The translations under genes and the position numbers were made by a program. A model generated the notes under the pieces. The model was given only the letters and a program-made list of their open reading frames with translations, was not told where the DNA came from and did no database searches. This document shows, one piece after another, positions 1-64,000 of a stretch of 64,000 nt of DNA (within the stretch, counting starts at the first letter, position 1; each line of letters begins with the position of its first letter). Source of the DNA: Lysobacter sp. FW306-1B-D06B. GTDB lineage: Bacteria > Pseudomonadota > Gammaproteobacteria > Xanthomonadales > Xanthomonadaceae. The stretch lies in NCBI RefSeq assembly GCF_038446665.1, contig NZ_CP151802.1:1984001-2048000 (forward strand), given 5' to 3'.

Positions 1-732
1 CACCTGCCGATGATCCTGGACCCGGAAGGCGCCAAGCTGTCCAAGCGCACCGGCGCGGCGGACGTCATGCAGTACCGCGAGATGGGCTATCTCCCGCACG
101 CGCTGCTCAACTACCTCGTGCGCCTGGGCTGGTCGCATGGCGACCAGGAGATCTTCTCCATCGCGCAGATGACGCAGCTGTTCGACCTGAAGGACGTCAA
201 CGCCAAGGCTTCGCGCCTGGATCCGGCCAAGCTCGGCTGGCTCAACCAGCAGTACCTCAAGAGCGACGAGCCGGTCGAAGTGGGCAAGCACCTGGAATGG
301 CACCTGCTCGCGCAGGGCTTCGATCTGGCGAAGGGGCCGAAGGCGGCCGATATCGTGATTGCGCTGCGCGATCGCGTGCAGACGCTGAAGGAAATGGCAG
401 AACGCGCCGCCGTATGGTTCGGCCCGCTCACGCAGTACGACGACGCGGCAGTCGCCAAGCACCTCACCGCCGCCGCGCGCGCGCCGCTGGCCGACGCGCG
501 AGAGCGCCTGGCCGCGTTGCCGGAATGGAGCGCGGAGTCGGTGTCGGCCGCGCTGCACGCCACCGCCGAGGCCCTGGGCATCGGCATGGGCAAGGTCGCC
601 CAGCCGATGCGCGTGGCGATCACCGGCACGCAGGTCTCGCCCGATATCTCCCACACCGTGTACCTGGCAGGGCAGGCCGAAGCGCTGGTGCGCATCGACG
701 CGGCCCTTGCAAAAGTGCCGGTCGGGGCCTAA
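1..732 (+). CDS. gltX: Glutamyl-tRNA synthetase, C-terminal part (5' end outside window)
   Basis: The enzyme charges tRNA-Glu with glutamate in the cytoplasm. The reading frame is open from base 1, so the gene begins before the window and its catalytic N-terminus is not visible. The visible part opens with the class I KMSKS-type loop as KLSKR (visible residues 12-16). The following [20 protein letters not shown] segment and the helical anticodon-binding region are typical of bacterial GltX. About 243 residues are visible, roughly half of the usual length. The zur-like gene starts 28 bp after the stop codon and may be cotranscribed. Family assignment is secure; GluQ is excluded by the long anticodon-binding domain. 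Confidence 0.95.
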
Positions 733-760
733 ATCGGGACTGTCCGCAAACGGAATCGCC

Positions 761-1255
761 ATGAGCCACGGTCACGCCTGCACCGATCCCTCGCATCACG
801 TCCACGACGGCGACGCCTTCGTGCACGAGGTCGAGCGCGCGTGTGAGGCGCGTGGCTTGCGGCTCACGCCGATCCGCGCGCACGCCCTGCGTCTGATCGC
901 CGACGCCGGCCGTCCGGTGAAGGCTTACGAACTGCTCGATCAGATGAAGACCACGCACGATGCCGCCGCCCCACCGACGGTGTATCGCGCGCTGGACTTC
1001 CTGCTCGAGAACGGCTTCATCCACAAGCTCGCATCGATCAACGCATTCGTCGGCTGCCACCACCCGGGCTCGGCGCAGCATGCGGTGCCGTTCCTGATCT
1101 GCGACCGCTGCCAGTCGGCGACGGAGCTGGAAGACGAACGCATCGTCGAGACGCTCGACCGCCGCGCGCGCGAACTCGGCTTCACCCCGCAGGCGCAGAC
1201 GCTGGAAGTGCACGGCGTCTGCGCCAGCTGCGCGGCGGCACCTTCCGCCGCCTAG
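761..1255 (+). CDS. zur: Fur-family regulator, Zur type (zinc uptake repressor)
   Basis: This is a 164-residue Fur-superfamily DNA-binding repressor. The N-terminus is His-rich (MSHGHACTDPSHHVHDGD), followed by a winged helix (LTPIRAHALRLIADAGRPVKAYELL, TVYRALDFL) and a dimerisation domain with two CxxC pairs (CDRCQ near residue 115 and CASC near the C-terminus), the structural zinc site of Zur/Fur proteins. I start at the ATG at 761 because the in-frame codon further upstream lies inside gltX. Zur rather than Fur is inferred from the HH...CxxC pattern and from the Zur-box-like palindrome at 6110-6122 in front of a zinc-type TonB receptor. The stop overlaps the stop of the convergent gene in the tetranucleotide CTAG. 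Confidence 0.85.
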   Translation: MSHGHACTDPSHHVHDGDAFVHEVERACEARGLRLTPIRAHALRLIADAGRPVKAYELLDQMKTTHDAAAPPTVYRALDFLLENGFIHKLASINAFVGCHHPGSAQHAVPFLICDRCQSATELEDERIVETLDRRARELGFTPQAQTLEVHGVCASCAAAPSAA

Positions 1256-1605
1256 AGGTAATCCACCTTCACCAGCCGCAGACGGTCGGTGGAGATGCCG
1301 GCTTCGTTCGAGCGTTCGGCGAAGTAGTCCAGGATCTCCCCACGCGGCGCTGCGATGTCGTTCAACGCCTGCGTCGAGGTGACGCGCGGCGTCTGGTAAC
1401 CCGCGGGCGCGACGCCCTGTTCGTTGTGGTTCGCGGTGACTCCGTCGACGATCACCCCCTGGATCGTGATCGTCCCGGATTGTGCCCAGCTCTGCGTGCC
1501 GGCCAGAAGAAGTGCGGTCGCCAACAGCCAGCGGCCGTCACGCAAGCGGAACGACGGCCGCTGCACATCCGATGAAGCGAAGGGCCAGAGAATGGCGCTG
1601 TTCAT
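1252..1605 (-). CDS. Small secreted protein of unknown function
   Basis: The 117-residue product starts at the ATG at 1605, which has a GGAG ribosome-binding site a few bases upstream; a longer frame reaching 1788 has no such support. An N-terminal leader with the hydrophobic stretch WLLATALLLAGTQSWAQS predicts Sec export. The mature part is about 70 residues with no recognisable domain (PAGYQTPRVTSTQALNDIAAPRGEILDYFAERSNEAG). The 172 bp upstream, before the cupin gene, is unusually A+T-rich for this genome and contains two copies of TGCATGTGA, so it probably holds the promoter. The gene converges on zur with a 3-4 bp overlap. Confidence 0.6.
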   Translation of the reverse strand: MNSAILWPFASSDVQRPSFRLRDGRWLLATALLLAGTQSWAQSGTITIQGVIVDGVTANHNEQGVAPAGYQTPRVTSTQALNDIAAPRGEILDYFAERSNEAGISTDRLRLVKVDYL

Positions 1606-1777
1606 GTTGACGCTCCACTGAGACACGGCACGTCGCCGCGGAGCCATACTGCGAAAAAGTCTTAGCGTCATGCATGTGAATCGCACGAGAAAAAATCGCA
1701 TTTCACAATAGAAGTGCATGTGATAGGCAGCGATCTCGCTGCTCGGCGCATCCCTTCGTTGCGTCCGCGTGTCGTTG

Positions 1778-2143
1778 TCAGACGACACGCCGCCGAGCCG
1801 CGGTCGCGGCGTTGCCCGTGTTCGGCGTGCCTGTCGGTTCGATCAGCATCAAGTGCGCTTCTTCCACCGCCACCGGCCGGTGCTCGATGCCGCGCGGTAC
1901 GACGAACAGTTCGCCCGGGCCGAGTTCCACGACGCGATCGCGCAGCTCGATGCGGATGCGCCCGCTCAGCACGAGGAACAGATCGTCGGTGTCGTCGTGA
2001 TGGTGCCAGATGAACTCGCCCTTCACCTTGACGACCATGATGTCGTGGCCGTTGAACGTCGCAACCGTTCGCGGTTGCCAATGCTCGTCGAACGTCGCCA
2101 GTTTGCGCGCGAGATTGATTGCTCCGTCGGATTGCGTGCTCAT
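1778..2143 (-). CDS. Cupin-domain protein
   Basis: This 121-residue single-domain cupin has the metal-binding motif 1 as EFIWHHHDDTDDLFLVLSG (around residues 43-61), retaining the HxH...E/D pattern in modified form, and motif 2 as PGELFVVPRGIEHRP with the conserved His. Proteins of this kind bind a metal and act as small-molecule enzymes or sensors; the substrate cannot be read from sequence. It is the last gene of a marR-MFS-cupin operon, and its ATG overlaps the MFS stop codon by four bases (2140-2143), which implies translational coupling. The context suggests it modifies or senses the compound handled by the transporter. Confidence 0.85.
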   Translation of the reverse strand: MSTQSDGAINLARKLATFDEHWQPRTVATFNGHDIMVVKVKGEFIWHHHDDTDDLFLVLSGRIRIELRDRVVELGPGELFVVPRGIEHRPVAVEEAHLMLIEPTGTPNTGNAATAARRRVV

Positions 2144-3381
2144 GTCGGCTCCGTCTGCGTCTGCGGGCGAACCAGTGCGGGAACGGCTTCGCGGATCGGC
2201 AGGTTCGCCGCGGCCGCGAGCAGGGCCAGCACCATGTCGGCGTACCACATCCAGCTGTAGTCGCCGAAGCGCTCCAGGACCAACCCGCCTACCCATGCTC
2301 CGAAGAATCCGCCGAGCTGATGTGACAGCAGCGTCAGTCCGAACAGCGTGCCCAGGTAACGCGGCCCGAACAACTTGCCCACCAGGCCCGCAGTCGGGGG
2401 CACGGTCGCCAGCCAGGTCAGGCCCAGGCCCGCGGAGAAAATGAAGAAGGTGAGGGGCGTCGGCGGCGAGACCAGGTAGATCGCGATCATCACCGCGCGG
2501 CTGGCATACATCGCCGCGAGCAGGTACTTCATGCGCCAGCGCTGGCCGAGCCAGCCCGCGGTGAGGCTGCCGGCGACGTTGAACAGGCCGATCAACGCCA
2601 GCGACACCGCCGACACACTGGCCGGCAGCCCGCACAGTGCGATCTCGCTCGGCAGATGCGTGACCAGGAACGCGATGTGCACGCCGCAGGTGAAGAAGCC
2701 CAGGTGCAGCATCCAGTAACTGCGATCGCGCACCGCGGTGCGCAGCTGTTCGCGCAGGCCGATATCGGGCGCGGAAGGCGTGACGGCCTGCGGCGCGTCG
2801 TCCGCGCGGCGTCGCAGCGGCCAGGCAAGCGGCAGCGTCATCAGCGCCGATGCCGCCAGCGTCCACATCGCCGCCGCCCAGCCGGCGGCGCTGATCACGG
2901 CCTGCACCAGCGGCGCGAACACGAACTGTCCGAACGAACCGCCGGCATTGATCACGCCGGCCGCCATCGAGCGCTTTTCCGCTGGCATTTGCCGCGCGGT
3001 CGCACCGATCAGGATGGAGAAACTGCCCGCGCCCGCGCCGGCCGCGCTGAGCACGCCCAACGTGAGCAGCAGTCCCCATTCGGAAGGCAGCGTGGGTGCG
3101 AGCACCATGCCCGCGGCCAGCAGGATGCCGCCCGCCACGAGCACACGGCCGGGCCCGCGCTGGTCGGCGATCGCACCGAACACCGGCTGCACGGCGCCCC
3201 AGACGAACTGGCCGATCGCAAGCGCGAAGCTGATCTGTGCGATGCCCAGTCCGGTGCTGCGGCCGATCGGCGCGACGAACAGGCCCATCGATTGGCGCAC
3301 GCCCATGGTGATCATCAGCATCGCCGTGGCGGCGAGCACCAGCGGCCAGTAGCGCGCGGTGGGGTGGGGCGCGGTGGTCAT
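2140..3381 (-). CDS. Major facilitator superfamily transporter
   Basis: The 413-residue protein has about 12 hydrophobic segments, beginning YWPLVLAATAMLMITMGVR, and acts in the inner membrane. It contains the MFS loop 2-3 signature GxxxDRxGxRxV as GAIADQRGPGRVLVAG and a second-half hydrophobic repeat. The segment MGVRQSMGLFVAPIG resembles the OFA/NarK-like and monocarboxylate-type branches of MFS, but the substrate is unknown. I start at the ATG at 3381, which overlaps the marR stop by four bases; the same four-base overlap joins it to the cupin gene. A MarR regulator directly upstream in the operon suggests induction by the substrate or by a toxic compound. Confidence 0.88.
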   Translation of the reverse strand: MTTAPHPTARYWPLVLAATAMLMITMGVRQSMGLFVAPIGRSTGLGIAQISFALAIGQFVWGAVQPVFGAIADQRGPGRVLVAGGILLAAGMVLAPTLPSEWGLLLTLGVLSAAGAGAGSFSILIGATARQMPAEKRSMAAGVINAGGSFGQFVFAPLVQAVISAAGWAAAMWTLAASALMTLPLAWPLRRRADDAPQAVTPSAPDIGLREQLRTAVRDRSYWMLHLGFFTCGVHIAFLVTHLPSEIALCGLPASVSAVSLALIGLFNVAGSLTAGWLGQRWRMKYLLAAMYASRAVMIAIYLVSPPTPLTFFIFSAGLGLTWLATVPPTAGLVGKLFGPRYLGTLFGLTLLSHQLGGFFGAWVGGLVLERFGDYSWMWYADMVLALLAAAANLPIREAVPALVRPQTQTEPT

Positions 3382-3815
3382 TCGGCGTCCAGTCGCGCCA
3401 TCGCGCGGTCGAGATGGGTGTGCAATGCGTTCACGCCCGTAGTGCCCAGGCGTGCGTCGATGTCGTCCTGCGCCTTGCGCCACAGCGGCTGCGCGCGCTC
3501 GAGCACGCGCTTGCCGGCGGGCTTCACCTGCACCAGGCGCTGGCGTGCGTCGGTGTCGCTGCTGGCCAGTTCGATCCAGCCGGCGGTGACGAGCGGCTTG
3601 AGGTCGCGACTGAGCGTGGTGCGGTCCATGCCGATCTCACGTGCCAGCGCGCTCACGGTCTGCGGCGTGCGCGAGGCGCGGCGCAGGATCGAATACTGGT
3701 TGAGGTTGAGGCCGGCAAGGGCGAGCTCGCGGTCGTAGCGCTGCGTTACCTGTCGCGCCAGTTTGCGCAGGCGGAAGCAGGTACACAGGCTGTGGGGGGC
3801 GGCTGGGGTTTCCAT
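3378..3815 (-). CDS. MarR-family transcriptional regulator
   Basis: The product is a 145-residue MarR-type dimeric winged-helix repressor. The central region LNQYSILRRASRTPQTVSALAREIGMDRTTLSRDLKPLVTAGWIEL is a typical MarR wing-helix, and the C-terminal helices (LERAQPLWRKAQDDIDARLG) form the dimer interface. An N-terminal CTCFRLRKLARQ segment carries two Cys residues, as seen in many redox- or phenol-sensing MarR proteins. The start at 3815 lies only four bases from a 12-bp perfect palindrome (3820-3831), so the gene is probably autoregulated and the transcript may be nearly leaderless. It heads an operon with the MFS and cupin genes, overlapping the MFS start by four bases. Confidence 0.9.
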   Translation of the reverse strand: METPAAPHSLCTCFRLRKLARQVTQRYDRELALAGLNLNQYSILRRASRTPQTVSALAREIGMDRTTLSRDLKPLVTAGWIELASSDTDARQRLVQVKPAGKRVLERAQPLWRKAQDDIDARLGTTGVNALHTHLDRAMARLDAE

Positions 3816-3819
3816 AAGC

Positions 3820-3831
3820 GTGTATATACAC
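3820..3831. promoter_or_regulatory. Palindromic operator candidate for the MarR operon
   Basis: The sequence GTGTATATACAC is a perfect 12-bp palindrome ending four bases upstream of the marR start codon (ATG at 3815, minus strand). A+T-rich palindromes of this size at the promoter or start are the normal binding sites of MarR dimers. Binding is inferred from position and symmetry only. Confidence 0.6.
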
Positions 3832-3840
3832 CCATTTCCG

Positions 3841-3872
3841 GAAAAGAAAAGCGCCGGCGATGGGCCGGCGCT
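3841..3872 (-). terminator. Intrinsic terminator downstream of the zinc TonB receptor gene
   Basis: Read on the minus strand, a 9-bp perfect G+C-rich stem (AGCGCCGGC with GCCGGCGCT, positions 3850-3872, 5-nt loop) is followed directly by TTTTCTTTTC. It lies 35 bp after the stop of the receptor gene (3907) and upstream of marR, which is transcribed in the same direction, so it separates the two transcription units. Confidence 0.85.
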
Positions 3873-3906
3873 GTTCAGGTGGGGAAGGGCGCTCGCAGCA
3901 GGGGCG

Positions 3907-6072
3907 TCAGAAGAACGCCCGCACGCCGAATGCCACGCCACGCCCCGGCAGCGGCGCCACGTCCTTGAGGAAGGAGGTGTGCACGCGCGCCTCCTCGTCG
4001 AGCAGGTTGCTGCCGTCGAGGAACACTTCCCACGCGTTGCCCTTCGGCGTGTCCTTGTGCCAGGCGACGTGCGCGTCGACGAGCGTGTACCCGGGCGTTT
4101 CCGTTTCGTTCGCGGCGACTTGATCCTGGCGTGCGTAACGGATCGCGCCAAGCGATGCGCGCCAAGCACCCAGCTCCCAGCGCACCTCGCCGCCCAGGCG
4201 CTGCGGCGCGATCCGCGGCAGGTTGCCGCCGCGCGGAAGATCGACGGTGTAGTCGTGGGCATGATCGCCATGCGGCACCGCGAAGCTCACTTCGCGCGTC
4301 CCGCTGCCGGTCAGTTCGCCGCGCACCACGTCGCCGAACACGCGCAGGTTCCAGCTGCCGCTGTCGTTGTCGGCGAAGTTCCAGTTGACCTCGGCTTCGG
4401 CACCGTTGAAGCGCGCGTCGTCCTGCGTCCACAGGCGCACGGGGTTGCCGTCCTCCGTCACGCCGGTGTCGGCCAGGTAGATGAAATCGTCGTACTTCAC
4501 GTGGTAGACCGACGCGCTCGCCTTGAACGGACCGCCGTGCCAATGCAGGCCGATCTCCGCGCGGTTCGCGGTTTCCTCGTCCATCAGCGGCGAACCCAGT
4601 TCGATGCTCGAAGTGGCGACGTGGAGGCCGTTGGAATACAGCTCTTCCGCCGTTGGCGCGCGCTGCGCGCGGTCCAGGCCGAACGAAAGGTGGAACGCTT
4701 CGTTGATGTCCCACTTGAACGCCGCCGACAGGCTCGTCGTATGGAAATCGCGATCCGGCCCGATCGCCTCGGCTTCGTTCACGTCGATCTTGTTCTGGTC
4801 CACGCGCGCGCCCAGCTCGGTCTTGATCGCGCCGAAGGTGCGCTCGCCCAGCCAGAACAGGCCCGCATCGCGTCCCTTGGACGGAGGAACGAACGCCTCT
4901 TCGCCGATGGCCTCGAAATCGCGCTGGGCCCACTGCAGGCCGACGGCGCCGTTCCAGCCCCAGAGCGGCTGGTGCACCAGTTCCAGGCGACCCTCAGTGC
5001 TGGTGTTGTCGAAGACGGTGCCGGTTTCGCCGCCCTCGTATTCGGTGTGCGTGTACTCGGTATGGGCGACCTTGGCGCGCAGCGACTTGAACACGCCCAG
5101 GTCGTCCAGGCCGCCGCGCACTTCATAACGGTGTTGCGTCATGCCGATGGTGACCGGGCCTTCTTCCTCGTGCGCGGGTTCCTCGCCTTCGTGGGCGTGG
5201 TCGTCCCCGTGTTCGTGGGCGCCGGCGGGCACGCCGTAGCGCGTGTCGAACAGGCTTGCGCCCACGCCCAGGAAACCGCGCTCGCCGATCCAGCTCACGC
5301 CCAGCGCGCCGCTGTCGGTGCGCACGAAGCTGTTGGGCAGCGTGCCCTTCGTGGCCGGGTCCGGCGTTTCGCCTTCGCGCGCCATCAGCTCGCGGCTTTC
5401 CGGGTAGTTGGGGATGTCGTAATCGCCGGTCTCGCGATGCAGGCCGTCGATGTGGAAGACGAAATTGCCCGAAGCCGACGTGCCATCCATGCGGAACATG
5501 CCGGTCTTTTCGTCGTTGACGGTGTTGCCGCGCAGTTCGGCACGGCCTTGCAGGGGCTGGTCGGTCACTGCCTCGGGAATGCGGCCGTCGACCACGTTCA
5601 CGGCGCCGCCGATCGCGCCGCTGCCGTAGAGCAGGGTGGCCGGGCCTTTGAGCACTTCGATCTGGTCGGCCAGGAACGGCTCCAGCGTGACCGCGTGATC
5701 GACACTGACGGTGGAGACGTCGCCCGAGCCCAGGCCGTCGCTCAGCACCTGCACGCGGGCGCCGTCGAAGCCGCGCACGATCGGCCGCCCGACGCCGGGA
5801 CCGAAGTACGAGGACTGCACGCCGGGCAGTTTGCCGACGGTCTCGCCCAGGGAGTTCGCCTTGACTTCGTCGAGCCGTTCTCCGGCCAGGACCTCGACCG
5901 GCCGGACCAGATCCTCGGCCGTGCCGACCAGCGGCGTCGCCTTGACCTCCACGCCGGCCAGGTCGGTGGGCTGATGGGCGTGGTCCTGGTCATCGGCCTG
6001 CGCGGCCAGGGGCAGCGCGGCGGCGAGGGCGAGCACCAGGGGAAGTCGGCGGGTCAGCGAGCGCTTTGGCAT
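3907..6072 (-). CDS. TonB-dependent outer membrane receptor, zinc-type (ZnuD-like)
   Basis: The 721-residue protein carries a signal peptide (LPLVLALAAALPLAAQA), a plug domain (residues about 40-160, with PIVRGFDGARVQVL and GSGAIGGAVNVVDGR) and a beta barrel ending in the aromatic ...FGVRAFF. A His/acidic stretch at residues 284-306 (AHEHGDDHAHEGEE...) and HAHQ just after the signal peptide match the zinc-capturing loops of ZnuD-type receptors. Transport would be TonB-energised uptake of zinc or a zinc complex. The divergent promoter region holds a Zur-box-like palindrome at 6110-6122, which strongly supports zinc over iron. Copper or another metal cannot be excluded from sequence alone. Confidence 0.88.
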   Translation of the reverse strand: MPKRSLTRRLPLVLALAAALPLAAQADDQDHAHQPTDLAGVEVKATPLVGTAEDLVRPVEVLAGERLDEVKANSLGETVGKLPGVQSSYFGPGVGRPIVRGFDGARVQVLSDGLGSGDVSTVSVDHAVTLEPFLADQIEVLKGPATLLYGSGAIGGAVNVVDGRIPEAVTDQPLQGRAELRGNTVNDEKTGMFRMDGTSASGNFVFHIDGLHRETGDYDIPNYPESRELMAREGETPDPATKGTLPNSFVRTDSGALGVSWIGERGFLGVGASLFDTRYGVPAGAHEHGDDHAHEGEEPAHEEEGPVTIGMTQHRYEVRGGLDDLGVFKSLRAKVAHTEYTHTEYEGGETGTVFDNTSTEGRLELVHQPLWGWNGAVGLQWAQRDFEAIGEEAFVPPSKGRDAGLFWLGERTFGAIKTELGARVDQNKIDVNEAEAIGPDRDFHTTSLSAAFKWDINEAFHLSFGLDRAQRAPTAEELYSNGLHVATSSIELGSPLMDEETANRAEIGLHWHGGPFKASASVYHVKYDDFIYLADTGVTEDGNPVRLWTQDDARFNGAEAEVNWNFADNDSGSWNLRVFGDVVRGELTGSGTREVSFAVPHGDHAHDYTVDLPRGGNLPRIAPQRLGGEVRWELGAWRASLGAIRYARQDQVAANETETPGYTLVDAHVAWHKDTPKGNAWEVFLDGSNLLDEEARVHTSFLKDVAPLPGRGVAFGVRAFF

Positions 6073-6103
6073 CGGTCGAGGTAGAGTGGGGTGGCGGAAG
6101 TTG

Positions 6104-6128
6104 CGTAATGTTATATTATAACGAAACG
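6104..6128. promoter_or_regulatory. Zur-box candidate between the zinc receptor and the MerC-like gene
   Basis: The core GTTATATTATAAC (6110-6122) is a perfect dyad of two 6-bp arms around one base. Three further outer base pairs match symmetrically (CGT at 6104-6106 with ACG at 6126-6128). The core matches the known proteobacterial Zur consensus of GTTATA arms separated by one base. It lies 38 bp from each of the two divergent start codons (6072 and 6160) and could therefore control both. Confidence 0.85.
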
Positions 6129-6159
6129 GATTCCGCACCCTCCCGAAAGTCACGCCTCC

Positions 6160-6570
6160 ATGCCGCCTCTTCGCCCCCGCAGCCTGCTCGACCGCATCGG
6201 TGCCTTCGGCTCCTTGCTGTGCGCGATCCATTGCGCGCTGCTGCCGCTGGTGATCGCCGTGCTGCCGTCGCTGGGCGTCGCGGCATGGCTGGGCACGGGG
6301 TTCGAGGAAGCCTTCGTTCTGTTCGCCACTGGGCTGGGGCTGTTCAGCATGTTCTGGGGCTACCGCCGACATCGCGCCGTGCAAGCGCTGTCGCTGATGG
6401 TGCCGGGGCTGGCGATCCTGTGGTTCGGCGTGCTGTACCAGCCACTGCACCAGAGCGTGATTCCGCATGCGATCGCAATGACCTTCGGCGGCACGCTCGT
6501 GGGCCTGGCCCATCTGGCGAACCTGCGCCTGAACCACGGCCACGTGCACGACGCCACCTGCGCGCACTGA
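6160..6570 (+). CDS. MerC-domain membrane protein
   Basis: The 136-residue inner membrane protein has four predicted transmembrane segments and the MerC signature CAIHCALLPL in the first (near residues 21-30). The C-terminus is His-rich (LNHGHVHDATCAH). MerC proteins were first described as mercury importers, but chromosomal relatives often sit beside zinc uptake genes, and a role in Zn2+ passage or sensing is likely here. No merR, merA or merT lies nearby, which argues against mercury resistance. It is divergent from the zinc TonB receptor and shares the Zur-box candidate, so zinc-limited expression is inferred. Confidence 0.82.
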   Translation: MPPLRPRSLLDRIGAFGSLLCAIHCALLPLVIAVLPSLGVAAWLGTGFEEAFVLFATGLGLFSMFWGYRRHRAVQALSLMVPGLAILWFGVLYQPLHQSVIPHAIAMTFGGTLVGLAHLANLRLNHGHVHDATCAH

Positions 6571-6724
6571 TTCGCCGTTCCAGGCGAGGCCCAGTGGGAG
6601 AGGTGTGTGCGGCGGAACGGGCAGAGGCTCCCGCGTGGTAGACTGCGCGGCCTCGCGCGAAGCGACCGCAGTAATCTCGTAACCCCCGCACCCCGTGCGG
6701 ATTTGGACAGTTCAGGAGCAGAAC

Positions 6725-6913
6725 ATGGGCAAGGGCGACCGCAAGACCGCCAAGGGCAAGCGCTACAACTCCAGCTACGGCAATGCCCGCAAGGCCACGA
6801 CCAAGGCCGCCGGCACCGCCGCCGCCCCGGTCGCGAAGAAGGCGACCAAGACCGTGGCCAAGGCCCCGGCCGCCAAGAAGGTCGCGGTGAAGAAGGCTGC
6901 CACCAAGGAGTAA
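6725..6913 (+). CDS. 30S ribosomal protein THX-type with Lys/Ala-rich tail
   Basis: The 62-residue basic protein starts at the ATG at 6725, preceded by AGGAG seven bases upstream. Its first 23 residues (MGKGDRKTAKGKRYNSSYGN...) match the small ribosomal protein THX (bS31), which binds 16S rRNA in the 30S head. THX itself is about 25 residues long. The remaining 40 residues are almost entirely Lys, Ala, Thr, Val and Pro (AAPVAKKATKTVAKAPAAKK), resembling histone-H1-like tails. The gene is monocistronic and followed by a strong terminator. The THX assignment is firm; the role of the tail is unknown. Confidence 0.85.
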   Translation: MGKGDRKTAKGKRYNSSYGNARKATTKAAGTAAAPVAKKATKTVAKAPAAKKVAVKKAATKE

Positions 6914-6920
6914 GCGCTCC

Positions 6921-6972
6921 GGCGGGACCTCCCGCCTGTGCCGCAAAAAAGCCCCGCCTTGGCGGGGCTTTT
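6921..6972. terminator. Bidirectional intrinsic terminator between THX and the M19 dipeptidase
   Basis: A perfect 12-bp stem AAAAGCCCCGCC/GGCGGGGCTTTT with a TT loop (6947-6972) is followed by TGTTTTTCC on the plus strand and ends in a run of T residues on the minus strand. A second small hairpin, GGCGGGA/TCCCGCC, precedes it at 6921-6936. The element can end both the THX transcript and the convergent dipeptidase transcript. Confidence 0.93.
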
Positions 6973-6999
6973 GTTTTTCCGGCGCCGGGAGGCGGCCCG

Positions 7000-8199
7000 T
7001 CAGCGCTTGGCCGCCTTCTCCACCTGCGCCCACACGCGCAGCAGGTTGCCGCCGAGGATCTTGCGGATGTCCGCGTCGGAATGACCGCGCTTCTGCAGGC
7101 CTTCGACCAGGTTCGGATAGTCGGCCACCGAACGCAGCTCCACCGGCAGGTGGCCGCTGACGCCGTCGAAGTCCGAACCAATGCCGACGTGGTCCACGCC
7201 GATCAGCTTCACCGCGTAGTCGATCTGGTCCAGCACCGCATCGATGTGCGTTTCCGGCGACGGATGCGCGAGCTCCCATTCCTTGTCGAACGCGTCCTTC
7301 GACTTCACCGGCTTGCCCGCGGCGGCGAGCTTCGCGTTCTCCTGGTCGAACGCCGCCTCCGCGATGAAGTACGCCTGCGTGTCCGATGCCGCCTGCGGAT
7401 TGACGAAGCCGGTGCCGAACACCAACTGCACCACGCCGCCTTCCTTCGCCACCGCGATCGCGAGCTCATCGCTGATGTTGCGCTCGAAGCCCGGCGTGAA
7501 GTGGCGCATGCCCGAATGGCTGGCGATCACCGGCACGTCGGTGACGCGCAGCACGTCGCGCACGGCGTCGTCGGAGATGTGCGAGACGTCCACCATGATG
7601 CCGAGCCGGTTCATCTCGGCCACGACCTGCTCGCCGAATGGGCTCAGTCCGCCCCACTTCTTGTCGCGCGCGTAGGACGAATCGGCGATGCGGTTGTTCG
7701 CGCTGTGGGCGAGGGTGATGTAACGCACGCCGCGCGCCTGCAGCGCTGCCAGCTTGGAAAGGTCGTCGCCGATCGGCGCGCCGTTCTCCATGCCCGGCGT
7801 CAGCAGCACGCGGCCGCCCTTGCGCAGTTTCTCCAGATCGGCGGGCGAACGCAGGATCGCGAACTTGTCCGGATGACGTCCCACCATCGCCTCGACCGCG
7901 TCGATCTGCGTGTTCGCCTTCTGCCACGCGGTGCCGGCGGCGTCTTCGTCGGGCGAGGTGTAGATCGACATGAACGCCACGTCGAGCCCGCCCTGGCGTG
8001 CGCGCGGGTAGTCGAACTCCTTGCCCGGCGTCGCCACGCCCAGGTCGTCCCAATGCGAGAGCAGCATGCTCGGCGCATCGATGTGCGTGTCGACGATGAT
8101 CGCGTCGTGCGCGAGCCGCTGCGCGGCGTCGCTTGCGGCGGAGGCGGGAATGGCGGCCAGCGACAGCGACAGGCCCAGAGCGGCGAAGCGAAAACGCAT
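7000..8199 (-). CDS. Membrane-type dipeptidase, peptidase family M19
   Basis: The 399-residue enzyme hydrolyses dipeptides (often Xaa-D-Xaa) with a binuclear zinc site. A signal peptide (FRFAALGLSLSLAAIPASAAS) predicts the periplasm. The renal-dipeptidase metal motifs are present: DTHIDAP near residue 37, the bridging Glu in LLTPGMENGAP, SHSGMRHF and the C-terminal HVGIGSDFDG. The start ATG at 8199 has a GGGGA element upstream. It lies 26 bp after hutI on the same strand and is probably cotranscribed with it, linking amino-acid salvage from peptides with histidine catabolism. Confidence 0.92.
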   Translation of the reverse strand: MRFRFAALGLSLSLAAIPASAASDAAQRLAHDAIIVDTHIDAPSMLLSHWDDLGVATPGKEFDYPRARQGGLDVAFMSIYTSPDEDAAGTAWQKANTQIDAVEAMVGRHPDKFAILRSPADLEKLRKGGRVLLTPGMENGAPIGDDLSKLAALQARGVRYITLAHSANNRIADSSYARDKKWGGLSPFGEQVVAEMNRLGIMVDVSHISDDAVRDVLRVTDVPVIASHSGMRHFTPGFERNISDELAIAVAKEGGVVQLVFGTGFVNPQAASDTQAYFIAEAAFDQENAKLAAAGKPVKSKDAFDKEWELAHPSPETHIDAVLDQIDYAVKLIGVDHVGIGSDFDGVSGHLPVELRSVADYPNLVEGLQKRGHSDADIRKILGGNLLRVWAQVEKAAKR

Positions 8200-8225
8200 G
8201 TTGTTTCCCCGTGGAAAGTGAAGCT

Positions 8226-9452
8226 TCAAGTGACGCGATGCCCGCCGGCATGGACGGCCTGCGCGAGGCGGCCGCCGAGCCAGTAGCACAGTTCGGCCGG
8301 GTGGCCGATGTTCCAGAGCACGAAGTCGGCGCGCGCGCCCACGCGCAGCACGCCGCGATCGTGCAGGCCCAGGGCGCGCGCGGCGTTGACCGTGGCGCCG
8401 CGCAGGGCTTCTTCGGGCGTGAGACGGAAGTGCGTGCACGCCAGCTGCATCGCGTGGCGCAGCGACTGCAGCGGCGAAGTGCCCGGATTGCAGTCGGTGG
8501 CCACCGCCATCGGCACGCCGTGCGCACGGAAGGTGTCCAGTGGCGGCAGCTTCGTTTCGCGCAGCACGTGGTACGCACCGGGAAGCAGCACCGCGACGGT
8601 GCCGCGCTGCGCCATCGCGCGCACGCTCTCGTCGCTGGTGTGTTCGACATGGTCCGCCGACAGCCCATCGAACGCTGCCGCCAGCGCGCCGCCGCCCAGG
8701 TCGCTGAGCTGGTCGGCATGCAGCTTCACCGGCAGACCCAGCGCACGCGCGGCGTCGAACATGCGGCGCGTCTGTTCCGGCGTGAAGCCGATGCCCTCGC
8801 AGAACGCGTCCACCGCATCGACCAGCCCTTCGGCATGCAGGCGCGGCAGCCATTCGATCGCCGCATCGATGTAGTCGTCGGCGCGACCGGCGAACTCCGG
8901 CGGCAATGCGTGCGCGGCCAGATACGTGGTGCGCACGCCGATCCCGAGCTGCTCCAGGCGCCGCGCCACGCGCAGCATCTTGCGTTCGTTCTCGAAGTCC
9001 AGGCCGTAGCCGGACTTGATCTCCAGCGTGGTCGTGCCGTCGGCGATGAGCGCATGCGCGCGCGGCAGCGACTGGCGCAGCAGTTCGCCTTCGTCGGCCG
9101 CTCGCGTGGCGCGCACGGTCGAGAGGATGCCGCCACCGGAGCGGGCGATGTCCTCGTAGCTGGCGCCGAGCAGGCGCAGTTCGAACTCACGTGCGCGATC
9201 GCCGGCGAAGACCAGATGCGTATGGCAGTCCACCAGCCCGGGCGTGATCCAGCCCTTGCTCTCGATCACCTCGCGCGCCAGCCGCTGCGGCGTGTCGGGC
9301 AGGGCGGAGCGCGGTCCGACGAAGGTCAGCGTGTCGTCTTTCCAGGCGATCGCGCCATCCAGGACGTCCGCATACCCCTGCGGCGCATCGAGCGTGGCGA
9401 GCGAAGCACCGAGGATCAGCCCGTCCCAGGCTGTATGCGCGTTGGAGGTCAT
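8226..9452 (-). CDS. hutI: Imidazolonepropionase
   Basis: HutI hydrolyses 4-imidazolone-5-propanoate to N-formimino-L-glutamate, the third step of histidine degradation. The 408-residue protein is a cytoplasmic amidohydrolase with the metal motif [12 protein letters not shown] (near residue 76), the HutI-specific [21 protein letters not shown] region, HADQLSD and ATDCNPGT. Length and motifs match the family. It is divergent from hutF across a 94-bp intergenic region and is followed 26 bp later by the M19 dipeptidase. No hutH, hutG or hutC is in the window, and hutU lies 7 kb away, so the hut genes are dispersed here. Confidence 0.97.
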
Positions 9453-9546
9453 GACGGGATTCTAGCCGGGCCACGGGCCGGCCGGATCGCCGCCGGGCAT
9501 CGGCGGAAGGATCGTCACGAGCGCGCCCTCGGGCGACAATGCCGGC

Positions 9547-10896
9547 ATGAAGACCCTCGACGCCGCGATGCTCTGGACCCCCGACGGCTGGCGCCCCGAC
9601 GCCGGCTTCGACATCGACGACCATGGCCGCATCCGCGCCATCGAGTCGGCCGAGCCCACCGCCAGCGCCAGCTGGATCGTGCCGGGGGTGGCGAACCTGC
9701 ACTCGCATGCGTTCCAGCGCGCCATGGCCGGTCTGGCCGAACGCCAGACGAACCCGGAAGACTCCTTCTGGACCTGGCGCGAGACCATGTACCGCTTCGC
9801 CGCGCGGTTCACGCCGGAGCTGCTGCAGGCGGTGGCCGCGCAGCTCTACGTGGAGATGCTGGAAGCCGGCTACACGACGGTGTGCGAGTTCCACTACTTG
9901 CACCACGCGCCCGACGGCCGCCCCTACGACGACCCGGCCGCGATGTCGCGCGCGCTGATCGCCGCCGCCCGCGATGCGGGCATCCGGCTGACGCTGCTGC
10001 CCGTGCTCTACATGACCGGCGGCTTCGACGGCCGCGTGCTGGGCGAACGCCAGCGCCGCTTCGGCCATGACGTCGACGCCTACCTGCGCCTGATCGAAAC
10101 CCTGTGCGAGGATGTCGGCCCGTCGCTGCATGTCGGCTGCGCGCTGCACAGCCTGCGCGCGGTGCCGCCGCAGGCGATGCGCACGGTGCTCGACGCCCTG
10201 CCGCCCGCGATGCCGGTGCACATCCACATCGCCGAGCAGATCGGCGAAGTGCAGGACTGCTTGGCCCTGCGCAACGCCCGTCCGGTGGAGTGGCTGCTCG
10301 ACAACGCCGCGGTCGATGCGCGTTGGACGCTGGTTCACGCCACGCACCTCACGGCTGCGGAAACGCAGGGCATCGCGCGCAGCGGCGCGACCGTGGCGAT
10401 CTGCCCGACCACCGAGGCCAACCTTGGCGACGGCCTGTTCCCGCTGCGCGATTACCTGGATGCAGGCGGCCGCTGGGGCGTGGGTTCGGACTCGCACATC
10501 TCCGTCTCCCCGGTGGAGGAACTGCGCTGGCTGGAATACGGCCAGCGCCTGTCCACGCGCCATCGCAACATCGCAGTGCGCGCGGACTCGCCGAGCGTGG
10601 GCGAAACGCTGCTGCGCGATGTCGCACGCAGCGCTAGGAATTCGACGGGCCATGCGATCGGCACGTTCGCGACGGGCGAGTATGCCGATGCGGTGGTGCT
10701 CGACACCGATGCACCGGCGTTGTACGGATTGAAGGCCGAAGATGCGGTCGACCGCTGGATCTTCAGCGGCAATCGTCCGCTCGTGCGCGAGGCGTACGTG
10801 GGCGGCAGGCGCGTGGTGGAGGGCGGTGCGCACCTGCAACGCCACGCGATCGCGCAACGCTATCGCGAGGCGATGGCGCGCTTGATGGCGGAGTGA
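9547..10896 (+). CDS. hutF: Formimidoylglutamate deiminase
   Basis: HutF deaminates N-formimino-L-glutamate to N-formyl-L-glutamate and ammonia, the step that defines the five-step histidine pathway completed by HutG. The 449-residue amidohydrolase has the metal motif NLHSHAFQRAMAG near residue 50, an HIHIAEQ motif, and the HutF signature GSDSHISVSPVEELRWLEYGQRL toward the C-terminus. These distinguish it from guanine deaminase and other relatives. The ATG at 9547 lacks a strong Shine-Dalgarno sequence. The gene faces away from hutI, so both may share regulatory DNA in 9453-9546. It ends at a repeat-derived terminator. Confidence 0.95.
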   Translation: MKTLDAAMLWTPDGWRPDAGFDIDDHGRIRAIESAEPTASASWIVPGVANLHSHAFQRAMAGLAERQTNPEDSFWTWRETMYRFAARFTPELLQAVAAQLYVEMLEAGYTTVCEFHYLHHAPDGRPYDDPAAMSRALIAAARDAGIRLTLLPVLYMTGGFDGRVLGERQRRFGHDVDAYLRLIETLCEDVGPSLHVGCALHSLRAVPPQAMRTVLDALPPAMPVHIHIAEQIGEVQDCLALRNARPVEWLLDNAAVDARWTLVHATHLTAAETQGIARSGATVAICPTTEANLGDGLFPLRDYLDAGGRWGVGSDSHISVSPVEELRWLEYGQRLSTRHRNIAVRADSPSVGETLLRDVARSARNSTGHAIGTFATGEYADAVVLDTDAPALYGLKAEDAVDRWIFSGNRPLVREAYVGGRRVVEGGAHLQRHAIAQRYREAMARLMAE

Positions 10897-10911
10897 TCGC
10901 AGAGCGCTTTT

Positions 10912-10934
10912 CCTTCTCCCGCAAGGGGAGAAGG
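10912..10934. terminator. Hairpin repeat (family A) between convergent hutF and ogt
   Basis: A 9-bp perfect stem (CCTTCTCCC with GGGAGAAGG, 5-nt loop) sits between the hutF stop (10896) and the ogt stop (10942). The same sequence recurs at 24221-24347 and, in variant form, at 45241-45369, so it is an interspersed repeat used in terminator position. Confidence 0.7.
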
Positions 10935-10941
10935 GAACTTC

Positions 10942-11445
10942 TCAGCCAAACAGGTCCACCGCCACCGGCAACGCCCCTTCCATCCGCAGCAGATACTCCT
11001 TCGTCGGCAGTCCGCCGCCGAACCCGGTCAGGCTGCCATCGCTGCCGATCACGCGATGGCAGGGCAGCACGATCGGCAGGGGATTGCGGCCGTTCGCCGC
11101 GCCCACGGCGCGCATTGCCGACGGACGACCCACGCGCTGCGCCAGTTGCGCGTAGCTGATCGTTCCGCCGTAGGGAATCGAGTCCAGCGTGTGCCACACC
11201 GAAAGCTGGAACGGCGTGCCGCGCGCCGCGAGCGGAAGATCGAACGCTTGTCGCGCACCGTCGAAATACTCGCCCAGCTGACGCGCCGCCAGGCGGATCA
11301 CGTCGCACTCGCGTGCCTTCCATTGCGCGCAGTGCGCCATGGGATGACGCGGGTTCTGGAACTCGATCAGATGCAGCCCTTCGTCGCTCGCCGCGAGCAG
11401 CAACGGGCCGACCGGGCTGGGCACGTGCGCGTAGCGGATCGTCAT
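10942..11445 (-). CDS. ogt: Methylated-DNA--[protein]-cysteine S-methyltransferase
   Basis: The 167-residue suicide enzyme transfers the alkyl group from O6-alkylguanine (and O4-alkylthymine) in DNA to its own cysteine. The active site PCHRV (Cys129), the Asn hinge region NGRNPLPIVLPCHRV and the helix-turn-helix SYAQLAQRVGRPSAMRAVGAA are intact. There is no Ada N-terminal domain, as expected for Ogt. It starts at 11445, overlapping the stop of the Ada-AlkA fusion gene by four bases, so the two repair proteins are translationally coupled and form an adaptive-response operon. Confidence 0.95.
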   Translation of the reverse strand: MTIRYAHVPSPVGPLLLAASDEGLHLIEFQNPRHPMAHCAQWKARECDVIRLAARQLGEYFDGARQAFDLPLAARGTPFQLSVWHTLDSIPYGGTISYAQLAQRVGRPSAMRAVGAANGRNPLPIVLPCHRVIGSDGSLTGFGGGLPTKEYLLRMEGALPVAVDLFG

Positions 11446-13007
11446 GCGGTCGCCTCTACGCGGGTATCGCTGCGCGCCGTGCGTGTTTTGCGCGCGGGCT
11501 TCTCCGCGCGCGCGACCGGTGTCGGCACGCAGTCGCGCCACAGGTGGATCACCGCGTAGCCGCGCCACGGGCTCCATGCTTGCGCACGCGCGCCCAGTGC
11601 CTTCGCGGTCATGCGCGTGCCGTCGGCCGGCAGCGCCTTCTGCAGGACGAGATCCTCCACAGGAAACGCATCCGGATGGCCCAGCGCCCGCAGCGCGATG
11701 TACTGCGCCGTCCACGGGCCGATGCCCGGCAACGCGACCCAGCGTGCGGTGAAATCCTCCAGCGTGCGTTCGGCGCGAAAATCCACGCGACCTTCGATCA
11801 GCGCACTGGCAACGCCGCGCACGGTCTGCGCGCGCGAACGGATCAGGCCGATCGTTTCCAGGTCCGCATCGACCAGCGCTTCGGGCGTGGGGAAAAGATG
11901 CGCCAGACCCGGCGCGAACGGCTGCGGCAACGCGCGCCCGTACTTCTGCGCCAGGCGCGAAGCCAGCGTGCGCGCCGCGGCCACGCTCACCTGTTGGCCG
12001 ATGATGGCGCGCACCGCGATCTCGAAGCCGTCCCAGCCGCTCGGCAAACGCAGCCCGGGACGTTGCGCGAGGAGCGGCGCCAGGCGCGCATCCGACGACA
12101 ACGCGCCGGCGATGGCTTGCGGGTCCGCGTCCAGATCGAACATGCGCCGCAGGCGTTGCACGATCTCCAGCAGTCGTGCCGTGGCCACGCCGTGCAGTTC
12201 CAGTTTCAGCGCGTGCTCGCCGTTCGGCCACGCGCTCATGCGCAGCCGGCCGGGCTGTTCGATGGGGCCGATCACGCGCGCGTATGCGTGTTCGTCCACG
12301 ACCTCCACGCCCGGCAGCGCACGCCCGCGCAGGAAATCCAGCATGGCCGCGAAGTCGTAGGGCGGGCGATAGCCCAGTCGCAGCGTGAGGACGTCACGCG
12401 CATTGTGCGCAGCGGTTTCGCGCCGGCCCTTGCGAAGATCGCGCGGCGCCAGGCGGTACGCGGTACGGAACGCGTCGTTGAAGCGGCGCAGACTGCCGAA
12501 GCCGGCGGCCAGCGCGACCTGCGTGATCGGCAGTGTGGTTTCGGTCAGCAGTTGCTTGGCGAACAGCAGCCGGCGCGTTCCGTGCACGCCGATCGGCGCG
12601 ACGCCGACGCGTTCGACGAACAGGCGACGCAGCTGGCGCTCGCCCACACCCACGCGCTGCGCCAGGGCGGCGAGTGGCTGTTCGGCGAGCGCGCCGTCGT
12701 CGATCAGCTTCAACGCACGCGCCAGCGCGGCGTCGCCGCGGCGCCAGCTGCCGTCGTCGGGCGAGAGTTCCGGCCGGCAGCGCAGGCAGGGACGGTAGCC
12801 CGCCGCCTCGGCCGCCGCGGCGTGTCGGAAATAGACGACGCGCCGCGCCGTCGGTGCCGGGCACACCGGGCGGCAATAAATGCGCGTGCTCAGCACGGCG
12901 GTGAAGAACAGACCGTCGAAGCGCGGATCACGCGTGCGGCGGGCCTGTTCGCACACCTGCCAGGCGGGCAGAGTGTCGGCGTGGACGTGGGGGGCGGGGC
13001 TGGGCAT
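11442..13007 (-). CDS. alkA: Ada-type regulator fused to AlkA DNA-3-methyladenine glycosylase
   Basis: The 521-residue protein joins three parts. Residues about 15-80 form an Ada zinc domain with Cys45, Cys49, Cys74 and Cys77, which accepts methyl groups from DNA phosphotriesters. Residues about 90-195 form an AraC-type DNA-binding domain (PITQVALAAGFGSLRRFNDAF). Residues about 205-505 form the AlkA glycosylase with the helix-hairpin-helix LPGIGPWTAQYIALRA and catalytic Asp at residue 452. It thus senses methylation, activates transcription and excises alkylated bases. The ogt gene overlaps its stop codon. This domain order is known in Xanthomonadaceae and Actinobacteria. An alternative name is Ada/AlkA bifunctional protein. 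Confidence 0.95.
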   Translation of the reverse strand: MPSPAPHVHADTLPAWQVCEQARRTRDPRFDGLFFTAVLSTRIYCRPVCPAPTARRVVYFRHAAAAEAAGYRPCLRCRPELSPDDGSWRRGDAALARALKLIDDGALAEQPLAALAQRVGVGERQLRRLFVERVGVAPIGVHGTRRLLFAKQLLTETTLPITQVALAAGFGSLRRFNDAFRTAYRLAPRDLRKGRRETAAHNARDVLTLRLGYRPPYDFAAMLDFLRGRALPGVEVVDEHAYARVIGPIEQPGRLRMSAWPNGEHALKLELHGVATARLLEIVQRLRRMFDLDADPQAIAGALSSDARLAPLLAQRPGLRLPSGWDGFEIAVRAIIGQQVSVAAARTLASRLAQKYGRALPQPFAPGLAHLFPTPEALVDADLETIGLIRSRAQTVRGVASALIEGRVDFRAERTLEDFTARWVALPGIGPWTAQYIALRALGHPDAFPVEDLVLQKALPADGTRMTAKALGARAQAWSPWRGYAVIHLWRDCVPTPVARAEKPARKTRTARSDTRVEATA

Positions 13008-13094
13008 GGGGTCAGGCTAACACCGCGCACAGAGGCGGACTCGCCGGATTCGGACATGAATGTGCAAGGCCGTCGTGACGCCCGGGGGCCTGCC

Positions 13095-14342
13095 TTAAGG
13101 CGCCGCCTCGCGCAGTGCAGGCAACAGCGGCGCCACGTCACCGTCGTTCGCCGCAGGCATCACGCCGAGCACTCGCGCGAGCAGTGGATACACATCCACA
13201 TTGTCGAACGGCGCGATGCGCGCACCGGGCACGAACGAAGGGCCGCGCGCGATGAACAACGCCCGCATCGACGGCAGTGCGGGATCGAAGCCGTGCGAGC
13301 CGCGCGCCGCTTCGGGCGGACGCTTGGCGAGCTTCTCCGGATACAGCGCGTCCCAGCCTTCATGCATCTGGCAGACGATCGGCGGCACGCGCGGATTGGT
13401 TCCGTAGTGCCAGCGCGCCGGCAAGTCCTCGCGCTTCCAGCAGTCGTACTGTGCGTGGGCGCCGAGCAGGCGCTGTTCCGCCTCGCGCTCGCGACCGGGA
13501 CGCGGCGCAACACCGATCGATTGACCGTCCGACACCACGGTCGCGATCGCCGGATCGATCATGTCCACCACGCCGATCGCGCGGCCGGGGCCGACCTTCG
13601 CCATGCCATGGTCGGATACCACGATCAGGTCGGTGCGATCGAGCATGCCGCGCGCAGCCAGTCCGTCGTACAGCCGGCCGATCACCGCGTCGAGGTCGCG
13701 CAGCGTCGCGCGCACCTGCGGCGAGTCCGGGCCGTAGTCGTGGCCGGCCTTGTCGAGCTGTTCGAAGTACAGCGACACCAGGCGTGGTCGTTGCGCCTGC
13801 GGTGCGCCGAGCCAGGCGAGCACGTCGTCCACGCGGCGGGCGGGCGGCACGCGCTCGTCGTAGGCGACCCATTGGCTCGGCCGCACGCCGCCGATGGCCG
13901 CGCTGCTGCCCGGCCAGGCCCAGCTGGCGCTGCGCACGCCCTGTTTCTCGGCGGTCACCCAGATCGGTTCGCCGCCCCACCAGCGGCTGTCGTCCACGGC
14001 ATTGCGGTCGGCCACGGCGAAGCCGCCGATGCCGGCATCGCTCATGCGGTTGTGGATGACGCCGTGATGGTCCGGACGCAGCCCGGTGACCAGCGTGTAG
14101 TGATTGGGGAAGGTGAGCGAGGGGTAGGACGGGTTCATCCAGTCCGCGTGTGCGCCTTCGCGTGCGATGCGCGCCAGGTTCGGCGTTGCCTGCGGCGAGA
14201 GGTAATCCGCGCGGAAGGCATCGATGGAAACGAGGATGACCGCCTGCGCGCGCGGCGGTGGAGCGAAGGCGCGCGGGGCAGGGGTGCTGCAGGCGGAGAG
14301 GACGAGGCAGGCGGCAACGGCCGCGATTCGGAGCAAGCGCAT
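13095..14342 (-). CDS. Nucleotide pyrophosphatase/phosphodiesterase (NPP family) lipoprotein
   Basis: The 415-residue protein belongs to the alkaline-phosphatase superfamily and would cleave phosphodiester or pyrophosphate bonds of nucleotides in the periplasm. A lipobox (LVLSAC, Cys18) marks lipid anchoring. The metal and nucleophile motifs are complete: first metal Asp41 in VSIDAFRADY, nucleophile Thr77 in PSLTFPNHYTLVTG, DKAGHDYGP and SDHGM, and a C-terminal His in RGSHGFD. Length and motifs match the bacterial NPP characterised in Xanthomonas. It is preceded by a 117-bp divergent intergenic region shared with the gene at 14460. Confidence 0.92.
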   Translation of the reverse strand: MRLLRIAAVAACLVLSACSTPAPRAFAPPPRAQAVILVSIDAFRADYLSPQATPNLARIAREGAHADWMNPSYPSLTFPNHYTLVTGLRPDHHGVIHNRMSDAGIGGFAVADRNAVDDSRWWGGEPIWVTAEKQGVRSASWAWPGSSAAIGGVRPSQWVAYDERVPPARRVDDVLAWLGAPQAQRPRLVSLYFEQLDKAGHDYGPDSPQVRATLRDLDAVIGRLYDGLAARGMLDRTDLIVVSDHGMAKVGPGRAIGVVDMIDPAIATVVSDGQSIGVAPRPGREREAEQRLLGAHAQYDCWKREDLPARWHYGTNPRVPPIVCQMHEGWDALYPEKLAKRPPEAARGSHGFDPALPSMRALFIARGPSFVPGARIAPFDNVDVYPLLARVLGVMPAANDGDVAPLLPALREAAP

Positions 14343-14459
14343 CGGTCGATCATAACGAGCGTGTGTTGCGGCATGACTTTAGTCGCTGGCGATTGCGCAC
14401 GGCCGTGCCAATAGTGGCCGCAACCCGACGGGACGTCCCCGCCGGCACGGGAGCCCGTC

Positions 14460-15008
14460 ATGAAGACCGTCACGACCGTTGTCGCCGCCGCCCTGTTGTC
14501 GAGCCTGTCCGCCGCGTCCGTGGCACAGACGCCGCCGAAACCCGAGCCGACGCGCATGACCCGCGCCGAATGCGAGGTGTGGACGCGCGAACTCAGCTTC
14601 GCCCAGTCCGTCGCGGACCACGACGGCGCCGCCTTCGCATCGCATCTGGAACCCGACGCCGCCTTCGGCGCGAGTCAGGCGCAGCCGACGCGCGGCCGCG
14701 ATGCCATCGCCAAGCGCTGGACCGGGATCGTGGAAGGCAAGCGATTCAAGCTGTCGTGGTATCCCACCCGCACCACGATTGGCGGCGTCGGCGACATCGC
14801 CTGGTCCAGCGGGCCGTCGCTGTTCGAGGACCTGGACCCGAAGACCACGCAGCGCTACCGCATCGGCGCGTTCCATTCGGTCTGGCACCGGGGCGCGGAC
14901 GGTGTCTGGCGCGTGCTGTTCGACGACGGCGTGGATCCGCGCCCGGCCACGCAGGCCGAAGCGCTGGCCTTCCGCGAAGGCCGCCAGGCCACGTGTCCAC
15001 AAGCCTGA
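14460..15008 (+). CDS. Secreted NTF2-like (DUF4440/SnoaL-type) protein
   Basis: The 182-residue product has a signal peptide (TVTTVVAAALLSSLSAASVAQ). The mature part fits an NTF2-like fold of the DUF4440 type: an N-terminal helix (FAQSVADHDGAAFASHLEPDAAF), then GRDAIAKRWTGIV and antiparallel strands (GDIAWSSGPSLF, WRVLFDDG). Such proteins are small-ligand binders or enzymes, and I cannot assign a substrate. Cys residues near positions 38 and 179 could form a disulfide. It is the first of three consecutive plus-strand secreted proteins. The fold assignment is by pattern and is moderate in confidence. Confidence 0.75.
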   Translation: MKTVTTVVAAALLSSLSAASVAQTPPKPEPTRMTRAECEVWTRELSFAQSVADHDGAAFASHLEPDAAFGASQAQPTRGRDAIAKRWTGIVEGKRFKLSWYPTRTTIGGVGDIAWSSGPSLFEDLDPKTTQRYRIGAFHSVWHRGADGVWRVLFDDGVDPRPATQAEALAFREGRQATCPQA

Positions 15009-15106
15009 CGACTCCCTAAATCACGCCGCCGCCCTCACTTTCGGCAAAGACGGGGCGTTGTATGGTGGACCTGCGGCGCTGACGCCGCCTTCCTCCTGGT
15101 GATGCC

Positions 15107-15472
15107 ATGGACCGCATGTCCCACCACCGCGCTGCTCTCCTTGCCGCCGGGCTGTTCGTGCTCGGGCTGGGCAGTGCTTCCGCGCAGGCCGTGTCGGCCG
15201 ATGCGCAGGCGCAGGCCAATGCTCCGCAGGCTGCCGTGGACGCACAGGCCGCCTCCGATGCGCAGGTCTCCCCCGACGGTCGCAACGACACGAAGCGGCC
15301 CACCGCCGGCTGCCTGAAGGAAACCGGCAGCAACATCCGAACGCGCGATCCGAAGACCGGCAAGCCGGTGTGCATCGGCCCGGGCCGTTCCTATACGCGC
15401 GAGCAGATCGACCGTACCGGCCAGACCGATCTCGCCGACGCCCTGCGCCGCCTGGATCCATCGATCCACTGA
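15107..15472 (+). CDS. Small secreted protein resembling a TonB-receptor plug segment
   Basis: The 121-residue protein has a signal peptide ending near Ala27 and a low-complexity Ala/Gln/Asp linker (residues 28-58). Residues 73-78 (TGSNIR) and 96-113 (YTREQIDRTGQTDLADAL) closely resemble two conserved elements at the start of TonB-dependent receptor plugs, where a TGS(N/R)I motif is followed by a TREDIxRTGATxLADAL-type motif. No barrel follows: the protein ends 8 residues later. Cys69 and Cys89 flank the first motif and may form a disulfide. A start at 15116 is also possible. The next gene begins 4 bp after its stop. Function is unknown. Confidence 0.7.
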   Translation: MDRMSHHRAALLAAGLFVLGLGSASAQAVSADAQAQANAPQAAVDAQAASDAQVSPDGRNDTKRPTAGCLKETGSNIRTRDPKTGKPVCIGPGRSYTREQIDRTGQTDLADALRRLDPSIH

Positions 15473-15476
15473 TCGC

Positions 15477-15953
15477 ATGAAGACGATGCGTCGTCTGCCG
15501 ATCGTCATCGCGCTGGCCTTCGGGCTGGCGCCGGTCGCGTTCGCGCAGCAGGCCAACACGCTGCAGCCGCCGCGCGTGGCGCCGATCTCGCCCGCCACGC
15601 CGCCGTCCTTGCCGGTGGGCGTGGACACTTCGCGCGACAACGCATCGCTCAACCGGCTGAACCGGCAGCTCGATGTTTCCAGCCGGCGCGTGCAGGCCGA
15701 CACCTTGCGCAATCAGGTCGACCGCCAGGATCGGCTGATGGATGCCGATCGCGCGCGCACCGACGCGCGCCGTGCCGCGGTGTCACCGGAAGAATCCGCA
15801 CGACTGCGCCAGGAATTCGAAGCGCGCGTGGCAAACCACGAGGCCTGGCGTGCCGGCAAGGAGCAGCAGGTGCAGCGGCTGGAAGTGGAGGGCATTCCGC
15901 CACCGCCGCCGCCCAACGAAGTGAAGGCGCCGGCGATCCAGCCGGGGCGCTAA
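15477..15953 (+). CDS. Secreted hypothetical protein with charged helical region
   Basis: The 158-residue product has a signal peptide (RRLPIVIALAFGLAPVAFAQQ). After a Pro-rich stretch come about 90 residues of highly charged, probably helical or coiled-coil sequence (LNRLNRQLDVSSRRVQAD, RLMDADRARTDARRAA) and a Pro-rich end with a run of seven prolines (IPPPPPPNE). I recognise no family. It starts 4 bp after the preceding small secreted protein and is likely cotranscribed and translationally coupled with it, so the two may act together in the envelope. Confidence 0.7.
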   Translation: MKTMRRLPIVIALAFGLAPVAFAQQANTLQPPRVAPISPATPPSLPVGVDTSRDNASLNRLNRQLDVSSRRVQADTLRNQVDRQDRLMDADRARTDARRAAVSPEESARLRQEFEARVANHEAWRAGKEQQVQRLEVEGIPPPPPPNEVKAPAIQPGR

Positions 15954-15956
15954 CCG

Positions 15957-16541
15957 CTACGCCAGCAATCCCCGCAGCAGCCGCTGCAGCGACGCTTCGT
16001 AATAGCGCCGGAATGCGGCATCGTCGAAGTTGAAACGTCCCGCGCGATACAGCGCGATCAGGCCGTGCGTGTGCGCCCACAACGTCATCGCCACGTCCCA
16101 TACATCGTCCCCGCGCAGAACGCCGGCATGCATCGCGTCCTGCACTGCGTCGGCGACGACGTTGAGCGTCGGCGAGCGCCGCGCGTGGAAGTCGTCCGGA
16201 AACCGCCGCGCATCGTCGCGCGCCGTGGAGAACGCATGGTCGAACAGGTGCGGATGCGCCAGCGCGTAATCCAGATAGATGCGCTGCACCGCCAGCAGGC
16301 GCTCGAGCACGTCACCGCCGCGGCCGCGCGCGTCCCAGTGACGCGTGATCGCATCGAAGCTGTCGTCGCCGATGCGCTTGAGCAGCGCCTCGCGATTGGG
16401 GAAATGCCGGTAGATCGCCATCGGCGTCAGCCCCACCGCGGCGGCCACGCGGCGCATGCTTACGCCGGCCGCGCCTTCGCGTTCGAACAGCGTGCGCGCG
16501 GCGCGCAGGATGCGGTCGGCAGTGGCGGGGCGGCGGCTCAT
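15957..16541 (-). CDS. TetR-family transcriptional regulator
   Basis: The 194-residue repressor has an N-terminal TetR HTH ([47 protein letters not shown], residues 10-56) and a ligand-binding C-terminal half containing a [16 protein letters not shown] element typical of the TetR_C_13/WHG group. I start at the ATG at 16541 because it touches a perfect inverted repeat (16541-16557) that is a convincing autoregulatory operator; the longer frame to 16808 would include intergenic DNA. Its target beyond itself is not obvious, and the divergent neighbour is hutU, 160 bp away. It ends 3 bp from the convergent gene at 15953. Confidence 0.88.
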
Positions 16542-16557
16542 GTATACAGCGTATACA
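16541..16557. promoter_or_regulatory. TetR operator candidate overlapping the regulator's start codon
   Basis: TGTATAC-AGC-GTATACA is a perfect 7-bp inverted repeat with a 3-bp spacer. Its first base is the complement of the A of the regulator's ATG. Size and symmetry fit a TetR dimer site, and the position implies autorepression from a leaderless or very short-leader transcript. Confidence 0.65.
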
Positions 16558-16701
16558 AAATGGCGCCGTACGGCGGAAAATCGCACGCAATCGCCGGCCA
16601 GTGTTGATACGGGCGCTGCCGCGCGGCGGGCACGGCGCGATAATTCTCGGCATGCACCCCCGCGCGTCGCGAACGCGACGCCCCTGCCGACGGAGCGTTC
16701 C

Positions 16702-18366
16702 ATGTCGACCCGCAAAGACCCTTCCCGCGTCATCCGCGCACCGCGCGGTAGCGACAAGACCTGCAAGTCGTGGCTGACCGAAGCCGCGTACCGCATGATC
16801 CAGAACAACCTCGACGCCGAGGTCGCGGAGAATCCGACCGAACTGGTCGTCTACGGCGGCATCGGCCGCGCCGCGCGCGATTGGGAAAGCTTCGATGCGA
16901 TCCTGAAGTCGCTGCGCGAACTGGAAGACAACGAAACGCTGCTGGTGCAGTCCGGCAAGCCCGTCGGCATCTTCCCCACGCATCCGGACGCACCGCGCGT
17001 GCTGCTCGCCAACTCGAACCTGGTGCCGCATTGGGCGACGTGGGAGCACTTCAACGCGCTCGATAAGAAGGGCCTGATGATGTACGGCCAGATGACGGCC
17101 GGATCGTGGATCTACATCGGTTCGCAGGGCATCGTGCAGGGCACCTACGAGACGTTCGTCGAGATGGGCCGCCAGCATTACGGCGGCGACCTCAAGGGCA
17201 AGTGGATCCTCACCGCCGGCCTGGGCGGCATGGGCGGCGCGCAGCCGCTGGCGGCTTCGCTGGCGGGCGCGTGCTCGCTCAACATCGAATGCCAGCAGAG
17301 CCGCATCGACATGCGCCTGCGCACGCGCTATGTCGACGAACAGGCGACCGATCTCGACGACGCGCTCGCGCGCATCGAGAAGTACACCGAAGCGGGCGAG
17401 GCGAAGTCGATCGCGCTGCTGGGCAACGCGGCGGAGATCCTGCCCGAGCTCGTGCGCCGCGGCGTGCGTCCGGATGCCGTCACCGACCAGACCTCCGCGC
17501 ACGATCCGGTGCACGGTTACCTGCCGATCGGCTGGAGCGTGGAGCAGTGGCAGCGCATGCAGACCGAGGACCCGGGTCGCGTGCGCGACGCGGCGATGAA
17601 GTCGATGCGCGTGCACGTGGAAGCGATGCTCGCCTTCGAGGACATGGGCATCCCCGTGTTCGACTACGGCAACAACATCCGCCAGATGGCGAAGGACGAA
17701 GGCTGCGAGAACGCGTTCGACTTCCCGGGCTTCGTGCCGGCGTACGTGCGGCCGCTGTTCTGCCGCGGCGTCGGCCCGTTCCGCTGGGTCGCGCTGAGTG
17801 GCGATCCGGAGGACATCTACAAGACCGACGCGAAGGTGAAGGAACTCATCCCCGACGACGAGCACCTGCACCGCTGGCTCGACATGGCGCGCGAACGCAT
17901 CAGTTTCCAGGGCCTGCCCGCACGCATCTGCTGGGTCGGCCTGGGCCTGCGCCACAAGCTCGGCCTCGCGTTCAACGAGATGGTGCGCAACGGTGAATTG
18001 AAGGCGCCGGTCGTCATCGGCCGCGATCACCTCGACAGCGGCAGCGTCGCCTCGCCCAACCGCGAGACCGAATCGATGAAGGACGGCAGCGACGCCGTGT
18101 CCGACTGGCCGCTGCTCAACGCGATGCTCAACGTCGCCGGTGGCGCGACGTGGGTCTCGCTGCACCACGGCGGCGGCGTGGGCATGGGTTACTCGCAGCA
18201 CTCCGGCGTGGTCATCGTCTGCGATGGCTCGGAAGAAGCGGACAAGCGCCTGGCGCGCGTGCTGTGGAACGACCCGGGCACCGGCGTCATGCGCCACGCG
18301 GACGCCGGCTACGAGATCGCCCAGCAGTGCGCGAAGGAGCAGGGGCTCAAGCTGCCGATGGCGTGA
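16702..18366 (+). CDS. hutU: Urocanate hydratase
   Basis: HutU converts urocanate to 4-imidazolone-5-propanoate, the second step of histidine degradation, using NAD+ as an electrophilic cofactor. The 554-residue protein matches the family along its full length: [26 protein letters not shown], the Rossmann-like [26 protein letters not shown], the active-site region ending [10 protein letters not shown], and [19 protein letters not shown]. The start at 16702 has GGAG nine bases upstream. It stands apart from hutI/hutF and is followed by a clear hairpin terminator at 18393. The divergent TetR gene raises the possibility of shared control, but no hutC-type regulator is present. Confidence 0.97.
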
Positions 18367-18392
18367 AGTTTCACGCCCGCTGGCACGCCGCG

Positions 18393-18425
18393 AACGGCCC
18401 GGGCAACCGGGCCGTTTCGTTTCGG
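18393..18425 (+). terminator. Terminator after hutU
   Basis: A 10-bp perfect stem (AACGGCCCGG with CCGGGCCGTT) closed by a stable GCAA tetraloop lies 26 bp after the hutU stop. It is followed by TCGTTTC, a short interrupted T tract. Confidence 0.75.
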
Positions 18426-18480
18426 CGGTAACGAAATCCCGGGCGTAAGATCGGCGGGCCTTGTCGCACGGAGTCGCCCG

Positions 18481-19554
18481 ATGCATCGCAGGCAGTTCCT
18501 CGGCGCGCTGGCGTCGTCGTTGGCCATGGCCTTGCCGGGCTGCGTCCGCAGCGGTCGTGATGTGCGGCCGGACGGCGGCACGGTGATGACCGTACTCGGT
18601 CCGGTCGATGCCGACGCACTCGGCATGACGCTGGTGCACGAACACCTCTACGCCGATCTGCGCCCGCATGCCGAGCAAGTGGCGCAACCGCTGACGCCCG
18701 ACATCGACGAGGTCGTCGAGGTGGTCCTGCCTTACCTGCGCGAGATCCGGCGCCAAGGCTGCCGGACGCTCGTGGACTGCACCGCGACGACGCTCGGTCG
18801 CGATCCGGCGCTGATCCGCCGTCTTTCGCAGGAAAGCGGCCTGCACATGCTCACGGTGACCGGCGCCTACGTCGCCGCCGGCGGTCGCTTCATTCCACCT
18901 TACGTGCACAGTGACACGGACGAAGCGCTGGCCGCGCGCTGGATCGGCGAGTGGCGCGACGGCATCGGCGGCACCGATGTGCGGCCGGGCCTCATCAAGC
19001 TGGGCATCGAAGGCGATCCGCTGACCGGGATCGAACGCAAGGTCCTGCGCGCCGCGGCCCGGACGCAGTTGCAAACGGGACTGGTGATCGCCGCGCACAC
19101 CGGGCCGTGGAGCGAGGTGGCGCCCGGGCGCAACGCGCGATGCGCTTTCGCGCAGCTCGATCTGCTGGAAGCCTCGGGCGTCGCCCCTTCCGCGTGGATC
19201 TGGGTCCATGCGCAGAATGAAGCCGAAGGCGCGCATCACGTCGAGGCCGCGCGACGCGGCGCGTGGGTGTCGTTCGATGGCTTTCGTCCCGGGCAGGAGG
19301 CCGACTATGCGGCGCTGATCGGGCGCATGCGCGAGGCCGGGCTGCTGGCGCGCGTGCTCGTCTCGCAGGACGCGGGCTGGTACAACGCCGGCCAGCCCCG
19401 TGGCGGTGAGTTCAAGCCGTTCGATCCGCTGTTCACGGCATTGATCCCGGCGCTGCGGCAGAGCGGCCTGGGCGAGGATGCGATCCGCACGCTGTTCGTC
19501 GACAACCCGGCGCGCGCCTTCGCGGTGCGCATGCAGGGCAAGCCCGCGTCCTGA
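18481..19554 (+). CDS. Phosphotriesterase-family metal-dependent hydrolase, exported
   Basis: The 357-residue protein belongs to the PTE (TatD/amidohydrolase-like) family, whose members hydrolyse lactones or organophosphates. All binuclear metal ligands are visible: His53 and His55 (VHEHLY), the carboxylatable Lys173 (LIKLGIE), His206 (AAHTGP), His243 (WVHAQNE) and Asp297 (VSQDAGW). The N-terminus MHRRQFLGALASSLAMALPGC combines an RR motif with a lipobox-like Cys21, suggesting Tat export or lipidation. The natural substrate is probably a lactone or sugar phosphate rather than a pesticide, as for most PTE homologues, but this is inference. It appears monocistronic. Confidence 0.88.
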   Translation: MHRRQFLGALASSLAMALPGCVRSGRDVRPDGGTVMTVLGPVDADALGMTLVHEHLYADLRPHAEQVAQPLTPDIDEVVEVVLPYLREIRRQGCRTLVDCTATTLGRDPALIRRLSQESGLHMLTVTGAYVAAGGRFIPPYVHSDTDEALAARWIGEWRDGIGGTDVRPGLIKLGIEGDPLTGIERKVLRAAARTQLQTGLVIAAHTGPWSEVAPGRNARCAFAQLDLLEASGVAPSAWIWVHAQNEAEGAHHVEAARRGAWVSFDGFRPGQEADYAALIGRMREAGLLARVLVSQDAGWYNAGQPRGGEFKPFDPLFTALIPALRQSGLGEDAIRTLFVDNPARAFAVRMQGKPAS

Positions 19555-19620
19555 CGACAAGATTGTCCGCTTCCAGCGCGGTCCGTCGTTCTCCCAGCGA
19601 CGGTGAATGGAGCGGCCACG

Positions 19621-20349
19621 ATGGCGGTGATCTCGAATGCAGGCGCGACGCGCCGCCCCGGCCTGTGGGGCACGGGCAGCACGATCTGGATCTGGGCCCT
19701 GTTGGCCTTGGCGGTGGCGGGCTTCTGGCCCAGCTACGTGCGCCGCATTGGCGAGGCCGACGCGGTCACGCACCTGCACGCCGCGCTGATGATGTCGTGG
19801 TTCGCGATGCTGTTCGTGCAGCCGTGGCTGGTGCGCACGCGACGTCTCGCCCTGCACCGGCAGGTCGGCAAGTTCTCGTATGCGCTGGTGCCGGCGATCG
19901 TGCTGACCTGCCTGTGGCTCTCCCGCATCCGCATGGCCGCCGCGACGCCACAGAGCTTCGGCTTCCAGACGTTCATCCTGTACCTCGCCATCGGCGCCGC
20001 GACGATCCTCCTGCTGTCCTGGGCGCTGGCGATCTACCACCGCCGCGATACCGCGCTGCACGCGCGCTACATGGTCGGCACGACGCTGACGCTGCTAGAT
20101 CCGGCGCTGGCACGATTGCTGGCCACCACGATGCCGGGCCTCGGGCCGGCGATCCCGCTGATCAGCTTCGGCCTGCTGTTCCTCATCCTCGGCGTGCTGA
20201 TCTGGCGCGACCGTGGCCGCCATGGCCAGAGCGCGTTCATCGTGCTGACCGTGTTGTTCGCGATCCACTTCGCACTGATGCAGGTGCTGCCGCGCACGAC
20301 GGCGTGGCAGGACTTCGCGCGCGGGTGGGGTGGGTTGGCGGTGGGCTGA
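19621..20349 (+). CDS. Multi-pass membrane protein of unknown function
   Basis: The 242-residue protein has six to seven hydrophobic segments (STIWIWALLALAVAGFWPSY, LMMSWFAMLFVQPWLV, LVPAIVLTCLWLSR, FILYLAIGAATILLLSW, LISFGLLFLILGVLIW, FIVLTVLFAIHFALM). Loops contain AVTHLHAALM and TALHARYMVGT with conserved-looking His residues, a pattern seen in small heme-related or DUF2306-like membrane proteins; I do not assign it. The ATG at 19621 is preferred because GGAG lies at 19606-19609. An in-frame ATG at 19603 has a poorer context. The promoter is probably in the 66-bp gap before it. Confidence 0.75.
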   Translation: MAVISNAGATRRPGLWGTGSTIWIWALLALAVAGFWPSYVRRIGEADAVTHLHAALMMSWFAMLFVQPWLVRTRRLALHRQVGKFSYALVPAIVLTCLWLSRIRMAAATPQSFGFQTFILYLAIGAATILLLSWALAIYHRRDTALHARYMVGTTLTLLDPALARLLATTMPGLGPAIPLISFGLLFLILGVLIWRDRGRHGQSAFIVLTVLFAIHFALMQVLPRTTAWQDFARGWGGLAVG

Positions 20350-20411
20350 CTCGTCGTTCGATCACTCGGAGCCCGCACAACAGCGGGCCGCGCCGGGTGG
20401 TCGTGGCGCGC

Positions 20412-20438
20412 TGTCGAATTCGGTACGCTTCGTTCGTC
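20412..20438 (+). promoter_or_regulatory. ECF42-type promoter candidate upstream of the MATE gene
   Basis: TGTCGA at 20412-20417 is followed after exactly 17 bases by CGTC at 20435-20438, the last two spacer bases being TT. The same element with the same spacing precedes yceI (42791) and the YCII operon (47939, minus strand). The -10 element lies 59 bp from the ATG at 20498. It matches the TGTCGA/-10 CGTC pattern I recall for ECF42 sigma factors, and an ECF42-type sigma gene is in this window. Confidence 0.6.
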
Positions 20439-20445
20439 ATACGGG

Positions 20446-20466
20446 AAAGGCGCGGGATGCGCCTTT
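20446..20466. other. Leader hairpin upstream of the MATE gene
   Basis: AAAGGCGC and GCGCCTTT form a perfect 8-bp stem with a 5-nt loop, between the ECF-type promoter candidate and the MATE start codon. It has no T tract, so it is more likely a 5' leader structure than a terminator. A weaker GCCCGC/GCGGGC hairpin lies upstream at 20371-20388. Confidence 0.5.
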
Positions 20467-20497
20467 GCATTCCCTTCCAGACGAACAGGACGACCGA

Positions 20498-21946
20498 ATG
20501 AGCCACGAACCCGAATCGACCCTCGACCCTGGCGCGAATGGCGCGGGATCACCCGCTGTGCGCGCCTCGCTATGGTCCGAGTTGCGCGAGGCCATCCGCG
20601 GCACCAACGCCGACTACACGAAGATCCCGCTGCGCCGCGCGGTGTTCCTGCTCGCGGTGCCGATGGTGCTGGAGCTGGTGCTGGAATCGACCTTCGCGGT
20701 GGTCGACATCTTCTTCGTCGCCAAGCTCGGGCCGTCGGCGGTGGCGACGGTGGGGCTGACGGAAACCTACCTGTTCCTGCTGTACTCCATCGCGATGGGG
20801 CTGGCGATGTCGGTCACCGCGATCGTGGCCCGGCGCATCGGCGAGAACAAGCGCGAGGAAGCGGCGATCACCGCGGTGCAGGCGATCCTCATTGCGCTAT
20901 TGGTGTCGCTGCCGTTCGCGATCATCGGCATCGTCTGGGCGAAGGACCTGCTGCGGCTGATGGGCGCCGACGCGTGGAGCATCGAGCACGGTTACCGCTA
21001 CACGCAGTGGATGCTCGGCGGCAACGCGGTGATCATGCTGCTGTTCGTGATCAATGCGATCTTCCGCGGCGCCGGGGACGCGGCCATCGCGATGCGCGTG
21101 CTGTGGCTGGCGAACGGCCTGAACATCGTGCTGTGCCCGCTGCTGATCTTCGGCCTGGGCCCGATTCCTGCGCTGGGCATCGAGGGCGCGGCGATCGCCA
21201 CCAATATCGGTCGCGGCGCAGGCGTGGCATTGCAGCTGTACGTGCTGTTCCATGGCGGAAAGCACATCCGCGTGACGATGTCGCAGATCGCCGTGCACGC
21301 TGCGGTGCTGTGGAACATCGTGCGCACCTCGCTGGGCGGCATCGGCCAGATGCTGGTGTCGATGACGTCCTGGATCTTCCTGATGCGCATCCTGTCGAGC
21401 ATCGGCAGCGACGCGGTCGCCGGTGCGACCATCGCCATCCGCATCATGATGTTCACGCTGATGCCGGCCTGGGGCATGTCCAACGCGGCCGCGACGCTCG
21501 TGGGGCAGAACCTCGGCGCCGATCACCCCGAGCGCGCCGAAGCGGCGGTGTGGCACATCGGCTGGTACAACATGGCCTTCACCTTCGCCATGTCGGTCGC
21601 GTTCTTCCTGTTCCATCACGAGCTGATCGCGATCTTCACCTCCGACCCGGAAGTGATCGAGGTGGGCGGCGAATGGCTGAGGATCCTGTCGTATTCGTAC
21701 TTCGTGTACGGCTGGTGGATGGTGTCGGTGCAGGCGTTCAACGGCGCCGGCGATACGGTCACGCCGACCAAGATCAACGTCGTGTTCTTCTGGCTGATCC
21801 AGATTCCGCTGGCTTATCTGCTCGCCATCCATCTGGGCTGGCAGTATTCGGGCGTGTTCTGGGCGGTGTTCGTCTCCGAGACCGCGGTGGGTCTGTTCAC
21901 GCTGTGGCTGTTCTCGCGCGGCAAATGGAAAACGGTGAAGGTGTAG
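20498..21946 (+). CDS. MATE-family efflux transporter
   Basis: The 482-residue inner-membrane antiporter has twelve predicted transmembrane helices in two MatE repeats. Recognisable segments are LLAVPMVLELVLESTFAVVDIFFVAKLG (first helix pair), GIEGAAIATNIGRG between the repeats, and the second-repeat QMLVSMTSWIFLMRILSSIGSDAVAGATIAIR. A roughly 45-residue hydrophilic N-terminus precedes helix 1. MATE pumps export cationic drugs or metabolites using Na+ or H+ gradients. The GNAT gene starts 7 bp after its stop, forming an operon. A TGTCGA-N17-CGTC promoter candidate and a leader hairpin lie upstream, tying expression to the ECF sigma factor encoded at 43869. Confidence 0.93.
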   Translation: MSHEPESTLDPGANGAGSPAVRASLWSELREAIRGTNADYTKIPLRRAVFLLAVPMVLELVLESTFAVVDIFFVAKLGPSAVATVGLTETYLFLLYSIAMGLAMSVTAIVARRIGENKREEAAITAVQAILIALLVSLPFAIIGIVWAKDLLRLMGADAWSIEHGYRYTQWMLGGNAVIMLLFVINAIFRGAGDAAIAMRVLWLANGLNIVLCPLLIFGLGPIPALGIEGAAIATNIGRGAGVALQLYVLFHGGKHIRVTMSQIAVHAAVLWNIVRTSLGGIGQMLVSMTSWIFLMRILSSIGSDAVAGATIAIRIMMFTLMPAWGMSNAAATLVGQNLGADHPERAEAAVWHIGWYNMAFTFAMSVAFFLFHHELIAIFTSDPEVIEVGGEWLRILSYSYFVYGWWMVSVQAFNGAGDTVTPTKINVVFFWLIQIPLAYLLAIHLGWQYSGVFWAVFVSETAVGLFTLWLFSRGKWKTVKV

Positions 21947-21953
21947 GGCGACG

Positions 21954-22637
21954 ATGACGGGACACATTCTGGACAATCCGATCTGGGAAGCGCTGCGCAG
22001 CCGGCATCGCGGCATCGCGCTCGCGCAGGGTGAGGTGATGCGGTATCCGGCGCACATCGCGCCGTTCCTGGGCGTGCCTCGCGAGGGCGTCGAAGCGCGC
22101 GAAGCGCTGGAGGCGCTGCTCGCGCCCGGCGAGACGGCGCTGCTGCTCGACCGCCTTCCGCGCGTGCCGGAAGGCTTCGAAGCGAAAAAGCTGGCGATGC
22201 TGGCGCAGATGGTCTGCACGCGTCCGATGGACGAAGTCGACGGGCCGCAGATCATCGAGCTGGGCGAGGCGCACCGCGAGGACGTGCTCGCGCTGACCGC
22301 GCTGGTCTACCCCCATTACTTCCGCCCGTACACGATGCAGTTGGGGCGCTATTTCGGCATCTACCAGGACGGGCAACTGGCCGCGATCATCGGCGAGCGC
22401 ATGGGCATGGACGACTGGCAGGAAATCAGCGCAGTGTGCACGCACCCGGAGTTCCTGGGGCGCAGTTACGCGCGCCGGTTGCTGGCGATGCTCAGCAACG
22501 ACAACCTCGCGCGCGGCCGCACGCCGTTCCTGCACGTGGCCAACGAGAACGCCCGCGCGAAGGAGCTCTACGCGCGCGGCGGCTACGAACAGCGCTGCGA
22601 CATAGCGTTCTGGTCGCTGCGTCGCGGCGAGGCCTGA
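21954..22637 (+). CDS. GNAT-family N-acetyltransferase
   Basis: The 227-residue protein has a C-terminal GNAT fold of the FR47-like type: DDWQEISAVCTHPEFLGRSYARRLLAMLSN (beta4 and the acetyl-CoA pyrophosphate-binding loop in variant form) and TPFLHVANENARAKELYARGGYEQR (motif B). The N-terminal 100 residues are a divergent domain with FEAKKLAMLAQMVC. It would transfer an acetyl group from acetyl-CoA to a small-molecule amine; the substrate is unknown. Its start lies 7 bp after the MATE exporter stop, so a detoxification pair (modify and export) is plausible. Confidence 0.88.
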   Translation: MTGHILDNPIWEALRSRHRGIALAQGEVMRYPAHIAPFLGVPREGVEAREALEALLAPGETALLLDRLPRVPEGFEAKKLAMLAQMVCTRPMDEVDGPQIIELGEAHREDVLALTALVYPHYFRPYTMQLGRYFGIYQDGQLAAIIGERMGMDDWQEISAVCTHPEFLGRSYARRLLAMLSNDNLARGRTPFLHVANENARAKELYARGGYEQRCDIAFWSLRRGEA

Positions 22638-22701
22638 GGCTGTCACCTCGTTGAAATGAAACCGTAGCAAAGTGGCGCCGTCGATCCCCGAGGCGCCCCC
22701 G

Positions 22702-23247
22702 ATGAAGCCGTCGTTCCTGTCCGTTGCCGTGTCGTTCGTTGTGGCGCTCGCGCTGTCGCCCGCCGCATGGGCGCAATCGCATTACGTGAACATCGAGGAG
22801 CGGCTCACGCCGGAGCAGCTGCGTTCGGTGGGGCTTACGCCGGAGCAACTGGGCCGGCTCAACGGGATGCTGCGCGAGGCGCAGGAGCGATCGACGCCGG
22901 TTGTGGCGGCCGCTGCACCGACGACGGCGGCAGAGCCAGCCAATGCGCCGATTGCCAGCGCACCGGCGGCGCGTCATGACGACGAGGCCGGTCGCGATCG
23001 CTCCGCACTGATCGGCTTCAACGACGAACCCATCAAGAGCCGCCTGAAGGGTTCGGTCAGTGGCTGGGAGCCCGGCACGGTATTCGAGCTGGAGAACGGG
23101 CAGCAGTGGAAGGTGCTCAAGGGCGCGCTGAAATTGCCGAAGACGCTCGACGCGCCGGAGATCCTCGTCGTCCCCGGCGTCGCGGGTCGCTGGTTCCTGC
23201 AGGTCGTGGATGGGATGCCGAAGGCGCGCGTCTATCGCATCGACTGA
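22702..23247 (+). CDS. Secreted hypothetical protein
   Basis: The 181-residue product has a signal peptide (FLSVAVSFVVALALSPAAWAQ), then ERLTPEQLRSVGLTPEQLGRLNGMLREAQ, in which LTPEQL occurs twice, an Ala/Pro-rich linker, and a compact C-terminal domain of about 75 residues (LIGFNDEPIKSRLKGSVSGWEPGTVFELENGQQWKVL...), probably beta-rich. I know similar unannotated proteins from Xanthomonadaceae but no function. I use the ATG at 22702, which places the signal peptide at the N-terminus; an upstream ATG at 22672 would add ten non-signal residues. It may continue the MATE-GNAT transcript. Confidence 0.75.
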   Translation: MKPSFLSVAVSFVVALALSPAAWAQSHYVNIEERLTPEQLRSVGLTPEQLGRLNGMLREAQERSTPVVAAAAPTTAAEPANAPIASAPAARHDDEAGRDRSALIGFNDEPIKSRLKGSVSGWEPGTVFELENGQQWKVLKGALKLPKTLDAPEILVVPGVAGRWFLQVVDGMPKARVYRID

Positions 23248-23262
23248 CGCGCGCGGTCGGCG

Positions 23263-24153
23263 TCATTGCTTGCGGCCGGGTGAGGGCGGCAGCGAATCCA
23301 GATAAGCCCATACCGCGCGCAGCTCGACGTCCTGCATCTGGCTGTACGACTTCCACGGCATCATGCGATGCAGGTGGCGGCCGTCGGGGCGCTGGCCGGT
23401 TCGCATCAGTCGAAGGAAGTCGGCTTCGTTCCACGTCGCCAGTCCGTTCGCATGCGGCGTGAGGTTGGCCGAGGGCGGCGTGCCGGGTTCGAGCACGAAA
23501 CCGCCCGCGAAATCCGAACCGTGGCAGCCGGTGCACACCTGCGCGACGTATTTTCCATAGGCGACGCTGGCCGTTGCTGGCGGCGCCGTGCGCTCGCGCG
23601 GCGTGTGGTCGACGCGCTCGGCCGGCACCAGCGGCAGCTTGCCGAACATGTACAGCACGCGGCCAAACGGATGCACTTGCGTGCGCCCCGGATCGGTGTC
23701 CACCACCGGAAGCGTTCGCATGAAGGCGACGATGGCGGCGACGTCCTGATCGTCCAGGTCCGTGTAATCGCCGGTGGGCATGATCATCAGCGGCGTGCCG
23801 TCGGGGCGGACGCCGTGGCGGATCGCGGCGGCGAGGCGATCGTCAGTCCAGGCCGGATCGCGCACGCTGCGCGTAAGGTTGCTCGGCACGATGCGCACCA
23901 CGCCTGGCGCGTCCACCAGCAGCTTGCCCGCGCCGTCGGCGCCGTGGCAGTCGGCGCAACCGCGCGTGGCGAACAGATGGCGGCCGCGTTCCGGCGAGGC
24001 GCTGGCGACCGTGTCGGCCAAGGGCGGATCCTGCACGTGCCAGGTGCGCGAAAACGCCCGTTCGCTCAGGGCCCAGGCGGTCGCGAACACGCCCGCCACG
24101 ATCGCCGCCAGCACGATCACGCTCCAGCCCAGCCACTTCGCCACACGCCGCAT
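23263..24153 (-). CDS. Membrane-anchored di-heme cytochrome c
   Basis: The 296-residue protein has one N-terminal transmembrane anchor (WLGWSVIVLAAIVAGVFATAWAL) and two c-type heme sites, CADCH (residues 66-70) and CTGCH (207-211). Axial Met candidates are in PLMIMPTGDY and HRMMPW. It would carry electrons in the periplasm, for example from a dehydrogenase to an oxidase. It resembles the cytochrome subunits found with alcohol, aldehyde or gluconate dehydrogenases, but no such catalytic subunit is adjacent. I start at the ATG at 24153; an alternative GTG at 24180 would add nine residues. Confidence 0.88.
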   Translation of the reverse strand: MRRVAKWLGWSVIVLAAIVAGVFATAWALSERAFSRTWHVQDPPLADTVASASPERGRHLFATRGCADCHGADGAGKLLVDAPGVVRIVPSNLTRSVRDPAWTDDRLAAAIRHGVRPDGTPLMIMPTGDYTDLDDQDVAAIVAFMRTLPVVDTDPGRTQVHPFGRVLYMFGKLPLVPAERVDHTPRERTAPPATASVAYGKYVAQVCTGCHGSDFAGGFVLEPGTPPSANLTPHANGLATWNEADFLRLMRTGQRPDGRHLHRMMPWKSYSQMQDVELRAVWAYLDSLPPSPGRKQ

Positions 24154-24220
24154 TGCCTTGCTCTCAGGTGATGTGAACACCGATACGGGAAGCGGTGGGG
24201 GAACAGGCCAGCAAACGTTT

Positions 24221-24347
24221 CCCTTCTCCCCTTGCGGGAGAAGGTGGCGCGCAGCGCCGGAAGAGGGGACGCGCGAAGCGCGGTTACGCGCTTGCTCGCG
24301 TACCCCTCATCCGCCCTTCGGGCACCTTCTCCCGCAAGGGGAGAAGG
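24221..24347. repeat. Composite inverted repeat, family A
   Basis: The two ends, 24221-24244 and 24325-24347, are the same 23-base sequence in inverted orientation, and each end is itself a hairpin (CCTTCTCCC/GGGAGAAGG arms). The interior carries ACCCCTCATCCG and CTTCGGGCACC, which also occur in the element at 45241-45369. It fills most of the 215-bp gap between the cytochrome c start and the XRE regulator stop. No ORF or transposase is present. Confidence 0.85.
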
Positions 24348-24368
24348 AAAAGCCACCAGCGCACGTGT

Positions 24369-25238
24369 TCAGCCCGCGTCCTTCGCAAGACGCCGACAGA
24401 GCGCGGCCGTGGCCTCGTCCACCGGGAAGCAGCATTCGATGCGCAGCTCTTCCAGCGTCACGTCGCGTGGCGTGCCGAAGGTGGTGATGGTGGAGAAGAA
24501 ACGCAGGCGGTGTTCGTCGCGACGCAGCACGGTGGTGAGCAGCGGCGTGGGTGCGGCTTCGACATCGCGCAGTCGCCAGCGCGCCGGAACGCCGGGGAAG
24601 GCGAGGACTTCGTCCAGCAATTCGCGCGCCGCCGTATCCGACGGTGCGGCGGCGATCTCGCCGTGCAGATGACGGATCAGGTCGCCGGCCACTTCCTCCC
24701 AGTTGTCGACGGCGGCGCGCAGATCGTCGGGATCGAAGATCTGCCGGATCATGTTCGTATGCGCGCTGGTGCGGCCGTGCATCACGAAGGCGTTGACGCG
24801 CATCGCGGCGGCGTTGGCCATGAGCACGTCCCAGTGCCGGTTCAGCACGAACGCCGGATACGGTTCCTGCTGGGCGAGGATGAACTCGATCGCGCGCCGC
24901 ACCTGCGCCAGTTCCGGTGTCGCCAGCGCGGTTTCGGGATAGCGCGGCGCGTAGCCGGCGGCGACCAGCAGCGCGTTGCGCTCGCGCAGCGGCATGTCGA
25001 GTGCGTCGGCGAGGCGGGCGATCATGTCGCGGCTGGGCTGCGACTTGCCGGTTTCCACGCAACTGAGATGGCGCGCCGAGACGCCGGCGTCGAGCGCGAG
25101 GTCGAGCTGGCTCAGCCGACGCGCCGCGCGCCATTCGCGCAGGAGCGAGCCCAGTCGCGATGCGTCGGAAGTGGCGGCGGTGGACGGGGCGGCGCGGTTC
25201 ACGCGGCGAGCATACGGGGCGCGCCGCAGCGATTCCAT
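24369..25238 (-). CDS. XRE-family regulator with MmyB-like ligand-binding domain
   Basis: The 289-residue protein has an N-terminal helix-turn-helix (LGSLLREWRAARRLSQLDLALDAGVSARHLSCVETGKSQPSRDM, residues about 28-72). A long C-terminal domain of the MmyB/MLTR type (YPAFVLNRHWDVLMANAAA, DPDDLRAAVDNWEEVAGDLIRHLH, RFFSTITTFGTPRDVTLEELRIECCFP) binds small or fatty-acid-like ligands in known members. I choose the ATG at 25238, which lies at the edge of a perfect palindrome; 25253 is an alternative. It is divergent from an alpha/beta hydrolase gene, and the family typically regulates such a neighbour. Confidence 0.9.
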   Translation of the reverse strand: MESLRRAPYARRVNRAAPSTAATSDASRLGSLLREWRAARRLSQLDLALDAGVSARHLSCVETGKSQPSRDMIARLADALDMPLRERNALLVAAGYAPRYPETALATPELAQVRRAIEFILAQQEPYPAFVLNRHWDVLMANAAAMRVNAFVMHGRTSAHTNMIRQIFDPDDLRAAVDNWEEVAGDLIRHLHGEIAAAPSDTAARELLDEVLAFPGVPARWRLRDVEAAPTPLLTTVLRRDEHRLRFFSTITTFGTPRDVTLEELRIECCFPVDEATAALCRRLAKDAG

Positions 25239-25289
25239 GACCTGCCAGGTCATGGCCGCATGACCTGCGGCCTCGTTGAGACCATGACC
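25236..25289. promoter_or_regulatory. Operator array between the XRE regulator and alpha/beta hydrolase
   Basis: CATGACCTG-C-CAGGTCATG (25236-25254) is a perfect palindrome with 9-bp arms around one base. The same 9-mer CATGACCTG recurs at 25259-25267, and CATGACC at 25283-25289, so forward half-sites sit at 23- and 24-bp intervals. The array covers the regulator's start codon and the upstream region of the hydrolase gene (start 25344). Confidence 0.7.
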
Positions 25290-25343
25290 GCGCGGGCGAA
25301 TGATGCGCTCCAGGCCGGGGCGGTCCCGGCATGGAGTTCTCCC

Positions 25344-26315
25344 ATGCAACGCAGGCAATTCCTGGGTCTGGGCGTCGGCGCGCTGGCCGCCGGTCTGGTC
25401 GATCGCAGCGCCTTCGCGCATGTCGCGTCGTCGCCCGTCGTGCACACGTCCGACGCGGACGACGCCGCAGCGTTCCTCGCGGCGCGCCGCTTCGTGAGCA
25501 CGTCGGCCGGTCGCATCGCCTACGTCGAACGCGGAAGCGGCGAGGCCGCGCTGTTCCTGCACGGATTTCCGCTCAACGGCTTCCAGTGGCGCGGCGCGCT
25601 TTCGCGGTTGTCGCCGCATCGTCGCTGCATCGCGCCGGATTTCCTCGGATTGGGCTACACCGAAGTTGCGCCCGGCCAGAGCCTGGCGCCAGACGCGCAG
25701 GTGCGCATGCTTGCCGAACTGCTCGATCGCCTGTCGGTCGATCGCGTCGATCTGGTCGCCAACGACAGCGGCGGGCAGGCGGCGCAGTTGTTCCTGGCGA
25801 CGTATCCCGATCGCGTGCGCACGCTGCTGCTGACCAACTGCGATTCGCAGATCGAATGCCCGCCGCCGGCGCTGCAACCGGTGATCGCATTGGCGAAGCA
25901 GGGCCAGTTCGCGCAGCAGTGGCTGGCGCCGTGGCTGGCCGACAAGGCGCTGGCGCGCTCGCCGGAAGGGCTGGGCGGGCAGACGTTCACGCATGCGACC
26001 CACCCGAGCGACCAGGCGATCGACGTGTACCTGACGCCGCTGGTGCGCGAGGCCGCACGCACCAACGCCTTCGCCGTCGCGCTGGAGCGCAACTGGCTCG
26101 ACGGCATCGGCCCGGCACTGAAGGCCAGCCGCGCGCCGACGCGCATCGTCTGGGGCACAGGCGATCCGATCTTCTCCGAAGCCGGCGCCGACCACCTGGA
26201 TCGCGCCTTCGGCGTCTCGCGCGGGGTGCGTCGCGTCGACGGCGCGAAGCTGTTCTTCCCCGAGGAGTTCCCCGACCTCATCGCCGAGGAAGCACGGCGG
26301 TTGTGGGGCGTGTGA
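25344..26315 (+). CDS. Exported alpha/beta hydrolase with Asp nucleophile motif
   Basis: The 323-residue protein has a twin-arginine-like leader (MQRRQFLGLGVGALAAGL) and an alpha/beta-hydrolase fold of the haloalkane-dehalogenase/epoxide-hydrolase type: HGFP oxyanion motif at 73-76, DFLGLGYT, nucleophile elbow ANDSGG with Asp141 at the nucleophile position, and GTGDPIFSE for the acid. Asp in place of Ser suggests a covalent ester intermediate (dehalogenase- or epoxide-hydrolase-like), not an esterase. A catalytic His is not obvious near the C-terminus (FFPEEFPDLIAEE). It faces the XRE regulator across the CATGACCTG array and is probably its target. Confidence 0.87.
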   Translation: MQRRQFLGLGVGALAAGLVDRSAFAHVASSPVVHTSDADDAAAFLAARRFVSTSAGRIAYVERGSGEAALFLHGFPLNGFQWRGALSRLSPHRRCIAPDFLGLGYTEVAPGQSLAPDAQVRMLAELLDRLSVDRVDLVANDSGGQAAQLFLATYPDRVRTLLLTNCDSQIECPPPALQPVIALAKQGQFAQQWLAPWLADKALARSPEGLGGQTFTHATHPSDQAIDVYLTPLVREAARTNAFAVALERNWLDGIGPALKASRAPTRIVWGTGDPIFSEAGADHLDRAFGVSRGVRRVDGAKLFFPEEFPDLIAEEARRLWGV

Positions 26316-26324
26316 GCGAAGCGT

Positions 26325-26360
26325 GCCCCGCGCGCCCACCGACGAACGGGGGCGCGGGGC
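26325..26360 (+). terminator. Hairpin after the alpha/beta hydrolase gene
   Basis: A 9-bp perfect stem (GCCCCGCGC with GCGCGGGGC, 18-nt loop) lies 10 bp after the stop at 26315. It has no T tract. It is the only structured element I see in the gap before the gene at 26479. Confidence 0.5.
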
Positions 26361-26478
26361 CGATCACCGTGGAGTGAACTGCGTCGGCCTTCACATACCG
26401 ACGCGGCGGCCTCTGACACGCTGGCGGCCGCCCGCAGGCCCGCCGCTCCGGCGACCGCCCGGGCCCGGGAGCACACCC

Positions 26479-28158
26479 ATGGTGCAGGCACGGCACGCAG
26501 TGCAGGCGATGAGCTGGGTCCTGGCCGCGATGCTCGCGGCCTGCGGCGGTGGAGGCGGGGGCGGAAACGAACAGATCCCCGGTGCGCCGACCGACCGACC
26601 GCCGACGTTCACCTCGCCCACGTCGGCCACCGTGCCCGAAGGCACCGCCGGCGTGTTCTACACCGCGGTCGCGACCGACCCGGAAGGCCGACCCGTCACG
26701 TATTCGCTCAATGGCGGCGCCGACCAGGCGCGCTTCATCATCAGTGCGGCCGGCGCGCTGCAGTTCCTCTCGCCGCCGGATTTCGAAGCCCCCACCGACG
26801 CCAACAACGACAACCTGTACCAGGTCACGCTGGCCGCCAGCGACGGCACGCAGAGCGCCACGATGGCGCTCACGGTGACCGTCACCGACGTCACCGGCGC
26901 GCAGCTGCGCGTGCGTCGCGTGGCGACGGGCATGGACTTCCCCACCTTCCTCGCGCCCGTCCCGGACGCGACGGGGCGCGTGTTCGTGGTCGAGCGCGCC
27001 GGCCGCATCCGCATCCTCAATCCGTCCACGGGCGTCATCGCGGCGACGCCTTTCCTGGACATCACCGGCCAGGTGTCCACCGACGGCGAACGCGGCCTGC
27101 TGGGCTTCGCGACCGCGCCGGATTTCGCCACCAGCGGCCGCTTCTTCATCTACCTGACGACGACCGACGGCACGATCGAGTTGCGCCGTTACCTCACGCT
27201 GACCAACAACCGCGATCAGGCCGATGCCGCTTCCGGCGACGCGATCCTGCGCATCGCGCACCCGCGCAACAACCACAACGGTGGATGGATCGGCTTCGGC
27301 CCCGACGGCATGCTGTACCTCGGCGTTGGCGACGGCGGCGGCAGCGGCGATCCGGACAGCAACGGCCAGAACCGCGGGACGCTGCTGGGCAAGATCCTTC
27401 GCATCGATCCGTCCAGCGATGCGTTTCCCAGCGACGCCAATCGCGATTACGCGATCCCCGCCGGCAATCCCTTCAGCGCGCCCAACGCGCCGGAAGTGTG
27501 GGCTTACGGTCTGCGCAATCCGTTCCGCAACAGCTTCGATCCCCTCACCGGCAATCTGCTCATCGGCGATGTCGGCCAGGGCACGGTGGAGGAGATCGAC
27601 CTGATGCGCCCGGGCGATGCCGGCGCCAATTTCGGTTGGCCGATCCTGGAAGGCACGCGTCCGTTCCGCGGCGGTTCGACCACCGGCCTCACCCCGCCGA
27701 TCGCCGAGTACCTGCACGGCACGGGCCCGCGCGAGGGCGATTCGGTCACCGGCGGCTACATCTACCGCGGACCGCTGGAGTCGCTGCGCGGGCAGTACAT
27801 CTTCGCGGACTTCGTGCGGCCCAACATCTGGTCGATCCTGAGCAGCCAGTTCCTGATCGGCTCGACCATCCCGTCGGCGCAGTTCGTGCTGCGCAACGCC
27901 GACTTCACGCCGAATGCGGGCGTGATCGACAACGTCGTCAGCTTCGGCGTGGATACGTCGAACAATCTCTACATCGTCGATTTCGATGGCGACATCTTCG
28001 TCATCGAACCCGTGCCGGGCACGGGCGGCGGGCTGGCGGCCGCGGCACTGGCAGCGCCGCAGGCCCTGCCCGCACCGGCATCGGCGCCGACGATGTCGCG
28101 CGAAGAGGCAGCGCGGCTTGCGCGCGACATCCTGCGCGAGCGGTTGCTGCGTCGCTGA
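26479..28158 (+). CDS. PQQ-dependent sugar dehydrogenase-type lipoprotein with cadherin-like domain
   Basis: The 559-residue protein starts with a lipoprotein leader (WVLAAMLAAC, Cys22) and a Gly-rich linker. A cadherin-like immunoglobulin domain follows at residues about 35-135 (ATDPEGRPVTYSLNGG...ADQARFIISAAGALQF...VTVTDVTGA). The rest is a six-bladed soluble glucose dehydrogenase/aldose sugar dehydrogenase propeller: FVVERAGRIRIL, ERGLLGFATAPDF, NNHNGGWIGFGPDGMLYLGVGDGGGSGD with the usual catalytic-His region, and EVWAYGLRNPFR. It would oxidise sugars with PQQ at the outer or inner membrane surface. No pqq genes are in the window. Confidence 0.88.
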   Translation: MVQARHAVQAMSWVLAAMLAACGGGGGGGNEQIPGAPTDRPPTFTSPTSATVPEGTAGVFYTAVATDPEGRPVTYSLNGGADQARFIISAAGALQFLSPPDFEAPTDANNDNLYQVTLAASDGTQSATMALTVTVTDVTGAQLRVRRVATGMDFPTFLAPVPDATGRVFVVERAGRIRILNPSTGVIAATPFLDITGQVSTDGERGLLGFATAPDFATSGRFFIYLTTTDGTIELRRYLTLTNNRDQADAASGDAILRIAHPRNNHNGGWIGFGPDGMLYLGVGDGGGSGDPDSNGQNRGTLLGKILRIDPSSDAFPSDANRDYAIPAGNPFSAPNAPEVWAYGLRNPFRNSFDPLTGNLLIGDVGQGTVEEIDLMRPGDAGANFGWPILEGTRPFRGGSTTGLTPPIAEYLHGTGPREGDSVTGGYIYRGPLESLRGQYIFADFVRPNIWSILSSQFLIGSTIPSAQFVLRNADFTPNAGVIDNVVSFGVDTSNNLYIVDFDGDIFVIEPVPGTGGGLAAAALAAPQALPAPASAPTMSREEAARLARDILRERLLRR

Positions 28159-28170
28159 TCCGGCCTGATC

Positions 28171-28200
28171 CCAACCCCTCTTCGCCGGTGGGGAGAGGGG
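28171..28200. repeat. Family B hairpin repeat
   Basis: CCAACCCCTC...GAGAGGGG is a variant of the hairpin repeat found again near 39390, 42021 and 56058. It lies just after the sugar dehydrogenase stop and may act as its terminator. Confidence 0.6.
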
Positions 28201-28287
28201 CGCGGCAACCGCCCCCGGACCGACGACACATCCGCACCCCGTCGCCAGCCACTACCATCGCCTGACCTACCTGGCAGGAGCCAAGTC

Positions 28288-30048
28288 ATGCGATTCGCAG
28301 GCGGTTGGAGCAGTGTGGTGTGCATGGGGTTGGCCTTGGCGCCGATGGCGGCCTGCGCGGCGGACGACGCCCCCGGGCAGGTGATGGCCATCGCCGACGA
28401 CATGGTCGCGCTGGCGCTGGAGTACGACCCCACGCCGGCGTACTACGAGATCCTGCCGCTCAAGCGTCACGACTACCTGCCGCGCAACTCCGCCGCCGAC
28501 AACGCGCGCCTGGATGCACGCGAGGACGAACTCTGGTCGCGCCTGCAGGCCGTGGATCGCGCGAAGCTGGACAACGATCGCGGCGCGCAGCTGGCCTACG
28601 CGCAGTTGCGCGACATGCTCGAAACCAACCGCGCGCTGCGCGTGTGCCATGCCGAGCAGTGGAACGTGAACCACATGTTCGGCTGGCAGACCGGTTTCAC
28701 CGATCTGGCCGACCGCCAGCCCGTCGCCACCGCCGACGAACGCGCGCAGGCGCTGGCCCGCTGGCGCACGCTGCCGGCCTACGTGGACAACGAGATCGCC
28801 AACCTGCGTGCGGGCATGAAGGCCGGCTACACCGCGCCCAAGGCCGTCGTCGCGCGCGTGGTGAAGCAGCTCGATGGCATGCTCGCGCTGGAGCCGCGCA
28901 AGTCGCCGTATTTCGCGCCCGGCGAGAAGGCGAAGGACGCGGCGTTCGCCACGCAGTTCGAACAGGTGGTCGCGCAGCAGGTGCAGCCCGCGCTGCGCCG
29001 TTACCGCGATTTCCTCGTGAAGGAATACCAGCCCAGGGCGCGCGAGACGATCGCATTGTCCGCGCTGCCCGACGGCGCGCAGTGCTACCAGGCGATGCTG
29101 CGTTCGTACACCACGCTGGATCGCACGCCCAAGGCCGTCTACGACCTGGGCGAGCGCACCGTCGCCGACAACCTGGCGCGCGTGCAGGCGCTGGGCAAGA
29201 CGATGTTCGGCACGACCGACCTGCCGACGATCGTCAAGCGCGTGGACGAAGCCAAGGGCAACCGCTTCGCATCCGCCGACGAACAACTGCAGTTCTCGCG
29301 ATCGCTGCTGGACGCCGCCCGTGAGAAGAGCGCGCCGTACTTCGCCACGATGCCGGTGCAGCCGGCGGTGGTGGAGCCGCTCAAGCCCGAGCAGCGTGGC
29401 ACCGGCGTGAGTTCGCACTACGAACCCGATCCGGACGACACGCGCCCCGGCATCTACCGCATCAACCTGGACCACCCCGATGCCGACCGCCGTGGTGCGG
29501 CGGAGATCACGCTGGTGCACGAAACCTGGCCGGGCCATCACCTGCAGCTGGCGCTGGCGCGGCAAGTGGGCGAACGTCATCCGCTGTCGGCGCTGGCGTT
29601 CAATTCGGCCTACGCCGAAGGCTGGGCGCGTTATTCCGAAGCGCTGAGCGAAGAGGCCGGGATCTACACCACGCCCTACGCGCAGATCAGCCGACGCCTG
29701 TGGCCGGCGCGCGGCATGGTGGTCGACCCGGGCATCCACATGTTCGGCTGGACGCGCGAGCGCGCGGTCGCGTTCATGGCCGAGAGCGGGCGCTTCTCAC
29801 CTGAGACCGCTGCCGACCTGGTCGATCGCATCGCCGCGATGCCCGGGCAACTCACCGCCTACGACTCCGGCGGCCTGGAGATCTTCGCGTTGCGCCGCGA
29901 GGCCGAAGCCGCGCTGGGCCCGCGCTTCGACCTGAAGCAGTTCCACCAGCAAGTGCTGGGCGAGGGCGTGGTGCCGCTGCGCTTCCTGCGCGAGCGGGTC
30001 GAGGCGTGGATCTCCGAAGAGAAGGCGCGCGACGCGGCGGCGAGATGA
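28288..30048 (+). CDS. DUF885 family metallopeptidase-like protein, exported
   Basis: The 586-residue protein has a signal peptide (VVCMGLALAPMAACA) and matches DUF885 along its length. The family motif HExxPGH is present as HETWPGHHLQLA (His411 to His417), together with SAYAEGWARYSEAL and a C-terminal PGQLTAYDSGG. DUF885 proteins fold like M2/M3-type zinc peptidases and are widely annotated as peptidases, though few have been tested. A second, clearly different DUF885 protein is encoded at 56119-57942. It appears monocistronic, with the family B hairpin on its 5' side. Confidence 0.9.
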   Translation: MRFAGGWSSVVCMGLALAPMAACAADDAPGQVMAIADDMVALALEYDPTPAYYEILPLKRHDYLPRNSAADNARLDAREDELWSRLQAVDRAKLDNDRGAQLAYAQLRDMLETNRALRVCHAEQWNVNHMFGWQTGFTDLADRQPVATADERAQALARWRTLPAYVDNEIANLRAGMKAGYTAPKAVVARVVKQLDGMLALEPRKSPYFAPGEKAKDAAFATQFEQVVAQQVQPALRRYRDFLVKEYQPRARETIALSALPDGAQCYQAMLRSYTTLDRTPKAVYDLGERTVADNLARVQALGKTMFGTTDLPTIVKRVDEAKGNRFASADEQLQFSRSLLDAAREKSAPYFATMPVQPAVVEPLKPEQRGTGVSSHYEPDPDDTRPGIYRINLDHPDADRRGAAEITLVHETWPGHHLQLALARQVGERHPLSALAFNSAYAEGWARYSEALSEEAGIYTTPYAQISRRLWPARGMVVDPGIHMFGWTRERAVAFMAESGRFSPETAADLVDRIAAMPGQLTAYDSGGLEIFALRREAEAALGPRFDLKQFHQQVLGEGVVPLRFLRERVEAWISEEKARDAAAR

Positions 30049-30251
30049 GCCTGGGCGTGCGGGCGCGCGGCGATGCGTTCGCCGACGCGCCATGCCGCTG
30101 CGTGTGAAAGCGCGAGGCGTTTGCTCGGCCGCGAGTCAGCCCGATCGTCGTATGCTGTGCGCACCGCTGCATCGACGACGAACGCCACGCGCGCATTCAT
30201 GTTCCTGCCGGCGGATCCCCGCATACCCGACCTCGGAGACCTCCGCTCCCA

Positions 30252-31403
30252 ATGCCCAGGCTTACCGGACCGTTGTTGATCTGCCTGTTGCTGGCCGCAT
30301 GCCAGCAGCCGGAACCGGTGACGCATGGCATGGTGATCGAGGAAGTCGCCAGTCCGCAGGAAGGCGGCGCGATCAGCACGGCGCCTGTGAAGGTCGCGCC
30401 CGTCAAGCCGGAGGGGCCGCGCCAGGCACGCACGTCGATCCGCGAGGCCGTGCGCCCGGAGCCTGAACCGAAGAAGCTCTGGGACGCGCCGCTGGAACTC
30501 AGCGCGGGCGAGGCCTCGATCAGTTGCGACCTGGACTACGCGCAGCGCGGCGACGGCGACGTGCTGCAGGCGTTCGACCATGAGGCGCTGAAGGCCGCGC
30601 TGTCGCCCTGCGCCGATGCCGGGGTGGCGCGACTGCGTTACAAGGGCAAGATCACCGCCGAGTTCGGCACGCTGATCGAGCGCGTCACGCAGGTCGCGGA
30701 CGAACTGGACATCGGCAAGCGCGTGCTCGACGTCGATTCCGCGGGCGGACAGGTCGAGGACGCGATCGTCGTGGGCGATTTCATCGCCGAATCGCGCTGG
30801 ACGATCTGGGTGCGCGAGGGTGCGATCTGCCACAGCGCTTGCGTGTTCATCCTCAGCGCGGGCGACACGCGCATGATCGCCGGCCGCGTCGGCATCCACC
30901 GCATCATCCGCATGAGCTCCACCGCGACCACGCGCGCGCAGCTCAACGCCGAGCTGCGCGTGGTGTACGACCGGGTGCGCGATTACCTGGAGCGCAACGG
31001 CGCCGCGACCGCGGTGGCGGACCTGATGATGGCCGTGCCCAACCGCGGGCTGCGCCTGCTCACGCCGGAGGAGTTGCAGCTCTATGGCCTGGACGGCGTG
31101 AACCCGGCGCAGGACGATCTGGACCGGCTGCGCCTGATGCGCAAGTGCGGCGAGGATTTCGTCAACCGGCGCGATTCCTTCGTGCGTGCCTTCGACAAGC
31201 GCTGCAAGACGCCGGACACCGATCTGGATGCCCTCAACGCCTGCGGTCTGTCGTTGCGCACCGATTTCGGTTTCCCGGATCGCGCGTGCCCGGCGGAGAG
31301 TCCGCTGTCGGAATTCGACCGCGATACGGCGACGGTCACGCCGCCGCAAGGTCCGCAGAGCGTGTCCAAGGCGGCAGCGGCGAAGCAGGGCGGGGATAGC
31401 TGA
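30252..31403 (+). CDS. Periplasmic ClpP/SppA-like lipoprotein
   Basis: The 383-residue product has a lipobox (LLLAAC, Cys17), a Pro/Glu-rich linker and a crotonase/ClpP-fold core. VDSAGGQVEDAIVVGDFI resembles the oxyanion-hole segment (S-x-GG), CHSACVFILSAG carries Ser195 in the nucleophile position (GHSACA-like), and GRVGIHRI places His216 in the expected place. A C-terminal extension of about 120 residues contains Cys pairs (MRKCGEDF, RCKTPD, NACGL, RACPAE). Such proteins are usually annotated as hypothetical or ATP-dependent Clp protease-like; with no ATPase it could be an envelope protease. The preceding 203 bp contain nothing I can identify. Confidence 0.8.
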   Translation: MPRLTGPLLICLLLAACQQPEPVTHGMVIEEVASPQEGGAISTAPVKVAPVKPEGPRQARTSIREAVRPEPEPKKLWDAPLELSAGEASISCDLDYAQRGDGDVLQAFDHEALKAALSPCADAGVARLRYKGKITAEFGTLIERVTQVADELDIGKRVLDVDSAGGQVEDAIVVGDFIAESRWTIWVREGAICHSACVFILSAGDTRMIAGRVGIHRIIRMSSTATTRAQLNAELRVVYDRVRDYLERNGAATAVADLMMAVPNRGLRLLTPEELQLYGLDGVNPAQDDLDRLRLMRKCGEDFVNRRDSFVRAFDKRCKTPDTDLDALNACGLSLRTDFGFPDRACPAESPLSEFDRDTATVTPPQGPQSVSKAAAAKQGGDS

Positions 31404-31453
31404 GGTCCCGGCCTTCGGCGCGTGGGCACTCGCTCTCCGCAAATTACTTCATC

Positions 31454-31612
31454 GTCATTCCCGCGAAGGCGGGGCTGTTGGGCCGCCGCACGCGGCACTA
31501 TCCAGGGACTTTCCAGGCTTTCCCTGGAGTTTTTGAATTCCAGCTTTCGCTGGAATGACGTGAGATGGCTGAGGGCATGACAGCCTGGGTCCCGGCCTTC
31601 GCCGGGATGACG
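31454..31612. repeat. Composite family C repeats in the gap 31404-31733
   Basis: This 330-bp gap contains a cluster of related hairpins: GTCATTCCCGCGAAGGCGGG at 31454, an ATTCCAG/CTGGAAT hairpin at 31537-31558, and TCCCGGCCTTCGCCGGGA at 31589-31607. CCAGGGA/TCCCTGG arms (31503-31527) lie between them. No ORF with coding character lies in the gap apart from the upstream region of the next gene. Confidence 0.75.
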
Positions 31613-31733
31613 GGTTTCGTGGCGCGACCGTTTCGTCGGATTGGTCCCGGGTGCCGTCGCGACGACCAAGCCACACCGCCCTCCCACATTCCCCATGCTA
31701 GTGTCCGCCGCAATCCCCTCCCGGAGCAGGCGG

Positions 31734-32882
31734 ATGTTCGAAGAGCGCTATTCGTTGATGCGCGGCGGAATGATGTATCGGCTCACGCGCTTCGGCCGCC
31801 GCGGGGGAGAGGGATGGATGGCGCCGCCGGTGACGATCGTGCTGATGACGATCGTGCTCCTGCCCACCGTCGTGCTTGCCGCGATGGACCGGACCCTGCT
31901 GGGCGGCGTGCAGGTGCCGTTGCTGCGCGACTACACCGTCTGGGCGCGCTTCGTGCTGGCCATGCCCTTGCTCATCCTCGCCGTGCCGGTCGCCGATGAG
32001 CGCCTGTGGCGCGCGATGCATCACCTGCAGGGGCTGGTGACGCCGGAAGACCAGCCGCGCTTCGAAGCGGTGCTCGCGCGCGTGCGGCGGTGGCGAGATT
32101 CGGTGATCCCCGAATTGCTGCTGTTCGTGCTGGCGGTCGCCGGCGCGGTGACCGTGGCCGCGCTGGACGTGTTCGACCACGTCAGCAGCTGGCGTCACGG
32201 CAATGGTCACGCGCTCAGTCCCGCCGGCCTATGGCTGCACTGGGTCGGCATGCCGCTGTTCCGCTTCCTGTGCCTGCTGTGGATGTGGCGCTTCCTGCTG
32301 TGGCTGAGCCTGTTGTGGCGGCTCTCGCGCCTGCACCTGACGCTCTATGTCGCGCATCCCGACGGCCACGGCGGGCTGGGCATCCTGGGGTTCGCGCAGG
32401 CGGCCTTCCTGGTGATGCCGCTGGTCGGCTCGCTGCTGCTGTGCGGCAGCCTGGCGGTGGAGATCGCTTACCTGGGCGTGACCTTGATGAGCCTGCGCTA
32501 CGTGCTGCTGGGTTACGTGGTGATCGCGCTGACGGTGATGATCGCGCCGCTGCTGTTGTTCGTGCCGAAGCTGGCGGCGCTCAAGCGCGCGGGACTGATG
32601 GACTACGGCGTCATCGGCACCGATTGCGCCGAACAGTTCGACACCACCTGGGCCGGCCGCGCGCGCGGCGAGGCGCGGCCGATCCTGCATGCGGGCGATC
32701 CGTCGGCACTGGCCGACTTCACCGCGGTCTATTCGACGGTGGACACGCTGGTGGTCGTGCCGATCCAGCGTTACGTGCTGATCGCCTTCGTGGCGGCCTC
32801 CGCGGCGCCGCTGCTGCCGCTGGTGCTGCTGGTGATGCCGGTGGACGAAGTGCTCGACAAGCTGTTTTCGTCGATGGTCTGA
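31734..32882 (+). CDS. Multi-pass membrane protein of unknown function
   Basis: The 382-residue protein starts at the ATG at 31734, with GGAG eight bases upstream. It has at least six hydrophobic segments (PVTIVLMTIVLLPTVVLAAM, FVLAMPLLILAVPV, LLLFVLAVAGAVTVAAL, MPLFRFLCLLWMWRFLLWLSLLW, VMPLVGSLLLCGSLAVEIAY, VLLGYVVIALTVMIAPLLLF) and a C-terminal amphipathic region with one more (VLIAFVAASAAPLLPLVLLVM). The central YVAHPDGHGGLGILG loop resembles a motif in unnamed Xanthomonadaceae membrane proteins. I cannot assign a function. Confidence 0.75.
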   Translation: MFEERYSLMRGGMMYRLTRFGRRGGEGWMAPPVTIVLMTIVLLPTVVLAAMDRTLLGGVQVPLLRDYTVWARFVLAMPLLILAVPVADERLWRAMHHLQGLVTPEDQPRFEAVLARVRRWRDSVIPELLLFVLAVAGAVTVAALDVFDHVSSWRHGNGHALSPAGLWLHWVGMPLFRFLCLLWMWRFLLWLSLLWRLSRLHLTLYVAHPDGHGGLGILGFAQAAFLVMPLVGSLLLCGSLAVEIAYLGVTLMSLRYVLLGYVVIALTVMIAPLLLFVPKLAALKRAGLMDYGVIGTDCAEQFDTTWAGRARGEARPILHAGDPSALADFTAVYSTVDTLVVVPIQRYVLIAFVAASAAPLLPLVLLVMPVDEVLDKLFSSMV

Positions 32883-32891
32883 CGGGGCGCT

Positions 32892-33116
32892 TCAGGCGAA
32901 TGCGTCGACGACGCGGATCTCCACGTCGTCCACGACCACGACCTGTCCCGCGCGAATCTTGCAGGTCTTGCGCAGTTCGACTTCGCCGTCCACGCGCACC
33001 ACGCCGCTGGCGACGATGGCCTTGCCGGCGCCGCCGCTGTCGCACAGGCCGACCAGCTTGAGCAGCTGGTTGAGTTCGACGTGGTCGCGGTCGAGTTCGA
33101 AATCGATGTGCTGCAT
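32892..33116 (-). CDS. S4-domain RNA-binding protein (YbcJ-like)
   Basis: The 74-residue protein is a single S4-like RNA-binding domain (FELDRDHVELNQLLKLVGLCDSGGAGKAIVASGVVRVDGEVELRKTCKIRAGQVVVV), matching the YbcJ/YaaA small S4 family that probably binds rRNA or tRNA. I start at the ATG at 33116, which gives the typical length; a longer frame to 33161 would add 15 unlikely residues. It is the last gene of a minus-strand group with the GIY-YIG gene and a membrane protein. It converges on the gene ending at 32882 with a 9-bp gap. Confidence 0.9.
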   Translation of the reverse strand: MQHIDFELDRDHVELNQLLKLVGLCDSGGAGKAIVASGVVRVDGEVELRKTCKIRAGQVVVVDDVEIRVVDAFA

Positions 33117-33146
33117 GGACGGGGCCGGCGGGCGAGGGCGCTCAGG

Positions 33147-33172
33147 ATACGCCTTCAACATACGCCTTCAAC
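33147..33172. repeat. 13-bp perfect tandem duplication at the GIY-YIG gene 3' end
   Basis: ATACGCCTTCAAC occurs twice in immediate succession (33147-33159 and 33160-33172). The second copy contains the stop codon of the GIY-YIG gene (minus strand, 33168-33170), and the first carries the same triplet in another frame. Confidence 0.85.
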
Positions 33173-33419
33173 CCGTCGCACACAGCGCCCGCTTCTGCGC
33201 CGGGCGCAGCTGCTTGATCGCGTGCTCGGCGCGGCTGGCCGACGCGCGGTCCGGATGCGGAAACTGCCCCAGCAACCGCACCGGCGGACGCGAACGCGTG
33301 TAGCGCGCGCCCTTGCCGGCGAGGTGCTGCGCGTAGCGGCGCGCGACATCGGTGGTGATGCCGGTGTACAGGCTGCCGTCGCGGCATTCCAGCAGGTAGA
33401 CGTACCAGGTCGCGCTCAT
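33168..33419 (-). CDS. GIY-YIG nuclease superfamily protein (YhbQ/UPF0213-like)
   Basis: The 83-residue single-domain protein has the UvrC-type GIY-YIG signature as YVYLLECRDGSLYTGIT (residues 6-22), followed by DVARRYAQHLAGKGARYTRSRPPVRLL with the usual Arg and a Glu in SRAEHAIKQL. Members cut or bind branched or damaged DNA; most small ones are untested. Its ATG overlaps the stop of the membrane protein at 33416-34009 by four bases. A perfect 13-bp tandem duplication (33147-33172) spans its 3' end and may have altered the C-terminus. Confidence 0.9.
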   Translation of the reverse strand: MSATWYVYLLECRDGSLYTGITTDVARRYAQHLAGKGARYTRSRPPVRLLGQFPHPDRASASRAEHAIKQLRPAQKRALCATG

Positions 33420-34009
33420 TCCAGGTAATCGTACAGGCGGTAGATCCACGACAGCTCGTACACGATGGCGAACGCCACGAACGCGCGATGGAACCGTTCC
33501 GAACCCACCTTCATCGCCACCAGGCACAGCGCGACGTAGACCGCGTTGCGGATGGGGTACTCGATGCCGAAGTGGTGGTAGTACGGCTTGCCCTTGATCA
33601 GCGTGTCGATGAAGTCGATCACGTACAGGCAGGCCATGATCCCGAAGAACCAGCTGCGCCGTGACTGGAAGTAATCGCGCCAGCCGCTGTAGTCGGCCAG
33701 GTCGTCAGGGAACAGCAGCGTGCACAGCAGGAACAGCACGACGACGTACAGGATCAGGAACGCGTAGGAGGTGAACGTCCACGGGTGCACGCGCACCAGG
33801 CCGAACTCCCACCACCAGAAGTGCACCAGCAGGATGAACATCGACAGCGCCCAGCCCAGGTGCACGCCGTAGATGCGCTCGCGTCCGGGGTGCTGGACGA
33901 ACTTCGCCAGGCCCTTGAGGAGCGTCGTCAGCGCCAGGCCCAGGACGATGCCCAGGACGATGCGGATGTGGACGAAGATCGGTTCGGTCGCGACGGCGGC
34001 GGGTTCCAT
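33416..34009 (-). CDS. Integral membrane protein of unknown function
   Basis: The 197-residue protein has five to six hydrophobic segments (FVHIRIVLGIVLGLALTTLLKGL, LSMFILLVHFWWWEF, YAFLILYVVVLFLLCTLLF, SWFFGIMACLYVIDFIDTLI, NAVYVALCLVAMKV, AFVAFAIVYELSWIY). A Trp-rich HFWWWEF motif lies in the second segment. It resembles unnamed proteobacterial membrane proteins and has no clear family for me. It is the first gene of a minus-strand operon and is coupled by a four-base overlap to the GIY-YIG gene. It is divergent from dbpA, 102 bp away. Confidence 0.75.
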   Translation of the reverse strand: MEPAAVATEPIFVHIRIVLGIVLGLALTTLLKGLAKFVQHPGRERIYGVHLGWALSMFILLVHFWWWEFGLVRVHPWTFTSYAFLILYVVVLFLLCTLLFPDDLADYSGWRDYFQSRRSWFFGIMACLYVIDFIDTLIKGKPYYHHFGIEYPIRNAVYVALCLVAMKVGSERFHRAFVAFAIVYELSWIYRLYDYLE

Positions 34010-34111
34010 GGCGCGCGAGGGCCGTGAAGGTTGGGCGCAGGGCCGGTGGCCGCAGGATAGGCCATCGTCCGCGGCATGGCGCGTTCACGCCCCCAGCTGC
34101 GATCATGGCGC

Positions 34112-35515
<1,404 letters not shown>

Positions 35516-35523
35516 GAAACAGC

Positions 35524-35553
35524 TTGCCCGGGACCGTTTCCGATCCCGGGCAA
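35524..35553. terminator. Hairpin between convergent dbpA and doxX
   Basis: TTGCCCGGGA and TCCCGGGCAA form a perfect 10-bp stem with a 10-nt loop, 8 bp after the dbpA stop and 30 bp from the doxX stop. There is no long T tract. Its position suggests a bidirectional transcription end. Confidence 0.65.
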
Positions 35554-35582
35554 TGTCCAGAGGCGTGGAGCAAACCGCGCAA

Positions 35583-35978
35583 CTAGCGCTGGTTGAACGC
35601 CCACCGGCCCGGCCCGAGCAGCGCCACCGCTGCGGCGCCGAAGAGGTACATCAGCTGCAGCTCGATCGCCCAGCCGCCCTGGTCGTTGAGGCGGCCGATG
35701 TCGCCCAGGTGCACCAGGTACAGCGCGAACAGCATGTTGATCACGATGATGATGCCGCCGATTCGCGAGAAGAATCCGGCGATGACCAGCAAGGGCGCGA
35801 TGACCTCGCCGATGATCACGCCATAGGCGAAGAAGGCAGGAAAGCCCTGCGTTTCGACCAGCTTGAAGATGCCGTCCAGGCCGCCTTCGAGCTTGCTGAT
35901 GCCGTGCAGGAAAACCAGTACGCCGAGCGTGATGCGGAGAATCAGCTTGCCGATGTCTTGCTGGGTGGTGCTGTTCAT
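35583..35978 (-). CDS. DoxX-family membrane protein
   Basis: The 131-residue protein has four transmembrane helices and DoxX features: LILRITLGVLVFLHGISKLEGG at the N-terminus, VIIGEVIAPLLVIAGFFSRIGG in the middle and a C-terminal ELQLMYLFGAAAVALLGPG. DoxX-like proteins such as YqjF/YphA take part in quinone-linked or thiol redox processes and stress responses. The exact role is not visible here. It lies 61 bp downstream of the gspB stop on the same strand and could be cotranscribed, though no functional link is evident. Confidence 0.9.
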   Translation of the reverse strand: MNSTTQQDIGKLILRITLGVLVFLHGISKLEGGLDGIFKLVETQGFPAFFAYGVIIGEVIAPLLVIAGFFSRIGGIIIVINMLFALYLVHLGDIGRLNDQGGWAIELQLMYLFGAAAVALLGPGRWAFNQR

Positions 35979-36039
35979 GGCGCTACCCCGTTTGGTCGGA
36001 CCAGCGGATGGTCACGCGCCGCCGCCTCCGGCGCAACCG

Positions 36040-36810
36040 TCAGCGCAGGGGCAGGGACAGGCGGCGGCCGTGCCAGTTGAGGACCACGCCGTCGGCGGCG
36101 ATCTCTTCCACCACCGCTTCGCCCACCCGGTCGCCCTGGGCCACGCGCGTGCCGTCGATGATCGCGAAGCGCTGCGCCGGGGTGGCGCCCCACATGTGCA
36201 TGCTGATCTTCAGCGCCGGGAGCTGCTCGCGTTCGCCGGGCGAGAGATCGGCGAGGCGGACCGTGCCGCCGGCATCCGGCAAGGAAGGCAGGGTCGGGGC
36301 AGGGAGCGCCTCGGGTGCCGGCGTCGTCGCTGCAAGGGCGACGGGCGCAGCAGGTAGCGGTGCGGCCGATGGGGCGGCCGGAAGCTCACGCGCAGCGGGC
36401 GCGATGGCGGCGGGCGCCTGCGTCCGGGGCGTCGTTTCCACCGATGCCATCGGGGCGGCCGGGCGCACGTCGTGTGGCGCCGGTGTCGGCTGCGCGACGG
36501 GGCGCAGTGCGAAGGACGGCGCAGGTGCAGACCTCGCCATCGGTGCGGGCGGCTTGCTCATCGCCGTCCGCGGATCGTGTCGATCTGACGTCTGCACAGC
36601 GGACACGGATGCCGCACGGCTTGCCCACTGGCTCCACGCCAGCGCGGTCGCCGCCATCAGCACGGCCAGGCCTGCGAACCACCACGGCCATGCGCGTCGG
36701 CGCGGTGCGGTGGCATGGACGAGCGGCGGCAATTCGGCATGCAGGTCCGGCATCTGGCCGCGGCGGCGCTCGGCTTCGGACTTGCGCAGGGCGTCGAGGA
36801 TCAGCGACAT
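36040..36810 (-). CDS. gspB: General secretion pathway protein GspB
   Basis: The 256-residue protein starts MSLILDALRKSEAERRRGQMP, the GspB/ExeB hallmark. One transmembrane segment follows (WPWWFAGLAVLMAATALAW, about 41-60), then a long Pro/Ala-rich periplasmic linker and a C-terminal PilP/GspC-like domain (LKISMHMWGATPAQRFAIIDGTRVAQGDRVGE...). With GspA it inserts the type II secretin GspD into peptidoglycan and outer membrane. It begins 4 bp after the gspA stop, so the two are one operon. No other gsp gene is present in the window. Confidence 0.93.
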   Translation of the reverse strand: MSLILDALRKSEAERRRGQMPDLHAELPPLVHATAPRRRAWPWWFAGLAVLMAATALAWSQWASRAASVSAVQTSDRHDPRTAMSKPPAPMARSAPAPSFALRPVAQPTPAPHDVRPAAPMASVETTPRTQAPAAIAPAARELPAAPSAAPLPAAPVALAATTPAPEALPAPTLPSLPDAGGTVRLADLSPGEREQLPALKISMHMWGATPAQRFAIIDGTRVAQGDRVGEAVVEEIAADGVVLNWHGRRLSLPLR

Positions 36811-36814
36811 CGCC

Positions 36815-38104
36815 TCATTTCGCTCCGTCGGAAGGCGCGGCCAGCGAGCCGAGCAGTTGCGGTGTCCCGCCGCGCGAGGCCAGCGCCATCAAGGTGGCCG
36901 GGCCGACGACACCGTCGGCGGTCAGGCCGTGGTCGAGCTGGAAGCGGCGCACCGCATCCTGCATCGCCGCATCGAAGACCGCCGGGGCGTTCGATGCGGG
37001 CAGGTAACCGGGCTGCAGGCGACGCGCGATCCATTCGACGACGGCGCCGGTCGCGCCTGGGCGCAACGGCGCCTCGCGCAGCGCGGCGGCGAACGCTTCC
37101 GCGTCCAGGCCCGGCGCATGCACGACGGGCGCCGGTGCGGTGGCCACGGGGCGTGCAGGCGCCGGAATGGGCGCTTCGGCGCGCGCCGGAGCGCGCATCC
37201 ACCACCACGTGGCGAACCCGATCGTCGCCACCGCCAGCGCGGCCACCGGCACGGCGATGAACCAGCGACGACGGTGCGCATCGGATGCCTTCGCCGGCAA
37301 CACCTCCGCGGCCGCGCGATCGACCCAGCGCGCATCCAGCATCGCCACGTCGTGTGCGTAGCCGGCAAGCAGGCTGCGTTCGGCGATCACATTGACCAGG
37401 CGCGGCACGCCGCCGGCATGCAGGTGGATGCGCTTCACCGCCGAAGCGTCGAACGGGAAGCGCGTGCCACCGGCGATGCGGTAGCGATGACGCAGGTATT
37501 CGCCGGTCTCGGCGGCGTCCAATGGCGTGAGATGGAAGCGCGCGGTGATGCGCTGTGCGAGCTGGCGCAGGTCCTCGCGCGCGAGCATGCGGCGCAGTTC
37601 CGGCTGCGCCAGCAGCACGATCTGCAGCAGCTTCTGCGTCGGCGTCTCCAGATTGGTGAGCAGACGCACCTGCTCCAGTGCATCGACCGACAGGTTCTGC
37701 GCCTCGTCGATCACCAGCACCACGCGCAGGCCTTGCGCGTAGGCATCGAGCAGGTAGGCGTTGAGCGCGTCGATGAGCGCCTTGGCGCTGCCGTGACGGC
37801 CGTCGAGGTCGATGTGCAATTCCTCGCAGATCGTCTCCAGCAGTTCCACCGGCGTCTGGCGCGGGTTGAGCACCAGCGCGACGCGTGTGTTCTCCGGGAC
37901 CTGTTCCAGCAGCAGGCGGCACAGCGTCGTCTTGCCCGTGCCGACCTCGCCGGTGAGCTGCACGAAACCGCCGCCACCGCCCTGGGTGATGCCGAACAAC
38001 AGGTGCGCGAGCGCATCGCGGTGGCGCTCGCTGAGGAACACGAAACGCGGATCCGGCGTGATCGAGAACGGCGGCTCGCTCAGGCCGTAGTGCTCGAGAT
38101 ACAT
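36815..38104 (-). CDS. gspA: General secretion pathway ATPase GspA (ExeA-like)
   Basis: The 429-residue protein is an AAA+ ATPase with MYLEHYGLSEPPFSITPDPRF at the N-terminus, Walker A TGEVGTGKT (51-59) and Walker B VVLVIDEAQ (128-136). A transmembrane helix follows (about 281-303), and the periplasmic C-terminus ends in a peptidoglycan-binding type 1 domain (VFDAAMQDAVRRFQLDHGLTADGVVGPATL, about 377-406). In Aeromonas, ExeA with ExeB remodels peptidoglycan for secretin assembly. The adjacent gspB completes the pair. The rest of the type II system must lie elsewhere in the genome. Confidence 0.93.
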   Translation of the reverse strand: MYLEHYGLSEPPFSITPDPRFVFLSERHRDALAHLLFGITQGGGGGFVQLTGEVGTGKTTLCRLLLEQVPENTRVALVLNPRQTPVELLETICEELHIDLDGRHGSAKALIDALNAYLLDAYAQGLRVVLVIDEAQNLSVDALEQVRLLTNLETPTQKLLQIVLLAQPELRRMLAREDLRQLAQRITARFHLTPLDAAETGEYLRHRYRIAGGTRFPFDASAVKRIHLHAGGVPRLVNVIAERSLLAGYAHDVAMLDARWVDRAAAEVLPAKASDAHRRRWFIAVPVAALAVATIGFATWWWMRAPARAEAPIPAPARPVATAPAPVVHAPGLDAEAFAAALREAPLRPGATGAVVEWIARRLQPGYLPASNAPAVFDAAMQDAVRRFQLDHGLTADGVVGPATLMALASRGGTPQLLGSLAAPSDGAK

Positions 38105-38167
38105 GCGCTGCCAAGTCGGGGTGAGGCGTCTAGCCTGCCACGAAATCGGCCGGACAGGCGCGGCGGA

Positions 38168-39106
38168 TCACTCCGCTGCGCCTTTTGCTTCCGCCGTGCC
38201 CAGCACTTCCTGCTGCAGCGGGCGCGGCCGGCCCAGCAGCGGATGGATGAACACGGCGGCGAGGATGATGGCCACGCCGACGTAGAACAGCGTCGTCAGC
38301 TCGCGCTGCTCGCCCAGCAACAGCACGGCCAGGACGATGGCGTAGACCGGCTCCAGGTTCACCGCCAGCTGCTGCGCGAACGCGCTCATGTGGCGCAGCG
38401 CCACCAGCGACAGACTGAACGGGAGCAGCGTGCAGGCCAGCGCGAGCGCGACCAGCAGCGCGCCGTCGTGTGCACTCGGCGCCACCAGCAGCGGGCCCGC
38501 GAAGGCGGGGAAGATCACCGGCATCAGCGGGGCCAGCAGCGTCAGCACGAGCACGCCCGCGCCCAGCTCCAGCGCGGTGACGGTGAGCGGATCGCCGTGC
38601 TCGACCATGCGCTTGTTGAGCGAACCGAAGATCGCCACGAGGAAAGCCGACAGCGCGCCCACCGCGATGCCCACGCGCATGCCGGCCGGCACGCCGCCGA
38701 CCACCAGCACCACGCCGGGCAGGACCATCAGGCCCAGCGCGAGCTCGCGCTTGGAGAAGCGCGTGCGCGTCAGCCACGGCTCGATCATCGCCACGAACAC
38801 CGTGCCCAGCGCCATGCAGGTGGCGCCCACCGAAGCGTTGGAGAGCTTGATCGCGCCGTAGAAGGTGAGCCAGTGCAGCGCCACGAGTGCGCCGATGCCG
38901 GCGTAGGCGAGCATCGTCCGCGCCGACATCGCGCGCAGTCCGCGCCACACGCGCGGCACCAGCGCCAGCGCCGCTACCACCAGCAGCATGCGCCACCACA
39001 CCAGCGGCAGCGCGGGCAGGGTGATGAGCTTGCCCAGGATCGCGGTGAAGCCCCACAGCAGCACGCAGAAATGGATTTGCAGTTGCGCTTTGCTGGACGG
39101 GGTCAT
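38168..39106 (-). CDS. EamA/DMT-family transporter
   Basis: The 312-residue protein has ten hydrophobic segments in two EamA repeats (for example IHFCVLLWGFTAILGKLITLP at the N-terminus and LLPFSLSLVALRHMSAFAQQLAVNLEPVYAIVLAVLLLGEQ in the second repeat with the usual EP...E signature). Members export amino acids, nucleobases or other metabolites across the inner membrane; the substrate cannot be told. I start at the ATG at 39106; longer frames run into repeat DNA. It ends 63 bp before the gspA start and is on the same strand, but a functional tie is unlikely. Confidence 0.9.
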   Translation of the reverse strand: MTPSSKAQLQIHFCVLLWGFTAILGKLITLPALPLVWWRMLLVVAALALVPRVWRGLRAMSARTMLAYAGIGALVALHWLTFYGAIKLSNASVGATCMALGTVFVAMIEPWLTRTRFSKRELALGLMVLPGVVLVVGGVPAGMRVGIAVGALSAFLVAIFGSLNKRMVEHGDPLTVTALELGAGVLVLTLLAPLMPVIFPAFAGPLLVAPSAHDGALLVALALACTLLPFSLSLVALRHMSAFAQQLAVNLEPVYAIVLAVLLLGEQRELTTLFYVGVAIILAAVFIHPLLGRPRPLQQEVLGTAEAKGAAE

Positions 39107-39234
39107 GCGATGGAAGCGGGGCGGGAAAGGGGAGTCATTGTCGCCGGAACGTGCGGTCGCGCGGGGATGCGTTGGGTCACCCATCGGCTCACCGTCGTCC
39201 CGGCGACCTGCAAGCGGGAGAGGGGCTATAGGAA

Positions 39235-39430
39235 CACCGTCGTTCCAAGACACCGTCGTCTCCAAAAAAAACCGTCATCCCCAAGACACCGTCATCCCGG
39301 CGAAGGCCGGGATCCAGGCCGTCACGCCTTCTCGAAGCCGCCATGCAAAGCGGCTGTGGCGAGTCTTCACCGCCCGGCCTTCGCCGACCCTCACCCCAAC
39401 CCCTCTCCCGGTGGGAGAGGGGCTTTCGCC
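39235..39430. repeat. Cluster of short tandem and hairpin repeats in the gap 39107-39554
   Basis: The 448-bp gap holds an imperfect tandem array of about four units of (CA)CCGTCrTyCC...AAGA at 39235-39300. A family C hairpin follows (CATCCCGGCGAAGGCCGGGATC, 39293-39313), then a family B element (CCCCAACCCCTCTCCCGGTG and GGAGAGGGG, 39394-39422). The last 60 bp (39485-39545) are A+T-rich and promoter-like. No coding gene is supported here. Confidence 0.75.
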
Positions 39431-39495
39431 CTATCACCGGCGCCCGCAGGAGCGTTCCGCAAACCCCGTCACATTTGCCGACTCGGGCGCAAAAA

Positions 39496-39524
39496 TTGGC
39501 AAATTCTTAACAATTCGATTTAGG
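39496..39524 (+). promoter_or_regulatory. Sigma-70-like promoter candidate for the TonB receptor at 39555
   Basis: TTGGCA (39496-39501) and TTTAGG (39519-39524) are separated by 17 bases in the only A+T-rich stretch of the upstream region. The -35 is good and the -10 is poor, so this is tentative. I see no Fur or Zur palindrome in it. Confidence 0.35.
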
Positions 39525-39554
39525 CTGGGGGACCGCCAACGCCAGGGAGTGCCC

Positions 39555-42008
<2,454 letters not shown>

Positions 42009-42020
42009 GCACGACGATCT

Positions 42021-42062
42021 GAAAGCCCCTCTCCCGCGTGCGGGAGAGGGGTGGGGTGAGGG
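42021..42062. terminator. Family B hairpin after the TonB receptor
   Basis: GCCCCTCTCCCGC and GCGGGAGAGGGG form a 10-12-bp stem 13 bp after the stop at 42008. It is an inverted copy of the family B repeats at 39394 and 56060 and sits in terminator position. Confidence 0.7.
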
Positions 42063-42115
42063 CAGGGCCGCCGTCACCTTCCAACGCGTTTCCCTGCATT
42101 GCGCGGTGTCTCCCC

Positions 42116-42460
42116 ATGAGCGACGCCTACCTCGCCCACCTGCACGACCTGCTCGATCCGCTCGGTGCCGTCACTACGCGCGCGATGTTCGGCGGCCACG
42201 GTGTCTATCTCGACGGCGCGCTGATCGGCGTGGTGATGGGCGAGGCGCTGTACCTGAAAGTCGACGACGAGACGCGACTGCTCTTCGAAGCCGCCGGGTG
42301 CGAACCCTATGTGTACCTGGGACAGGCCGAGCCGATCACGATGAGTTACTGGTCGCTGCCCGACGCGGCGATGGATTCGGCCGAAGCGATGCGCCCGTGG
42401 GCGGAACTGGCGCGCGCTGCGGCGTCGCGGGCGTCGCGGAAGCCCAAACGCGATCGGTAG
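42116..42460 (+). CDS. TfoX N-terminal domain protein
   Basis: The 114-residue protein is a stand-alone TfoX-N domain: YLAHLHDLLDPLGAVTTRAMFGGHGVYLDGALIGVVMGEALYLKVDDETRLLFEAAGCEPYVY, with the family's RxMFGGxGxY motif (residues about 22-31). Full-length TfoX/Sxy activates competence genes together with CRP; single-domain copies are common and of uncertain role. The C-terminal basic tail (RASRKPKRDR) is not part of the domain. The next genes are unrelated. The start at 42116 gives the standard domain boundary. Confidence 0.9.
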   Translation: MSDAYLAHLHDLLDPLGAVTTRAMFGGHGVYLDGALIGVVMGEALYLKVDDETRLLFEAAGCEPYVYLGQAEPITMSYWSLPDAAMDSAEAMRPWAELARAAASRASRKPKRDR

Positions 42461-42480
42461 CGGGTACGCGTCGCAGTGGC

Positions 42481-42530
42481 ACCGTCATCCCGGCGAAGGC
42501 CGGGACCCAGGCGGTCACGCTCGGCGTGTC
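42481..42530. repeat. Family C repeat
   Basis: CATCCCGGCGAAGGCCGGGA (42485-42504) followed by CCCAGGCGGTCACGC is nearly the same as the element at 39293-39330. It overlaps the 3' end of one reading frame of the small frameshifted ORF at 42532-42712. Confidence 0.75.
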
Positions 42531-42531
42531 A

Positions 42532-42712
42532 TCACCGCGCCGTCTGCGCCTGCGCTGAGCGGTACCTGGACATGAGCTTCTGCAGCCTTTGCTCCTCCAG
42601 CGCGTTCCTGGCGAACGCCTGAAGGCGCAGGTTGAACTGCTCCAGCGCCGCTGGATCGGCGAATACGATCCGTGATGCGGAAGAGGAAACGTACATCCGA
42701 CTGCTGCGGCAT
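42532..42712 (-). pseudogene. Small ORF apparently interrupted by a +1 frameshift
   Basis: An ATG at 42712 is preceded by a strong AAGGAG Shine-Dalgarno sequence and encodes MPQQSDVRFLFRITDRI. After about 16 codons this frame loses the G/C bias at third codon positions. The neighbouring frame (+1) gains it and continues as VFADPAALEQFNLRLQAF and then QRLQKLMSRYRSAQAQ to a TGA at 42532. A 60-residue protein read across the two frames is the best explanation. It could be a decaying gene, a sequencing error or a programmed shift; I see no obvious slippery heptamer. I recognise no family. Confidence 0.5.
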
Positions 42713-42790
42713 GGCTGGCTCCTTGTAGGCCTGCGGCGTACCTTCCGGAACCGCTGCACGCTTCGTCCATGAGAAAAGGCCGGGGCCCCA

Positions 42791-42817
42791 TGTCGATTCC
42801 GGGCCTTTCCATTCGTC
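42791..42817 (+). promoter_or_regulatory. ECF42-type promoter candidate for yceI-DUF1428
   Basis: TGTCGA (42791-42796), 17 bases, CGTC (42814-42817), with the last two spacer bases TT. The -10 ends 50 bp before the ATG at 42868. The first 11 bases (TGTCGATTCCG) are identical to those of the YCII-operon promoter candidate at 47939-47929. Confidence 0.7.
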
Positions 42818-42867
42818 GTTCCAGAGAAGGCCGCAATAGCGCTGGCCGTACACAACGAGGAATCCCA

Positions 42868-43461
42868 ATGTCCGCACGCCGCATTTCGCCGTTCGCGACG
42901 CTTGTCGCCGTCGCGCTGTTGTCTGCCGCCGCCACGGCCACGGCCGCGCCCGCCACCTACGAGATCGACCCCGCCCACACCTTCCCCAGTTTCGAAGCCG
43001 ACCACATGGGCATCTCGGTGTGGCGCGGCAAGTTCAACCGCAGCAGCGGCGAGATCCTGCTGGACCGCGCCGCGGGCACGGGCAGCGTCAAGGTGGTCAT
43101 CGACACCGACAGCATCGACTACGGCCTGGACGCGATGAACGAGCACGCGCGCAACGACACGCTGCTGGACACGGCGAAGTTCCCGCAGGCCACCTACACC
43201 GGAACGCTGGCGGACTTCCGCGACGGCGCGCCCACGCGCGTGAAGGGCGAGTTGACGCTGCACGGCGTCACGCGCCCCGTGGACCTGACGATCGAGCGCT
43301 TCAAGTGCATCCCGCATCCGCTCAACAAGCGCGAGCTCTGCGGCGCCGACGCGCGTGGCGAATTCCGCCGAGACGCGTTCGGCATCGACGCCGGCAAGGA
43401 CTACGGCTTCGACATGAACGTGGCGCTGCGCATCCAGGTCGAAGCCACGCGCAAGCCGTGA
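42868..43461 (+). CDS. YceI-family periplasmic protein
   Basis: The 197-residue protein has a signal peptide (PFATLVAVALLSAAATATA) and the lipocalin-like YceI barrel (YEIDPAHTFPSFEADHMGISVWRGKFNRSSGEILLD; IDTDSIDYGLDAMNEHARNDTLLD; VKGELTLHGVTRPVDLTI; FGIDAGKDYGFDMNVALRI). Family members bind isoprenoid-quinone-like lipids and respond to stress or base. The start has an ACGAGG element upstream. An ECF42-type promoter candidate lies 50 bp upstream, and DUF1428 follows 70 bp downstream on the same strand, so this pair probably belongs to the regulon of the convergent sigma-factor operon. Confidence 0.92.
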   Translation: MSARRISPFATLVAVALLSAAATATAAPATYEIDPAHTFPSFEADHMGISVWRGKFNRSSGEILLDRAAGTGSVKVVIDTDSIDYGLDAMNEHARNDTLLDTAKFPQATYTGTLADFRDGAPTRVKGELTLHGVTRPVDLTIERFKCIPHPLNKRELCGADARGEFRRDAFGIDAGKDYGFDMNVALRIQVEATRKP

Positions 43462-43531
43462 AGCAGACCTCGCGCTAACACCGCATCCCGCATCCTGCGG
43501 CTTCCCGCCGCGTATCCCAGGAGTGAAAACG

Positions 43532-43897
43532 ATGGCTTTCTATGTCGATGGTTTCGTCGTCCCGGTTCCCAAGGACAGCGTGGACGCCTACCGCAAGCTG
43601 GCGCGCACGGCCGGCAAGGTCTGGCTCGAGTACGGTGCGCTGGAATACCACGAGTGCGTCGCCGACGACGTCCAGCCGGGCAAGACCACGTCCTTCCCGC
43701 AGTCGGTGAAACTCAAGCCGAACGAGGTCGTGGTGTTCTCGTGGATCACCTACAAGTCGCGCGCCGCGCGCGACCGGATCAACGCCAAGGTGATGAAGGA
43801 TCCGCGCATCGCCGGGCTGGACCCCAAGAGCATGCCGTTCGACGGCAAGCGCATGTTCTGGGGCGGGTTCAAGCCGATCGTTTCGATGACGGCATAA
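43532..43897 (+). CDS. DUF1428 family protein
   Basis: The 121-residue cytoplasmic protein is a typical DUF1428 (dimeric alpha/beta barrel-like) member: FYVDGFVVPVPKDSVDAYRKLARTAGKVWLEYGALEYHECVADDV, SFPQSVKLKPNEVVVFSWI and MPFDGKRMFWGGFKP. Its biochemical role is unknown. The start at 43532 has CAGGAG nine bases upstream. The family is often encoded near YCII/DGPF and VOC proteins and their ECF sigma factor, as here. Its last 29 bases overlap the 3' end of the convergent sigma-factor gene. Confidence 0.93.
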   Translation: MAFYVDGFVVPVPKDSVDAYRKLARTAGKVWLEYGALEYHECVADDVQPGKTTSFPQSVKLKPNEVVVFSWITYKSRAARDRINAKVMKDPRIAGLDPKSMPFDGKRMFWGGFKPIVSMTA

Positions 43898-45191
43898 GCG
43901 CGCCCGCGTCGCCGGACGCCGCCGCGCATTCGGCGGCGCGCCGGTGCAGCAGCGCCTGTTCGCGCGCGTTGCGGGTCATGTCCGCAGCGCGTTCGAATTC
44001 GATGCGTGCCTCGTCCCAGCGCTCGAGCTTCTTGAGCAGGTCGCCGCGCACCGCGGGGAGCAGGTGGTAGTCCTTCAGCGCCGGCTCGTCCTTCAGCGCG
44101 TCCACGACCGCCAATCCCGATGCCGGGCCGAACAACATCGACAGCGCCACCGCGCGGTTGAGTTCGATCACCGGCGAGGGCGTGATGCGCGCCAATGCGC
44201 CGTACAGGCCGACGATCGCGGCCCAGTCGGTTTCCTCCGCGGTCCTCGCGCGGGCATGGCAGGCCGCGATGGCGGCTTGCAGCGTGTACGGGCTGCCCGC
44301 CGGATGGCGCGCGGAGCCGAGCTTCTGCGCGCGCTCCAGTGCGCTCAATCCGCGGTGGATCAGCAGCTGGTCCCAACGCGCGCGGTTCTGTTCGAGCAGC
44401 AGCACCGGTTCGCCATCGGGACCGATGCGTGCGGCCGCGCGCGAGGCCTGGATTTCCATCAGCGCAATAAGCCCGTGCACTTCCGCTTCGTCGGGCATCA
44501 GCTCGGCGAGCATGCGGCCCAGGCGCTGCGCGTCCTCGCACAGGCCGGGGCGCATCCAGTCGTCGCCGGCGGTGGCCGCATAGCCTTCGTTGAAGATCAG
44601 GTAGATCACTGCCAGCACCGACGACAGGCGCTCGTTCAGTTCGTCGCCGCGCGGCACTTCGTAGGGCACCTGCTTCTCGGCCAGCGTGCGCTTGGCGCGG
44701 ACGATGCGCTGGGCGATGGTGGCTTCGGGCACCAGGAACGCGCGCGCGATCTCGTCCGTGGTCAAGCCGCCGAGCAGGCGCAGCGTCAAGGCCACCTGCG
44801 CATGCGTGGGCAGCACGGGATGGCAGGCTGTGAAGACCAGGCGCAGCAGGTCGTCGTTGAACGGGTTGTCGAGCGCGTCGATGTGCGCGTCGTCGGCGTG
44901 CGCCTGTTCGTCTTCCAGTTCGCGTGCGATCTCCTCGTGCTTGCGCTGCTGAAGCTTGCTGCGGCGCAGGCGGTCGATGGCGCGGTGCTTGGCGGTGGCC
45001 ATCAGCCATGCGCCGGGCTGGTCGGGCACGCCGCTGTCGGGCCATTTCTCCAGCGCGGCGACGAGCGCGTCCTGCGCGAGTTCCTCGGCCAGCCCCACGT
45101 CGCGCACCATGCGCGCGAGCGAGGCGATGAGTCGGGCGGATTCGATGCGCCAGACGGCATCGATGGTGCGATGGAGGTCGGTCGCCGTCAT
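43869..45191 (-). CDS. ECF RNA polymerase sigma factor with C-terminal extension (ECF42-type)
   Basis: The 440-residue sigma factor has region 2 at about residues 10-80 (ARLIASLARMVRDVGLAEELAQDALVAALEKWP; GAWLMATAKHRAIDRLRR) and region 4 at about 115-172 (VALTLRLLGGLTTDEIARAFLVPEATIAQRIVRAKRTL). A 260-residue C-terminal extension of helical, TPR-like sequence follows (VIYLIFNEGYAATAG..., LLIHRGLSALERAQKLG..., WAAIVGLYGALARITPSPVIELNRAVA). This architecture and the YCII (DGPF) neighbours define the ECF42 group, which lacks a membrane anti-sigma factor, and none is encoded here. It lies 209 bp after the SRPBCC gene with a family A repeat between, and is probably the last gene of the operon. Confidence 0.92.
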   Translation of the reverse strand: MTATDLHRTIDAVWRIESARLIASLARMVRDVGLAEELAQDALVAALEKWPDSGVPDQPGAWLMATAKHRAIDRLRRSKLQQRKHEEIARELEDEQAHADDAHIDALDNPFNDDLLRLVFTACHPVLPTHAQVALTLRLLGGLTTDEIARAFLVPEATIAQRIVRAKRTLAEKQVPYEVPRGDELNERLSSVLAVIYLIFNEGYAATAGDDWMRPGLCEDAQRLGRMLAELMPDEAEVHGLIALMEIQASRAAARIGPDGEPVLLLEQNRARWDQLLIHRGLSALERAQKLGSARHPAGSPYTLQAAIAACHARARTAEETDWAAIVGLYGALARITPSPVIELNRAVALSMLFGPASGLAVVDALKDEPALKDYHLLPAVRGDLLKKLERWDEARIEFERAADMTRNAREQALLHRRAAECAAASGDAGALMPSSKRSA

Positions 45192-45240
45192 AGGCGGACG
45201 ATGGAACCATCGTGGGAGGTCAGGTGCAAGTGCGGTCCAT

Positions 45241-45369
45241 CCTCTCCCCTTGCGGGAGAGGGACAGGCCGCCGCAGGCGGCCAGGGAGAGGGGTAACCGG
45301 TCGCGGCAGGCGCGCTTCGCGCGACCCCTCATCCGACCTTCGGGCACCTTCTCCCTCAAGGGGAGAAGG
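45241..45369. repeat. Composite family A repeat between SRPBCC and sigma-factor genes
   Basis: It has the same general design as 24221-24347: a hairpin at each end (CCTCTCCCC...GGGAGAGG and CCTTCTCCC...GGGAGAAGG). The right half contains ACCCCTCATCCG-CTTCGGGCACC almost as in the other copy. An extra GGCCGCC/GGCGGCC hairpin is present in the left half. It occupies most of the 209-bp gap inside the putative operon. Confidence 0.85.
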
Positions 45370-45400
45370 AATCAACGACACGTACTGAAAGCAAAAGGCT

Positions 45401-45928
45401 TTACCCCTGCTCCGAAACCCGCTTCAGGTTCGCCAGCCCGCGCTCGAAATCGCCGCCGATCATCGCGTCCATGTTGAACACCAGGCCCATCACCTTGCCG
45501 ATGTACGGCTGCGGGCCGTGCATCGCCCAGGTCACGCGCGTGCCGTCGCCTTCTGGCGCGAGCAGGAATTCGGCCGTGTTGTGCGCCGTCATCGGCCGGG
45601 TGAAATCGAGCTGGATGCGCACGCACGTCGGCGTGGATTCCAGGATCTCCATGCGTCCCGCGCCGGCCTTGGAATTGCCATCCCAGGTGTAGACCGCGCC
45701 GGTGCCCGCCGGGCTGCCGGCGATCTCGCGCTTCATCTGCGGGTCCATCGCCTCGAACGGCGACCACGCGCGCCACCGATGGAAATCCTCGATCTGCGCA
45801 TGGATGCGCTGCGGCGGCGCTTTCACCACGATGCTGCGTTCGATGCGGAAGGTGTCCGGCCGCGTCGCCGCGAACAGCAGCACGGCGACGATGAGCACCA
45901 GCACGATCAGTCCGATGATCTTGAACAT
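45401..45928 (-). CDS. SRPBCC-family (polyketide cyclase/AHSA1-like) protein
   Basis: The 175-residue protein has one N-terminal transmembrane segment (IIGLIVLVLIVAVLLFAAT), then a START-like SRPBCC domain (FRIERSIVVKAPPQRIHAQIEDFHRWRAWSPFEAMDPQMKREIAG...YTWDGNSKAGAGRMEI). The FxxWxxWSPF pattern is typical of the polyketide_cyc2 branch that binds hydrophobic ligands. The membrane anchor implies action at the periplasmic face or in the envelope. It lies 9 bp after the YCII gene stop, in the operon that also encodes two VOC proteins and the ECF sigma factor. Confidence 0.9.
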   Translation of the reverse strand: MFKIIGLIVLVLIVAVLLFAATRPDTFRIERSIVVKAPPQRIHAQIEDFHRWRAWSPFEAMDPQMKREIAGSPAGTGAVYTWDGNSKAGAGRMEILESTPTCVRIQLDFTRPMTAHNTAEFLLAPEGDGTRVTWAMHGPQPYIGKVMGLVFNMDAMIGGDFERGLANLKRVSEQG

Positions 45929-45937
45929 GTAACGTCC

Positions 45938-46363
45938 TCAGTTCCGGTTGGCTTGGGTGGATTGCTGCAACTTTTCGAAATCGCAGGCGGCGCCCTGCAC
46001 GTCGGCGGGGAAGTCGTCGAACTCCATGACCTGGCGTATCTCGATCACTTCGTTTTCCGCGCCCGGGCAGCGCGATGCCCAGGCGATGGCTTCCTCGCGC
46101 GACTTCACCTGGATCATCCAGTAGCCGCCGAGCACTTCCTTGGCTTCGGAGAACGGGCCGTCGGTGACGTGCGGCCTGCCGCCTTCGAAGCTCACGCGCG
46201 CGCCCATCGACGGCGGATGCAGGCCGTCGAGTGCGAGCAGCACGCCGGCTATCTGCAGCGATTCGTTGTATTTCATCATCACCGCGACGCGATCGGCGGG
46301 CGGCAGGGTGCCGGGCTCGGCGGATTCGTAGCCCTTGGGGATCATCAGCATCATGAAGCGCAT
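45938..46363 (-). CDS. YCII (DGPF)-family protein
   Basis: The 141-residue protein has the YCII/DGPF fold: MRFMMLMIPKGYESAEPG, LLALDGLHPPSMGARVSFEGGRPHVTDGPFSEAKEVLGGYWMIQVKSREEAIAWASRCP. The name-giving DGPF tetrapeptide is present in VTDGPFSEAKE. Such proteins resemble muconolactone isomerases, and their role is unknown. DGPF genes are the standard neighbours of ECF42 sigma factors. It is one of two YCII paralogues in this operon, preceded by a 29-bp gap and followed by the SRPBCC gene after 9 bp. Confidence 0.93.
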   Translation of the reverse strand: MRFMMLMIPKGYESAEPGTLPPADRVAVMMKYNESLQIAGVLLALDGLHPPSMGARVSFEGGRPHVTDGPFSEAKEVLGGYWMIQVKSREEAIAWASRCPGAENEVIEIRQVMEFDDFPADVQGAACDFEKLQQSTQANRN

Positions 46364-46392
46364 GGTCGTGTCTCCGTCTGCAATGGATGCGA

Positions 46393-46800
46393 TCAGCCCG
46401 CCTGGTCCGGCGTGCCGCTCATGTGCACGAATTCCCACTGGTGGCCGTCCAGGTCTTCGAACGCGCGCGAGTACATGAAGCCGTAGTCCTGCGGATCGCC
46501 AGCGCTCTTCGCGCCGGCCTTCAGCGCCTTGGCATGGATGTCGTCGACGGCTTCGCGGCTGTCCAGCGACAGGCAGGTGATGGCCTCCAGCGTGCTGTGC
46601 GCATCGGCGACGGGCTTGCTCGTGAACGTGCCGAAGAACTCGCGCGTGAGCAGCATCACGTAGATCGTGTCGCTGACGACCAGGCAGGCGCCCTTGTCGT
46701 CGGTGAACTGCGGGTTGAAGGAATAGCCGAGCGATTCGAAGAAGGCCTTCGACTTCGGCAGGTCGTGGCAGGGGAGGTTGACGAAGATCTGGGTGGGCAT
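46393..46800 (-). CDS. VOC-family (glyoxalase/bleomycin resistance-like) protein
   Basis: The 135-residue protein has a vicinal-oxygen-chelate fold in two beta-alpha-beta-beta-beta units: IFVNLPCHDLPKSKAFFESLGYSFNPQFTDDKGACLVVSDTIYVMLLT and DIHAKALKAGAKSAGDPQDYGFMYSRAFEDLDGHQWEFVHM. The terminal Glu of WEF is a common metal ligand in the family. Members act as isomerases, dioxygenases or resistance proteins; the substrate is unknown here. A 197-bp gap containing family C-like hairpins separates it from the preceding PhnB-like gene, but gene order and strand suggest one operon. Confidence 0.9.
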   Translation of the reverse strand: MPTQIFVNLPCHDLPKSKAFFESLGYSFNPQFTDDKGACLVVSDTIYVMLLTREFFGTFTSKPVADAHSTLEAITCLSLDSREAVDDIHAKALKAGAKSAGDPQDYGFMYSRAFEDLDGHQWEFVHMSGTPDQAG

Positions 46801-46860
46801 GGGTGGGTTCCTGGGGTGAAGGTTTCTTTGGTTGCTCTGCTGCGGGAATCCAACCGTGGA

Positions 46861-46926
46861 GGCGTCACGCCCTCCGGAGGACGCAGTGACGCCGGCGCGC
46901 TGGATTCCCGCCTGCGCGGGAATGAC
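46861..46926. repeat. Hairpin pair (family C relative) in the gap 46801-46997
   Basis: GGCGTCAC (46861-46868) pairs with GTGACGCC (46886-46893), and GATTCCCGC/GCGGGAAT (46903-46922) forms a second hairpin. The second resembles the CATTCCCGCGAAGGCGGG type at 31456. Elements of the first hairpin (GCGTGAC and CTCCGGA) recur next to the family C copy at 55951-56010. Confidence 0.65.
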
Positions 46927-46997
46927 AGCTGGGGCTTTCGCGGGAACGATGGGGACTTCGTAAGCGCCAACGAAGGCGCTGGAACTGCGCGGAAGGG

Positions 46998-47438
46998 CTA
47001 CAGATCCTTTTCGCAATTCACCATCCACGACACGCCGAATCGGTCGACGAACATGCCGAAGCGCGCGGCCCAGAAGGTCTGGTCGAGCGGCATGATCACC
47101 TGGCCGCCTTCGCTCAGCGCGTTGAACACGCGTTCGGCCTCGCCGATGGAATCGACGTTGAGTGCGATGGACACGCCCTTGATGCCTTCGTACGGGTGCT
47201 CGGGTACGGAGTCCGAGCCCATGATCGCCTGGTCGCCCACCACCAGCCGCGCATGCATGATGCGATCGCGGTGCGATTCGGGGACGTGGTCGCACGCGGG
47301 CGTGTCGCCGAAACGCATCAGCGTTTCCAGCGTGCCGCCCAGCACCTGCTGGTAGAAGCGGAAGGCGGCTTCGCACTGGTCGTCGAAGCTGAGGTAGGCG
47401 TTGATCTTCATGGGCGGCTGGCCTGTGGTGGCGGTCAT
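46998..47438 (-). CDS. VOC-family protein, PhnB-like
   Basis: The 146-residue protein is of the PhnB/3-demethylubiquinone-9 3-methyltransferase-like VOC branch: INAYLSFDDQCEAAFRFYQQVLGGTLETLMRFGDTPACDHVPE, HARLVVGDQAIMGSDSVPEHPYEG, GGQVIMPLDQTFWAARFGMFVDRFGVSWMVN. The C-terminal FGVxWxVNC ending is diagnostic. Function is unknown. Its ATG overlaps the stop of the upstream YCII gene by four bases. A second start (MKINAYLS) nine codons downstream is possible. Confidence 0.92.
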   Translation of the reverse strand: MTATTGQPPMKINAYLSFDDQCEAAFRFYQQVLGGTLETLMRFGDTPACDHVPESHRDRIMHARLVVGDQAIMGSDSVPEHPYEGIKGVSIALNVDSIGEAERVFNALSEGGQVIMPLDQTFWAARFGMFVDRFGVSWMVNCEKDL

Positions 47439-47863
47439 TGCGAACGTGCCTCCAGTTGCGCGCGGATGCGCTCGTGTTGCGCCTTCAGTTCCGGCGAGAG
47501 ATCGCCGCCGCAGGTGCCGTCTTCGTAGACCTGGCGGATCTCGATCTCGCTCATGCCGCCGTCCGGATTCGGGCAGCGCTTGACCCATTCGATCGCCTCC
47601 TGCAGCGAGGCGGTCTGGAAGATCCAGAAGCCGGCGATGAGTTCCTTGGTCTCGGCGAACGGCCCGTCGACGACGCTGCGGCGGTCGCCGTCGAAGCGTA
47701 CGCGCGCGCCCTTCGCGCTGGCGTAAAGGCCCTGGCCGTCCAGCATCACGCCGGCCTTGGCCAGCTCTTCGTTGTAGCGGCCCATCTGCGTGAGCATTTC
47801 TTCGCTGGGCATCGCGCCGGATTCGCTTTCGGGCGTGGCGCGCACGATCACCATGAACTTCAT
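47435..47863 (-). CDS. YCII (DGPF)-family protein, first gene of the ECF operon
   Basis: The 142-residue protein opens MKFMVIVRATPESESGAMPSEE and contains VMLDGQGLYASAKGARVRFDGDRRSVVDGPFAETKELIAGFWIFQTASLQEAIEWVKRCP, with the DGPF core. It is the second YCII paralogue in the cluster; both keep the full-length fold. It heads a minus-strand operon (YCII, PhnB-like, VOC, YCII, SRPBCC, sigma factor). A TGTCGA/CGTC promoter candidate lies 50 bp upstream (47913-47939), so the sigma factor probably drives its own operon. Confidence 0.93.
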   Translation of the reverse strand: MKFMVIVRATPESESGAMPSEEMLTQMGRYNEELAKAGVMLDGQGLYASAKGARVRFDGDRRSVVDGPFAETKELIAGFWIFQTASLQEAIEWVKRCPNPDGGMSEIEIRQVYEDGTCGGDLSPELKAQHERIRAQLEARSQ

Positions 47864-47912
47864 CGTCGTCTCTCCGGTCGGGCGGCGGGCAATCCCGCGC
47901 TCTTGTGAGGAC

Positions 47913-47939
47913 GACGAAGCAGCGGAGGCGGAATCGACA
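47913..47939 (-). promoter_or_regulatory. ECF42-type promoter candidate of the YCII/VOC/sigma operon
   Basis: On the minus strand, TGTCGA (47939-47934) and CGTC (47916-47913) are separated by exactly 17 bases ending in TT. The -10 lies 49 bp upstream of the ATG at 47863. It agrees with the ECF42 promoter signature I recall and with the elements at 42791 and 20412. Confidence 0.75.
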
Positions 47940-47973
47940 TGCCTGCGAAAAAACATTCCGACCGGCGGTCGGT

Positions 47974-48858
47974 TCAGGCGCGGACGCTCTCCAGCAGCCA
48001 GTCCACGAAGCCCTGCGCGGCCGGCCGCAGGCGCCGGTGCGCGGGATAGACCACGTAGTAGCCCCAGCGGGCGGGCAGGGCCGGGCCGGGCAGGCGCACC
48101 AGTTCGCCCGATTCCAGGTAGGGCACGGCGATGCGCGAGCGCGCCAGGGCGATGCCCAGTCCCGCGGCGGCGGCCTTCATGGCGTCGGTGGTGTCGCTGA
48201 AGGTGTAGCGCTCCTCGACCTTCGCCCCGTGCACGTGCGCGCCCCGAAACCAGTCGTGCCAGCCCTGTCGCGCGTGGTCGGCGATCAGCGGATGGCGCGC
48301 GATGTCGGCCGCCGTCTCGATGCAGGCCTGGCGCGCATAGGCGGGCGAGACCACCGGGAACAGCGCCTCGTCCATGAGGAAATGCGAAGTGAGCCCGGGC
48401 CAGTGCCCCGGCCCGTGGCGAATGCCCAGGTCCGGGCCGCCCTCGTCGAAGCGGGTGAGCGCGATTTCGGTGTCCACGTTGAGGCGGATGCCCGGGTTCG
48501 CGCTTGTGAACGCCGCCAGCCGCGGCAGCAGCCAGGTGTAGGTCAGCGAGTGCAGGGTGGTGATGCGCACGCGGTCGTGCGCTTCGCGTGCGCCACGCAG
48601 GCTGCGCAGCACGCCGTCGACGTCGGCCAGCGCGGTGCCGGCGGCGTCGGCGAGCTGGCGACCTTCGGCCGTCAGCGAGACCCCGCGCGCATGGCGCTGG
48701 AACAGGACCACGCCCAGGCGCGATTCCAGCTTGCGCACGTGGTGGCTGACCGCGCTGGCGGTGAGGTGCAGCTCCTCGGCCGCGTGGGCGAAGTTCTGGT
48801 GGCGCGCCGCCGATTCGAAGGCCGTCAGGGCCGGCAGCCAGTCCGCTCTCAGGGCCAT
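47974..48858 (-). CDS. LysR-family transcriptional regulator (GcvA-like)
   Basis: The 294-residue regulator has an N-terminal winged HTH (LPALTAFESAARHQNFAHAAEELHLTASAVSHHVRKLESRLGVVLFQRHARGVSLT, residues 8-63) and a periplasmic-binding-like effector domain. The LTASAVSHHVRKLE helix and RHGPGHWPGLTSHFLMDEALFPVVSP pattern place it in the GcvA/AmpR-like branch. It is divergent from a cupin gene, with 145 bp between, where LysR proteins commonly act. A CAAA-N5-TTTG dyad at 48867-48879 lies just upstream of its start. The effector is unknown. Confidence 0.92.
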   Translation of the reverse strand: MALRADWLPALTAFESAARHQNFAHAAEELHLTASAVSHHVRKLESRLGVVLFQRHARGVSLTAEGRQLADAAGTALADVDGVLRSLRGAREAHDRVRITTLHSLTYTWLLPRLAAFTSANPGIRLNVDTEIALTRFDEGGPDLGIRHGPGHWPGLTSHFLMDEALFPVVSPAYARQACIETAADIARHPLIADHARQGWHDWFRGAHVHGAKVEERYTFSDTTDAMKAAAAGLGIALARSRIAVPYLESGELVRLPGPALPARWGYYVVYPAHRRLRPAAQGFVDWLLESVRA

Positions 48859-49003
48859 GCAAGCCTCAAATTTCGTTTGTGTCTGACCCGGAAAGTATGC
48901 GCTTGCAAGGCCCGGCGGCGGAATCAAAATACCCGTTCCGGCAAAAGCCAGATTTCTTGATCGCCACCGCGCCGACCCCGGCCGGGGCCGTGGGAGCCGC
49001 GCA

Positions 49004-49417
49004 GTGGGCCGTCCTTTCACCATCGAACCCGACACCGTCAGCCGCGCCGCGATGCAGGCGCTGGACGTCGACTCCGTGCCCGCACAGCCGGTCGGCGAAG
49101 GTTGCACGCGGCGGGACCTGCCCGCCGGCCCCGGCCTGCGTGTGTGGGTGGTCGACATGGCGCCGGGCGCGCAGTGGCCGGTCCTCAACCACCATGAGAC
49201 GGGCGAGTCGTATTACGTCATCAGCGGCGAAGTGATCGAAGGCGAAGCGCGATTCGGCGCCGGCACCTACGTTTGTTTCGCGCCCGACAGCCGCCACCGC
49301 CCGCACACCGAGACCGGCGTGCGCCTGATCGGCATGAACCTGGGCGACGCCGCATTCCTCGCCGCCGGTGGCAGTCCCGAATCGATCACGCACTGTTACC
49401 ACCCGACGCAGGGTTGA
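49004..49417 (+). CDS. Cupin-domain protein
   Basis: The 137-residue protein begins at a GTG (49004) with GGGAG upstream, and I see no better ATG. It is a single cupin: LRVWVVDMAPGAQWPVLNHHETGESYYVISGEVIEGEARFGAGTYVCFAPDSRHRPHTETGVRLIG. Metal ligands of motif 1 (NHHETGESYYVISG) and motif 2 (His in SRHRPH) are present. The function could be a ChrR-like sensor domain or a small dioxygenase; it cannot be decided. It faces the LysR gene and is a likely target. An EamA transporter gene follows 58 bp later. Confidence 0.85.
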   Translation: MGRPFTIEPDTVSRAAMQALDVDSVPAQPVGEGCTRRDLPAGPGLRVWVVDMAPGAQWPVLNHHETGESYYVISGEVIEGEARFGAGTYVCFAPDSRHRPHTETGVRLIGMNLGDAAFLAAGGSPESITHCYHPTQG

Positions 49418-49475
49418 TCGCGGGCTTCCACCCGGATCGTCCTGCCACTTTCGTTCCTCCCCCACGAGGTCCCCG

Positions 49476-50375
49476 ATGAACACCGTTGCTTCGACTTCCG
49501 GATTGCCCGATGCGCGCGAACGCGGCTGGTTGACGCCGCTGGAGCTGGCGTTGCTCGGCGCGATCTGGGGCGCTTCGTTCCTCTTCATGCGCGTGGCCGC
49601 GCGGGACTTCGGCGCGATGCCGCTGGTGGAAGTGCGCCTGGCGCTGGGTTCGCTCGTGCTGCTGCCGTTCCTGTGGCGTGCGCGCGCGCAGTTCCCCGCG
49701 AAGCTGTGGCCGAAGCTGGCGATCATCGGCGCGATCAACTCGGCGGTGCCCTTCATGCTGTTCGCCTGGGCCGCGCAGCGTGCGCCGGCGGGCATCGGCG
49801 CGATCGCCAATGCGATGACGGTGCTGTTCACCGCGCTGGTGGGCTTTTTGTTCTTCCACGAGAAGATCGGTGCGCGTCGTGCGATCGCACTGGTCGCCGG
49901 TTTCGTCGGCGTGGTGGTGCTGGCCAGCGACAAGACGGCCGGCGGCGACCAGGTCGGCTGGGCGGTGGCCGCGGGTGCTGCGGCGGCGTTCCTGTACGGC
50001 ATCGGCATCAACCTGGTGCGTCGCCACCTGACCGGCCTGCCGCCTGCAGCAGTGGCTTCGGCCACGCTGGGCACGTCCGCGCTGCTGACGCTGCCGTTCG
50101 CGATCGCGAACTGGCCCACGCATGCGATCCCGATGAAGTCGTGGTTCTCCGCGACCATGCTCGGCGTGGTCTGCACGGGCCTGGCCTTCGTCATGTACTA
50201 CCGCCTGATCGCGCGCATCGGCGCGAGCCGTGCGTCCACGGTGACGTACCTGATTCCGGTGTTCGGCGTCGCATGGGCGTGGCTGCTACTGGACGAACCG
50301 CTGACCGTGAAGATGGGCATCGCCGGTGCGATGATCCTGGGCAGCGTGGCGTTGAGTCAGCGAATGGCGAAGTAG
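49476..50375 (+). CDS. EamA/DMT-family transporter
   Basis: The 299-residue protein has ten transmembrane segments in two EamA repeats, with LALLGAIWGASFLFMRVAARDFGAMPLVEVRLALGS at the start and SRASTVTYLIPVFGVAWAWLLLDEPLTVKMGIAGAMILGSVAL at the end (the TYLIPVFGxxWAxLxLxE signature). It probably exports metabolites or amino acids. It is unrelated in detail to the EamA gene at 38168. It lies 58 bp after the cupin gene and may be in the same LysR-controlled operon. The start has CGAGG nine bases upstream. Confidence 0.92.
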   Translation: MNTVASTSGLPDARERGWLTPLELALLGAIWGASFLFMRVAARDFGAMPLVEVRLALGSLVLLPFLWRARAQFPAKLWPKLAIIGAINSAVPFMLFAWAAQRAPAGIGAIANAMTVLFTALVGFLFFHEKIGARRAIALVAGFVGVVVLASDKTAGGDQVGWAVAAGAAAAFLYGIGINLVRRHLTGLPPAAVASATLGTSALLTLPFAIANWPTHAIPMKSWFSATMLGVVCTGLAFVMYYRLIARIGASRASTVTYLIPVFGVAWAWLLLDEPLTVKMGIAGAMILGSVALSQRMAK

Positions 50376-50419
50376 GCGACATCGCGTCCGTCGCTCGCTG
50401 CCGGACGCGTCGTACCTTC

Positions 50420-50528
50420 ACCGTTCGTCCTGAGCGTAGCGAAGCGAAGTCGAAGGGCGGGCGGATCCGCGGCCGTTCCGATCATCCTTCGACTCCGGCG
50501 CTGCGCGCCTACGCTCAGGACGAACGGT
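50420..50528. repeat. Large inverted repeat, family D
   Basis: ACCGTTCGTCCTGAGCGTAG (50420-50439) is repeated in perfect inverse orientation at 50509-50528, and GTCGAAGG/CCTTCGAC forms a second, inner pair (50449-50456 and 50486-50493). The element occupies most of the 236-bp gap between the EamA gene and the cyclase gene. The CGTCCTGAGCGTAGCGAAG motif resembles an interspersed repeat I know from many proteobacterial genomes. Confidence 0.85.
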
Positions 50529-50611
50529 GTCGAGTACGCACTGCGCCGGAACCTGCGCGCACCAATGCTGCTCCGTGGCGATACACGTACTCCCCGAATC
50601 AGGACCAACCC

Positions 50612-51514
50612 ATGACCGACAAGCGCGTCGTCTTCGATTTCGACTTCGAGTTCACCAACGGCGGTGGCATCCAGGGCCAGGATTTCCGCCTGGACATCGA
50701 CGGTGACGACATCGACGACGCCGCGCTCGTCGACTACATCGTCCGCGACCTGCGCCTGCTGATGGTCGGCCCCGCGCGCATCCTCAACAAGAAGATCATC
50801 ACCGAAGCGCACAAGCGCAAGGCGAAGGCGGACGGCGGTCGCCGCGTCTACGTCGAACTCAGCCACGACATCGAGGACGGGATGGTCACGTATCCCGGCT
50901 TGCCGGCCGCACGCATCTGCGACTACCTCAGCCGAGAACGCTCGCGCGAGATCTACGTGCCGGGCACGGAGTTCCAAATCGCGAAGATCGAGATCGTCGC
51001 CAACACGGGCACGTACCTGGATTGCCCGTCGCACCGGTACGAACACGGCGACGACCTGTCGCAGATCGGGCCGGAGGCGTTCTGCGATCTCGACACGATC
51101 GTGATCCGCGCGCCGTATCAGGATGTGCGCGGCATCGACGCGTCCTGGTTCCGCGACAAGGAACTGCGCGGTCGCGCCGTGCTGGTGCACACGGGCTGGG
51201 ATGCGTTCTGGCGCGAGGAGGCGTACGCGGTCGAGCATCCGTTCCTGACGCAGGACGCGGCCGAGTACCTGCGCGACTGCGGCGTGAAGCTCGTCGGCAT
51301 CGATTCGATGAACATCGACGACACCTCGCAGGACGCGACGCAGGGCAAGGCGCGTCCTGTGCATTCGGTGCTGCTGGGCGCGGACATCCTCATCGTCGAG
51401 CACCTGTGCAACCTGGCCGCGTTACCGGACGAGGGCTTCGAATTCAGCGCGATGCCGCCGAAGGTGCGCGGGGCGGGGACGTTCCCGGTGCGGGCGATGG
51501 CGCGATTGCGCTGA
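50612..51514 (+). CDS. Cyclase-family (kynurenine formamidase-like) hydrolase with N-terminal extension
   Basis: The 300-residue protein has an uncharacterised N-terminal module of about 75 residues (FDFDFEFTNGGGIQGQDFRLDIDGDDIDDAALVDYIVRDL), then a cyclase domain. The usual metal motif HxGTHxDxPxH appears as NTGTYLDCPSH (residues 131-141): the first two His are Asn131 and Tyr135, while Asp137 and His141 remain. HTGWDAFW and VGIDSMNIDD are conserved. Family members hydrolyse amides or lactones such as N-formylkynurenine, isatin or arylformamides. The changed ligands occur in a known subgroup, and the substrate is unknown. It is convergent with the transporter gene ending at 51660. Confidence 0.87.
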   Translation: MTDKRVVFDFDFEFTNGGGIQGQDFRLDIDGDDIDDAALVDYIVRDLRLLMVGPARILNKKIITEAHKRKAKADGGRRVYVELSHDIEDGMVTYPGLPAARICDYLSRERSREIYVPGTEFQIAKIEIVANTGTYLDCPSHRYEHGDDLSQIGPEAFCDLDTIVIRAPYQDVRGIDASWFRDKELRGRAVLVHTGWDAFWREEAYAVEHPFLTQDAAEYLRDCGVKLVGIDSMNIDDTSQDATQGKARPVHSVLLGADILIVEHLCNLAALPDEGFEFSAMPPKVRGAGTFPVRAMARLR

Positions 51515-51580
51515 CGGCGGGTTCGTCAGCCCGAAGCTGACGTTCCGCGTCTAGGCGAAGCTGTCATCGCTGCCGAAGTC

Positions 51581-51606
51581 GTCATCCCGGCCTTCGCCGG
51601 GATGAC
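51581..51606. terminator. Family C hairpin between convergent genes
   Basis: GTCATCCCGGC and GCCGGGATGAC form a perfect 11-bp stem with a 4-nt CTTC loop, centred between the cyclase stop (51514) and the transporter stop (51660). It has no T tract, and repeat family C supplies the sequence. Confidence 0.7.
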
Positions 51607-51659
51607 GGAGTTTGAGAGGGGGAAGGAGGAGCGCTGCAACGCGCGCATCGGCCCACGCC

Positions 51660-52982
51660 CTACCGCCGCAACCCCTCACCCGCAACATCGAACCCCTCCG
51701 CCATCGCTTCCTGCTCGACGATCCTGTTCTGTGCACGCGCCAGCCCCGCGCCCGTCAACGCCCACACCAGCGCGATGCCCGCGCCGATCAACGCCGCCAG
51801 GGCCGGGTGCTGGGCGAGCATGTCGACCAGCGCCTTCGCCCAGCCGCTCACCGCATCGGCGCCGCGGTACACCACCGAGTCGATGAAGTTCTTCGCCTTG
51901 TACTTCGCCTCGGTCGGCACGACGGTGAACAGCATCTCGCGGCCCGGTCGCACGAACGCGTACTCGCCGAACCGGCGCACCACCATCACTACCGCGAGCA
52001 CCGCGAACGTCGGCGCCAGCGCCAGCCACAGGAAGCCCAGCATCGTCACCACCGGCACCGCGACCAGCAACGCGGCCAGGCCCAGGCGCTGCACGAGACG
52101 GCCGGTGATGAACAGTTGCGAGAGGATCGTCAGGCTCTGCACGATCGCATCGATGGTGCCGAACACGCGCGTCTGGTCGGCGCGGTTGGGGAAGTTCAGT
52201 TCGACCAGTCGCGCCTGTTCGAAATACAGGAACGTGCTCACGCTCGCCAGCAGCAGCACGAACAGCGAAATGCCCATCAGGTACGGCGACTTCAGCACTG
52301 TCGTGATGCCCGCGAACGGATGCCCGCCAAGCGGGCGCGCACGCGCCTGCGCGGTGAGTTCGTCGCGCACCGGCTGCGCGTCGCGCCAGCGTTGCAGGTT
52401 GCGCGCGATGCCGATGCCGACCAGCAGCAGCGCCGCCGCCAGCCACAGCAGGCCGGCGTGCCCGATCGGGCCCACCAGCGCGATGCCGAGCAAAGGGCCG
52501 ACCAATCCGCCCAAGCTCGCACCGGCGGCCATCAGCGCGAACAGACGCCTGGCCTGCGAGTTGGGGAACAGGTCGACGCACACGCTCCAGATCACCGAGA
52601 TCGCGATCAGGTTGAACACCGAGATCCAGATGTAGAACGTGCGCGCGATCCACAGGTTGTCCGGATCGCTCTGGAAGCCGATCGCGAACAACGCCAGGTT
52701 CACCGCGAAGAACGCGAACGTCCACGGCAGGATGCGACGGCGCGGCACCTTCGATGCGATCCAGCCGAACAGCGGCATCGCCGCCAGCGTCGCCAGGAAG
52801 GTGCCGGTGAACAGCCATTGCAGGTTGTCCACGCCACCGGCGACGCCCATCGTTTCGCGCACCGGCCGCAGCATGAAGTAGCCGGCGAACATCACGAAGA
52901 AGAGCGTTGCGCCGGTGAGGACCGGTTTGGCTTCGCCTTCGGCGACACCGAAGAGGCGGGCGATGCGCGATTGCCAGTTCAT
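51660..52982 (-). CDS. MFS-like transporter related to Npt/TLC nucleotide transporters
   Basis: The 440-residue protein has about 12 transmembrane segments. ATLFFVMFAGYFMLRPVRETMGVAGG and RFGEYAFVRPGREMLFTVVPTEAKYKAKNFIDSVVYRGADAVSGW are typical of the bacterial NTP/NTP exchange transporter-like (Npt1/Npt2) branch of the MFS; free-living bacteria carry many of these with unknown substrates. I start at the ATG at 52982, one codon inside the TTG-initiated frame. It precedes nothing cotranscribed downstream, and the aldo/keto reductase gene ends 28 bp upstream on the same strand, so the two may be one transcript. Confidence 0.88.
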   Translation of the reverse strand: MNWQSRIARLFGVAEGEAKPVLTGATLFFVMFAGYFMLRPVRETMGVAGGVDNLQWLFTGTFLATLAAMPLFGWIASKVPRRRILPWTFAFFAVNLALFAIGFQSDPDNLWIARTFYIWISVFNLIAISVIWSVCVDLFPNSQARRLFALMAAGASLGGLVGPLLGIALVGPIGHAGLLWLAAALLLVGIGIARNLQRWRDAQPVRDELTAQARARPLGGHPFAGITTVLKSPYLMGISLFVLLLASVSTFLYFEQARLVELNFPNRADQTRVFGTIDAIVQSLTILSQLFITGRLVQRLGLAALLVAVPVVTMLGFLWLALAPTFAVLAVVMVVRRFGEYAFVRPGREMLFTVVPTEAKYKAKNFIDSVVYRGADAVSGWAKALVDMLAQHPALAALIGAGIALVWALTGAGLARAQNRIVEQEAMAEGFDVAGEGLRR

Positions 52983-53010
52983 CAAGGCTCCAGGCTCAGG
53001 ACGGACACGC

Positions 53011-53976
53011 TCAGGCCAGTGCGGCGATCAGCGCGTCGCGCTGCTTCGCATCCAGCAGCGAGCCGGTGCCGGCACGCAGGTTGTCCACTTGGTGGCGCAC
53101 CTTCGACGTGGCCGGAATGACGACCGTCACCGCCGGATGACTCAGCACGAACTTCAGGAACAGCTGCGCCCACGAATCGGCGCCGACGTCCTTCGCCCAC
53201 GGCGGCAGCGGTTTGTCGCGCACCTGCGAGATCAGCCGGCCGTCCTCGAACGCGCGGTTGATCATCACCGCACAGCCCAGTTCCTGCGCGAGCGGGAAGA
53301 CGGTCTGCTCCGCGCCGCGCGATACCGGCGAGTAGTTGATCTGGATGAAGTCGGGCTTGTGCTTGCGCATTTCCTCCGCAAGCTGCGCCTGGCCGTCTTC
53401 GCGGTAATGCGTGAGGCCGGTGTACTTCGTCTTGCCCTGCGCCTTGAGCTCGCGCGCCAGTGCGATCTGCGTCGCCGTGTCGCGCAGGTTGTGCACCTGG
53501 AGCAGTTCGACCTTGTCGGTGCGCAGGCGCCGCAGCGTGTCGTTGAATTGCTTGATGCCTTCGTCCTTGCCGGTGACGCCCGAGAGCTTGGTGGCGATGA
53601 ACAGCTTGCCGCGCGTGCCGGTCTGCGCCATCAGGTCGCCCAGCACGTCCTCGGCGGTGCCGTAGGTGGGCGCGGTGTCGATGAGCGTACCGCCGCCGGC
53701 GACGAAGGCCTCCAGCACTTCGCGCAGCGGTGCGCGTTCGCCTGCGTCGCTTCCGACTTCGAAACTGCCCGACGTGCCCAAGCCGATCACCGGGATCTTT
53801 TCGCCGCTGGAGGGAATGGTGCGGGTGATGAGCGTGCCGGGCTTGGGTGGCGCCACGGCGGCGGTCGCGGCGGCTTTCGCCGGTGCGCGCTCCTGGCTGC
53901 ACGCGGCCAGCGGCGCCAGGGCGACGCCGGCGGCGGCGAGGGTGGCGGTGGAGATGAACTCGCGACGGCTGGTCAT
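53011..53976 (-). CDS. Aldo/keto reductase, Tat-exported
   Basis: The 321-residue protein has a twin-arginine signal (MTSRREFISTATLAAAGVALAPLAAC), with a Cys that could be lipidated. The (beta/alpha)8 aldo/keto-reductase domain contains the catalytic tetrad Asp and Tyr in LIDTAPTYGTAE, Lys in FIATKLSG and His in LLQVHNLRD. The family reduces aldehydes and ketones with NADPH; export implies a folded, cofactor-loaded enzyme in the periplasm. Xanthomonadaceae genomes have similar exported copies. The start at 53976 has GAAGAGAG upstream; a GTG at 53994 is a less likely start. Confidence 0.92.
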   Translation of the reverse strand: MTSRREFISTATLAAAGVALAPLAACSQERAPAKAAATAAVAPPKPGTLITRTIPSSGEKIPVIGLGTSGSFEVGSDAGERAPLREVLEAFVAGGGTLIDTAPTYGTAEDVLGDLMAQTGTRGKLFIATKLSGVTGKDEGIKQFNDTLRRLRTDKVELLQVHNLRDTATQIALARELKAQGKTKYTGLTHYREDGQAQLAEEMRKHKPDFIQINYSPVSRGAEQTVFPLAQELGCAVMINRAFEDGRLISQVRDKPLPPWAKDVGADSWAQLFLKFVLSHPAVTVVIPATSKVRHQVDNLRAGTGSLLDAKQRDALIAALA

Positions 53977-54097
53977 GGCGATTGCTCTCTTCACGGCGAC
54001 GGGAATGCCGACTATGCCGTTGATAGTGTCGAGAAGGCGCGCAGGCGAGTGCCTTTCGGCACGGGTCGACGTCGGGGTTTGCGACGAGCCGCCGGCC

Positions 54098-54919
54098 TCA
54101 CGCGCCCAGCCGTTGGATCAGCGCCATCGCCGCGGCCGGATTTCGCTCCTTCGCCGCGCTGATGAAGTACACGAACACGTCGCGCTTGCGCTGCGGTGCG
54201 GCGTCCTTCGACAGATACGGCAGCGCGTCGGGCTGACGGCCGTCGGCCCATTCGTGCGCGCGCTGCGCCCACGTCGCCAGTTCGGCATCGGTGTAGCCGG
54301 TCGGCACGTCGCTGCGCGCGCGCATGAGCCGCGCGTAGACGAAATTGGCGGTGACATCGGCGAAGGAGGGATGTTCGTCCGAATCGGTGAACACGGTCGC
54401 CATGTTGTGCTGGCGCGCGAGCGCGACGTAGTCGGCATTCACGAACGCAGGATCGCGTACGTCGAGCACATGCCGCAACGCACGGCCTTCGACCGACGCG
54501 GGCAGCAGCCGCAGGAACTCGCCGAAGCTCTCGCGCTGGATGCGCTGGTTCTCGTCGAACTGCCACACGATCGGCCCGAGCCGGTCGCCCAGCGAGGCGA
54601 TGCCGCCGAGGAAATCCTCTATCTGCGGCCCGGTCTTCGCCAATGCGCGCGACTGCATGATCCGCATCGGCGCCTTGGCCGAGAAGACGAAACCCTCCGG
54701 CGTTTCCGAGGCCCACTTGGCGTAGGTGGCCGGCTTCTGCGCGCCGTAGTAGGTGCCGTTGACTTCGATCGCGGTGAGCTTGCGGCTGGCGTATTCCAGC
54801 TCGCGGCGCTGCACCAGGCCCTTGGGATAGAAGTTGTCGCGCCACGGCGCGAACGTCCAGCCGCCGATGCCGACGCGGATGCCGTCCACGGGACGGGGAT
54901 GTGCTTCGAAGAGTTCCAT
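54098..54919 (-). CDS. DUF72 family protein
   Basis: The 273-residue protein is a full-length DUF72 (TIM-barrel-like, YecE-type) member: IRVGIGGWTFAPWRDNFYPKGLVQRRELEYASRKLTAIEVNGTYYGAQKPATYAKWASETPEGFVFSAKAP, and the C-terminal DVFVYFISAAKERNPAAAMALIQRL. The function of YecE proteins is unproven; a nuclease or sugar-phosphate role has been suggested from structure. It follows the VOC gene at 54922 by only 2 bp and is cotranscribed with it. The adjacent aldo/keto reductase is separated by 121 bp. Confidence 0.93.
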   Translation of the reverse strand: MELFEAHPRPVDGIRVGIGGWTFAPWRDNFYPKGLVQRRELEYASRKLTAIEVNGTYYGAQKPATYAKWASETPEGFVFSAKAPMRIMQSRALAKTGPQIEDFLGGIASLGDRLGPIVWQFDENQRIQRESFGEFLRLLPASVEGRALRHVLDVRDPAFVNADYVALARQHNMATVFTDSDEHPSFADVTANFVYARLMRARSDVPTGYTDAELATWAQRAHEWADGRQPDALPYLSKDAAPQRKRDVFVYFISAAKERNPAAAMALIQRLGA

Positions 54920-54921
54920 GC

Positions 54922-55359
54922 TCAGGGATTTTCGCCTTCGGGATTCCACGGATCGTAGCTGCCGAACCACCACACGTAACCTTCCGGATCGCGCGCCGCG
55001 TAGCCGCGTCCGCCGTAGTGCTGGTCGGCGATGTCGATGACGATGGTGGCGCCTGCGGTTTTCGCGTGGGCGTAATGCGCATCGGGGTCGTCGACGATCA
55101 CGCACAAGCCGTGCGTGGAGCGGCCGCCGATTTCGTCCGGCTGCGCCATCAGCTTGGCCCAGTCGCCGTCCTTGCCGCTGGAGCCGAGCATGATCATGCC
55201 GTCGCCCCAGGTCAGCTGCGCATGCAGGACGACGTCGCCGTCCATGTAGACGGCCTGTTTCTGAAAACCGAACGCGCGGACCAGCCAGTCGATCATGGCC
55301 GGCGCGTCGCGATAGCTCAACGTCGGGATCACGGTGCTGCCTCGGCGGGATGCGGGCAT
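54922..55359 (-). CDS. VOC-family protein
   Basis: The 145-residue protein is of the PhnB/glyoxalase-like VOC type: STVIPTLSYRDAPAMIDWLVRAFGFQKQAVYMDGDVVLHAQLTWGDGMIMLGSS and a second half GLCVIVDDPDAHYAHAKTAGATIVIDIADQHYGGRGYAARDPEGYVWWFGSYDPW. The GYAARDPEGYxWxFG ending is characteristic. Function is unknown; many relatives are stress- or antibiotic-associated. It heads a two-gene operon with the DUF72 gene and is divergent from the GFA gene, 129 bp away. Confidence 0.92.
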   Translation of the reverse strand: MPASRRGSTVIPTLSYRDAPAMIDWLVRAFGFQKQAVYMDGDVVLHAQLTWGDGMIMLGSSGKDGDWAKLMAQPDEIGGRSTHGLCVIVDDPDAHYAHAKTAGATIVIDIADQHYGGRGYAARDPEGYVWWFGSYDPWNPEGENP

Positions 55360-55488
55360 GTCGGCGGCCTCGATGGGACAGTGAGGGGGCGAAGCATAAC
55401 GCCGCCCGGTTAAGCCGATGTCGCTTCGTGCACACCGTGCGCGGCGTGGCTGGGGCAGAATCGGCGCTCACGGACCAAGGAGCACGCC

Positions 55489-55839
55489 ATGACGCACTAC
55501 ACCGGAGGCTGCCACTGCGGCGGCATCGCGTATGAAGTCGACGGAGAGATCGAGCAGGTCCTGGACTGCAACTGTTCGATGTGCGCCAAGCGCGGCGGAT
55601 TGCTGTGGTTCGTGCCGCGCACCACGTTCGAGCTGAAGACGCCCGAGTCGAACTTCCGCACGTACACCTTCAACACCCACAAGCTGCAGCACCACTTCTG
55701 CCCGAACTGCGGCATCTCGCCGTTCACCGAAGGCACCGCACCGGACGGCACGGCCGTCATCGCGATCAACGCGCGCTGCCTGGACGGTGTGGAGGCCTCG
55801 TCGTTGAAGGTGGTGCATTACGACGGGCGTTCGCGCTGA
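55489..55839 (+). CDS. GFA-family (glutathione-dependent formaldehyde-activating-like) protein
   Basis: The 116-residue zinc protein has the GFA fold: TGGCHCGGIAYEVDG with two Cys, DCNCSMCAKRGGLLWF with three Cys, and HHFCPNCGISPFTEG with two Cys, seven Cys in the usual zinc-binding positions. Members are related to the S-hydroxymethylglutathione synthase Gfa and to Mss4, but most small ones have no proven substrate. The RBS is AAGGAG (tgacca-AAGGAG-cacgcc-ATG), a strong site. It is followed by the long palindrome at 55851-55925, a probable transcript end. Confidence 0.93.
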   Translation: MTHYTGGCHCGGIAYEVDGEIEQVLDCNCSMCAKRGGLLWFVPRTTFELKTPESNFRTYTFNTHKLQHHFCPNCGISPFTEGTAPDGTAVIAINARCLDGVEASSLKVVHYDGRSR

Positions 55840-55850
55840 GAGGCGTTACT

Positions 55851-55925
55851 CGTAGCCCGGGTAAGCGAAGCGCACCCGGGTGCGGTGGCCGTGATCCCGG
55901 GTGCGCTTCGCTTACCCGGGCTACG
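55851..55925. repeat. Perfect 30-bp inverted repeat (family E)
   Basis: Arms at 55851-55880 and 55896-55925 are perfectly complementary over 30 bp, with a 15-nt loop. The arm reads CGTAGCCCGGGTAAGCGAAG and on to CGCACCCGGG. It lies 12 bp after the GFA stop. No transposase or ORF is inside. A similar CGTAGCCCGGGTAAGCG element is known to me as an interspersed repeat in other bacterial genomes. Confidence 0.92.
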
Positions 55926-55950
55926 GAGAAACGTCGTGTTCCTGAGTTGT

Positions 55951-56096
55951 CATCCCCGCGAAGGCGGGGATCCATGCATCGGCTGCATCACGCTCCGGAA
56001 GGCGTGACATGGCGGTCCAAACGGTGCATCGGCGGGTCATCGTTTCCGCTTCGCCGCCCCTCACCCCAACCCCTCTCCCGGTGGGAGAGGGGTTTT
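55951..56096. repeat. Family C and family B repeats in tandem
   Basis: CATCCCCGCGAAGGCGGGGATC (55952-55973) is a family C hairpin. ATCACGCTCCGGAAGGCGTGAC (55987-56008) is a second hairpin related to the one at 46861. The family B element CCCTCACCCCAACCCCTCTC with GGAGAGGGG follows (56058-56092). Together with family E they fill the 279-bp gap 55840-56118. Confidence 0.8.
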
Positions 56097-56118
56097 GAAG
56101 AAGCCTTGAAGCAGCCGC

Positions 56119-57942
56119 TTACTGGATCGGCTCGTCCAGCATCATCTCGCGCACGAAGCGCACCGGCGGCGCGCCGTAGCTCAGCACCTGGTCGTGGTAG
56201 GCCTTGGCGTTGAACTTGCCGCCCAGCTTGGCTTCCACGGCCTTGCGCATGTCGAAGTGCTCCTGCGCACCGACGAAATACGTCGGCAGCTGCGCCGAGG
56301 TGAGCTGCGCGCGATCCCACTTGCCGGCAGCCTCGCTCTCCTGCTGGAACGCCTGCTTGGTCATCAGTTCCATCGCCTGCTCGCGGGTCCAGTTGTCCAC
56401 GTGCACGCCCTGGTCGAGGATCGCGTTGGCGATCGTGCGCAGGTAGAACTTCAGCTGCACCAGGCGGAACAGCGGGTCGTTATCCAGGTAGCCGGCGTCG
56501 GCCATCATGTCCTCGGTGTAGACCGCCCAGCCTTCGGCGAACAGGCCCGAGCGCAGCACCGAACGCAGGGTGGAGTGCGACTCCGCCGAATGCGCGCCTT
56601 CCAGGTAGTGGCCCGGCATCGCTTCGTGGATGGACAGCAGATGGATCATGCGGTTGTTGTATTCGCGCAGGAACGAGTCGACCTGCTTGTCGTCCCACTC
56701 GTCCGGGATCGGTGAGATCGCGTAGTAGGTGTCCAGGCCCTTGTCGAGCGGACCCGGCGAATCGCAGTAGGCCACCGCCACGCCGCGCTGGAACTCCGGC
56801 ATCAGGATGATCTTCACCGGATCGTTCGGCACGGTGACCAGATCGTGCTTGCGGGTGAAGTCGGTCGCCTGCGCCAGCGTCTGCTTGGCGAAGTCCACGA
56901 CCTGGTCGCGCGCGGGCTTGTCGGCGTAGGCCAGTTCGAGCGCGGCCTCGATCGCCTTCTGCTGCTGTTCCGGCGTCGGGTTGGCCGGCATGTCCGGCGC
57001 GTTCGGCTTGTCCTTCAGCACGGTCTGGGCGATGGCGTACATCTCGCCGCGCACGCGCTTGAGTTCGCCTTCGGCGCGCTGCTTGATCTCCGCGCGCGAC
57101 AGCGAGGAGTTCAGCGAGAACTGCAGCTTCTCGTCGTACAGCTTCTGGCCGATGCGGAAGTCGCCCTTCGCGTTGGGCACCAGCGTCTTGTCGAGCCAGG
57201 TCTGCTGCTCGGCGACGGCCTTGCGCAGGCCTTCGACGGCGGCGTCGAGCTGCTTGCGATCCTCGCCCTGCAACTGGCCGGCGTTGGGCACGATGAAGGT
57301 GTCGATGAGGCTGAGCATGCCGGCGTTCTGCTTGGCCACTTTCTCGGCGTGGATCTTCGGCACGCGCGCCGGGTCCAGGTTCTCGCGCATCTGCGCGTAG
57401 ATGCTGGGGATCTTCTGCATGCGCGCGGTCGCCGACTTCAGGCGCTGCGGCATCGGTGCGAACTCGCGCGCCATCAGGTTGTAGATCGCGCCACCGGCCA
57501 GGCCGCTGTACACCTGCGGATCCCAGGCCCAGCTCTGCAGCGTATCGATGCTCCAGATATCGCCGCGCACCTGGTTGCGCAGGATCGCCGCGTCGATCTG
57601 GTTCTCGCGCGAGAGCTTGGCGGTGTCGATGCCGTCGAGCTGCGCGAGGATCTTCTTGGCGAAGTCCACCTGCGCCTGGCGACCGGCGGCGCTGAGATCG
57701 TCGATCTCGCCGTCGAAGTCGTGCTTGCCGATCTGCGTGGCGGAGACCGGGTTCAGGCGCAGCCAGCCGTCGAGCCACTGCTGGGAGATTTCGGCGAAGC
57801 GCGCATCCACGGCGGCGTCGGAGGCCGGCGCGGCGGCCGTGGCCTTGGTGTCGGCGGGGGCGGGAGAAGGTTGCGGCTGGCAGGCGGCGAGGCTCGCCGT
57901 GAGCACGGCGGCGGCGAGCAGGGTGGGACGGAACGACGGCAT
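56119..57942 (-). CDS. DUF885 family lipoprotein (putative metallopeptidase)
   Basis: The 607-residue protein has a lipobox (LTASLAAC, Cys21) and an Ala/Pro linker, and is otherwise a complete DUF885 member. The HExxPGH motif is HEAMPGHYLEGAH, with GLFAEGWAVYTEDMM downstream and YFVGAQEHFDMRKAVE near the end. These are the features expected of a zinc peptidase fold. The related gene at 28288 is only distantly similar, so this is not a recent duplication. It is divergent from the S9 peptidase gene at 58128, and the pair may serve peptide degradation in the envelope. Confidence 0.92.
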   Translation of the reverse strand: MPSFRPTLLAAAVLTASLAACQPQPSPAPADTKATAAAPASDAAVDARFAEISQQWLDGWLRLNPVSATQIGKHDFDGEIDDLSAAGRQAQVDFAKKILAQLDGIDTAKLSRENQIDAAILRNQVRGDIWSIDTLQSWAWDPQVYSGLAGGAIYNLMAREFAPMPQRLKSATARMQKIPSIYAQMRENLDPARVPKIHAEKVAKQNAGMLSLIDTFIVPNAGQLQGEDRKQLDAAVEGLRKAVAEQQTWLDKTLVPNAKGDFRIGQKLYDEKLQFSLNSSLSRAEIKQRAEGELKRVRGEMYAIAQTVLKDKPNAPDMPANPTPEQQQKAIEAALELAYADKPARDQVVDFAKQTLAQATDFTRKHDLVTVPNDPVKIILMPEFQRGVAVAYCDSPGPLDKGLDTYYAISPIPDEWDDKQVDSFLREYNNRMIHLLSIHEAMPGHYLEGAHSAESHSTLRSVLRSGLFAEGWAVYTEDMMADAGYLDNDPLFRLVQLKFYLRTIANAILDQGVHVDNWTREQAMELMTKQAFQQESEAAGKWDRAQLTSAQLPTYFVGAQEHFDMRKAVEAKLGGKFNAKAYHDQVLSYGAPPVRFVREMMLDEPIQ

Positions 57943-58127
57943 GGACGGGTCTCGAAGGGTCGGAACAGGCGGCAGGGCCGCGGTCCCGCGAGGATATCCC
58001 CTGCGTAGGCCCGACCCCATAGGCCGATCGTTGAGGCGCCGTTGCCGACTCTGGCCGACCGCTGCGCGGCGCCGCCGGAGCGGGTATCGTCCACCTGCAC
58101 CCGGGGGAGCCGGCGCAGGGGGAAAAC

Positions 58128-60008
58128 ATGAAGCAGTGGATCGCGGCCGCGGCGCTGGTGCCGCTGGCCTGGGTGGCGGACGTGGGGGCGACCGGGCCCG
58201 CTTTGGCGGACTTCCTGAAGCAACCGCAGTACGAATCGATGACCCTGTCGCCGCGCGGCGACTACGTGGCGGCCCGCGTGCCCTTCGACGACCGCACCGT
58301 GCTGGCCATCCTGCGCCTGGCGGACATGCAGGTCACCGCGAAGATCGACCCGGGCCGCGACGGTTTCGTCGAATCCGAAACGTGGGTGTCCGACACGCGT
58401 CTGTTCGCCTCGGTCTCGATCAAGCTGGGCACGCTGGAGCAGCCGTACATGCTGCCCAACCAGCACTCGGTGGACGTGGATGGCCGCAACGGCCGCTCAT
58501 TCCCCGGCTACATGATCGACCCGCTGATCGACGACCCCGAGCATGTGCTGACCTCGTACTGCCGCAAGGTCACCATCAACGATTGCTGGACACGCGTGCG
58601 CAAGATGCGCAGCGACGGGCTGGGCTCGCGCGAAGACATCGTCGACGCGCCGATTCCCAATGCCGATTTCCTCGCCGACCGCAGCGGCACGGTGCGTTTT
58701 TCCTGGAACACCGACGACGACGATCGCCAGCAGGTCTACCTGCTGCGCGACGGCACCTGGACGAAGATCAACGACGAGCAGGACAGCGGTATCGAGTCCA
58801 CGCCCATCGGCACCAGCTACGACCGTCGCTACGGCTTCCTGTGGAGCGAACGCAAGCAGGGGCCGGACGTGATCGAGCGGATCGACCTGGTCAGCGGCGA
58901 GCGCACGGTGGTCGCCAGCGATCCCGATTCGGACCCGCAGAGCCTGGTGTGGTCCTTCGACGGGCACGAGCCCATCGGCGCGGTGTACGGCGGCATCCGG
59001 CCGCAGGTGCGCTTCTTCGACACCGCGCACCCGCACGCGGCGCTGTCGCGCGAACTCATCGATTCGTTTCCCGGTGAACTCGCGCGCGTCACCAGCGCCA
59101 GTCGCGACGGCCGCCGCGCGCTGGTCACCGTGACCAGTGCGGTGGAGCCGGAGCGCTTCTATCTGCTCGACACCGCCAGCGGCGATCTCAAGCTGCTGGC
59201 GCGCAGCCGGCCGTGGCTTGCGGCTTCCGCGATGCGGCCATCGACGCCGGTGACGTTCACCGCGCGCGACGGCGTGGTACTTCACGGATGGCTGAACAGG
59301 CCGGCAGGCGACGGCCCGCATCCGCTGGTGGTGATGCCGCACGGCGGGCCGTTCGGCGTCGCCGACGGCTGGGCGTTCGCCGACGACGTGCAGATGCTGG
59401 CCACGCGCGGCTATGCGGTGCTGCGCATCAACTTCCGCGGTTCGAAGGGCCGCGGCCGCGCGTTCATCGAGTCCGGCTACCGCCAGTGGGGCCGCGCGAT
59501 GCAGGACGACCTTACCGACGCCACGCGCTGGGCAATCGAACACGGCGGCGCCGATGCGTCGCGGATCTGCATCTGGGGCGAAAGCTACGGCGGCTACGCC
59601 GCGCTGATGGGCGCCGTGCGCGAGCCGGAGCTGTACCGCTGTGTCGTCGGCATGGCCGGTCCCTACGATCTGCCCACGCTCTACCGCTGGGGCGACACGC
59701 AGCGTTCCGAATGGGGACGCGCGTACCTCGCGCGCTCACTGGGCGAGGACCAGGCGCAACTGCGCCAGGCATCGCCGACCGCGCACGCCGGCAGCATCCG
59801 CGCGCGGGTGATGCTGGTGCAGGGCATGCGCGATCGCCGCGTCTCGCCCGAACACCTGCGCGCGATGCGACGCGCCCTGGACGAAGCCAAGATCCCGTAT
59901 GACGGCTACTTTCCTTCCGACGAGACGCACGGGTTCTACGGCGTGGAATCGCGCAGGAAGTACTACGAATCGGTGCTGCGCTTCCTGGATCGCAGCCTGG
60001 CGCGCTGA
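58128..60008 (+). CDS. S9-family prolyl oligopeptidase-like serine peptidase
   Basis: The 626-residue enzyme has a signal peptide (QWIAAAALVPLAWVADVGA), an N-terminal beta-propeller (residues about 30-365, WD-like strands) and a C-terminal alpha/beta-hydrolase domain. The nucleophile is Ser486 in WGESYGGYA, the acid is Asp569 in QGMRDRRVSPEH and the base is His601 in DETHGFYG. It belongs to the S9C (acylaminoacyl peptidase-like) type and probably trims oligopeptides in the periplasm. It ends 1 bp from the convergent fdhD stop; the two stops lie in a GCGCTGA-G-TCAGCGC palindrome (60002-60016). Confidence 0.93.
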   Translation: MKQWIAAAALVPLAWVADVGATGPALADFLKQPQYESMTLSPRGDYVAARVPFDDRTVLAILRLADMQVTAKIDPGRDGFVESETWVSDTRLFASVSIKLGTLEQPYMLPNQHSVDVDGRNGRSFPGYMIDPLIDDPEHVLTSYCRKVTINDCWTRVRKMRSDGLGSREDIVDAPIPNADFLADRSGTVRFSWNTDDDDRQQVYLLRDGTWTKINDEQDSGIESTPIGTSYDRRYGFLWSERKQGPDVIERIDLVSGERTVVASDPDSDPQSLVWSFDGHEPIGAVYGGIRPQVRFFDTAHPHAALSRELIDSFPGELARVTSASRDGRRALVTVTSAVEPERFYLLDTASGDLKLLARSRPWLAASAMRPSTPVTFTARDGVVLHGWLNRPAGDGPHPLVVMPHGGPFGVADGWAFADDVQMLATRGYAVLRINFRGSKGRGRAFIESGYRQWGRAMQDDLTDATRWAIEHGGADASRICIWGESYGGYAALMGAVREPELYRCVVGMAGPYDLPTLYRWGDTQRSEWGRAYLARSLGEDQAQLRQASPTAHAGSIRARVMLVQGMRDRRVSPEHLRAMRRALDEAKIPYDGYFPSDETHGFYGVESRRKYYESVLRFLDRSLAR

Positions 60009-60009
60009 G

Positions 60010-60828
60010 TCAGCGCTCCGCGATCCGTCGCGGATGCGTGTAGACGTTGAGCGAATCGCCGCGCGCGAACGCAGCGAGCGTGACGCCCGCATCGTCGGCG
60101 GTGCGGATCGCAAGATCTGTCGGTGCGGAGATCGCCACGACCAGGCCGATGCCCGCGGTCGCCGCCTTGTGCACGATCTCGTACGACGCGCGTGAGGTGA
60201 TGACGAGAAAGCCCGCGTCGGCCGCGAGCGGCGGCGCATGGCGGACCATTGCGCCGATCAGCTTGTCCAGCGCGTTGTGGCGGCCGACATCCTCGCGCAC
60301 CAGCAGACCGCCGGCGTGCGCGAAGCCGGCCGCATGCACGCCGCCGCTGAGTGCGTTGAGCGGCTGCTGCCGTGCGAGTTCGACCAGTGCGGCGCGGATC
60401 GCGGCGATCTCCACCGTCGCGCCCGTCGCCACGCGCGGCACCGGGCGCAGCGCGGCCTGAAGGCTCTCCACGCCGCATAGCCCGCACCCACTGCGGCCTT
60501 CCATGCCGCGACGACGTTCCTGCAGCACATCGAAGCGCGCTTGCGGAATCGCCGCGTGCAACGCCACGCCCGTGTCGTGGCGCACCACGTCCACCAGCCT
60601 GAATTCCGCCGGCTCCGCCACGATGCCTTCGCTCAGCGCGAAGCCGAGCGCGAAGTCCTCCAGCGATTCGGGCGTGGCCATCATCACGGCGAAGGACTCG
60701 CCGTTGTAGAGCAGGGCGACGGGCGCCTCGACGATGACGTGGTCTAAGTGCGGCGCGCGGCCCGCGTGCGGCGCGCGATCGTCGGCATGCAACCGCAATG
60801 CCTGCACGGATTGCAGCGGCTCGTTCAT
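60010..60828 (-). CDS. fdhD: Formate dehydrogenase accessory sulfurtransferase FdhD
   Basis: FdhD transfers sulfur to the Mo-bis-MGD cofactor of formate dehydrogenases, an essential step for activity. The 272-residue protein has the catalytic CxxC as GCGLCG (Cys115, Cys118) and the conserved VALLYNGESFAVMMATPESLEDFALGFALSEGI, GVHAAGF and LLVREDVGRHNALDKLIG motifs. Its ATG overlaps the stop of the 78-residue gene by four bases, which in turn overlaps the stop of the FdhF-like gene, so the three are tightly coupled, consistent with FdhD maturing the FdhF-like enzyme. Confidence 0.95.
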   Translation of the reverse strand: MNEPLQSVQALRLHADDRAPHAGRAPHLDHVIVEAPVALLYNGESFAVMMATPESLEDFALGFALSEGIVAEPAEFRLVDVVRHDTGVALHAAIPQARFDVLQERRRGMEGRSGCGLCGVESLQAALRPVPRVATGATVEIAAIRAALVELARQQPLNALSGGVHAAGFAHAGGLLVREDVGRHNALDKLIGAMVRHAPPLAADAGFLVITSRASYEIVHKAATAGIGLVVAISAPTDLAIRTADDAGVTLAAFARGDSLNVYTHPRRIAER

Positions 60829-61057
60829 GCCGCGTCCACCAGTTGCCGTCCCTTCGCGGTGAGCCACAGCACGGTGCGCCCACCGTCCTGGCGGCGTTCG
60901 ACCAGATCCAGTCCGTCGAAGCGCGGATCGTCGCCCAGCGCCGCAAGCAGGCGTTGCAGCTCGCTCAGGCCCAGGTGCAGGCGCTTGGCGACGCGGTGGA
61001 TCGACTGGCCGTCTTCGGACTGCAACAGGCGCAGCAGCGCGAGCGCGTCGTCGTCGC

Positions 61058-61061
<4 letters not shown>
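60825..61061 (-). CDS. Small winged-helix-like protein in the fdh operon
   Basis: The 78-residue protein starts MSDDDALALLRLLQSEDGQSI and contains HRVAKRLHLGLSELQRLLAALGDDPRFDGLDLVERRQDGGRTVLWLTAKGRQLVD. It reads like a winged-helix/MarR-type DNA-binding domain (helix, recognition helix SELQRLLAAL, wing RRQDGGRTVLWLT). Both ends overlap by four bases with the flanking genes (FdhF-like and fdhD), so it is part of the operon. It may be a regulator or an accessory binder of the oxidoreductase. I know similar unnamed proteins beside fdhF/fdhD in related genera, but no function. Confidence 0.85.
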
Positions 61062-63301
<2,240 letters not shown>

Positions 63302-63450
63302 CGCGATGCGGCGGGGCGGCCGTGCGGCCGGCATGCGCGCATGATAGGCCCGCGCGCGCCGCGCGGCGATGACGACGGGTGAAAGCGGCGCGGTGCGGTG
63401 GCATAGTCGCCGGGCCGTGCCGCAAGGCGCCCCGCGCTGGACCCGATGAC

Positions 63451-64000
63451 ATGCGCCATCCGCCGATCCTTTTTTCCACGGTCATGACCGTCTGCCTGTC
63501 GTTCGGCGCGTGCGCGAGCGCGTCCGCCGCGCAGGCGTGTCCGCCCGACGGCTGGCCGGTGGAGCGGCTGGAGTCGCTGAAACAGGGCGGTTTCGTCATC
63601 GCCGATGCGAACGAGCGTGCCGCGCTCGCGCTGGCGCTCACCGATTGCCTCGCGGCGCCCGACCCGGGCCTGCGCGATGGCATCGCCTTCGAAGCGCTCT
63701 CCGGCTGGATGCGCAAGGGCGAGCTGCCGCCGGAGACTCTGCGCGCCATGCGCGAGCGCCTTTACGCGATGCTGGGCGCGCCCGATGCGGACGGCTACGC
63801 ATGGCCGTTCGCGGCGCTGGTGCTGTCGGAGGTCGCGCGCACCGATCGCCTCGCGCCGTGGATGACGCCCGCCGAACGTTCGACGATGGTGCTGCGCGCG
63901 GTCGCGTACCTGGAATCGGTGCGCGATTACCGCGGCTTCGAACCGGACGAGGGCTGGCGCCACGGTGTCGCGCACGGTGCCGACTGGCTGATGCAGCTCT
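63451..64000 (+). CDS. DUF2785 secreted protein, 3' end outside window
   Basis: The frame starts at the ATG at 63451 and is open to the window end, so only about 183 residues are visible. A signal peptide (ILFSTVMTVCLSFGACASASA) is followed by an all-helical region ending in DEGWRHGVAHGADWLMQL, the conserved motif of DUF2785. The family is of unknown function. It faces away from the FdhF-like gene across 149 bp. The full protein is expected to be about 300 residues. The assignment depends on the conserved GWRHGVAHGADW motif. Confidence 0.8.
   Translation, partial: MRHPPILFSTVMTVCLSFGACASASAAQACPPDGWPVERLESLKQGGFVIADANERAALALALTDCLAAPDPGLRDGIAFEALSGWMRKGELPPETLRAMRERLYAMLGAPDADGYAWPFAALVLSEVARTDRLAPWMTPAERSTMVLRAVAYLESVRDYRGFEPDEGWRHGVAHGADWLMQL

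Follow-up and report, generated by a model that had tools for sequence, protein, structure and literature searches.

Here we describe a dispersed set of TGTCGA-N17-CGTC promoters in Lysobacter sp. FW306-1B-D06B that is, in our judgement, highly likely to be read by one ECF42 sigma factor, and that takes in the factor's own operon, the yceI-DUF1428 pair convergent to it and no fewer than seven genes elsewhere on the chromosome. At the level of sequence it is established that the sites exist, where they stand, that they are conserved and that they co-occur with ECF42; their recognition by the sigma factor encoded at 43869-45191 is what we infer. Coordinates refer to the window, the whole 64,000-nucleotide stretch of contig NZ_CP151802.1 that was analysed. 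The locus contains two convergent operons, each with its own predicted promoter:

42791..42817, plus strand: predicted ECF42-type promoter of yceI-DUF1428, TGTCGATTCCGGGCCTTTCCATTCGTC, an exact match to TGTCGA-N17-CGTC
42868..43461, plus strand: yceI, 197 aa, PF04264 (E=2e-34), signal peptide judged by eye
43523..43897, plus strand: DUF1428 protein gene, PF07237 (E=8e-43)
43869..45191, minus strand: ECF42 sigma factor gene, 440 aa, with Sigma70_r2, Sigma70_r4_2 and DUF6596 (Pfam) and a TPR-like C-terminal extension
45401..45928, minus strand: SRPBCC (Polyketide_cyc2) protein gene, PF10604 (E=7e-17), N-terminal hydrophobic stretch judged by eye
45938..46363, minus strand: YCII (DGPF) protein 2 gene, PF03795 (E=4e-21)
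46393..46800, minus strand: VOC protein 2 gene, Ble-like, PF22677 (E=3e-8)
46998..47438, minus strand: VOC protein 1 gene, YjdN-like (3-dmu-9_3-mt), PF06983 (E=5e-13), start at 47438 or 47411
47435..47863, minus strand: YCII (DGPF) protein 1 gene, head of the operon, PF03795 (E=3e-20)
47939..47913, minus strand: predicted ECF42-type promoter of the YCII-VOC-VOC-YCII-SRPBCC-sigma operon, TGTCGATTCCGCCTCCGCTGCTTCGTC, an exact match

The gene families, initially named from the letters alone, were borne out by Pfam, and on re-reading the sequence both elements have the positions, form and distances that the first-pass annotation had given them (50 bp upstream of the yceI ATG at 42868 and 49 bp upstream of the YCII protein 1 ATG at 47863). 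VOC protein 1 matches the YjdN model NF007537 below its cut-off. At their 3' ends, the genes for DUF1428 and the sigma factor share 29 bp. The putative sigma operon contains two gaps of about 200 bp, one between the VOC genes and one between the SRPBCC and sigma genes; they could hold a separate promoter or a terminator for the sigma gene, and its cotranscription with the operon, judged from gene layout, is therefore graded as likely and no higher. No classical sigma-70 promoter was found in 42000-48500. Across the window, TGTCGA-N{15,19}-CGTC has ten matches against 1.58 expected from shuffles, and three of them match N15-TTCGTC exactly, namely the two above and one, previously overlooked, that heads an efflux gene:

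20412..20438, plus strand: third predicted ECF42-type promoter in the window, TGTCGAATTCGGTACGCTTCGTTCGTC, 59 bp before the ATG at 20498
20498..21946, plus strand: MATE family efflux transporter gene, MatE PF01554 (E=4.5e-66), TIGR00797 above cut-off

The assignment of the sigma factor to ECF42 held, and indeed it is an ordinary member of the group. Its ECF sigma-2 and sigma-4 domains (Sigma70_r2 and Sigma70_r4_2) both score above the Pfam cut-off, DUF6596 covers residues 188-288, and the gene is the genome's sole DUF6596 match. An AlphaFold model (mean pLDDT 85) is helical at residues 5-90 and 111-172, which correspond to sigma-2 and sigma-4, and again at 183-426; its best matches in the PDB are TPR proteins, as are all four with E<=0.001, whose TM-scores by target length are modest (0.39-0.54). 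DUF6596, the helices at 183-426 and the PDB matches thus bear out the proposed TPR-like extension, a C-terminal tail of about 200 residues being a mark of ECF42. Two YCII genes share the operon with the sigma gene (Pfam), and the ECF42 promoter consensus, reportedly TGTCGA / CG(A/T)C in Liu et al. 2018, is present at the locus. The claim that no anti-sigma gene accompanies the sigma gene, again as in ECF42, was likewise sustained: Pfam revealed no anti-sigma domain in the eight genes of the two operons or in the scanned neighbours (TonB receptor, TfoX_N, LysR, cupin and EamA). The cupin protein (49004-49417) matches Cupin_7, a family named after the anti-sigma factor ChrR, by its cupin part alone. 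TIGR02957 (SigX4, ECF41; cut-off 323 bits) is absent from the best 25 of the sigma protein's 47 NCBIfam matches, the 25th of which scores 28 bits.

Genome-wide, the exact TGTCGA-N15-TTCGTC form occurs seven times where the window's base composition predicts 0.2, and the reversed pattern once; two close variants bring the counted sites to nine. All nine lie 32-68 bp upstream of a same-strand start codon, and they head the YCII operon, yceI-DUF1428, genes for MATE, MFS, GST, RibD_C, VOC and another YCII protein, and one for a protein without a Pfam match. The TGTCGA-N17-CGTC scan gave 20 matches, the other 11 of which, covered by ORF lists apart from L003, were not counted as promoters; L003, with a YgjP-like gene 43 bp downstream, is a candidate. 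A weaker site (L125), with CGAC as its -10 and 142 bp before a gene for an HlyD-type adaptor, is a possible promoter that was left uncounted.

Within the genus, each of 12 genomes has four to eight sites, and all nine ECF42 loci read (the window and eight fetched) carry the motif before both yceI and the YCII head, the elements being kept despite diverged spacers. Named loci, a sample consisting of the best 80 of 549, add further cases: the motif also precedes yceI in L030-L033 and L037, and the YCII head in loci beyond the nine. A YCII1-type homolog lies within 5 kb of ECF42 in 66 of these 80 named relatives. In G078, yceI shares a strand with the YCII operon and precedes it instead of converging with it, and no DUF1428 match was seen at that locus. 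The start-codon picker was a heuristic (codon GC pattern and an RBS-like string).

Site number also tracks ECF42 across the family. Among 149 genomes, the mean was 3.84 sites in the 89 with DUF6596 compared to 0.35 in the 60 without, a comparison whose p value ignores kinship and in which some of the 60 are incomplete; the reversed pattern gave 0.12 and 0.05, respectively. The exact site is absent in seven of the 89. Genus g23 runs opposite to the trend (0 and 0 sites with ECF42; 0 and 1 without) and g34 is nearly flat (1 and 3 with; 1 and 1 without). We also took a census of 121 motif-headed proteins of relatives, a non-random set from 112 regions hand-chosen among the matches listed plus nine proteins from further loci, after seven duplicate loci and a single repeated site had been removed. 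It comprised 18 YCII, 18 GST, 11 MFS, 10 MatE, 10 3-dmu-type VOC, 9 AHSA1, 6 RibD_C, 4 DUF1428 and 3 YceI proteins. The twelve largest clusters, each spanning two to eight genera, hold 99 of the 121; the other 22 stand as pairs or singles, and some are doubtful. The base after TGTCGA, which lies outside the search pattern, is A or T in 99% of the 112 fetched sites; a second motif-rich family shows the same at 46 of 47 sites, whereas ten motif-poor families do so at 12 of 24.

Could the two flanking sites be a chance or inherited likeness without function? The closest relative, L030, has sites identical to ours or one base different, and those sites alone therefore prove nothing. Nevertheless, the excess of genome-wide sites over the 0.2 expected, together with the retention of both hexamers amid diverged spacers in loci of several genera, makes this extremely unlikely. 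Some of the rows compared were picked for having the motif, and the nine of nine genus loci are therefore the fairer figure. A chance motif was set aside on the expected count and the reversed-pattern controls. The first-pass annotation had instead taken the regulon to be self-contained, the sigma factor driving only the two convergent operons. Both operons do bear the element and adjoin one another in the genus loci, but the seven further sites of the same or near form all stand before start codons of other genes around the genome and the same kinds of target are motif-headed in other genera, so that a purely local regulon is very unlikely.

A different ECF sigma factor might read the promoters, for example one encoded by the genome's two TIGR02957 (ECF41) genes, which match above the cut-off and lie away from 43869-45191. 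ECF41 promoters have a similar layout, TGTCACA-n16-CGTC (excerpts of PMC3426412), and G116, a member of genus g16, has ECF41-like genes and eight sites, seven before proteins of regulon-type families, with no ECF42 found. The -35 here is TGTCGA, not TGTCACA, and outside G116 site number follows ECF42 and not ECF41, which leaves this reading improbable. With ECF41 presence defined as a best TIGR02957 E below 1e-50, including matches under the curated cut-off, ECF41-only genomes (n=8) average 1.12 sites, seven of them having none or one, against 2.79 in ECF42-only genomes (n=34); ECF41 was set aside as the reader on these means. We give equally little credence to a division that assigns the YCII operon and the scattered genes to ECF42 but leaves yceI-DUF1428 mainly to another regulator. 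Although four of 11 named loci (L034, L069, L074 and L075) have a yceI near ECF42 that lacks the motif, the motif precedes yceI in all nine genus loci read and in L033 and L037, the DUF1428-yceI pair is motif-headed in L066 and L079 (CGAC as -10, read by eye), and both families recur in the census. The earlier proposal of one sigma factor for both operons is very probably right, as judged from both elements persisting in all nine genus loci while the spacers diverged.

The closest parallel is RpoE10 of S. meliloti, for which excerpts of PMC6180224 likewise describe a TPR tail, no anti-sigma gene, a YCII neighbour, promoters of the related form TGTCGG-spacer-CGTC, targets with hydrophobic-ligand-binding and glyoxalase-like domains as here and, judging by locus tags, one target operon on another replicon. 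Its overexpression raised six genes, of which four, in two operons, rose at least 2-fold; the operon of RpoE10 itself was apparently not among the responders, whereas our nine predicted promoters include the sigma factor's own operon, YceI and efflux pumps. The suggestion that YceI and SRPBCC proteins are new to ECF42 regulons therefore stands in part. It fails for SRPBCC, as the RpoE10 target SMc01149 has a hydrophobic-ligand-binding domain that we infer to be SRPBCC-like (PMC6180224, excerpts) and 15 of the 80 named loci (best 80 of 549) have an SRPBCC homolog no more than 5 kb from ECF42; it holds for YceI, for which no earlier link to ECF42 was found in the literature among the matches listed. 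According to excerpts of the review PMC8999054, the Streptomyces venezuelae ECF42 proteins Sven_0747, Sven_4377 and Sven_7131 and P. putida ECF-10 require the TPR extension for activity and have a YCII-domain gene nearby, as here, and ECF-10 is tied to oxidative stress and antibiotics. Excerpts of PMC9769791, PMC5507510 and PMC9205884 held nothing on ECF42 targets. ECF41 factors share a regulatory C-terminal extension and a CGTC -10, but their -35 is TGTCACA and the adjoining COE genes were the sole targets found there (PMC3426412, excerpts); the domain fused in ECF41 SigJ is SnoaL_2, whereas the tail here is TPR-like.

We therefore favour one ECF42 sigma factor that very probably regulates itself via its own YCII/VOC/SRPBCC operon and is, going by published work on other ECF42 proteins, probably switched by a protein partner through its TPR tail. 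Through TGTCGA-N17-CGTC promoters it would turn on efflux genes (MATE, MFS), conjugation or reduction genes (GST, RibD_C type) and further YCII/VOC and small-protein genes, the presumed signal being a shared chemical stress, an electrophile or toxic small molecule.

To conclude, the size, conservation and content of this predicted regulon (YceI, efflux pumps, GST) are new as far as our literature searches reach. Little has been established about what ECF42 sigma factors and YCII/DGPF proteins do, and the nine predicted promoters name candidate genes; the kinds of target that recur across genera point to efflux and small-molecule detoxification. A wider proposal, which we offer tentatively, is that ECF42 may act as a genome-wide regulator of chemical defence in the family and, judging from site numbers, in a second family of the same order. 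Following a SoxRS- or Mar-like logic, one TPR-tailed sigma factor would jointly set off efflux (MATE, MFS), GST conjugation, reduction, VOC/YCII/SRPBCC binding proteins and a periplasmic YceI carrier, with YCII or VOC proteins possibly sensing the toxic compound and relaying this back to the TPR tail. The nine predicted promoters could serve as reporters in the hunt for the signal.

The two elements (TGTCGA-N15-TTCGTC) that the first-pass annotation had placed ahead of the sigma operon and of the convergent yceI-DUF1428 pair are indeed present. The distance to the yceI ATG (42868) is 50 bp, and that to the ATG of YCII1, the operon head (47863), is 49 bp. Pfam bears out the gene families it had named. 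A third exact element, overlooked there, lies at 20412-20438, 59 bp ahead of a MATE transporter gene. The genome scan it had called for, over 4.24 Mb, gave 20 occurrences of TGTCGA-N17-CGTC, versus 5 for the reversed pattern, and 7 of TGTCGA-N15-TTCGTC, versus 1 reversed and 0.2 expected by base composition. These seven exact sites and two close variants (ATCGTC, AACGTC) all lie 32-68 bp ahead of a same-strand start codon; the remaining 11 of the 20 occurrences were excluded from the promoter count. Behind the nine are the YCII operon, YceI, RibD_C, MatE, MFS, a 3-dmu-type VOC, GST, YCII and a 116-aa protein without a Pfam match. Since most of the nine head genes beyond the two operons, the regulon is not self-contained, contrary to what had been proposed. 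With the spacer left free (TGTCGATT-N11 to N15-TTCGTC), five of six matches had N13, as in the promoters. An N15-spaced TGTCGATT/TTCGTC element (L110, genome 3314477-3314505, minus strand) overlaps the promoter-like element of a YCII gene (L018). At genome position 827711 (L125), TGTCGA-N17-CGAC stands 142 bp ahead of an HlyD-type adaptor gene, possibly a further target.

The sigma factor is an ordinary ECF42. It shows every testable ECF42 feature, in line with its initial assignment, and combines Pfam sigma-2, sigma-4 and DUF6596 domains, the last found nowhere else in the genome. Its AlphaFold model, built from an alignment of 28 proteins including sigma itself, has a mean pLDDT of 85 and a C-terminal part helical at 183-426; a Foldseek search with it gave four PDB matches at E of at most 0.001; each is a TPR protein, and the TM-scores are modest. 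According to an excerpt of a review (PMC8999054), the TPR tail is required for activity in other ECF42 proteins. No anti-sigma domain was found by Pfam among the scanned neighbour genes, two of which lie beyond the operon head:

47974-48858, minus strand: LysR-type gene (PF00126, PF03466)
49004-49417, plus strand: Cupin_7 gene (Pfam), divergent to the LysR-type gene

The cupin protein resembles ChrR-type Cupin_7, in that part only. The LysR-type gene adjoins the YCII operon on its upstream side and shares its strand, an arrangement seen in 8/9 genus loci read (not in L234). A terminator-like hairpin (47972-47958) precedes the ECF42 promoter; such hairpins are no commoner than in shuffled sequence. 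Within the sigma operon, two intergenic stretches of ~200 bp (45192-45400 and 46801-46997) appear by eye inverted-repeat- or REP-like. The sigma and DUF1428 genes overlap tail-to-tail by 29 bp (43869-43897), so convergent transcripts would collide if the same sigma drives both. BLAST match ranges in L030 and L032 also indicate an overlap.

Which sigma factor reads the sites was approached across 149 genomes of the family, of which 89 carry DUF6596 and 60 do not. Site numbers averaged 3.84 with DUF6596 versus 0.35 without (Mann-Whitney p 8e-19, kinship ignored); any site was present in 82/89 versus 14/60, and at least two in 65/89 versus 1/60. Eleven genera mix genomes with and without the sigma factor. 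Sites are on average more numerous with it in g3, g4, g6, g7, g43 and g51, and g11 and g27 lean the same way; g34 shows nearly no difference, g23 the opposite trend (fewer with sigma), and g16 includes an exception, G116. The sites might instead reflect ECF41 (called by TIGR02957, best E below 1e-50). Genomes with both factors (n=55) average 4.49 sites, those with neither (n=52) 0.23, and ECF42-only genomes (n=34) 2.79, versus values of 0,0,0,0,0,0,1,8 in the eight ECF41-only genomes; ECF41 thus does not account for the pattern. In G116, a search for ECF42 found none, and seven of its eight sites (L355-L362) lie ahead of regulon-type families (two YCII, GST, AHSA1, VOC, DUF4287, ABC); a gap in its 180-contig assembly and a recent loss are both possible. 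Among seven sites inspected from other non-ECF42 genomes, four have no convincing gene behind them, two (L187, L188) seem to fall within long ORFs of one kind, and only L181 heads a YCII gene. This last element (genome G132, no ECF42 detected) is exact and 27 bp upstream of the gene.

The 112 fetched sites also agree at positions outside the search pattern, with A or T right after TGTCGA in 99%, G right before TTCGTC in 78% and right after CGTC in 78%, and purines in 70-87% at 7 and 9-12 bp past CGTC. Elsewhere in the order, the mean site number, counted irrespective of ECF42, is 3.36 in the 14 genomes of family f12 and 0.33 in 72 genomes of ten other families; A/T follows TGTCGA in 46/47 versus 12/24 of their sites (Fisher p 2e-6). 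At the sequence level, the promoter-like elements, their positions, conservation and link with ECF42 are established.

All 12 genus genomes carry 4-8 exact sites. Nine genus ECF42 loci were read, that of the window and eight fetched ones, and in every one the motif precedes both yceI and the YCII head. Eight have yceI-DUF1428 converging on the sigma operon; in the ninth, G078, yceI shares the operon's strand and stands upstream of it, and no match to DUF1428 was seen there. Among the best 80 of 549 ECF42 loci of relatives, 66 have a YCII1-type gene within 5 kb, 25 VOC1, 15 SRPBCC, 11 YceI and 8 DUF1428. Five of the 11 yceI-bearing loci carry the exact motif (L030-L033, L037), two (L066, L079) a DUF1428-yceI pair with, by eye, a CGAC variant, and four (L034, L069, L074, L075) no motif. 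A census of the proteins that motif sites head, 121 in number (112 from fetched regions, nine from further motif loci; families overlap) gave 18 YCII, 18 GST, 11 MFS, 10 MatE, 10 3-dmu-type VOC, 10 Glyoxalase, 9 AHSA1, 6 RibD_C, 4 DUF1428, 3 YceI, 3 DUF4287, 2 ABC and 2 GFA. The twelve largest BLAST clusters take 99/121, each spanning 2-8 genera.

According to excerpts of PMC6180224, S. meliloti RpoE10 (ECF42) raised SMc01149-SMc01148 and SMb20475-SMb20474, targets with hydrophobic-ligand-binding and glyoxalase-like domains and TGTCGG/CGTC-type promoters upstream. ECF42 is therefore already known to have VOC targets, a target operon at a distance and, probably, SRPBCC targets. Of the two additions that the first-pass annotation did not know from ECF42 regulons, SRPBCC is thus probably not new. 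No report of YceI, MATE, MFS or GST under ECF42 was found among the open-access matches listed; as the main ECF42 papers are outside that scope, this speaks only weakly for novelty. In another review (PMC8103513), the ECF42 cases named as described are those of S. venezuelae and X. campestris.

The original observation is confirmed and its interpretation partly supported: judged from motif and gene content, the predicted regulon is larger than the local one proposed, and its kinds of target recur in relatives. We suggest that the sigma factor recognises the sites and switches on its own operon, and that its TPR tail takes up a protein signal. The regulon would export, conjugate, reduce or sequester a toxic small molecule.
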